IMG/VR virus record: IMGVR_UViG_3300025326_000170
Location: 1 to 28,470 of that record
Length of the DNA stretch: 28,470 bases
Origin: a virus
Strand: one strand, 5' to 3'
Positions 1-28,470 of the stretch are shown in pieces. The notes under the pieces were generated by a model. The model did not search any database and was not told the origin of the DNA. It saw nothing but the letters and a program-made list of their open reading frames with translations. The translations under genes were made by a program, and so were the position numbers. Numbering within the stretch: position 1 is the stretch's first letter; each line of letters begins with the position of its first letter.

Positions 1-327
1 ATGTGCGCTGAATGGCGCAGCAACTTCACAAGCTTCCTTCGGGACATGGGGCCGCAACCAGAAGGCACATCGCTCGACCGGATTGACAATAACGGCCCGT
101 ACGCGCCGGACAATTGCCGATGGAGCACTCCAATCCAGCAAGCCAATAACAGCCGCTCTAATCATGTCGTCCAATGGAACGGCGTGTCTCACACCATCGC
201 AGAGTGGGACCGCATACGCGGATTCCGTGAAGGAACAATCAACGACCGACTGCGAAGTAGATGGTCCTTGCACCGAGCCTTGATCACCCCGGTTAGACCC
301 TACCGCCCCAGACAACCCAGCGATTAA
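1..327 (+). CDS. HNH-type endonuclease, 5'-truncated by the window edge
   Basis: This is the C-terminal part of a small phage HNH/AP2-associated endonuclease, a family of DNA-nicking, often mobile, proteins. What is visible: the family core around residues 12-50, with LRDMGPQPEGTSLDRIDNNG followed by Y-x-P-x-N-C-R-W and a Q-x-x-N-N segment. A second part (about residues 55-98) has the NGVSHTIAEWDR and RLRSRWSLHRAL pattern that often follows HNH cores as a helical DNA-binding tail. The first base of the window is an ATG, but relatives have residues before the Cys-x-x-W region, so this Met is probably internal and the gene starts outside the window. It is on the plus strand and converges on the giant virion gene, with only 25 nt between the two stops. 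Family assignment is fairly sure; biological role is not. Confidence 0.75.
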   Translation: MCAEWRSNFTSFLRDMGPQPEGTSLDRIDNNGPYAPDNCRWSTPIQQANNSRSNHVVQWNGVSHTIAEWDRIRGFREGTINDRLRSRWSLHRALITPVRPYRPRQPSD

Positions 328-352
328 GGGTAAAAGGGTCAGCGCCATGATC
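328..352. other. Convergent gap between HNH gene and giant gene
   Basis: A 25-nt space between the converging stops. No hairpin with a T run is visible, so no terminator can be assigned. Confidence 0.5.
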
Positions 353-3300
353 CTATTGTCTCCTGTCTTCACCCTCTCTTCGAGGGGGAAGAGCTTCACG
401 GCCGAGCGCGCGCCGCGCAATCTGCACCATACGCTCGTACGCGCGGTCGAGCGCCTGCCGTTTCTCGTCCGGCGTCATCTGGCGGTTCTCGTAGATCGGC
501 GTGACCTGCTCCCGTCGAATCTTCGCAAGCAGGGTCGCCGCGGCGTTCAACCGTGACAGTTCGACCTCGAACTGCGGATGTTGACGCGCCAAGGCTTCAG
601 CTCCCGGCTGATCCTTCTCGCGCCGACGTTTGGCGATGGCCCGTTTCACGCCCGCCAGTTCATCCCGGCGCCGGTAGAGGATCTGGAACGAGGCCGCCGT
701 CGTGGCCACGCTGACATCCCCCCGGTAGAACGTGCCGACTCCGGGCACGCTGGACCACCCTTGTGCGGGGCGAGGCACCCCGCCAGGGGTCGCGGCGTCA
801 ACAGCGCGACCGACATACTCCAAGACTCCCCGCCCGTACCCTCCGCTGTAGCCGTAAACGAGGTGATCGAAGTGCGCGGGCGCCAAGCCGATGCGCGGCC
901 CGACATACTTGCCGACTGTAGAAGTCCACCGGCTGTACTGGTCTTCGAGCGGCAGATCCACGTCGTACGGGCTGACGATGGTCCGATTCCGGAAGGTGTC
1001 GTAATTGGCGACGATTTCGAGCACCGGCATCACGGCCGTGGGCATGATGCCGAGCAGCATCTGCCATGCGTCGGTCTTGGACTGCCAGGGCAGACGCTCA
1101 ATCGCGGCCTGGTCGTTCTCAACTGCCCAATCGAGATAGGCTTCGAGCGTGTTCCCGATGTCGCCCAGGTCGAACGGCCGCGGCACCCAGAGATACCGGC
1201 GTCGCCCGAAGGCTTCTCGGCTCCCGGGAATCGGGATGTGCCAGTAGCTCGCCTTTGCCCAGCCAGGGATCTCTTCGTATTCTGGATCGTCCCGGTTCAT
1301 CGACCAGAGCAGGAGTCCCGGCAGCACGCCGTACGCGAACGCCCTAGCGGCGTAGCGCCAGCCGTCCTCGCGGAGCGCCTTCCCGGCTCGTGTCCAGCCG
1401 CCCACGCGAGCGCCAAGGAAAGCGACATACTTGTTCGCTTCGCGTACGGCCGACCCCATCTTCGTAAAGTCCTGTGTGATCTCCCGTGCGGTGAAGGCGC
1501 CTCGCGCCAAGGCTTCCGTGCGATCCAGTCCCTGACGCTCGGCTTCAGCGACAGTCTTGATGAAGGCTTGGAGCCGTGGAGCCGCGTCCGAGAGACTCGA
1601 CAGTGCCTCCATCGCTTCGAGCGGATGAAAGATCGTCGCGTCCAGCATCTGGCGAATCGGGCCGTGGCCCAAACGTCGGATCTGCTTCTTGGCGACATCC
1701 ACCGACGGCGAGACGAGGGCGGCATGCGCGGCCTTCGACGCTTTGAAGAGTTGCCAGCTCTCAGTATTGCGGACGATCAAGCCAATGCTCTTCAACGTGT
1801 CGAGTGCTGCGTGCGTGTAATGGGCCTTTGTTTTGGCGTCAATGTGGTCACGAATCAGGTTGCGCTCGAAAAACCCGAGCGTTGCCACCGCAAGTCGACG
1901 CAAGGATGACGCGCCCGCCTTCATGAGCCGCAGCAGGAACTGTGACGCGACGGGTTGCTTCGTGACGATGGTCTCCCAAAGTGCCTTGTCGTGAATCTGC
2001 CACCACTCACGCTTCCCGTCCCGCAGAATCGTCACGACCCCCGTGTCGCCCATCGCAATCGTTGCGGGCGTGAAGACGGTCAAGAGGGCGTCAACATCTT
2101 CGAGCCCGCCTTCGGGGAGTTCGATGTTCGCGCCTGCCTGTTCGAGCGCGTCCAACACCTCCCGCTGAACTTGGGCGAGGTTGAACCGTGTCGCCAGTTG
2201 CTTCGCGTCGATGTGCTCGGCGATGCGCGCCCCGCCCGGGGTCTTGGCCGCGAGGTCGACGAGTTCGCGGAGTGACTGATTGTGCTCGACCAGCCGCACG
2301 AGCGCGTGGGTGTTCCGAATCGCCGTGATGTAGGGGTCTTGAATCCGGTTGCCACTGCCCTGGAACCGCTTGAAGAACGCCGCCACGTTCTGCCGCTTGG
2401 TGCCCGGTGTTCCAGGCGTCCCGCCTTCCGCGACCGTGGCCACGCGATGGAATGGCACGTAGAAGACATTCCGCTGCCGAAACTTCGTGGCGAGTTCACC
2501 CGACAAAAAGCCACGTTCGACGGCCCAGGTCAGCATGCCGTCGAAGAACGCATCGCTCGCAGCGGCAGCTTTCTCAAACGACTGCCGTTGTGCAGCAGGC
2601 ACATCCTGCGTGGCCGCAACCTGGCGATCTGTTAAGCCGGTCTCCAAGTTCCGCGCGTGGAGTTCTTGCGCCCGCCGGCCCACCATGAAGGTGACGAACC
2701 GCTTGTAGCTGCGCATCACCGGATTGAGCGCCTTGAAGAGTCCGGGCGCCATGATCGTCCCGTCCGGTCGGCGGATTGCGTCACTCAAGTACGTCTCGGC
2801 CTGCTCCCCGGTCCCGGCGAGCAACCGCTGAAGGATGTAGGTCGATTCGCTCCAGCGTGGTGCCGGTGCCCCGTCGCGCAGTTGTTGCTCCGCGCGCAGG
2901 TAGGGCAGTTTGTCGTCGTTCAGGGAGTCATTCAGCTTGTCCCAGAGCGTCCGAGGATCTTCCTCCGATCCCGCGAAGGTCTCCACCACGCGCCGGACAA
3001 GTCCCGAATCGCCGAAGTCGATGTGCAACTCAGCCTGGGTCAACGGGTCGGCGGACAGATACCGCTGTGTTTCCAGTTGCAGTCCTTCGAGGCCCTCGCG
3101 CAGGTCCGGATGATCCTCCAGGAACCGCTGGAACTCGACGAGATAGCGCGGCGCTTTCGCGGCGAGCGTCTCGGGAGCGGTCATCCACGCGACGAAGAAC
3201 TCCGCGGCGCCTTCTTGACGCCGTTTCTTCGGCGAATAGGAGGGCTTCGAGGTGGGCGCTCCCAGAGCCTTCAACTCCTGGGCGATAGGGTTCAGCGCGT

Positions 3301-6300
3301 TCAGCTTCGACCCCTGCATGATGGCCAGGTCCAGATGGTGGCCGTACTCGTGGAAGACCACACGGAGGTCGTTCGACACCCGCACGCGCACGATTTCCGG
3401 CTTCCCACCCCACTTGTCCTGCCAGCGATAGATCCCAAGCGCCCGTTCGCGGATCTTGCCCGTGGCCACTGGACGCTGGAAGAGCGCGGCCAGTCTGGCG
3501 ACGAGATCGTGCGGGCCTTTCACGGGGCCTTCGCCCGTGGCGGCTGGGGTGGGGCGCGCGGGAAAGTCGTGAAGCAGGCGCCCGCGTGTGGACGGCAGCG
3601 CCATCGCTTCGGTGCCGCCTTCGGGGCCTTCGGGTTCCTCCGCTTCGGGCGGGGCCTCAGCGACTGGCGTCGGTTCGGTGACCTCTGGACGCGGCCCGGC
3701 CAGCGCAGCGGGTGACGTGCGGGCCTTCGCTTCTTGCACGACCAGATCGCGCCACGCCGACGCGCCGACCGATCGAATCCGCCGGATTAGCTCGCTGATC
3801 GCGTAGGGGTTCCGTTCGATCGTGAAGATACCATCGCCGGGGATTTCCACTCGAAGCGTGCCAGCCTTGCGTTGACGGCCAAGCTCCGCCGCCACCGCGA
3901 GGAGCGCCCGCTCACGCATCTCGCTTGGGGTGCCGTTCTTGACGGTCGTCTTGGGCAATTCGGGCTCGGTGAAGAACGCGAGGCTTCCGGTATGCGTCGC
4001 GCCGGTCAGGCTCAAGTCAGCGACAGCTTGTCCGTCAGCAAGGATCCGTCCTTCTCGCCCGCCATAGGCTTTCCTGGCGTCGAAGGTCAAGGTCGTGAAG
4101 CCGACCGCTGTCGCGGCCGTCGCCCGTTCACTCTCAAGGGCCTGGAGCACGTGCTGTTGCACAGCGACTGCGGACTTCGCCCCTTTGGTCTCGACGAGAC
4201 GCCGAACTTCCGTACGCACCTCAGCCGCGGCCTCTGCTGGCGTGTCTGCCGCGCGGGCCGTGCGCGTGCGGGTGATGCCAGCGGATGGCGGTGCTTCGGG
4301 GATGGATTCAGCCGCAGCAGCAACCGCACTAGGGACAGGCATCGGCTCAACTTCCGCCGGCAACCCGACCCGCATATCCTCCAGCGTCACCTCGCCGCCC
4401 TCAGCGATCCGCGCCTTCACGCGCTCGGCCGCTTCGCGCGTCTCGACGAAGATTGAGACCGATCGGCCGGCAGGATTGCGTCCCGTGACGGTGAAGCCGG
4501 GCTTGTTCCTATACTCGCCCGCTCGAATCGCCAATCGCGCGGCTGGCGGGGCCTTCGTGCTCTTGAGCACCTGCGGCTCGGTCGCGTGCGTCCGGCGCCG
4601 ACCTGTCTCGACCTCTTCGACCGTCACCGACCACCGGCCGGGCTCGGGATCCTGGTAGCTGATGACGCGCGCCTGCCCACCTTCGACGAGCGCGCCGGGC
4701 GTGAAGATGATCCGGCGTTCGAGGGGCGTGGCCGACCGGCGCCAGCGCGTAGGCGTGGCCGAAGACGCTTCTTTCACGGACAGCAACGTGGGTGGCCGAG
4801 GTGGGGTTACGGATTCGGGGGTCGCCTGCGCGGGCGGCTGACTCGCCGCTTCCCTCGCCGGCCGTCGCAACTCCTCCGGCTTCACCCGGATGAACGTGCC
4901 CTCCGCCGTCTTGACACTCACCGCCTCCTTGCCGACTCCGAATAGCGTCCCGCGGACGAGGGTGCCGTCGGGCTTCGTCAGTTCGACGGCGTTGCCGATG
5001 GCGATTGGGGCGTCGGGCGCTGTCGGCGCTTCCTTCGGGGCCTTCGGCGCCTGTTTCGCGAGAAATGCCTTGTGCAGCGGCGAGTCTTCGAGTACGTAGG
5101 TGTATCCGAGGTCCCTGGGTGTGCGCCCTTTCACGCCAGACAACTCAGAGTCGTCGAGGATCGCTTGCTGAATCTCGGAAGCGAGCGGCCGCGGCTCGCC
5201 CGCGCGCCCCTTCAATTCCACCGCCTCACCGACTGTGATCGGCGCAGCCTCCGCAGGAGCCGGCTCGGCTCCCGGCGCCGGGAGTCCGGCCTCGACCCGC
5301 TTGGCGGCCGCTTCCCGGGCCGCGTCCACCCGCTGCCGTTCGGCAAAGTCCTGGCGGCGCTCGAGCGTCCCCAAGGGCTCCCCTTTGGCCAGCTTCGCCT
5401 GGATCTGGGCCACCCAATCGGTCGGCTCGAGGGGCGGCGGCGGGGTCACACTGACCGGTTGCTGGCGAACATCGGTCGTCTGGGCGGCGGCCTGCCGGCG
5501 GGCCGGTTCGAGGATCTCGGCTTCTCGGGTCGGCCCAGCCATCCCACCCCCAGGCGCCTCCACGGCTGGCCCAGGCGCCACCGGCGGGGCGATCAGGGCC
5601 TGGGGCGGCCCAAGGGGGGCTTCGGCCGTGGGTTCTGCTTCGCGTGGGGCCGCCTGGAGGGCCTGAGCAGGGCCACGCACGGCAATTTGGGCACCGCCCC
5701 CCATGACCGCCCCAGCCAAGGCCCCCAAGACGGCACTCTGGCTGACGCCTCGGGACCACGGCTTACCGGTCGCGATGTTCTGCTGGATCTGCTCCAGGAT
5801 GGACTGCGGGAACTCTTCGACCACGCCTTCTTGCACCGCACTGGTGATGACCGCTTTGACGAGGTTGGCGCGGGCCGTCGGATTCTTGACCCCGGCGGCC
5901 AACAGCGTATCGACATCCAGCGCCCCGAGGCGTTGGGCCAGTCGCCCCCCCAAGAGGGCCAACCCGCCAGTCGCCGCTCCGGACGTGACGGCGAGGCCCG
6001 CTTGCCCAGGCGTCAACAGGCCAGAGGGCGTCTCCTGCCGGATTTGTTCGGCGGCGGCTCCTCCGGACACGATGCCTTCGCCTGCGGCCGCCGCCACGAC
6101 CGCCGGCACACCGCGTGTGACAAGTTGCCGGGCGATCCCAGCCCCGCCGAGCATCAGCGGCGCCGATTCGATGACGGCCTGGGCAATGACTGACGGGTTC
6201 TTGAGAGCGGCGACGGCCGTGTCGACGAAGCCTTCCGCCTCTGCCACCGTGCGATTCGCCTTCTGCTGCTGCTCGCTAAAGTACCTGTCGAGGATCGCCT

Positions 6301-6778
6301 TGGCTTCCTTCGGCCTGAACCCGAACCGCTCAGCCAGCTTGCCGGCTCGCCCGCCGGTCGGAATGTCCAACAGGCCAACAGCCGCTTCCGGCACGCCGAT
6401 CGCGGCCCTGGTGGCCATCAGCCCGACGTCGGCCAAGGTGCCCAGAAAGGTCCGCCCCGGCGCGACAGGTTCAGCCGCCGCAAGGACTGGCGCGGCGGCC
6501 GGCTCATGCGACGGCACCGGCTTCAGCGCGGAGAAGTCGAAGGCGGCTGGTTCGTGACTCGGGACCGGCCGCATCGCCGGCACGACAGGCGAGGCCGGCT
6601 TGAGACCCGTGAAGTCGAACCCGCGCACCGCCGGGCTGACCGGCAACGTCGTTGGGAGTGGGCGTGAGGGCAGCGGCGCGAGAGGTTTCAGGCCTGAGAA
6701 GTCAAACCCGGCCGTCGGCGGCGCCTGAGGCGGCGTCGCAGGCTTGAGGCCGGTGAAGTTCCACGCGGTCTGGGTCAT
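353..6778 (-). CDS. Giant (2141 aa) polyvalent/ejection protein with HEXXH metallopeptidase motif
   Basis: Last gene of the late block, starting 4 nt after its neighbour's stop. The first 90 residues are Pro-rich and hold four copies of an aromatic-(D/N)-F-(S/T)-(G/A)-L-K-P motif (residues 6-13, 25-32, 54-61, 80-87). Ala/Gly-rich hydrophobic helices follow (about 200-285 and 347-368), then a long Pro/Ala/Glu-rich linker region. A zinc-protease motif, HEYGHH, lies at 1143-1148, with an EGAAEFF segment at 1189-1195 that could supply the third ligand. The C-terminal third (about 1240-2141) is helical, rich in Arg and Trp, and resembles the domains of phage large polyvalent proteins (LPD38-like, from memory). 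Known role of such proteins: packed in the virion and delivered into the cell with DNA. Ejection and peptidase activity here are inference. No lytic transglycosylase motif was recognised. Confidence 0.6.
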   Translation of the reverse strand: MTQTAWNFTGLKPATPPQAPPTAGFDFSGLKPLAPLPSRPLPTTLPVSPAVRGFDFTGLKPASPVVPAMRPVPSHEPAAFDFSALKPVPSHEPAAAPVLAAAEPVAPGRTFLGTLADVGLMATRAAIGVPEAAVGLLDIPTGGRAGKLAERFGFRPKEAKAILDRYFSEQQQKANRTVAEAEGFVDTAVAALKNPSVIAQAVIESAPLMLGGAGIARQLVTRGVPAVVAAAAGEGIVSGGAAAEQIRQETPSGLLTPGQAGLAVTSGAATGGLALLGGRLAQRLGALDVDTLLAAGVKNPTARANLVKAVITSAVQEGVVEEFPQSILEQIQQNIATGKPWSRGVSQSAVLGALAGAVMGGGAQIAVRGPAQALQAAPREAEPTAEAPLGPPQALIAPPVAPGPAVEAPGGGMAGPTREAEILEPARRQAAAQTTDVRQQPVSVTPPPPLEPTDWVAQIQAKLAKGEPLGTLERRQDFAERQRVDAAREAAAKRVEAGLPAPGAEPAPAEAAPITVGEAVELKGRAGEPRPLASEIQQAILDDSELSGVKGRTPRDLGYTYVLEDSPLHKAFLAKQAPKAPKEAPTAPDAPIAIGNAVELTKPDGTLVRGTLFGVGKEAVSVKTAEGTFIRVKPEELRRPAREAASQPPAQATPESVTPPRPPTLLSVKEASSATPTRWRRSATPLERRIIFTPGALVEGGQARVISYQDPEPGRWSVTVEEVETGRRRTHATEPQVLKSTKAPPAARLAIRAGEYRNKPGFTVTGRNPAGRSVSIFVETREAAERVKARIAEGGEVTLEDMRVGLPAEVEPMPVPSAVAAAAESIPEAPPSAGITRTRTARAADTPAEAAAEVRTEVRRLVETKGAKSAVAVQQHVLQALESERATAATAVGFTTLTFDARKAYGGREGRILADGQAVADLSLTGATHTGSLAFFTEPELPKTTVKNGTPSEMRERALLAVAAELGRQRKAGTLRVEIPGDGIFTIERNPYAISELIRRIRSVGASAWRDLVVQEAKARTSPAALAGPRPEVTEPTPVAEAPPEAEEPEGPEGGTEAMALPSTRGRLLHDFPARPTPAATGEGPVKGPHDLVARLAALFQRPVATGKIRERALGIYRWQDKWGGKPEIVRVRVSNDLRVVFHEYGHHLDLAIMQGSKLNALNPIAQELKALGAPTSKPSYSPKKRRQEGAAEFFVAWMTAPETLAAKAPRYLVEFQRFLEDHPDLREGLEGLQLETQRYLSADPLTQAELHIDFGDSGLVRRVVETFAGSEEDPRTLWDKLNDSLNDDKLPYLRAEQQLRDGAPAPRWSESTYILQRLLAGTGEQAETYLSDAIRRPDGTIMAPGLFKALNPVMRSYKRFVTFMVGRRAQELHARNLETGLTDRQVAATQDVPAAQRQSFEKAAAASDAFFDGMLTWAVERGFLSGELATKFRQRNVFYVPFHRVATVAEGGTPGTPGTKRQNVAAFFKRFQGSGNRIQDPYITAIRNTHALVRLVEHNQSLRELVDLAAKTPGGARIAEHIDAKQLATRFNLAQVQREVLDALEQAGANIELPEGGLEDVDALLTVFTPATIAMGDTGVVTILRDGKREWWQIHDKALWETIVTKQPVASQFLLRLMKAGASSLRRLAVATLGFFERNLIRDHIDAKTKAHYTHAALDTLKSIGLIVRNTESWQLFKASKAAHAALVSPSVDVAKKQIRRLGHGPIRQMLDATIFHPLEAMEALSSLSDAAPRLQAFIKTVAEAERQGLDRTEALARGAFTAREITQDFTKMGSAVREANKYVAFLGARVGGWTRAGKALREDGWRYAARAFAYGVLPGLLLWSMNRDDPEYEEIPGWAKASYWHIPIPGSREAFGRRRYLWVPRPFDLGDIGNTLEAYLDWAVENDQAAIERLPWQSKTDAWQMLLGIMPTAVMPVLEIVANYDTFRNRTIVSPYDVDLPLEDQYSRWTSTVGKYVGPRIGLAPAHFDHLVYGYSGGYGRGVLEYVGRAVDAATPGGVPRPAQGWSSVPGVGTFYRGDVSVATTAASFQILYRRRDELAGVKRAIAKRRREKDQPGAEALARQHPQFEVELSRLNAAATLLAKIRREQVTPIYENRQMTPDEKRQALDRAYERMVQIARRALGREALPPRREGEDRRQ
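5269..5284. repeat. 16-bp palindrome, copy inside the giant gene
   Basis: Identical to the copy at 18732-18747. Here it lies in coding sequence and is read as part of a Leu-Pro-Ala-Pro-Gly-Ala segment in the low-complexity linker region of the giant protein. Confidence 0.8.
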
Positions 6779-6782
6779 CCAT

Positions 6783-8063
6783 CTATCGCTTCGTCAGGCC
6801 GAGCGCCTGACGGTTCTCGGGCACGGCCAGGAAGTTGTTGATGTTCTCTTCGTCGTCCATGAGCCCGTTGGCGCGCAGGAGCTCCTGCACTTGGGCCAGT
6901 AGGTCGGGCGACAAGTCGGCCATCGTCATGACCTCGCTCTCAGGTGTCCAGTCCGGCGGGTGGCGTTGGACCTCGAGCGGCCTCTCCGTTGTGCCCTGCC
7001 CGATCTGGCGCTTGTAGGACGCGTCGATGGCCGCTACCCGCTTCGCGTACTCGACCTCGTCTACCAAGCCTTCGCGCCGCTCGCGGGCGAGGGCCACCAT
7101 CTGGGCCTCCTTCCATCGCTCGGCGGACCCGATATTGACCGCCGCCGGGCGCGGCGCCGTCACCGGCACCTTCTTGCCGACCGCCCCGCTCCGTGGCGCA
7201 TACACCGGCCCTTCCGGGCCTTCAACCGGCACCAAGGGCTCAGACGGCTCCCGCGCGGGTTCTTTGGGTCCGATCGCCAAGCTGCGCGCCCGCGCCACCG
7301 CCTCAACCGACCATGTCGGCCCGATCTTCGCCAGCGCCTCGTCAGACACGCCAAGTTGCTGCGCATACTCCATCGACTGGTCCCAGTCGTTTTGATCGGG
7401 GCTCACCCCGAACCACGCGCCGACAATCTGGCGGTCCAGATCCAGATTTTCTTTGGCGGCTTTCTTGCCGGCCAGCTTCTCCTTCACCGCCGCAATCGCC
7501 TTCGTGCGCCCATCGGTGAGAGCCTCCAGCTCGCTGGCGAACTGCACCATGCCCTGGAGGCGCGTGGGGTCGTACTGGTCGGGAATCTCCTGGGCCAAGC
7601 GCGGGTCGATGCTCCCGGCCAGATCCCGTAACTTCGGCACGAGCCGGGGGTACAGCGTCGGATCGCCAGCGAGGCTCTGGAGGAGTTCACTGCCTTGGGC
7701 TGCGGTCGTTTTCAGGCCCTCGAGCCGTTCGCCCACCGCCGTGACGGCCTTCGTGGTCTCTTCCCGCTGGGCCTCTTCGATCTCCTGTTGCTTCTCGCGG
7801 AAGGTGCTCGCCTCCGCGTACCGGCCTTGCGACTCGAGCACGCGGATCGTCTCTGGGATGTTGCCTTTGCTCTGGTTGTACGCCGCTTCCACGGCTTCTT
7901 TTGACGCCCGGGTCTTGTCTTCCTCGGCCCAGACTTGCTCGTCCCGCTGAGAGCGTTTTTGCCACTGCGCGAGCTGCGCCAGATCGCGGAGCGGCCCCAC
8001 GACGTCAATCGGCTGCGGCGTCGGGAAGGCGACCGTTGGATACGCGCGACGCTGGTAGGCCAT
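6783..8063 (-). CDS. Probable internal virion (ejection) protein, coiled-coil
   Basis: A 426-aa protein not recognised by family. It starts with a short Pro-containing segment (residues 1-25), then a long charged helical stretch (about 26-125) rich in Glu, Gln, Lys and Ala that looks like a coiled coil. A mixed helical region follows, then a Pro-rich linker (about 275-310) and a second helical part with an acidic C-terminal segment near MDDEENINN. There is no signal peptide or membrane helix. The ATG is 6 nt after the stop of the gene before it, and the stop is 4 nt before the giant gene, so the set is surely cotranscribed. Its position in a four-gene set downstream of the tail-base genes suggests an internal core/ejection protein like T7 gp15 or P22 gp16/gp20, but no motif proves it. 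Confidence 0.5.
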   Translation of the reverse strand: MAYQRRAYPTVAFPTPQPIDVVGPLRDLAQLAQWQKRSQRDEQVWAEEDKTRASKEAVEAAYNQSKGNIPETIRVLESQGRYAEASTFREKQQEIEEAQREETTKAVTAVGERLEGLKTTAAQGSELLQSLAGDPTLYPRLVPKLRDLAGSIDPRLAQEIPDQYDPTRLQGMVQFASELEALTDGRTKAIAAVKEKLAGKKAAKENLDLDRQIVGAWFGVSPDQNDWDQSMEYAQQLGVSDEALAKIGPTWSVEAVARARSLAIGPKEPAREPSEPLVPVEGPEGPVYAPRSGAVGKKVPVTAPRPAAVNIGSAERWKEAQMVALARERREGLVDEVEYAKRVAAIDASYKRQIGQGTTERPLEVQRHPPDWTPESEVMTMADLSPDLLAQVQELLRANGLMDDEENINNFLAVPENRQALGLTKR

Positions 8064-8069
8064 CGGCGA

Positions 8070-9302
8070 TTACCCCGTGAAGCCTTGCGGGTTGTATGGC
8101 GGTGCCGGCGTGTAGGGCATATCCGGCCTGGAAATCTTGTAGAGATCGAGCAGGTTTCCCCACCGCTGCTGTTGATCGGCCAGGAGGTACTGCGGGTAGG
8201 CCATCGCGAGGTTGAGTTGCTGGGTGCCGGCGACCTGACGGCCACCAGCCGCCCCGGCCGCCACATCAAGCCCGAAGCCGTAGGCTTGCGCGGCTCCCGC
8301 CTGGTTCACGCCGTACTCCGAGAGCGCGCGGTTGAACTCGTCGGCTTCCTTCTGGTAGCCCAGCGTGTATTCCGTCAGAGCGTTCCGCCAGAGCCGGTCG
8401 TAGTCCTCGGCCGCCGCCCCCCGGTTGGCCTGCCAGCCGGTGAACCCGCGGTTCCAGGCGTTGCCGTACTCCTGCGACGCAAGACCCGAGGCATAGTCGG
8501 CCAGCGATTTCACCGTGCCGGTCGATCGGAGCAGTCCTTGGGCGGCAGCCGCGTTCTGGATCGCCCGCAAGCCCTGCTGCTCACGGAAGCCGTAGCCCGG
8601 ATCACTCGTGCGAACCTCTTCACCTGTCGGTCCAATGAAGTCCGGGTACTCGAACTGACCCGGCGCCGTGAACGTAGGCTCGTTGAACTCCGGCGGCTCG
8701 AACGCCGGGTACTCGAAGGGGCCGGGCGCTTCGTAGTAGCTGCCAGGGATCCGGCCGGCAATGCCCTCGAAGTACCGCGACAGGTCGAGACCCTGGGCGC
8801 CCGTACCGGTCCCTGGTGGCGTCTCCCCTGTCCAGCGGTTCCACGTGAAGAAAGCATCCGGCAACCCGTGCCGGCCGATGACGTCATAAATCTCGCCGTT
8901 CAGGAGGACGACTTTGTCGTTCCCTTGAATCTTGATCCCCGGGAACAGCTTTTCGAGTTCTGCCTTCTTGGGTTGGAGGCCGTCCTTGAGCGAGATGTTC
9001 GCCTTAATCCAAGCGTAGAGTTCCTCGCCTGTCCAATCCTTCTTTGGGTCCGGGTCTTTGTCGGGGTCGGGATCCTTGTCTGGATCGGAGTCTTTGTCGG
9101 GGTCGGGAGGCGGAGGTGGAGGAGGAGGTCGCCGCCGGTTAGGAGGAGCAGGAGGCCGCGGTACAGGCGCGCCGCCAGCAGGAGGTCGCGGCACAGCCAC
9201 GCCGCCCTCTTCAGGTGGCGGAATCTCGCCACGGCGCCAGTCGTCGTCCTGCGTGGGATCGTCAGTATCTGTCAGCGGGTAGTCGTAGTAACTAATCGCC
9301 AT
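8070..9302 (-). CDS. Probable DNA-transfer/ejection protein with polyproline and DPDKD repeats
   Basis: A 410-aa protein with an odd N-terminal half: a Pro-rich stretch with eight consecutive prolines (about residues 58-65), followed by repeated Asp-Pro-Asp-Lys units (about 66-90), which resemble acidic calcium-binding repeats. A folded part follows (about 90-140). Residues about 225-330 hold the pattern DPGYGFREQQGLRAIQNAAA, with LLRSTGTVKSLADYASGLAS and EYGNAWNR after it. This block recurs in proteins next to phage tail or DNA-transfer genes (from memory). The C-terminus is rich in Gln, Tyr and Ala. The start ATG has an AGGGG ribosome site about 9 nt upstream and lies 4 nt after the previous stop. 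The ejection role is inferred from place and from the conserved block. Confidence 0.55.
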   Translation of the reverse strand: MAISYYDYPLTDTDDPTQDDDWRRGEIPPPEEGGVAVPRPPAGGAPVPRPPAPPNRRRPPPPPPPPDPDKDSDPDKDPDPDKDPDPKKDWTGEELYAWIKANISLKDGLQPKKAELEKLFPGIKIQGNDKVVLLNGEIYDVIGRHGLPDAFFTWNRWTGETPPGTGTGAQGLDLSRYFEGIAGRIPGSYYEAPGPFEYPAFEPPEFNEPTFTAPGQFEYPDFIGPTGEEVRTSDPGYGFREQQGLRAIQNAAAAQGLLRSTGTVKSLADYASGLASQEYGNAWNRGFTGWQANRGAAAEDYDRLWRNALTEYTLGYQKEADEFNRALSEYGVNQAGAAQAYGFGLDVAAGAAGGRQVAGTQQLNLAMAYPQYLLADQQQRWGNLLDLYKISRPDMPYTPAPPYNPQGFTG

Positions 9303-9306
9303 GCGT

Positions 9307-10050
9307 TTACCCCTGCCTGGCCGGGATCGTCGGCGGCAACCCGCTCGGGGCTTTGCCGAACTGCGAGTACAGCGACGCCAGGTCGCTCACGCTGAACGCT
9401 GCCCGAGACTGCGGAAACGCCATCGTCTGACGTGGCCGGGAGCGGGCCAGATCGTAGAGTGAGGACCACTGCTGCGTACCAGTGCCGCGAGCGCCCGCCG
9501 CGGGCGTGCCTCCAGGTGGCATGGACGGCGTCGGCGCGGCCGGCACGAACTGCTGTCCTGTCGGTCCAGGCCCTGGCAGCGGAGCTTGGCTCCCCCTTAA
9601 CCCCCCACCGGCCAGATCGAGCAGCGACCCGTACGCCTGCTGCCCGACGTTCCAATACGGCGTTTGGGTCCGCACGTAGTCGTCCCACCGCTTCTGCTCG
9701 AAGGCGTAGTAGGCGGCGCGTTGCGCCTCTTCCTGCTTGCGGCGGGCCTCGGCTTCGGCCTGTTCGGCCTTGAGGCGTTCGCGCTCGATGGCGGCGGCTT
9801 CGCGTTCGGCCCGCTCCTGCGCCTCAATCGACTGCTGGTTGATCTTGCCGGCACGCTTGGTCGCGTAGATATTCGAGGCGGCGCTCACCGATGCTGCAAC
9901 AGCCATCGCAATCGCTGCTCCGGTCGAGATCGGCTCTGCCAGGAGCAGATTCGTGACTTGTGGGGGCATGAAGATCGCTTCAAGCCAGGCCCCAATAAGT
10001 CCTACGACTGCCACGATCGCGCACCCGGTAGCCTGATGGAGCCTTGACAT
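9307..10050 (-). CDS. Probable internal virion protein with N-terminal membrane helix and coiled coil
   Basis: A 247-aa protein. The ATG at 10050 is chosen because AGGATAGG lies just upstream, it starts 4 nt after the acetyltransferase stop, and a longer in-frame reading would run antisense-style through that gene's frame without support. Residues about 10-28 form a hydrophobic helix (AIVAVVGLIGAWLEAIFM) and a second Ala-rich helix (about 40-60) follows. Next is a highly charged Glu/Arg/Ala coiled coil (about 65-115, with AEREAAAIERERLKAEQAEA). The C-terminal part is Gly/Pro-rich. This build (small, membrane-active N-terminus, coiled coil, first of an internal-protein set) resembles T7 gp14-like ejection proteins that sit in the outer membrane during DNA entry. 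That match is by architecture, not motif. Confidence 0.55.
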   Translation of the reverse strand: MSRLHQATGCAIVAVVGLIGAWLEAIFMPPQVTNLLLAEPISTGAAIAMAVAASVSAASNIYATKRAGKINQQSIEAQERAEREAAAIERERLKAEQAEAEARRKQEEAQRAAYYAFEQKRWDDYVRTQTPYWNVGQQAYGSLLDLAGGGLRGSQAPLPGPGPTGQQFVPAAPTPSMPPGGTPAAGARGTGTQQWSSLYDLARSRPRQTMAFPQSRAAFSVSDLASLYSQFGKAPSGLPPTIPARQG

Positions 10051-10054
10051 CGGC

Positions 10055-10510
10055 CTATCCTGCCTTAACCTTTTTGTTCCAAACCCGTTCTTGCGGAACA
10101 TACCCCAACGACTGGTAGAAGACATCTGACCGCTCCTGCCATGAGGGCACACTGACCGAGTTGGCACCTTGTCTCGCTGCCCACCCTTCAACCGCTCGAA
10201 GTAATCGAGCGGCAGCACGAGTGTCGCGGGCTGATGGTGTCACCCATAAGCTGAGCACAACGACGGTCGGCCGATCGTCGAGCGGGCGAGGATAGACGAG
10301 CGCGCCGATCCCGCCGACGAGTTCGTGATCGCGCTCGGCCAGAAAGACCGCACTGTGGTCGACGAAGTTGCGGATCCATGTCTCCACTGTCACCCTGGAC
10401 GCAGACCGAAAGGCGCAGCCCTCATCGGCGGCAATGGCTTCTTCCGCTAACCTCAAGATGGCGGGCTCATCGGTGCGAACCGCTGGCCGAATCGTTATGG
10501 ATGCCTTCAT
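10055..10510 (-). CDS. GNAT-family N-acetyltransferase
   Basis: A 151-aa protein that would transfer an acetyl group from acetyl-CoA to an amine; the substrate is unknown. It starts ITIRPAVRTDEPAILRLAEE, the usual N-terminal strand and helix of GNATs, and continues with VFLAERDHELVGGIGALVYP (strands 2-3). VVVLSLWVTPSARDTRAAARLLRAVEGWA covers motif A, although the acetyl-CoA loop (usually R/Q-x-x-G-x-G/A) is degenerate: here RDTRAA. The end, FYQSLGYVPQERVW, matches the usual F-Y-x-x-x-G-Y/F closing motif. The ATG overlaps the previous stop as ATGA. A longer reading upstream runs across the 170-aa gene and is rejected. It is an enzyme gene sitting among virion genes, so it may act on a virion or host protein. 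Family call is strong. Confidence 0.85.
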   Translation of the reverse strand: MKASITIRPAVRTDEPAILRLAEEAIAADEGCAFRSASRVTVETWIRNFVDHSAVFLAERDHELVGGIGALVYPRPLDDRPTVVVLSLWVTPSARDTRAAARLLRAVEGWAARQGANSVSVPSWQERSDVFYQSLGYVPQERVWNKKVKAG

Positions 10511-11019
10511 GGCTGCCCGTCCAGGGCGAGACTCTCCAGCACCACATCGAGGCGGTAGATCATCGCTTGCGCCCCGGTCGACGCATAGATCGTCGCCACA
10601 CTCACCGGCGTGTCCGCGTCGATCCGAATCGGCAGCGTCCCGAACCCGACCGTCGTCGTCAGGTTCCCGGTCATCGCCGCTCCGGTCGCGCTCTGACTCA
10701 CGCCCCCATCGGTCCACGAGATCGTGACCTCTAGGCTGCTGCTCACCGACGCGGGCGTCGTCACCCGCGCGTGGTAACTCACCCGCCAGATCCCCGCCGG
10801 CAGCTCGCCGAGCGGGAGCGGCGTGATGGCCAAGCTCGCCGTCTGGCCGCTCAGATTCAGCTTCGCGCGCCGCACCGGGGCCTGGTCCACCCCTTGCGCC
10901 AGCGTGCCGAACCATTCGAGCCACCGTTTCCCGATGATGAGGTCCGGCCAGCGGCTCGCCTGCAGCCGATCCTTCGCCACGGCGAAGACTTCGCCGTAGG
11001 GCGGTTCCGGGAGCGCCAT
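10507..11019 (-). CDS. Beta-rich putative tail/virion protein
   Basis: A 170-aa protein of unknown family. The ATG at 11019 shares its A with the TGA of the gp10-like gene (TGATG), and this is preferred over the TTG codon one position earlier. The first 60 residues contain a conserved-looking motif, WPDLIIGKRWLEWF, and the rest is made of short alternating Ser/Thr/Val strands typical of a beta sandwich (for example ELPAGIWRVSYHARVTT and SLEVTISWTDGG). No signal peptide or membrane segment. It lies where P22 has its tail needle gene, right after the stabilisation protein, but it lacks the long coiled coil of a needle. A role as a small tail or attachment component is inference from position. 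Confidence 0.5.
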   Translation of the reverse strand: MALPEPPYGEVFAVAKDRLQASRWPDLIIGKRWLEWFGTLAQGVDQAPVRRAKLNLSGQTASLAITPLPLGELPAGIWRVSYHARVTTPASVSSSLEVTISWTDGGVSQSATGAAMTGNLTTTVGFGTLPIRIDADTPVSVATIYASTGAQAMIYRLDVVLESLALDGQP

Positions 11020-12446
11020 CAATGCACCCGCAGATAGGCATTGCCAAGCCTCACGGGGACCGGATCAGACGATGACACCTCGAACACGACATCCCGACCC
11101 GCGCCGCACTGATGCCAGATCGTCCGCGCGTCATACTCGCCCATCTTGCCGAGCGGGGCGGTTCGCTCGGGACTCCACGTCCGCCCGCCGTCGCGCGACA
11201 TCCGCATCATCAACAGCGGATCGGAACCCTGGCCGCTCACGAGGCCCACGCCGCGTTCGGCTTCGACTTCCAGCGCGTCGTAAATGATCCACTGGTTCTC
11301 GGCCGAGAGATGCGGCGCCTGCCGGACCCGCCGGAGCGGCCCGCCGTCGATGTCGGCGTACTCAGCAGTCGAGAGCGTGTAGATCCGGCCGGCCTGCCCG
11401 TCACAGACGAGGTTGCGGCCGAAGAACTCCGTGTGGAAGCGGGGCCGATACGCCTCCCAGGTGCCCGTCACGGTGTCCCAGCGTGCCCGCTCGTGCCACT
11501 GGTTTGTGGTCGCATCGTAGACCCAAGTCGCCGGCAGGCTCGGGAACTCCAGGACGTAGAAGACGTGCCCGGCCTGCTGATAACTCCACCCGACGGCATC
11601 CGTGATGGTGCGCGTCCGCTTGTACTCGCTGATCGCCCACTCCACGGCGTGGTTACTGATCCGATTCGGCGTGTAGCCGTTCATCCAGAACACTTGGTCG
11701 CTGCCCGCCTGAGAGCGCCCCAGCCACGCGAGGGAATCGCCGAAGGGCGAGGCCGACCACGGGGCCGCAATCCCGGTCTGAAAGAACGACCCGGCCCGGT
11801 AGGCGAACGGGAACGTCGCCAGGCCCGCGTTGTACCAGACCTCGCCCGTCGTTTCGCCGAAAAGGAAGATTTCGCGATTCACCACAACCATCGCGCGCCA
11901 GGGATCGGACGCCGCGCTCCGCTGCGTCTGCTGCCCGGCATCCCAGGTCAGGCCGGCCAGCGCGTCGCTGATCTTGAGTGTCGAGGTTTCGGTGTCCAAC
12001 CCCAGGAAGAAGCCGTCGATCTGGCCCACCATCCGCACGTCGTCGACGGGATTCGACAGCACGTGCGTCGTGAGGTTGAACACGTAGCCCTTGTTGCCGG
12101 CCGCGATGAGCAGTTGGTTGCCGCCGTCCCCGTTACTCGTGATCTGCACCGGCAGGCCGTCGTAGGCAACGGCCCCGCGGGCGATCACGGTCGCGTCCGC
12201 CTGGAACTCGTGCAGCACACCGCCGAAGACTCCGAACAGCCGGTTTCGCTCGCCAAACAGGCCCCGCCCCGCGCCGGTATTGGGACTGGCCCAGGTCGGA
12301 ACTCCCGGCGCCGGGAACAGCGCGCTCCGGGTCTTGCCGGCGATGACCGGAATCGCCTCGGGAAAGAAGTTGATGCACCGCTCCCCGGCCAGCATCGACG
12401 ACTGGCTGAGGTAGGTCGGTCCGACGAAGCCAGGCAACGGCGGCAT
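11019..12446 (-). CDS. P22 gp10-like packaged-DNA stabilisation protein
   Basis: A 475-aa protein resembling the P22 gp10 family, which binds beneath the gp4 ring, closes the portal channel after packaging and forms the tail hub. Features: N-terminal GPTYLSQSSMLAGERCINFF with a P-E segment shortly after, the GLFGERNRLFGVFGGVLHEF strand pair (residues about 60-85), and repeated blade-like strands with Trp and Tyr through the middle. NGYTPNRISNHAVEWAISEY occurs near residue 255-275, followed by a TWVYDATTNQWHERARWD strand, all usual in this family. Length matches P22 gp10 (about 470 aa). It starts 3 nt after the gp4-like stop and overlaps the next gene by one base. The match is by remembered family pattern, supported by gene order portal, scaffold, coat, gp4, gp10. 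Confidence 0.8.
   Translation of the reverse strand: MPPLPGFVGPTYLSQSSMLAGERCINFFPEAIPVIAGKTRSALFPAPGVPTWASPNTGAGRGLFGERNRLFGVFGGVLHEFQADATVIARGAVAYDGLPVQITSNGDGGNQLLIAAGNKGYVFNLTTHVLSNPVDDVRMVGQIDGFFLGLDTETSTLKISDALAGLTWDAGQQTQRSAASDPWRAMVVVNREIFLFGETTGEVWYNAGLATFPFAYRAGSFFQTGIAAPWSASPFGDSLAWLGRSQAGSDQVFWMNGYTPNRISNHAVEWAISEYKRTRTITDAVGWSYQQAGHVFYVLEFPSLPATWVYDATTNQWHERARWDTVTGTWEAYRPRFHTEFFGRNLVCDGQAGRIYTLSTAEYADIDGGPLRRVRQAPHLSAENQWIIYDALEVEAERGVGLVSGQGSDPLLMMRMSRDGGRTWSPERTAPLGKMGEYDARTIWHQCGAGRDVVFEVSSSDPVPVRLGNAYLRVH
12302..12317. repeat. 16-bp palindrome, 15/16 copy inside the gp10-like gene
   Basis: One mismatch at the last position compared with the other copies. It encodes a Pro-Ala-Pro-Gly segment near the N-terminus of the gp10-like protein (FPAPGVP), which is itself common in that family, so this copy may have arisen by codon choice alone. 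Confidence 0.6.
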
Positions 12447-12449
12447 CCG

Positions 12450-13187
12450 CTATTCTCCCGTATGGTACAGGTCGACCCGGCCCACCCGGCGGCCGATCAG
12501 GAAGTCCGCCTGGATCGGTGACTGTTTCGGCTTGATGTTCCGAATGGCCAGTACCGCCCGCGCGTCTGAGGCCCGCCGCTGGAGCGACGCCGACGGCTCC
12601 TTACCAAAGCGCGAGGCCAACTCCTCAGCCAGGGTCAACTTCAGCGCCCGCATGTACCCGCGCGTGAAGTCGTACGAGGTGTTCACGGCCAGACTCGTCA
12701 CGGCCGGCACCTTGGCGTAGAGCTTGATGTCCACGTCGTTGTTGTCCGGCACGGGGTAGACGTACACCAGTCCGAATCCTGCGGCGTAGAGATCATCGAA
12801 GTAGAGGCGCGTGGGATACGCGCCCGTCGTCGACTTGACGGCGATCTGCTGCCACTCCTCGGCATTGAGCGGCCGCCCCATCGGGATCTCGAGCGGATCC
12901 GCCGCGTCATCGTCCGGGATGACACTCCAGGCCAGAATCACCGTGGGATAGGGTTGGTCGAACGTGGCCCCGTCGCCAATCGTGTAGCTGGCCGTGCCCG
13001 ACACCAGCGAGTAGGAGCTGATCGTCGTGCCGCCAATCGTCAGCCGTTTGGCGGCCCAGGTGTCGAGGAGATCGTTGGCCGCGTCGAGGCCGGCTTGGAG
13101 CAGGGTCGCCTCTGGCGTCTCGTGTGGCATCACGACGCCGAGTTCGCGCAAGGCGTCCCGGACGATGTTGCGGCCCGTCGTCGGCAT
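12450..13187 (-). CDS. P22 gp4-like tail accessory (head completion) factor
   Basis: A 245-aa protein of the P22 gp4 tail-accessory type, which assembles as a ring under the portal after packaging. Evidence: N-terminal helical part with RDALRELGVVMP and QAGLDAANDLLDTWAAKRL, the strand pair SLVSGTASYTIGDGATFDQP (about residues 60-80), the YPTRLYFDD and YVYPVPDNNDVDIKLYA strands (about 125-160), and the closing helix YMRALKLTLAEELASRFGKE (about 180-200). All are usual in this family. It is longer than P22 gp4 (166 aa), as in many environmental relatives. A GGAGG ribosome site precedes the ATG. Position just before the gp10-like gene, at 3 nt, fits the P22 order. Confidence 0.8.
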   Translation of the reverse strand: MPTTGRNIVRDALRELGVVMPHETPEATLLQAGLDAANDLLDTWAAKRLTIGGTTISSYSLVSGTASYTIGDGATFDQPYPTVILAWSVIPDDDAADPLEIPMGRPLNAEEWQQIAVKSTTGAYPTRLYFDDLYAAGFGLVYVYPVPDNNDVDIKLYAKVPAVTSLAVNTSYDFTRGYMRALKLTLAEELASRFGKEPSASLQRRASDARAVLAIRNIKPKQSPIQADFLIGRRVGRVDLYHTGE

Positions 13188-13215
13188 CGCGGAGTCCTCC
13201 GGCCCAGCCGACCGG

Positions 13216-13431
13216 CTACTTCTTGCCCTTGGCCGGTTTCACGGACACGGGATCGTCGTCGCCCGGCCAGATCGCCTCGTCGTCGTCCTCAGCCGCCGCC
13301 AGCTCGGCAGAAAACCCCTGCTTGACGCACTGAGCCTCTTCGGCGGCGTTCTGGACGATCTTCTGTTCGAGCGGCAGACCGTTCGCCCCAAGCTTTCCGC
13401 GGTAGAGCATCTTCGGGTACATCGCACTCAT
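13216..13431 (-). CDS. Small 71-aa virion-region protein
   Basis: A short gene starting at the ATG at 13431, which has AGGAGG four to five bases upstream; longer readings through the preceding paralog gene are rejected. The protein starts MSAMYPKMLYRG, has a middle helix with AAEEAQCVKQGF, a strongly acidic patch (AAAEDDDEAIWPGDDD, about residues 46-60) and a basic Lys-rich tail (KPAKGKK). Small proteins with a P-K-M-L-Y-R-G start and an E-E-A-x-x-x-x-x-G-F helix are common beside coat and head-completion genes of phages, from memory, but have no settled function. It sits between the paralogous signal-peptide gene (11 nt) and the gp4-like gene (28 nt). Existence is well supported; role unknown. 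Confidence 0.7.
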   Translation of the reverse strand: MSAMYPKMLYRGKLGANGLPLEQKIVQNAAEEAQCVKQGFSAELAAAEDDDEAIWPGDDDPVSVKPAKGKK

Positions 13432-13442
13432 CGGGCCTCCTT

Positions 13443-14669
13443 CTAGGGCAGCGGCGTCACGGCGATGTAGTTGATCGTGATCGCCGTGTTGACGGCATTG
13501 ACCGAGTGCAGGTAGCTGATGAACGGCGACATATAGATCCCGCTCGTGTGCGCCGTGCCGCCCGTGGTGAGCGTGATGGCGGTCCCATCGCGGGATGCCG
13601 TCGGGGTGCCGTCGGTGCCGATACAGGACGTCAACGTGACCGTGTCGGCGTTGGCGACGTTCGCCTGGGCGTCGGCATCTGACAACGTGCCCCCGCCACC
13701 CACTTCGTGCTGCGCGTACACGGCCCCGTCGGTCTGGGTAATCCCCACGACTGACCAGTCTGCGTAGCCCTGGTACGCCGCGACGTCTTGGAACGCTTCG
13801 TTCTTGCGCCAGCCGATGACGAACTGGTCGGTCCCGGCGATGAGCGCAATCGTGAAGTTGACCGTGAAGCACGCGCCAGTGGTCCGGGACAGAATCCAGC
13901 CCGTGGCGGTGTTGTCATCGTCGCCGAGATAGATTTCGACCCCTTCGTTGTCGACCGTATCATCGGCCGAGATGTCGATGGCGCCTGCGCTCTGGACCCA
14001 CGAACTGGCCGTTTTCCCCAGTTCTTCACGGTACTCGATGATCCCCAAGGGACTGCCGAGCACCAGGTTGATGCCCGCGTCCGTCAAGACTTTGACCGTG
14101 AAGTCTTCCTCGACCACGATGAGCGGCCGGTCGAACGTCTCGCGGCCGTAGAAGGCCGAGGTGAAGGACGGACTCCCCGAAAAACTCGGGTTGCCCGAAA
14201 AGGTCGGATCGCCCGAGAAGGTCGGGTCGCCGGAGTACGTCCCGCTCAACACCCCCCCGGTGATCGTGTCGAGCGCAGGCGTCACCGCGAACGACGGCCC
14301 GCCCCCGCTGGGCGGTTCGGCATAACAGTGGACTGCCAGTGCGCCACTGCTGGACCCGGTCCGAATGGCCGAGAACTGCCGAATGGAATCTTGGCCGCGC
14401 AGTTCGACAATCGATCCGACGGGCACGACGGCCCCGACGCTCGCCGTGGGTGCCGTGCCATCCACGCGGACGCGCATTTCGGCCGTTTCGGCGATGCCAC
14501 GGCAGTACTGCACCGCCGGCTGGTTGGAGGGCATGACCGTCGCGCGAGCCAAGGAGACGGCTGTCGTCGCGACGGTGAGTTGTTCAAAGCTCAGCGCGGG
14601 GACATCCTGCGTGGCGACAGGCGTCACCAGAAGGCCCCACGCGATGACCGTGAGAATGATTCGACGCAT
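13443..14669 (-). CDS. Signal-peptide-bearing virion-region protein, paralog B
   Basis: A 408-aa protein whose first 20 residues look like a Sec signal peptide: MRRIILTVIAWGLLVTPVAT, basic start, hydrophobic core, then a possible cleavage before Gln21. The middle has a hexapeptide repeat, G-(D/N/S)-P-(T/S)-F-(S/T), four times (about residues 147-170), encoded by 18-nt tandem repeats. The C-terminal half, from GSPLGIIEYREEL (205-217) onward, is clearly homologous to the same half of the gene before it (14736-15962), including SSW, IDISADD, GVEI and VIGWRxNEAF matches. It is beta-rich and looks like a lectin/concanavalin-like fold by strand pattern, which is only a guess. The ATG has an AGGGAG site upstream. 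Placement after coat suggests a capsid decoration or surface-binding protein. Confidence 0.6.
   Translation of the reverse strand: MRRIILTVIAWGLLVTPVATQDVPALSFEQLTVATTAVSLARATVMPSNQPAVQYCRGIAETAEMRVRVDGTAPTASVGAVVPVGSIVELRGQDSIRQFSAIRTGSSSGALAVHCYAEPPSGGGPSFAVTPALDTITGGVLSGTYSGDPTFSGDPTFSGNPSFSGSPSFTSAFYGRETFDRPLIVVEEDFTVKVLTDAGINLVLGSPLGIIEYREELGKTASSWVQSAGAIDISADDTVDNEGVEIYLGDDDNTATGWILSRTTGACFTVNFTIALIAGTDQFVIGWRKNEAFQDVAAYQGYADWSVVGITQTDGAVYAQHEVGGGGTLSDADAQANVANADTVTLTSCIGTDGTPTASRDGTAITLTTGGTAHTSGIYMSPFISYLHSVNAVNTAITINYIAVTPLP
14157..14243 (-). repeat. 18-nt tandem repeat encoding GxPxFS hexads
   Basis: Four imperfect 18-nt copies in a row inside the signal-peptide paralog B, each giving a Gly-x-Pro-x-Phe-Ser/Thr hexad (GDPTFS, GDPTFS, GNPSFS, GSPSFT). 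Flanking codons on both sides are less repetitive. The repeat probably forms a short linker or beta-solenoid-like stalk between the N-terminal part and the conserved C-terminal domain. Confidence 0.8.
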
Positions 14670-14696
14670 CGTTAGGCTCCCTCGTGAAGCGCGGGT

Positions 14697-14722
14697 GGGC
14701 GGTGGCTTCTATTCCACCGCCC
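14697..14722. other. 9-bp perfect hairpin between the two paralogous genes
   Basis: GGGCGGTGG at 14697-14705 pairs with CCACCGCCC at 14714-14722 around an 8-nt loop, in the 66-nt gap between the paralogs. Read on the coding (minus) strand it is not followed by a T run, so it is not a standard intrinsic terminator. It may stabilise the upstream mRNA 3' end or set relative expression of the structural genes. Confidence 0.5.
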
Positions 14723-14735
14723 CGTGTCCCGCTCG

Positions 14736-15962
14736 TTACCGCGGAAGCCTTGTGAGCTGTACCCAGTTCACTCGGATGTCGCTGTTCGCCGCGTCATTTC
14801 CGTGCAGCAAGGTGAAGAACGGCACGAGCTGCGTGCCGGCCGTCAGCACGGTCCCGTTGTTCACGTTCGGGATCTGGACGTACGTCGGGTAGTCGGTGAT
14901 CGTCTGCGAGTGCGTGTACGCGGCCGAGTAGTAGGCCGTGGGCGCCCCCGCCGGACTCACACAGACCTTGAGCGCCCGGGTTTCCGCGTCCGCCCAGTTC
15001 ACGCCGGAATCGTCACTCGTCGCGCCCGTCTCGATGTGGAAGATCGAGCCGTCCTCGGAGTTGTAGATCCCGACGAGGTTGTAGAGCGTGTAGCTGGCCG
15101 GCGTTGCGAGGTCGACGAACGCCTCATTCTGCCGCCAGCCGATGACCACGAAGTCACTGCCGTTGATGTCGGCATTCGTGATCGAGGCCGAGACGCAGCC
15201 CCCCTGTGTGCCGGCGACGAGGTAGCCCATGTCGGTGCCTTCGGCCGCACCCCAGAGGATCTCCACGCCTTCGGCATCCGTCGCGCCATCGTCGGCCGAC
15301 ACGTCCAACAGGCCGTCCGCGATGATCCAGGACGAGACGGTCTTGGTGAGTTCCTCGCGATACTCGATGATGCCCAGCGGGGATCCCCACACGAACATGT
15401 CGATATCGTCGGTGACGGACTTCGCCACGCCCGTATCGGCCATGATCGCGTAGCCCTGGTCGAAACTGTCGCGGACAGAGTAGTCGGCCACGAACACTGG
15501 GTCCGCGTGCCGCTCGAGCCACACGCCCTGCTCGCAGTCCCAGAACCGATTCGTTCGGGCGTTGATGTGCGGGCTGTAGAGCGTCTGCGAGGCCGTGCAA
15601 CTGGCCCCACTCACGACATCGAAGCTCGAAAAGGACGCCCCGACGCCGACCCAGACGACGCTGTTGGCGGCGTGCGCGATGGCGTTCCCACTCGCCCCGC
15701 CGCTCACGTTCCTCCGCACCGTGGCTGTCGTGCTGCTGACGCTCTGGATCTGCATCAGCTCGCCGTCGATGTAGAGGAAGCTGTTGGCGGCCAGCCCGGT
15801 CGCCGACGCCACGATGACGGAGGTTGCCGTCGCCGTGACCGCCGAGGACAGGGTAGTCCGCGTGATGGAGGTTTGCGCGTCCGCGCGCTGCCCGCCCGGA
15901 TACCAGACGAGCGCGGCGACCGCGAGCGCCAGGGCAATCGAACCGAAAAGCGTGCGCTTCAT
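14736..15962 (-). CDS. Signal-peptide-bearing virion-region protein, paralog A
   Basis: A 408-aa protein beginning with a convincing Sec signal peptide: basic start MKRT, hydrophobic core through residue 21, and A-D-A before Gln30 as a cleavage site. Residues about 31-105 form a small beta domain of the type T-x-L-S-S-A-V-T-A ... D-G-E-L-M-Q-I ... V-R-R, common in phage and bacterial surface proteins. The C-terminal half, from GSPLGIIEYREEL (193-205), is homologous to the next gene (13443-14669), whereas the N-terminal parts differ, so domains have been exchanged. AAGGAG lies 10 nt before the ATG. It directly follows coat, so it may be a decoration or receptor-binding protein. A signal peptide on a virion protein is unusual; the alternative is a secreted protein made during infection. 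Confidence 0.6.
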   Translation of the reverse strand: MKRTLFGSIALALAVAALVWYPGGQRADAQTSITRTTLSSAVTATATSVIVASATGLAANSFLYIDGELMQIQSVSSTTATVRRNVSGGASGNAIAHAANSVVWVGVGASFSSFDVVSGASCTASQTLYSPHINARTNRFWDCEQGVWLERHADPVFVADYSVRDSFDQGYAIMADTGVAKSVTDDIDMFVWGSPLGIIEYREELTKTVSSWIIADGLLDVSADDGATDAEGVEILWGAAEGTDMGYLVAGTQGGCVSASITNADINGSDFVVIGWRQNEAFVDLATPASYTLYNLVGIYNSEDGSIFHIETGATSDDSGVNWADAETRALKVCVSPAGAPTAYYSAAYTHSQTITDYPTYVQIPNVNNGTVLTAGTQLVPFFTLLHGNDAANSDIRVNWVQLTRLPR

Positions 15963-15989
15963 GATCGTCAGACTCCTTCGTCGTCCCGG

Positions 15990-17372
15990 TTACGAGCAGA
16001 CGCGAACGGCCATCTCTTCCCGAATGGCCGACCAGCCATGGAACGTGTCGAACCGGCAGACACTCACGTCGTCCCGGACCGAGTGTTCCTTCATCATCCG
16101 GATCGAGATGTTCAGTTGCTTGCTCCGGATGCGTTCCGCGATCCACAGGCCGCCCGGCAGCATCGGATCGGCCATGGCGAGCGCGAAGGCATCCTGGTTG
16201 TAAACGAGGCCCTGCGGCGTGGACAGCCCGAGGTAGCTTGACGCATGCCCAAAGGTCGTGATCGCCGCGTTGTTCGCCGGCGACGCCGAGCAGGTCTGCC
16301 ACTGCCCGCTCGTGATGATCGCCGGGCTGATGGGAATCGTCAGCGCCCCGGTCGTCACGATCGAATCCACGTTCGCCGTCACCCGGAAGTCCTTGAGCCG
16401 CCCAGTCGACTTGCGCGAGAGCGGGTTGACGTCGTAGACCCCGGCCAACTGGATGACGTCGCCGGCGAGGAAGTAGTTGGCAATCGCCGTCGCGCCGGCT
16501 CCGTCGGCCACGATCGTCGATCCCGTCTGGTCCGCCCCGTTCACTAGGGGCGTGCCGCCGAGCGCGCCGACCACATGGGTCGGCACGTTCTGGTCCATGA
16601 ACCACGCACTGATCCCCAGCGCCTTCTCCCCGAACTGCCCGTTCTTGTACGCCGCCGCAATCAGCCCACTGGGGTTGAAGAGCGTCGCGTTGGCGTTGCT
16701 GAGGTAGGCGTGCATGTTGGGCGAGAGCACGGCCTTGTACGGCCCGGGGATGGCCACCTCGCGCAGTTTGGTCTGCGCGTCCAGATACACCTGGTTGGCC
16801 GCAAACGGGAGCGTGCCCGTAGACCCAGGCACGACTGCGGGCGTGCCGACCGCCTTCGCCACCAGCGGATACATGCGCGCCAACCCGGTCTCGTCGATCT
16901 CGTTGGTGATCTGGTCGATGGCCGGGTTGCCGTACCGCTCCATGTAGTCGTCGATGAAGAGCGAGGCCGCCCAGGAGTCGTAGTCGAACAGAATGTGCGT
17001 CTGGTCGGTGATCTTGATCGGCACGGTCTGATCGGTCAGCGGCTGCGGATTCGCGCTCGCGCCCTTCCCGACTTCATACCGCTGCGGCAGGCGTGCCAGG
17101 ACCGTGTCGCCAACCTTCACGCCCTGCACGCGATACTGGTCGTCGTACGAGCGGTTGACGTTGCCGGCAAAGACCACGTTGTTGACGAAGCGTTTCGCCG
17201 CCTTCTTGAGCACCCATGAGGGCGTGGCGAAGACGTTGACCGCCAGGAGCACGCCAGGCGTCGCCGTGGCGTGGGCGAGCAGCACCACGACGAGCGCGCC
17301 CAGCGCGGCGAGCAGCAGCAGACTGGCCCGTGCCCAGGCCGGCCGCTGGGACCATGCAGTGTCGATGAACAT
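15990..17372 (-). CDS. Major capsid (coat) protein, P22 gp5-like, with hydrophobic N-terminal extension
   Basis: A 460-aa protein whose body, from residue about 46, resembles the P22 coat family: NVFATPSWVLKKAAKRFVNN, then NRSYDDQYRVQGVKVGDTV, a run of strands with DQTVPIKITDQTHILFDYD, LSPNMHAYLSNANATLF in the middle and DVNPLSRKSTGRLKDFRVT further on. The protein forms the icosahedral shell around the scaffold. The ATG at 17372 is chosen because AAGGGG lies 9 nt upstream. An upstream TTG adds three residues, and a GTG at 17252 starts near the usual family start but has no ribosome site and would leave about 170 nt empty. The extension (residues 1-45) has a strong hydrophobic helix (about 14-35, with ASLLLLAALGALVVVLLA), resembling a signal peptide or anchor, which typical coat proteins lack. 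Confidence 0.8.
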   Translation of the reverse strand: MFIDTAWSQRPAWARASLLLLAALGALVVVLLAHATATPGVLLAVNVFATPSWVLKKAAKRFVNNVVFAGNVNRSYDDQYRVQGVKVGDTVLARLPQRYEVGKGASANPQPLTDQTVPIKITDQTHILFDYDSWAASLFIDDYMERYGNPAIDQITNEIDETGLARMYPLVAKAVGTPAVVPGSTGTLPFAANQVYLDAQTKLREVAIPGPYKAVLSPNMHAYLSNANATLFNPSGLIAAAYKNGQFGEKALGISAWFMDQNVPTHVVGALGGTPLVNGADQTGSTIVADGAGATAIANYFLAGDVIQLAGVYDVNPLSRKSTGRLKDFRVTANVDSIVTTGALTIPISPAIITSGQWQTCSASPANNAAITTFGHASSYLGLSTPQGLVYNQDAFALAMADPMLPGGLWIAERIRSKQLNISIRMMKEHSVRDDVSVCRFDTFHGWSAIREEMAVRVCS

Positions 17373-17376
17373 GGGA

Positions 17377-17390
17377 CTCAACCCCTTGAG
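17377..17390 (-). promoter_or_regulatory. Coat ribosome-binding site inside a small hairpin loop
   Basis: On the coding strand CTCAA and TTGAG form a 5-bp stem with GGGG as the loop; this loop with its preceding A residues is the Shine-Dalgarno of the coat gene, 9 nt before the ATG at 17372. An exposed loop could help ribosome loading for the most abundant virion protein. The structure is short, so chance is possible. Confidence 0.35.
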
Positions 17391-17420
17391 AGGCTGAGCC
17401 CGAGAGGCGATCGGGAAAGG

Positions 17421-18665
17421 TCAGGACACCGGGAGGCCGAAGGTTTTCCGGAGCTCCGCCATCTCGCGGGCTTTGTCGGCCTTGTACCACTCGTCGAAAT
17501 CGGGTTCCTGACCAGCCGTTCGCGATCCTCGGGCTGGAGGAGACCCGCCGAGCGGCCGAATCGGCGGAGGCGCTCCTGTCACTGAACGTCCTGCAGGCCG
17601 TGCCGAGCCGCTGTGACCAGCACTGACCTGCGCTTCGAGCACGCCCACTTCACGCGCGACCGCCGCCACGACCTCAATGAGGCCGGCGGGACCGCCCTGC
17701 GTGGGACGCAGCCGACGGAGCCGATCGTAGGTCTCTCGCCCCTCTTCGGTGGCGAAGTAGGCCATGATCTGGTCCGCGGCCGGCGAGCTGATAACGGCAT
17801 CCCGGAGGGGACGAGTGGGAAGCGGCAGATCCGCCAACGCTTCCGCAAGATCGTGATTCGACGCCATCTGGTACATCAATTCCGGACCAGACGGATGGTT
17901 GCTGATGAGATCGAAGATGAACGGGGACTGCTTGGGCGTGATCGCCTCGAAGACCTCGGTCGCGGCGGCGATCTTCTCGTCGTAGTCCGGGTGGTCCTCG
18001 TGGACCGCCCGCATCCGCTCGGCGAAGTCGTCTTCCTGCCGACGACTCTCGCGCTCGAGGCGCTCGCGTGTGAGCCGTTGGTCGAGTTCTTCGGTCAGGC
18101 TCGTCCGCAGGCCGTCTTCGCGGGCTTTTAGTTCCCCATCGTGCCACGCGCCCAGAGCCGTCTGAAACGCCTCTTCGGTGTCGAAGTCGGCCAGTTTCGG
18201 CATAGCGGGCCGAGCCGGGGCGGCGTCAGTCTTGGCGGCGGCGGGCGCGGGACGCTGTTCGAGCGCGGCAAGGCGACGTTCCAGGTCGGCCGCCCGCCGC
18301 TCAGTGGCATCCAGTTTCTCGCGAGCCTCGCGGGCCTCGCGCACGGCGGCGTTGTACCGCTGCGCCTTCTTGTCCCGCTTGGTGAGTTTCGGTGTGCTGT
18401 CGGCCGCGGTTTTGGCCTCGGCCTCAGCCTCGGCGTCGGCGTCGGCGTCGGCATCGGCCTCACCCGATCCCGCTACGGCGTCATCTGCCTTGCCCGGCGC
18501 GGCGGCCGCGCCCTTGGCGACCGTGTGGTCATTCTGGGGCCAGTCGCCCGTCCCAGCAGACTCGACGGCTCCCTCAGCTCCGGGGTCAAACGGACTTACG
18601 GAAGCTGACTCGACTTCGAGCCCATCATCGCCCGTATTCTGCGCGCCGTCGGTCTCTTCGGTCAT
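17421..18665 (-). CDS. Scaffolding protein
   Basis: A 414-aa acidic, largely helical protein between portal and coat, where P22-like phages place the scaffold that templates shell assembly and then leaves. The N-terminal third is acidic and low complexity, with Ala-Asp and Ala-Glu repeats (about residues 70-90). A charged coiled coil follows with KAQRYNAAVREAREAREKLD and DLERRLAALEQRP (about 100-145). A conserved-looking helical region is next (TEEAFQTALGAWHDGELKAR; LISNHPSGPELMYQMASN; ATEEGRETYDRLRRL), then a short C-terminal part with DFDEWYKADKAREMAELRK, a likely coat-binding helix. The ATG at 18665 has GAGG about 8 nt upstream; a GTG at 18695 is less likely. Role from gene order and build; sequence families of scaffolds are poorly conserved. 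Confidence 0.75.
   Translation of the reverse strand: MTEETDGAQNTGDDGLEVESASVSPFDPGAEGAVESAGTGDWPQNDHTVAKGAAAAPGKADDAVAGSGEADADADADAEAEAEAKTAADSTPKLTKRDKKAQRYNAAVREAREAREKLDATERRAADLERRLAALEQRPAPAAAKTDAAPARPAMPKLADFDTEEAFQTALGAWHDGELKAREDGLRTSLTEELDQRLTRERLERESRRQEDDFAERMRAVHEDHPDYDEKIAAATEVFEAITPKQSPFIFDLISNHPSGPELMYQMASNHDLAEALADLPLPTRPLRDAVISSPAADQIMAYFATEEGRETYDRLRRLRPTQGGPAGLIEVVAAVAREVGVLEAQVSAGHSGSARPAGRSVTGAPPPIRPLGGSPPARGSRTAGQEPDFDEWYKADKAREMAELRKTFGLPVS
18421..18470 (-). repeat. Hexanucleotide microsatellite encoding Ala-Asp/Ala-Glu repeat
   Basis: Repeated 6-nt units (gcgtcg and variants gcatcg, gcctcg, gcctca on the plus strand) encode an alternating Ala-Asp then Ala-Glu run in the scaffold's N-terminal part. 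Such a run can change copy number by slippage. Confidence 0.7.
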
Positions 18666-18731
18666 GATCGTGTCCTCATGGTAACACACTGACACGCGGC
18701 CGGCGTCAAGCCCATGACACCACCGGCTGCG

Positions 18732-18747
18732 CTCCCGGCGCCGGGAG
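18732..18747. repeat. 16-bp palindrome CTCCCGGCGCCGGGAG, copy after portal
   Basis: Perfect 16-bp palindrome just past the portal stop codon, in the 83-nt gap before the scaffold. Identical copies lie at 5269-5284 and 21985-22000, and a 15/16 copy at 12302-12317. Here it is non-coding and could form a hairpin at the portal mRNA end; no T run follows. Confidence 0.8.
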
Positions 18748-18748
18748 T

Positions 18749-21220
18749 CTACTCCGGCGGCTCTCGCGCTTCGAGGGCGTCCTCGCGCCCGGCCTGTCGA
18801 GCCTCCGCCGCCGCCTGCACCCGAGCCGCTCGCTCCGCCTGCCGCGCCTCCCCGGCCTGCTCGAGTCGCTCGAGGGCCAGATCGCCCTTCTGTTCGAGCA
18901 CGGCCAAGAGGACTTCGTGACGCTGTTCGGCCTCTTGGCGCAACTGTTCGAGCATGCCGCGCACCTGCTCGATCTCCTGCTGCCCGCTGGCCGCCGCCGC
19001 CTGCTCCATCAGCTTCCCCTGCTGCTTGAGGTGCTCGATCGTCTCGGCCGCTTCGAGCTTCATGGCCGCGATCTCTTTCTGCCCGGCCTGCTTGACGGCG
19101 TCGGTGCGGAGGGCCTCGGTGGCCTTCTGGAGCTCGGCAAGCGCGGCCTGATGCTCTTGCTTGAGCGCCTCGAAGGCTTGCTGCACCTGCGGCGGAATCT
19201 TCTGGTCGCCCTCCTGCCCCTTCAAGAGCGGGTTGGCCTGTTTCACCCGGTCGGCGATCTCGTTCGACCAGGGGAAGCCCATCGCGCGGATCAAGATGTC
19301 CATGTAGAGCGGGACCGTCTGCGGCACGGCCTTGGCCAGTTCCAGCATGCCGGCCAACGCCTCCTCTTGCTTGCTCTGGAAGCTACGGCCAACTGACACC
19401 TGCACCTTGAACGTGCCCTCGGCCAGATCCACGTACTCCACGGGCTTCCCCTGCCACTCCGGCGGCATGTTCTTCTTGGTCGCCCAGCCCTTGCCTTGAC
19501 ACGCTGGACACGGGACCTGCACGCGGGTTCCTATGGGATTCCACGCGGGCGTGCGCTTCGTGATCGTGACCTGTTTCTGCCCCTGGCAGGCGGGACACGG
19601 AATCGGCACCGGCTGCCCCTCGTCGTCCGCCACGAACGGCACCTTGAGCATGATCGCCGTCTCGTCCTCGCCTTCGCTCGCCATCACCTGGATGATCCGA
19701 CCCTCGCGGTCGTAGACCTTCGGAATCAAGTCGATCAAGACACGCCCCTCGTGCGGCATCGAAATCGTCGCGAGGTTGTCGAGATAGTTGCTCGTGCCCG
19801 CCGCACCCTGCCGCTGGAGCGCCTCAATCGCCTTCCCACTCCGCTCGTTCGGATTGACCGCCCGGACGATCGCCGACACGGCGCCGAGTTGAATGTTCAC
19901 GTCCTCCTTGAGCGACCGGGCGAGGAACATGACCGCCTGGATCTGCGGCTCGGTCTGCTGGCGTTGCGGGAGCGGGGCCGGCTTGTCGCCGACCATCATC
20001 GGATTCACGTACAGGCGCGTGTAGTGCTTGATGGGACTGTCGTCCCACATCTCCTCGAAGCCCTCGTCCTGGCCGGCATACATGAGGTAGGGGGCGCGCG
20101 GGGCCGTGCCGGCGAGTTCGACCGCTGACGACATCGCCACGTTGTAGCCGCGGCACGCATCCATGACGTCCCGGATCATGCCTTTCCAGCCGCGCTCGCC
20201 ACGGACCACGTACTCCTTGCCCACAGTCGGGATGATCGGAATGAACCGGCCGATCCACTGGTGCTGTTCGAGGATCTGCGTCCCGTCCACGATGTGCTGC
20301 CAGATCGTTCGCACGTCGACCTCGCGGACCTTTAGGTCGGGGATGCGGGCCATGCTCTCCTGGAACTCGGGCGGCATCTGGTCGAGGAACGTCGGGCCAC
20401 GATCCGGCAAGTGGACCAACTGCCGGGTCTTGTGATGCACGCGCCAGTACTCCATGACCGTCACGGTCTTGACGTCGTGCTCGTCCCGGATGAACCACCC
20501 GTCCTCGTCGTCGACCCAACTGTCCTCAGCCGCCGTGATGGGCTTGTCGTCCCAGAGTCGCAGGCGTTCCTCTTCGGTCATCGGCATGCGGATCATGCAC
20601 CACTCGGCATCGGACCGATCGGCGGCAATCGCGAACGGATCCCAGAAGACACTCGCCTGATCAAGGATGCGCTTCAGCGTGATGTCGAGGTCGAAGTCGC
20701 CGTCCTCGGCGTATTCGGTGACGATGCGATAGGCTCCGCGGCCGACTTTGGCCGTGCGTTCATGCGCCCAGAGCCGCACGCTCAGCGCCCCGCTGTCGGC
20801 CTGGATGGCCCGGATAAGGCCCTGGTAGTAGCCCGCCTGTTTGGTCGTCGCGAGGCCCGCCTTGGGCTTGATCGTGACGCTCAACCGCGCCGCCCGCGCT
20901 TCCCCGACGACTTGTTGGATGGGCTGATCGATCAGGTTGATCGAGAGGGCCGGCCGGGGCGGGATCTTGTTGCCAGACACCGGGTCGACGCCTGGCTCTT
21001 CACGGTTTCGACGATCGGCAGCCAGCCACGGATCGACTTCAAAGTCGAGTTCGTCGCGTTCGGCCTGACGCTGACGACTTTCGACGCTCCGCGCAAAGTC
21101 GTACCGCTGGCGAATTTCGACCAGAAGATCAGCAGCCGCCTGTTCGGCCGGCGTCTGCTTCTTGTCCGGCTGGTACTGGCTGCGGCTTTCGCCGCCCGCG
21201 TCGAGGTCGTCGTCAGCCAT
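18749..21220 (-). CDS. Portal protein, P22 gp1-like, with DnaJ-type zinc motifs
   Basis: An 823-aa portal, the dodecameric ring through which DNA enters and leaves the head. The ATG at 21220 has GGAG four bases upstream and overlaps the stop of the small membrane-protein gene by 8 nt; a longer reading through that gene is rejected. Residues about 75-130 (PRPALSINLIDQPIQQVVGE, then a RLSVTIKP strand) and RTAKVGRGAYRIVTEY with ILDQASVFWDPFA are typical of the P22 portal family, as is the later RSGKAIEALQRQG. Residues 542-545 and 571-574 are two CPAC-Q-G knuckles like those of DnaJ. From about residue 645 to the end is a long Ala/Glu/Gln coiled coil, comparable to the barrel of the P22 portal (725 aa). 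Family call is strong; the zinc insertion is read directly. Confidence 0.85.
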   Translation of the reverse strand: MADDDLDAGGESRSQYQPDKKQTPAEQAAADLLVEIRQRYDFARSVESRQRQAERDELDFEVDPWLAADRRNREEPGVDPVSGNKIPPRPALSINLIDQPIQQVVGEARAARLSVTIKPKAGLATTKQAGYYQGLIRAIQADSGALSVRLWAHERTAKVGRGAYRIVTEYAEDGDFDLDITLKRILDQASVFWDPFAIAADRSDAEWCMIRMPMTEEERLRLWDDKPITAAEDSWVDDEDGWFIRDEHDVKTVTVMEYWRVHHKTRQLVHLPDRGPTFLDQMPPEFQESMARIPDLKVREVDVRTIWQHIVDGTQILEQHQWIGRFIPIIPTVGKEYVVRGERGWKGMIRDVMDACRGYNVAMSSAVELAGTAPRAPYLMYAGQDEGFEEMWDDSPIKHYTRLYVNPMMVGDKPAPLPQRQQTEPQIQAVMFLARSLKEDVNIQLGAVSAIVRAVNPNERSGKAIEALQRQGAAGTSNYLDNLATISMPHEGRVLIDLIPKVYDREGRIIQVMASEGEDETAIMLKVPFVADDEGQPVPIPCPACQGQKQVTITKRTPAWNPIGTRVQVPCPACQGKGWATKKNMPPEWQGKPVEYVDLAEGTFKVQVSVGRSFQSKQEEALAGMLELAKAVPQTVPLYMDILIRAMGFPWSNEIADRVKQANPLLKGQEGDQKIPPQVQQAFEALKQEHQAALAELQKATEALRTDAVKQAGQKEIAAMKLEAAETIEHLKQQGKLMEQAAAASGQQEIEQVRGMLEQLRQEAEQRHEVLLAVLEQKGDLALERLEQAGEARQAERAARVQAAAEARQAGREDALEAREPPE

Positions 21221-21398
21221 GTCGCTCCGAGGCGCCTGCGGCCCACCACAGTAAAGCCACGCCGAGAAAGATGAGTGCCCACGCTGCGGCCATCCCGCGG
21301 AGCCACCACCCGTCAGCACTGGTCACAGCCGCGAGGGCCGCGCCAATCGCCGCCACGGAGAAGAGCGCGGCGACGGCCCGCGTGGCCCAGCGTCTCAC
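21213..21398 (-). CDS. Small two-helix membrane protein (holin-like?)
   Basis: A 61-aa protein starting at GTG 21398, which overlaps the TGA of the 156-aa gene as GTGA and has AAGGAGG just upstream. It begins with a basic segment (RRWATR), then a hydrophobic helix (about residues 8-25, AVAALFSVAAIGAALAAV), a short turn with DGWW, a second hydrophobic helix (about 33-54, GMAAAWALIFLGVALLWWAA) and a charged tail. Its stop lies 8 nt inside the portal gene. The build fits a class II holin, but position in the packaging block rather than a lysis cassette, and no neighbouring endolysin, leave the role open. It could also be a membrane-anchored assembly protein. Confidence 0.55.
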   Translation of the reverse strand: MRRWATRAVAALFSVAAIGAALAAVTSADGWWLRGMAAAWALIFLGVALLWWAAGASERHG

Positions 21399-21865
21399 TC
21401 CCCCTCCTTCAGCGGCACCTTCCGCTCGCCCATGTCTCGGCCCTTCCGCGTCCGGCAACTCCCCTCGTAAAACTTCCGCATCACGCGCTCGTCCGAGGCA
21501 ATCTCCAGCTCGAAGCTCTCTTCGATCTCCTCTGGGGTTAGTGGGGACTTCGGCGCGTACTGGTCGAGCCAGGCCGTCGCAGACACGCCGGGATGCTGCT
21601 CGCGCCAGTGATGGGAGAGAAAGCGGAAGAGACTGTCGGCCAGATCGTCGCAGGCTGCGCGACTCTTCCCGTAGAACCCGCCGAGGTTCCGATTGACCTG
21701 TTGCCGAAATTTGAAGGGTCCTCCCGCCACCAGCTCCGCGTGATAGGGCGGATCGCCGAGGGCCTGACCCAGAAACTCCCGGACCACGGCTTTGAGTCCG
21801 CGTCCCGCCGCCTCCCGCTGGGCCGACTGCCCCAGTACTCGCAGCGGCTCGGTGAACGCGCTCAT
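21395..21865 (-). CDS. Hypothetical 156-aa phage protein
   Basis: Not recognised. The ATG at 21865 overlaps the previous stop as ATGA, and the gene overlaps the membrane-protein gene by 4 nt, so it is well placed in the operon. The protein is soluble and mixed: a helical N-terminus (LRVLGQSAQREAAGRGLKAV), a middle with QQVNRNLGGFYGKSRAACDD and LADSLFRFLSHHWREQHPG, and a C-terminal acidic helix, LTPEEIEESFELEIAS, before RVMRKFYEGSCRTRKGRD and a short tail. No catalytic motif, zinc site or membrane segment is visible. It lies between terminase and portal, where phages often carry lineage-specific packaging or regulatory proteins. Confidence 0.6.
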   Translation of the reverse strand: MSAFTEPLRVLGQSAQREAAGRGLKAVVREFLGQALGDPPYHAELVAGGPFKFRQQVNRNLGGFYGKSRAACDDLADSLFRFLSHHWREQHPGVSATAWLDQYAPKSPLTPEEIEESFELEIASDERVMRKFYEGSCRTRKGRDMGERKVPLKEGE

Positions 21866-22134
21866 GCCGGCAGCTCGTCGCGCAGGAACGTCTCCAACTC
21901 CTTGCGCGTCCTGAACGCGAAGTCCTTGGACTCGTAATCCCCACTCAGCGGCATGGGTGCGTCTCGGCCCGTCCTCGGGGCCGGCTCCCGGCGCCGGGAG
22001 CGTTCGACGATGAACCCGCCGTTCTCAGCCGCCCGGATCGTCAACCGCTCGAGCTGCCACGTCCCCGACGCCGCCTTCCGGTTCTTTCCCTTCGTCATCA
22101 TCGAATGCGATTCATGTTGCGGCACTAGGCTCAC
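21862..22134 (-). CDS. Hypothetical 90-aa basic protein
   Basis: Not recognised. A GTG start at 22134 is preferred because it overlaps the stop of the 59-aa gene as GTGA, the same coupling used by its neighbours; ATG codons at 22101 and 22098 are alternatives without a clear ribosome site. The protein has a basic N-terminal part (KGKNRKAASGTWQLERLTIR), strands with GGFIVERSRRREPAP, and a C-terminal helix, FRTRKELETFLRDELP. This strand-then-helix form resembles small single-stranded-DNA or RNA-binding-like phage proteins but no family is claimed. It carries one copy of the 16-bp palindrome, coding for RSRRRE. Confidence 0.55.
   Translation of the reverse strand: MSLVPQHESHSMMTKGKNRKAASGTWQLERLTIRAAENGGFIVERSRRREPAPRTGRDAPMPLSGDYESKDFAFRTRKELETFLRDELPA
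21985..22000. repeat. 16-bp palindrome, copy inside the 90-aa gene
   Basis: Identical to the copies at 5269 and 18732, but read in a different frame, giving Ser-Arg-Arg-Arg-Glu in the 90-aa protein. The change of reading frame between copies shows that the DNA sequence, not a protein motif, is what recurs. Confidence 0.8.
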
Positions 22135-22310
22135 CTCGTCGGTTTGCGCGGCTTGACGTGTCGAGGAAGGCCCCGGCTCTTGGTCCGCGCCAACTCATTC
22201 AGATTGCGAGGCTCCATCTGGAGCAGCCCGCGGTTGCGGGCATAGAGCCGCTCGGGATCGTGTTTCGCAATCCGGGCTGCGGTCGCTTGGGAGTGACTTT
22301 CGGCAGGCAT
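22131..22310 (-). CDS. Hypothetical 59-aa protein
   Basis: A short gene with an ATG at 22310, 3 nt after the zinc-ribbon gene stop, and a TGA that overlaps the GTG of the 90-aa gene as GTGA. GAGG lies about 10 nt upstream. The protein begins MPAESHSQATAARIAKHDPE, has a predicted helix through LYARNRGLLQMEPRNLNEL and ends with a basic tail (ARTKSRGLPRHVKPRKP). No recognised motif. The tight coupling on both sides is the main support; without it the 180-nt stretch would be an isolated gap in a gapless operon. Confidence 0.55.
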   Translation of the reverse strand: MPAESHSQATAARIAKHDPERLYARNRGLLQMEPRNLNELARTKSRGLPRHVKPRKPTR

Positions 22311-22313
22311 CGG

Positions 22314-22514
22314 TTAGTCGTCCTCGTCACCGTCCCGGTCGCCATAGTATCGCACGGGTGTCGGCCACCCGTCATCTGTCACCGTCTTGACGCGCCCCGC
22401 CTGCTGCCGCGCCGCCGAACACCCCTCGCACAGATAGGCGTCGTCTACCACCCGGAACCGCGCCCGCACCTCTCGGTCACAGTCCTCACACCGCCGCGCC
22501 CAGCGCCCCGGCAT
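22314..22514 (-). CDS. Small zinc-ribbon protein (66 aa)
   Basis: The ATG at 22514 shares its A with the TGA of the winged-helix gene (TGATG). Longer readings through that gene are rejected. The protein has two Cys pairs, CEDC (residues 9-12) and CEGC (about 29-32), spaced like a treble-clef or zinc ribbon, within RRCEDCDREVRARFRVVDDA and its continuation. A helix with AARQQAGRVKTV and a C-terminal acidic tail (GDRDGDEDD) follow. Small zinc proteins like this are common in phage operons and usually bind nucleic acid or proteins; the target is unknown. Existence well supported by coupling and zinc motif. Confidence 0.65.
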   Translation of the reverse strand: MPGRWARRCEDCDREVRARFRVVDDAYLCEGCSAARQQAGRVKTVTDDGWPTPVRYYGDRDGDEDD

Positions 22515-22807
22515 CACGCCCTCCGCACCAGCCGATACCGCGGCCGGCTCCGACTCCCGACCGCTCGCACATCTCCCGACCGGACGAGGCTCACGAGCGC
22601 CGTGTCCACCTGCCGCTCGCTCAGCGCCGTCCTCCGCGCCACCTCGCCGGCCGACAGGTCCGGCTCCCGCCGCAGCAGCTCGGCCACGACCCGCCGTGTG
22701 GCCGTCAGCCGCTCGGACACCTCCACGAAGGCAGGCCGCTGCGCCACCTCCACCGCCTGGCGCGCCAACGTCCCGCTCCACACAACCTCGAGCGTCAGCC
22801 CATCCAT
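22514..22807 (-). CDS. Small winged-helix DNA-binding protein
   Basis: A 97-aa protein starting at ATG 22807, overlapping the terminase stop by 13 nt; the ribosome site is weak (GGGCGG). The second half is a MarR/MATE-like winged helix: RRVVAELLRREPDLSAGEVA (helix 1-2), RRTALSERQVDTALVSLVRS (turn and recognition helix), then a basic wing, GDVRAVGSRSRPRYRLVRR. The first half (about residues 1-38) is a short strand-helix region not recognised. Such proteins bind DNA and may regulate late transcription or act in packaging. It is translated directly behind TerL, so coupling to terminase is likely. Confidence 0.6.
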   Translation of the reverse strand: MDGLTLEVVWSGTLARQAVEVAQRPAFVEVSERLTATRRVVAELLRREPDLSAGEVARRTALSERQVDTALVSLVRSGDVRAVGSRSRPRYRLVRRA

Positions 22808-25344
22808 GTCGGCCGCCCGTCCCCAGACCCGCGCCGCCCCTCGAACATCTGCCGCCGTCGCCGCTGCTCGGCCCGGCGCCACGTCTTTGTCACCGGGGCG
22901 GCAAACGTATAGGCCAGCGCATCGCCATCGTCCGGCGACGCCACGCCGCGCTTCTGCATCGATTCCTTGCTTTCGATGAGCAGCCGATCCTGCTTGGTCA
23001 GATGATGCCCAGGCCCGGTCAAGTCCGTCGCCAGCCGCACGTCATCCGCCGGCACCGCTCCATGCCGCAGCCAGTCTTTCACCCGACTCCACATATACGC
23101 CCGCATGTTCGCGCACGTGTGATCGGGCGGATGCGTCGCCCCACCTCGCACCTCGGCCACCTGCTTGAACCCCATCGCCTGGAGCCGTTCCACATACGGC
23201 GCCCCAAACGCCGAGTCCACGAACATCATATCGACGCGCTTCAGCGGATCCCGCTCGCTCAACACCCCCGCCAAAATCGACAGGAACGCCGACCGGTCGT
23301 CCCGCGTCGCCTGGCCCGGCACCCGAATCGGTGGCAGCGTGCGCGCATCCGACCCGCGCCGGAACCGCACCACGTTCCACGCTGCCCCGCCATCACTCAC
23401 GTCCACCCCCGCAATCAGCGGCTCGTCCGGCAACACCACCGGGAGCGCCCGCTGCTGCGCCCCCCACACGAGATCCTGCCCGATGAACTGCAACTCGCTC
23501 GCCCTCGGCGGCAACCCCCGCACGCGCACCCGCACGAAATCCGAGTCCTCGCCATACTCCGCAATCCACTCCGCGATCAGCGCCTTGTTCGGCAGCCGAC
23601 AGTCACGCGCGTCAATGATCCGCGCCTGCCACTTGTCCCGACCCCGGCCGAAGCACGCCTCGTGAAACGCCCCCGTGTTTCGCGTCGGGTTGCCCGTCAC
23701 GATGATGAACGGCTCGCCGTCCGTCAGCCCGCCTTCCGCCACCTGCCACACCACCTCGGGGATCGAGCTCGCCTCGTCGAACAGGTACAGCGAACTGGAA
23801 TCCTTCGCGTGCTGCCCGGCGAACGCCTCGCTATTCTCCTCCGCGCACGTCTGTGGCGTCGTGAACCACGTCGCCCGATGCCCCTTCCGATACCAGATCG
23901 CCGAGTTCGCCTCAAACCAGTTCCTGACGAGCGAGAGTCCCAGCCACTCGCGGATGCCCGCCCAGAGCTTCCCCTGCAACTGCTCGTTGGTGTTCGACGT
24001 GACCGTCCCGCGGCAGCCTTGCCGCGTCGCCATGAGCCAAATCGCGATCCAGGCGGCCAAGACGGTGTTGTGCGTGACGATGAAGTCATTGGTGAGGTAA
24101 AGGCCGTCTGGTGCCGCGACCGTGATGCACCGACACTCCTCAGACCCGTCACGTTCGATCGTGTCCATCCATTTCGCCCGATACCGAGGCTCGAGATGAC
24201 GAGGCACCCGGTCGGCTTTACGCCTGATGTAGAAACATCGGAAGTCCGTCGGCATCGCAAGTGTCGCACGCCAACTCGGCCGACCGGCCAGTCGTTCGCC
24301 CCGTGCGCCTGGGTAGTGCGGATGCTTGATGGAGGGCTGAACCATCGCTTTCCCCCCCAGAGAACGCGCCAGCCAGACCACATCGTCGACAAGCCCACGA
24401 CTCGTCGAGCTAAAAATCACGCTGCCCTGTCGATCGCACTCGCCGTCGGTGTCGAGCAGCCCACGGAGCACCTCGGCACGCACCGCCGAGGGGGCCTCGC
24501 GGTAAGCCGTCGGTACAGCCTTCTGATAACTGTACGCGCTCAAGATGCCCAGGCCCCGGAGGCGAGCCTGTAGCCCAGGCACGCGCCAGCCCAGCCCATG
24601 CACCGGCCACGCGTCATCGCCGCACGCGCGAATGTGATCGATGATTTCTGAGTCCATGGTCGTAATGACCGCTGACTCTCGTCCGCCATCACCCAGCCAC
24701 ACCCCCAGCAGATACGGCGCCACCGGGAGAGACCGCGGCAGATACTCGACCGGCTTGGTGATCGGCACTTCCCATTGTCGCGCTCGCGCCTTGCCATTGG
24801 GTCGCTGCACCCCAGCCCGGCGTACCTCGTCGGTCGTGCGCAGCACCCAGGCGCCCGATTGCCGGCGTCGCTGCTGACGGCCTCGGACGAGCCACACATG
24901 CTCCCCGCACACGCGCGTCTCCGTCCGGTCGTCGAAGCGAACCCGATACACGGGCAGCACGCCGCGGTCATAGACCCCTACGATCGTCGTCGGCTGGCCG
25001 TCCGCGCCGAACACCTCATCCCCGACTGACAGATCACCCCATTGCCGGCGACCAGAGGGCGTGTCCAGCCACAGCGAAACCGGCTGCGCTTTCCCCGTCC
25101 CGTGGCCGCTCGAAATCGCGACCCGCACCGGCATCACCGACTGCCGGCCATCAAAGCCTCGCGCGTGAACCTGCCGCCCGATGTCCTCCAAGACCTCGGC
25201 CTGCCACTGATCCGGCCCCGCCTCGCCCTTGATCGGCCACGGATACATCGCCAGGGTGAACGCGAGCGGATCGTCGTAGTACCTCGCCACCTCGGCGTGG
25301 AGCTCGCGGTCGAAGTCTCGGTCCGTGGGCGTGGGAACGGTCAT
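22795..25344 (-). CDS. Terminase large subunit (TerL) interrupted by an intein
   Basis: An 849-aa precursor; removing the 341-aa intein (residues 86-426) leaves a 508-aa TerL, close to P22 gp2. TerL is the ATP motor and nuclease that packages DNA. Seen: N-terminal PDQWQAEVLEDIG; Walker A SSGHGTGK split from its Thr by the intein; adenine-side segment SNTNEQLQGKLWAGIREWLG; Walker B LYLFDEASSI; coupling motif IIVTGNPTR; nuclease acidic motifs IAGVDVSDGG, MMFVDSAFG and DDGDALAYTF. The ATG overlaps the methyltransferase stop as ATGA. The protein cannot work until the intein splices, because the Walker A lysine and threonine are separated. Family call is very strong. Confidence 0.95.
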   Translation of the reverse strand: MTVPTPTDRDFDRELHAEVARYYDDPLAFTLAMYPWPIKGEAGPDQWQAEVLEDIGRQVHARGFDGRQSVMPVRVAISSGHGTGKAQPVSLWLDTPSGRRQWGDLSVGDEVFGADGQPTTIVGVYDRGVLPVYRVRFDDRTETRVCGEHVWLVRGRQQRRRQSGAWVLRTTDEVRRAGVQRPNGKARARQWEVPITKPVEYLPRSLPVAPYLLGVWLGDGGRESAVITTMDSEIIDHIRACGDDAWPVHGLGWRVPGLQARLRGLGILSAYSYQKAVPTAYREAPSAVRAEVLRGLLDTDGECDRQGSVIFSSTSRGLVDDVVWLARSLGGKAMVQPSIKHPHYPGARGERLAGRPSWRATLAMPTDFRCFYIRRKADRVPRHLEPRYRAKWMDTIERDGSEECRCITVAAPDGLYLTNDFIVTHNTVLAAWIAIWLMATRQGCRGTVTSNTNEQLQGKLWAGIREWLGLSLVRNWFEANSAIWYRKGHRATWFTTPQTCAEENSEAFAGQHAKDSSSLYLFDEASSIPEVVWQVAEGGLTDGEPFIIVTGNPTRNTGAFHEACFGRGRDKWQARIIDARDCRLPNKALIAEWIAEYGEDSDFVRVRVRGLPPRASELQFIGQDLVWGAQQRALPVVLPDEPLIAGVDVSDGGAAWNVVRFRRGSDARTLPPIRVPGQATRDDRSAFLSILAGVLSERDPLKRVDMMFVDSAFGAPYVERLQAMGFKQVAEVRGGATHPPDHTCANMRAYMWSRVKDWLRHGAVPADDVRLATDLTGPGHHLTKQDRLLIESKESMQKRGVASPDDGDALAYTFAAPVTKTWRRAEQRRRRQMFEGRRGSGDGRPTWMG
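24067..25089 (-). mobile_element. Class 3-type intein with LAGLIDADG homing endonuclease in TerL
   Basis: A 341-aa protein intron between Lys85 and Thr427 of the TerL precursor. The first residue is Ala (AQPVSLWLDTPSGRRQWGDL) instead of Cys or Ser, so normal class 1 splicing is not possible. Block B holds CGEHVW, with Trp151 two residues after the block B His149; block F has Cys406 in CRCITVAAPDG; block G is FIVTHN with Thr424 before His-Asn and Thr as +1. These three residues (Trp, Cys, Thr) are the class 3 signature described for phage-related inteins. Two LAGLIDADG-type motifs, LLGVWLGDG and LRGLLDTDG, each keep their Asp, so the endonuclease looks intact and could drive homing into intein-free TerL genes. 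Confidence 0.9.
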
Positions 25345-26465
25345 GGTGTCCGCCGCATAAACAGCACCGTCTCGAAATCAATCGGCGGCGAGCCCTTGGA
25401 TTCAGCCAGCCGGCGGAAGAACGATTTCCTGGCCCGCTTCGTCACCCGCTCACCGTCCCACAGGTGCGGCACGCGCTCCTCGACCACGAGCATCGCATGG
25501 ACTTCTTTGACCAGCTCGAAGCCGCAGGCCTCGCAGAGCTTCCGCCAGTCACCGGGAAAGTCCACGATCTGCTTGTCGCGGACGAAGGCTTTTACGACCC
25601 AAACGGCGAGGCCGCCGGGCTTGAGGATGGCGTGGGACTCGCGGACGATCTTCGCTGACTCAGTCCAGAAGGTCGGGTACTCTGTCTCGATTGCTGATTC
25701 AGGCGCATCCGCGAACGCGCCATTCGGCAGCCGCGCCAGTTGGCCCGCGCTCTTGCCGTAGCCAGCAGTTTCCTTAGTCGGCGAACCGCCTCCGCGCTGC
25801 CCGCGCCTGTTCGTGTTCCATGCGCCTGTCTGGTCGGTGTGATGGCCGCCGCTGATGTACGGCGGACTCGACACCACGGCCGCCACGTCGCCCGCCTTCA
25901 TTGCACCGAGCTGGCCGGAGGAAGTGCCGTAACCTCCGGCACGCGCCTGAGAGTTCGGCCCACCGAAGCGGCTTCCGATGCGCGTCCGAGCCATATCAAT
26001 GCCATTGCGCGCGTTCACGGTGTCAGCCTCGTACGGCGGGCTGCTCACGACCGCCTCCGCCAGCGCCGGCCCGATGCACGCCCGCAGCCGCCGGCTGTCG
26101 CCCTCCACCATCACCGGCTGCGGCCGCCCCATCGCCGCCCACGTCGCCGCGTGCGCCTTGTTGTTCGCCCGCGCCAGCGCCACAAACCGCGGCTCCAGCT
26201 CGCACCCGATGAAAAGGCAGCCTCGCGACGCCGCCTCGATTCCGGTCGTGCCGATTCCAGCAAACGGATCCACGACAAGATCGCCCCGCTTGAGCGCGTC
26301 CATAACGAACAGCTGGTCGAAGATCCGCACCAGCAGGCCGCGGCTCATTTTTGCTGGGTGACTGAAACTCTCAGCCGTGATCAGCCCGGCCCAGCCGTCG
26401 TCGTAGCAGCCGGCCCAGGTTTCAGCCTGACCCGCACAGCGAAAGTCCCGATCCCCGCTCCGCAC
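25341..26465 (-). CDS. DNA methyltransferase with repeated SPPY motifs
   Basis: A 374-aa amino-methyltransferase that would add methyl groups to adenine N6 or cytosine N4 in DNA. The GTG at 26465 is chosen because GGGGAGG lies just upstream; a much longer open frame above it runs over other genes. Seen: SFSHPAKMSRGLL (residues 34-45, motif X-like), VVDPFAGIGTTGIEAASRG (64-82, AdoMet motif I), CELEPRF (88-94, motif II), then SSPPY at 141-145 and again at 199-203 (motif IV). After each SPPY comes a GYG-x-S-x-GQL segment, so the catalytic region looks tandemly repeated, with a third decayed unit near 236-250. The order X, I, IV is gamma-like. It overlaps TerL as ATGA. Likely role is protecting phage DNA from host restriction; specificity unknown. 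Confidence 0.85.
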   Translation of the reverse strand: MRSGDRDFRCAGQAETWAGCYDDGWAGLITAESFSHPAKMSRGLLVRIFDQLFVMDALKRGDLVVDPFAGIGTTGIEAASRGCLFIGCELEPRFVALARANNKAHAATWAAMGRPQPVMVEGDSRRLRACIGPALAEAVVSSPPYEADTVNARNGIDMARTRIGSRFGGPNSQARAGGYGTSSGQLGAMKAGDVAAVVSSPPYISGGHHTDQTGAWNTNRRGQRGGGSPTKETAGYGKSAGQLARLPNGAFADAPESAIETEYPTFWTESAKIVRESHAILKPGGLAVWVVKAFVRDKQIVDFPGDWRKLCEACGFELVKEVHAMLVVEERVPHLWDGERVTKRARKSFFRRLAESKGSPPIDFETVLFMRRTP

Positions 26466-26498
26466 CTTCGCCTCCCCGTAAGTCAGTGATGATAGCGA

Positions 26499-26531
26499 GG
26501 CGAAAGGCCCGCCAAGACCCCCGCTTTCGCC
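26499..26531. promoter_or_regulatory. Inverted repeat upstream of the methyltransferase
   Basis: GGCGAAAG at 26499-26506 and CTTTCGCC at 26524-26531 form an 8-bp perfect stem with a 17-nt loop in the 94-nt gap before the methyltransferase GTG. The rest of the gap has CGGAT three times (26537-26553). It may be a binding site or an mRNA hairpin; no T run follows, so termination is unlikely. Confidence 0.4.
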
Positions 26532-26559
26532 CCGCACGGATCGGATAACGGATCTTGCG

Positions 26560-26790
26560 TTAACCTCTGTCTTCGAGCGCGCGGAGCTGCTGCCCCACCT
26601 CCGCCAGGACCGCCTCCCGGTCCACCTCGCCCCAGTCCGCCCGGCCCGGCATCGCGGCCAGATACGCTCGCAGTATCTGACGTCGCCGGGCCGTGTCCAT
26701 CCTGGGCCGGCGCTCGTGGCAGTGCCAGCCCCCGAGTCCGCGCACGTAGTCGCACTCGTCGGCCGTCGTCCATTGGAAGTAGCGGTCCAT
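26560..26790 (-). CDS. Hypothetical 76-aa phage protein
   Basis: A small soluble protein with ATG at 26790 and GGGAGGGG about 8 nt upstream, 3 nt after the stop of the ribbon-helix-helix gene. It begins MDRYFQWTTADECDYVRGLG and continues with a helical half, RRRQILRAYLAAMPGRADWG, then VDREAVLAEVGQQLRALED. Proteins of this type (Trp/Tyr-rich start with E-C-x-Y-V-R, then R-x-x-x-L-x-x-Y-L and R-x-D-W-G) appear beside terminase genes in phages, from memory, with no known function. Existence is well supported by start signal and spacing. Confidence 0.6.
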   Translation of the reverse strand: MDRYFQWTTADECDYVRGLGGWHCHERRPRMDTARRRQILRAYLAAMPGRADWGEVDREAVLAEVGQQLRALEDRG

Positions 26791-26793
26791 TGT

Positions 26794-27126
26794 TCACCCC
26801 TCCCGAAACCGCCTGCACACGCAGCCGGCCAGACACCCCCGCGCCCAGTGCTGGCTCTCCTGATGCCCGCACCGCGCGCACACCGGCGCCGCCGCCGACA
26901 CCGGCTCAGGCACACGCTCGGGCACAGGTCGCGAGTCTGGTGCGCGCCGCGTCGGTGGAACTCGCCGCACCGCCGGGACAGGTCGAACCGCTTCCCCTAG
27001 CACCGCCCGCGCGCCACGCTCGAGGAGCGCCGTCACCGTCACACCCTCGCTCTCAGCCTGCGCCCGCAACCGCTCGAGCAACCCCGCGTCCAGCCGCACC
27101 TGATACGGCACCTTGGCCATGTCCAT
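26794..27126 (-). CDS. Ribbon-helix-helix protein with C-terminal zinc motif
   Basis: A 110-aa protein. The N-terminal part, YQVRLDAGLLERLRAQAESE then TVTALLERGARAVL, is a ribbon-helix-helix fold of the Arc/CopG kind, which binds DNA as dimers at paired sites. A Pro/Arg-rich linker follows (about residues 45-78). The C-terminus has CARCGHQESQHWARGCLAGC and a further C-x-x-F, a zinc-binding pattern C-x-x-C-G-H ... H ... C-x-x-x-C-x-C frequent in small actinobacterial proteins. Start may be ATG 27126 or ATG 27120; the second fits a leaderless message from the -10 box at 27128-27133. Paired GTATGGAC sites flank its own promoter, suggesting self-regulation. Confidence 0.75.
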   Translation of the reverse strand: MDMAKVPYQVRLDAGLLERLRAQAESEGVTVTALLERGARAVLGEAVRPVPAVRRVPPTRRAPDSRPVPERVPEPVSAAAPVCARCGHQESQHWARGCLAGCVCRRFREG

Positions 27127-27156
27127 ACGTATACACGCTCAGCAACGTCCATACAA
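27121..27156 (-). promoter_or_regulatory. Candidate promoter with two direct repeats for the RHH gene
   Basis: On the minus strand a -35-like TTGTAT (27156-27151), 17 nt of spacer and a -10-like TATACG (27133-27128). The 8-mer GTATGGAC occurs twice, at 27154-27147 overlapping the -35 and 27128-27121 over the expected start of transcription. RHH repressors bind such paired sites, so this is a plausible operator. The distance from the -10 to ATG 27120 would give a message with no leader. Confidence 0.4.
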
Positions 27157-27177
27157 CCGGAAACCGTACACACACGG

Positions 27178-27870
27178 CTAGCCGTCGCCCTTGCTAGCTT
27201 CCTTGACGCTGCTAGCATCCGCCGGCAAGGCCCGCCCCTCGCGGGCCGCCTTCATCGCCGCCACACGCTGCCGCCCCGCGTCCAGAAGCGCCAGTAGTTC
27301 ACCGCCCGCTTCGAGCGTGATCGTCTCGTCCAGCAGCTTGAAATGCCGCGCCAGCATGCCCAAAGCCTCAGCTTTGCCCTGATACCGCACCTTATGTAAT
27401 TCCTCGGTGTGGCCGTCGCCACTGACGAGGTTCACGCGCACGACGTCATGGCCTGTGAGGGCGGCTCTGGCGTGAGGTGGCATCAAATGAATGGGCAAGA
27501 GCTTGCCGTCTGGGCCGTGGAGGGTAGCGGGGTCGAGATAGGCGAGCCGGGCGAGTTCTTGAATGGTGCGCTTGGCGCTTGCTTCGACTTCGGCCAGCAT
27601 GGGGCCGGCGAGTTCCTGTAATGCTTGCCGCACCTTGGGCCGGTCGAGCACGAGGTACGCCGCACGCGCTTCGAGGCCGGCTGCACGCCCAGCCCGAGCC
27701 ACGTGGGGATCGCGGGCGAAGTGCCTCACGAAAGCCTGATGCCGTGGAGACAGGCTGTCGAGCGTGGGTGTCGGCCACGGACGCTGTGTCTGGTAGGGCT
27801 TCCGCGGCTGCAACGCCAGCGGCTGCTTGCGGCGTGACGGCTTCGAGGGCTTGGGCTTGGGCTTCTTCAT
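27178..27870 (-). CDS. Terminase small subunit (TerS)
   Basis: A 230-aa DNA-recognition partner of TerL that selects the packaging site. The N-terminus is basic and Pro/Lys-rich (KKPKPKPSKPSRRKQPLAL). Residues about 37-75 hold the family's helix-turn-helix part, LDSLSPRHQAFVRHFARDP followed by HVARAGRAAGLEARAAY, the usual L-T-x-x-Q-x-x-F-V-x-x-Y start of the Terminase_2 group. A helical oligomerisation part with PMLAEVEASAKRTIQELARL follows, then strands with DVVRVNLVSGDG and RYQGKAEALGMLARHFKLL, and a charged C-terminal tail. It is the first gene of the late block and its ATG lies 6 nt from a -10-like TATACT, with no clear ribosome site. Confidence 0.8.
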   Translation of the reverse strand: MKKPKPKPSKPSRRKQPLALQPRKPYQTQRPWPTPTLDSLSPRHQAFVRHFARDPHVARAGRAAGLEARAAYLVLDRPKVRQALQELAGPMLAEVEASAKRTIQELARLAYLDPATLHGPDGKLLPIHLMPPHARAALTGHDVVRVNLVSGDGHTEELHKVRYQGKAEALGMLARHFKLLDETITLEAGGELLALLDAGRQRVAAMKAAREGRALPADASSVKEASKGDG

Positions 27871-27876
27871 GCCGCC

Positions 27877-27903
27877 AGTATAAACCGGGCTGATTGATGA
27901 CTA
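27877..27903 (-). promoter_or_regulatory. Candidate leaderless promoter of TerS
   Basis: Minus-strand TATACT (27882-27877) matches the -10 consensus at 5 of 6 and lies 6 nt before the TerS ATG at 27870. A TAGTCA at 27903-27898, 15 nt upstream, is a poor -35. Transcription would start at or next to the ATG. No Shine-Dalgarno is visible before this ATG, which fits a leaderless message. Confidence 0.35.
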
Positions 27904-27904
27904 C

Positions 27905-27933
27905 TTGACAAGTGCTGCCGACACCTGTATGAT
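27905..27933 (+). promoter_or_regulatory. Sigma70-type promoter for the rightward genes
   Basis: TTGACA at 27905-27910 is a perfect -35 and TATGAT at 27928-27933 a 5/6 -10, with exactly 17 nt between. It points away from the late block. Transcription would start near 27940, just before the AGGAGG (27942-27947) of the 58-aa gene. This is the best promoter in the window and suggests early or constitutive expression by host polymerase. Confidence 0.85.
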
Positions 27934-27957
27934 CTGACCCCAGGAGGACACCACGCC

Positions 27958-28134
27958 ATGCGAATCCAGACCGAAGCAGACCGTTTCATCGCCGCCGCGA
28001 AACGGCTCCGGAAGAGCCGAGGCGGCCGACCGCTGGCCCGCCTCGAAGGCGACCGGATCGTGTTCGAGTACCCCGACGGCACGCGGACAATCGCGGGCGT
28101 CACCGTGACGGCTTCACAGGAGGGACACCGATGA
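27958..28134 (+). CDS. Hypothetical 58-aa early protein
   Basis: A short gene behind the strong promoter, with AGGAGG 10 nt upstream of the ATG at 27958. The protein begins MRIQTEADRFIAAAKRLRKS (basic helix), then RPLARLEGDRIVFEYPDGTR with two strands and a short tail, GVTVTASQEGHR. No family recognised; the size and basic helix suggest a DNA- or protein-binding early regulator. Its TGA overlaps the next ATG as ATGA, so the two genes are coupled. Confidence 0.65.
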   Translation: MRIQTEADRFIAAAKRLRKSRGGRPLARLEGDRIVFEYPDGTRTIAGVTVTASQEGHR

Positions 28135-28464
28135 ACAGCAACGAATCGAACGGAAGCGGCATCGCGGTCAAGATCATCCCCAACGACAAGGGCAACCCGC
28201 CCGGCAAGCTGGCGGATGCGGAGTTGCACTTTACCCTCCGGCCCGTTGGCTGACCTGAAGCTGATCGGCTTCGGAATCTGGGAGCGGAGGATCAACGGCG
28301 GACGCAACGTGACCTTTCCCGCGCGGCAGTATTCGGTCAACGGCGAGCGGCGCTCGTTCGTGCTCCTCCGGCCAGTGACCGACACGGCGGCCCAGGACCG
28401 GATCCGTGATTTCATCCTCGCCGCGTATGCGACCGAGGAGACGGCAGCGCAAGTCGAGGCATAA
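28131..28464 (+). pseudogene. SpoVG-like gene split by a one-base frameshift
   Basis: From ATG 28131 the frame gives KIIPNDKGNPPGKLADAELH and then FT, and stops at 28253 after 40 aa. From about 28237 the next frame continues with SGPLADLKLIGFGIWERR, NVTFPARQYSVNGERRSFVL and DRIRDFILAAYATEE to a TAA at 28464. Joined at the CCC run 28234-28236 by skipping one base, the product is about 110 aa with a single fold. The strand pattern and closing helix resemble SpoVG-type proteins, small nucleic-acid binding regulators; this likeness is by eye. Either the gene is broken, or there is a sequencing error, or a +1 shift is used. The downstream half also has its own ATG at 28216, but without a ribosome site. 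Confidence 0.6.
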
Positions 28465-28470
28465 GGGGGG

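Follow-up and report, generated by a model that had tools for sequence, protein, structure and literature searches.

The large terminase subunit (TerL) is the commonest intein host in mycobacteriophages. There the TerL1-a intein is placed between the Lys and the Thr of the P-loop, several TerL inteins were classed as class 3 by their WCT residues and two TerL inteins cleave intein-free terL (Kelley et al. 2016, PMC5050341). For the intein MchDnaB1, the residues His65, Trp67, Cys124 and Thr143 have been described as the catalytic triad together with the WCT Trp (PMC7664689). We analyzed a stretch of viral DNA of 28,470 nucleotides (IMG/VR record IMGVR_UViG_3300025326_000170, in the following called the window), and we put the probability that it carries a mobile class 3 intein in the P-loop of TerL at about 0.94. 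The host of this intein is a virus of bacteria.

The TerL precursor is encoded by an ORF on the minus strand (22795..25344), whose reading frame is open across the insert. The product of 849 amino acids consists of an N-extein of 85, an intein of 341 and a C-extein of 423 residues. The N-extein (TerL residues 1-85; 25090..25344, minus strand) ends with the Walker A sequence SSGHGTGK, and the C-extein (residues 427-849; 22795..24066, minus strand) begins with the +1 nucleophile Thr427 and contains the remaining part of the ATPase and the nuclease domain. Thus, an in-frame insert of 341 amino acids splits the Walker A loop SSGHGTGK|TVLAAW between K85 and T427, and the spliced TerL is predicted to comprise 508 amino acids. 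The protein matches phrog_2 (terminase large subunit), and the joined exteins match phage TerL proteins over 93% of their length, with identities of 43.7% to the TerL of HU1, the top value, and 35% to that of epsilon15. The window protein combines a P-loop ATPase with a nuclease. The terL gene has a small terminase gene, a P22-like portal gene and an N6/N4 DNA methylase gene as neighbors and is therefore part of a phage packaging cluster. The methylase gene (25341-26915, minus strand) overlaps the terL start codon with its 3' end by the sequence ATGA. Elsewhere in the window, the product of an ORF of 2141 amino acids (353-6778, minus strand) gave a match to the large polyvalent protein domain LPD38 and a weak one to virion RNA polymerase; it is probably an ejected virion protein.

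The DNA originates from a metagenomic virus contig of 28.5 kb that may be incomplete, and on this ground the insert could be regarded as dead for splicing, so that TerL would be non-functional owing to prophage decay or misbinning. We consider this extremely improbable, because all splicing residues are retained, the flanks unite in alignments with phage TerL proteins into a complete TerL with conserved motifs, and the neighboring head and packaging genes are intact. The first-pass annotation had placed the insert between Lys85 and Thr427 of the ATP-binding loop and had predicted a spliced TerL of 508 amino acids; the frame, the flanks and the insert-free relatives agree with this. With a splicing-competent intein at this position, packaging can soundly be expected to depend wholly on splicing.

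The intein itself comprises ORF residues A86 to N426 (intein residues 1-341; 24067..25089, minus strand). Its splicing (Hint) domain is divided into an N-terminal part with H64 and W66 of block B (intein residues 1-110; 24760..25089, minus strand, borders approximate) and a C-terminal part with C321 of block F and T339-H340-N341 of block G (intein residues 301-341; 24067..24189, minus strand). In ORF numbering W66, C321 and T339 correspond to W151, C406 and T424. The first-pass annotation had read these three residues, together with the Ala start, as a class 3 set and had proposed an alignment to check whether they occupy the positions B12, F4 and G5. This alignment was run and bore out the assignment for all three: H64, W66, C321 and T339 align exactly with His65, Trp67, Cys124 and Thr143 of MchDnaB1 (6RIX), so that the Trp is located at B12, the Cys nucleophile at F4 and the Thr at G5. 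C404 (intein C319) was also considered as the block F Cys and was rejected, since C319 aligns with variable residues and C321 with Cys124 of 6RIX.

Further comparisons led to the same group of inteins. Using phmmer, the intein was aligned with the solved class 3 inteins 6RIX, 6RIY and 6BS8, and a profile of 48 sequences matched the same three structures with E values as low as 1e-26. None of the four residues H64, W66, C321 and T339 varies among the relatives, whether 14 or 48 sequences are aligned. We fetched 166 distinct homologous inteins for comparison, and the WCT set was present in 160 of them. Position 1 carries no nucleophile (A1), and Ala is the commonest first residue among the relatives (101 of 166). 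The C-terminus ends with His-Asn (H340-N341) and is followed by Thr427 as a valid +1 nucleophile, as in a member of the Hint family. The SETP3 helicase intein, which is of class 1 and begins with Cys, served as control: it has Leu and Gly at the positions of W and C, and the WCT test is therefore able to fail. Inteins homologous to the window intein occur in 761 phage records, and since in addition W66, C321 and T339 are invariant, the insert is not a product of chance.

An AlphaFold2 model of the intein reached a pLDDT of 96.1 and a pTM of 0.93. The modelled splicing domain is closest to class 3 structures, with 6BS8 as the best match (Z 19.1, rmsd 1.5, 123 residues, 34% identity), and the whole intein model matches PI-SceI (Z 25.4, 313 residues). 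That the intein belongs to class 1 or class 2, has its WCT residues by chance and splices via its first residue or directly via Thr427 is very nearly negligible as a possibility: Ala1 excludes class 1 and would be compatible with class 2, but the WCT residues are located at exactly the three positions, and the closest structures and relatives belong to class 3. Judged from alignment and model, the insert is a class 3 intein, which would splice by the corresponding chemistry.

The LAGLIDADG homing endonuclease domain lies between the two parts of the splicing domain (about intein residues 111-300; 24190..24759, minus strand). Its borders are approximate; the domain was recognized by Pfam LAGLIDADG_3, which scored above the cut-off with the intein alone as query, and by the PI-SceI alignment. 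D134 in LGVWLGDGG and D215 in LRGLLDTDGE (ORF residues 219 and 300) align with the Asp of both PI-SceI motifs, so that each of the two LAGLIDADG motifs ends in its catalytic acidic residue. K190 aligns with a Lys of PI-SceI which we take to be catalytic. The first-pass annotation had stated that both motifs keep their Asp and that the homing endonuclease is intact; D134 and D215 are indeed present, and both the sequence and the predicted fold show a complete domain. The endonuclease thus looks intact and would presumably cleave DNA.

Among the 166 homologous inteins, both LAGLIDADG Asp residues are kept in 156, and the first is replaced by Asn in 8, including the nearest relatives, the TerL intein L217 (IMG/VR contig UViG_3300046707_000048) and the intein L252. 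Because of this exchange in the nearest relatives loss lies close at hand, and the nuclease of the TerL intein is presumed active. In L217 (2978-4000) and L252 the endonuclease is probably dead and the splicing domain well kept. Endonuclease loss recurs in a cycle among inteins, and the window intein might likewise be a splicing class 3 intein whose endonuclease became inactive recently and which is now inherited only vertically. Retained catalytic residues are no proof of an active nuclease, and in the intein that Salmonella phage 66FD carries at this same TerL site, the position of K190 is occupied by Ala. We nevertheless regard such a recent loss as unlikely, although clearly less so than the two alternatives discussed above, because the window intein retains both Asp residues and K190, and its endonuclease domain contains no stops, shows nearly the same degree of conservation as the splicing domain and receives a high-confidence fold prediction. 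The identity to L217 is 56% in the endonuclease region and 57% and 71% in the splicing region; the corresponding values for another close relative (L023) are 52%, and 46% and 54%. This similar degree of conservation fits recent selection on the nuclease.

The mobile class 3 intein is also indicated by the distribution of empty and filled sites. Of the 155 related TerL loci compared, 142 have no insert at this point, and the C-terminal part of the protein follows directly on the GK. An interpretation of the insert as a plain TerL domain variant was rejected for this reason. An intein end is located at the P-loop point in 8 of the 155 loci, and in 3 more, of the 66FD type, an intein was matched by an alignment that does not reach the junction residues. 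Intein-free TerL proteins reach 60% identity to the window TerL. The nearest relative, L217, carries its intein at the same site; the inteins are 59.7% identical, the N-exteins 47.1% and the C-exteins 48.4%. An intein that is closer than its TerL is what would be expected of a mobile element. The GC content at third codon positions amounts to 0.74 in the intein versus 0.86-0.87 in the exteins. In the phages 66FD (L008, 2222-4672) and epsilon15 (L011, 577-2052), which belong to the same genus, TerL is nearly identical around the P-loop, also in the part after the insertion site, and a class 3 intein is present in 66FD and absent from epsilon15. The L217 identities, the empty relatives, the GC contrast and this pair of phages all fit homing.

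From the observed frame, family, residues, fold and empty sites we infer the following course of splicing, DNA cleavage and homing. After translation His64 would activate Cys321 of block F, which would directly attack the Lys85-Ala1 peptide bond and form a branched thioester. The N-extein would then be transferred to Thr427, cyclization of Asn341 would free the intein, and an ester rearrangement would yield intact TerL with the sequence GHGTGK-TVLAAW. The LAGLIDADG endonuclease, as excised or as precursor protein, would cut intein-free terL at the site coding for GK-T/S, and the intein would be copied into the cut gene during its repair. Conditional splicing, caused by oxidation or metal binding at the block F Cys, has been reported for class 3 inteins of mycobacterial DnaB. 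By analogy, such an effect might hold TerL as an inactive precursor, and the intein would then time or gate genome packaging under host stress; we consider this highly doubtful.

The first-pass annotation had presented the combination of a class 3 intein and a nuclease at a catalytic site as something of a surprise, and this part did not hold. An unusual insertion site for a class 3 intein was considered and rejected, since 152 of the 166 relatives are located directly after a GK dipeptide, among those listed mostly in P-loops of helicases, terminases and other ATPases. The family thus inserts most commonly between the Lys and the Ser/Thr of the P-loop, and this site is published for TerL (PMC5050341). 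A viral scan with the intein alone and exact peptide patterns had revealed six relatives only; alignments gave many more. Some of these relatives combine the WCT set with another first residue. A viral intein in a P-loop resembling that of SF2 helicases (L089, match 1780-2859; DMGLGK|CISTSESVYC...) starts with Cys and has the full set including the block F Cys, and several others (L004, L044, L067 and L095) start with Ser; the boundaries of such inteins are derived from alignment only. To judge from their residues, both the class 1 and the class 3 route would in principle be available to the Cys- and Ser-first inteins for the first step of splicing.

Taken together, the TerL intein belongs, as an ordinary member, to a large and well-described group of class 3 P-loop inteins. 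This group gains a well-resolved case, in which empty and filled TerL relatives display a plain homing pattern; the knowledge of inteins and of packaging is not changed by it. The main use of the intein is that of a control, as the residue assignments made from the raw sequence were all correct.

Compared with known systems, the TerL inteins of the Salmonella phages 66FD (a Uetakevirus), 65FD and PAT1 are similar in A1, the WCT residues, the terminal HN and class 3 membership, as read in 66FD. The 66FD intein also shares the LAGLIDADG domain with both Asp residues, and it interrupts the K|S bond in a TerL that belongs, like the window TerL, to the GHGxGK family; it differs in having only 37.6% identity, the Ala mentioned above and Ser instead of Thr at +1. 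The TerL1-a inteins of mycobacteriophages, for example in Minerva gp9, are likewise located between the P-loop Lys and the next Ser/Thr (PMC5050341), and our alignment revealed WCT and both LAGLIDADG Asp residues in the Minerva intein. In contrast to the window intein, to which they are about 32% identical, they belong to a different TerL lineage and have another first residue. The mini-inteins MchDnaB1 and MsmDnaBi1 (PDB 6RIX, 6RIY, 6BS8) share the splicing fold and the catalytic residues, but the solved proteins have no endonuclease domain and originate from mycobacterial DnaB. The closest counterpart, L217, agrees in site, in WCT and in nearly 60% of its intein residues, and differs in its exteins, which are only 47-48% identical, and in the first LAGLIDADG Asp, whose exchange for Asn is the reason why its nuclease is probably dead.
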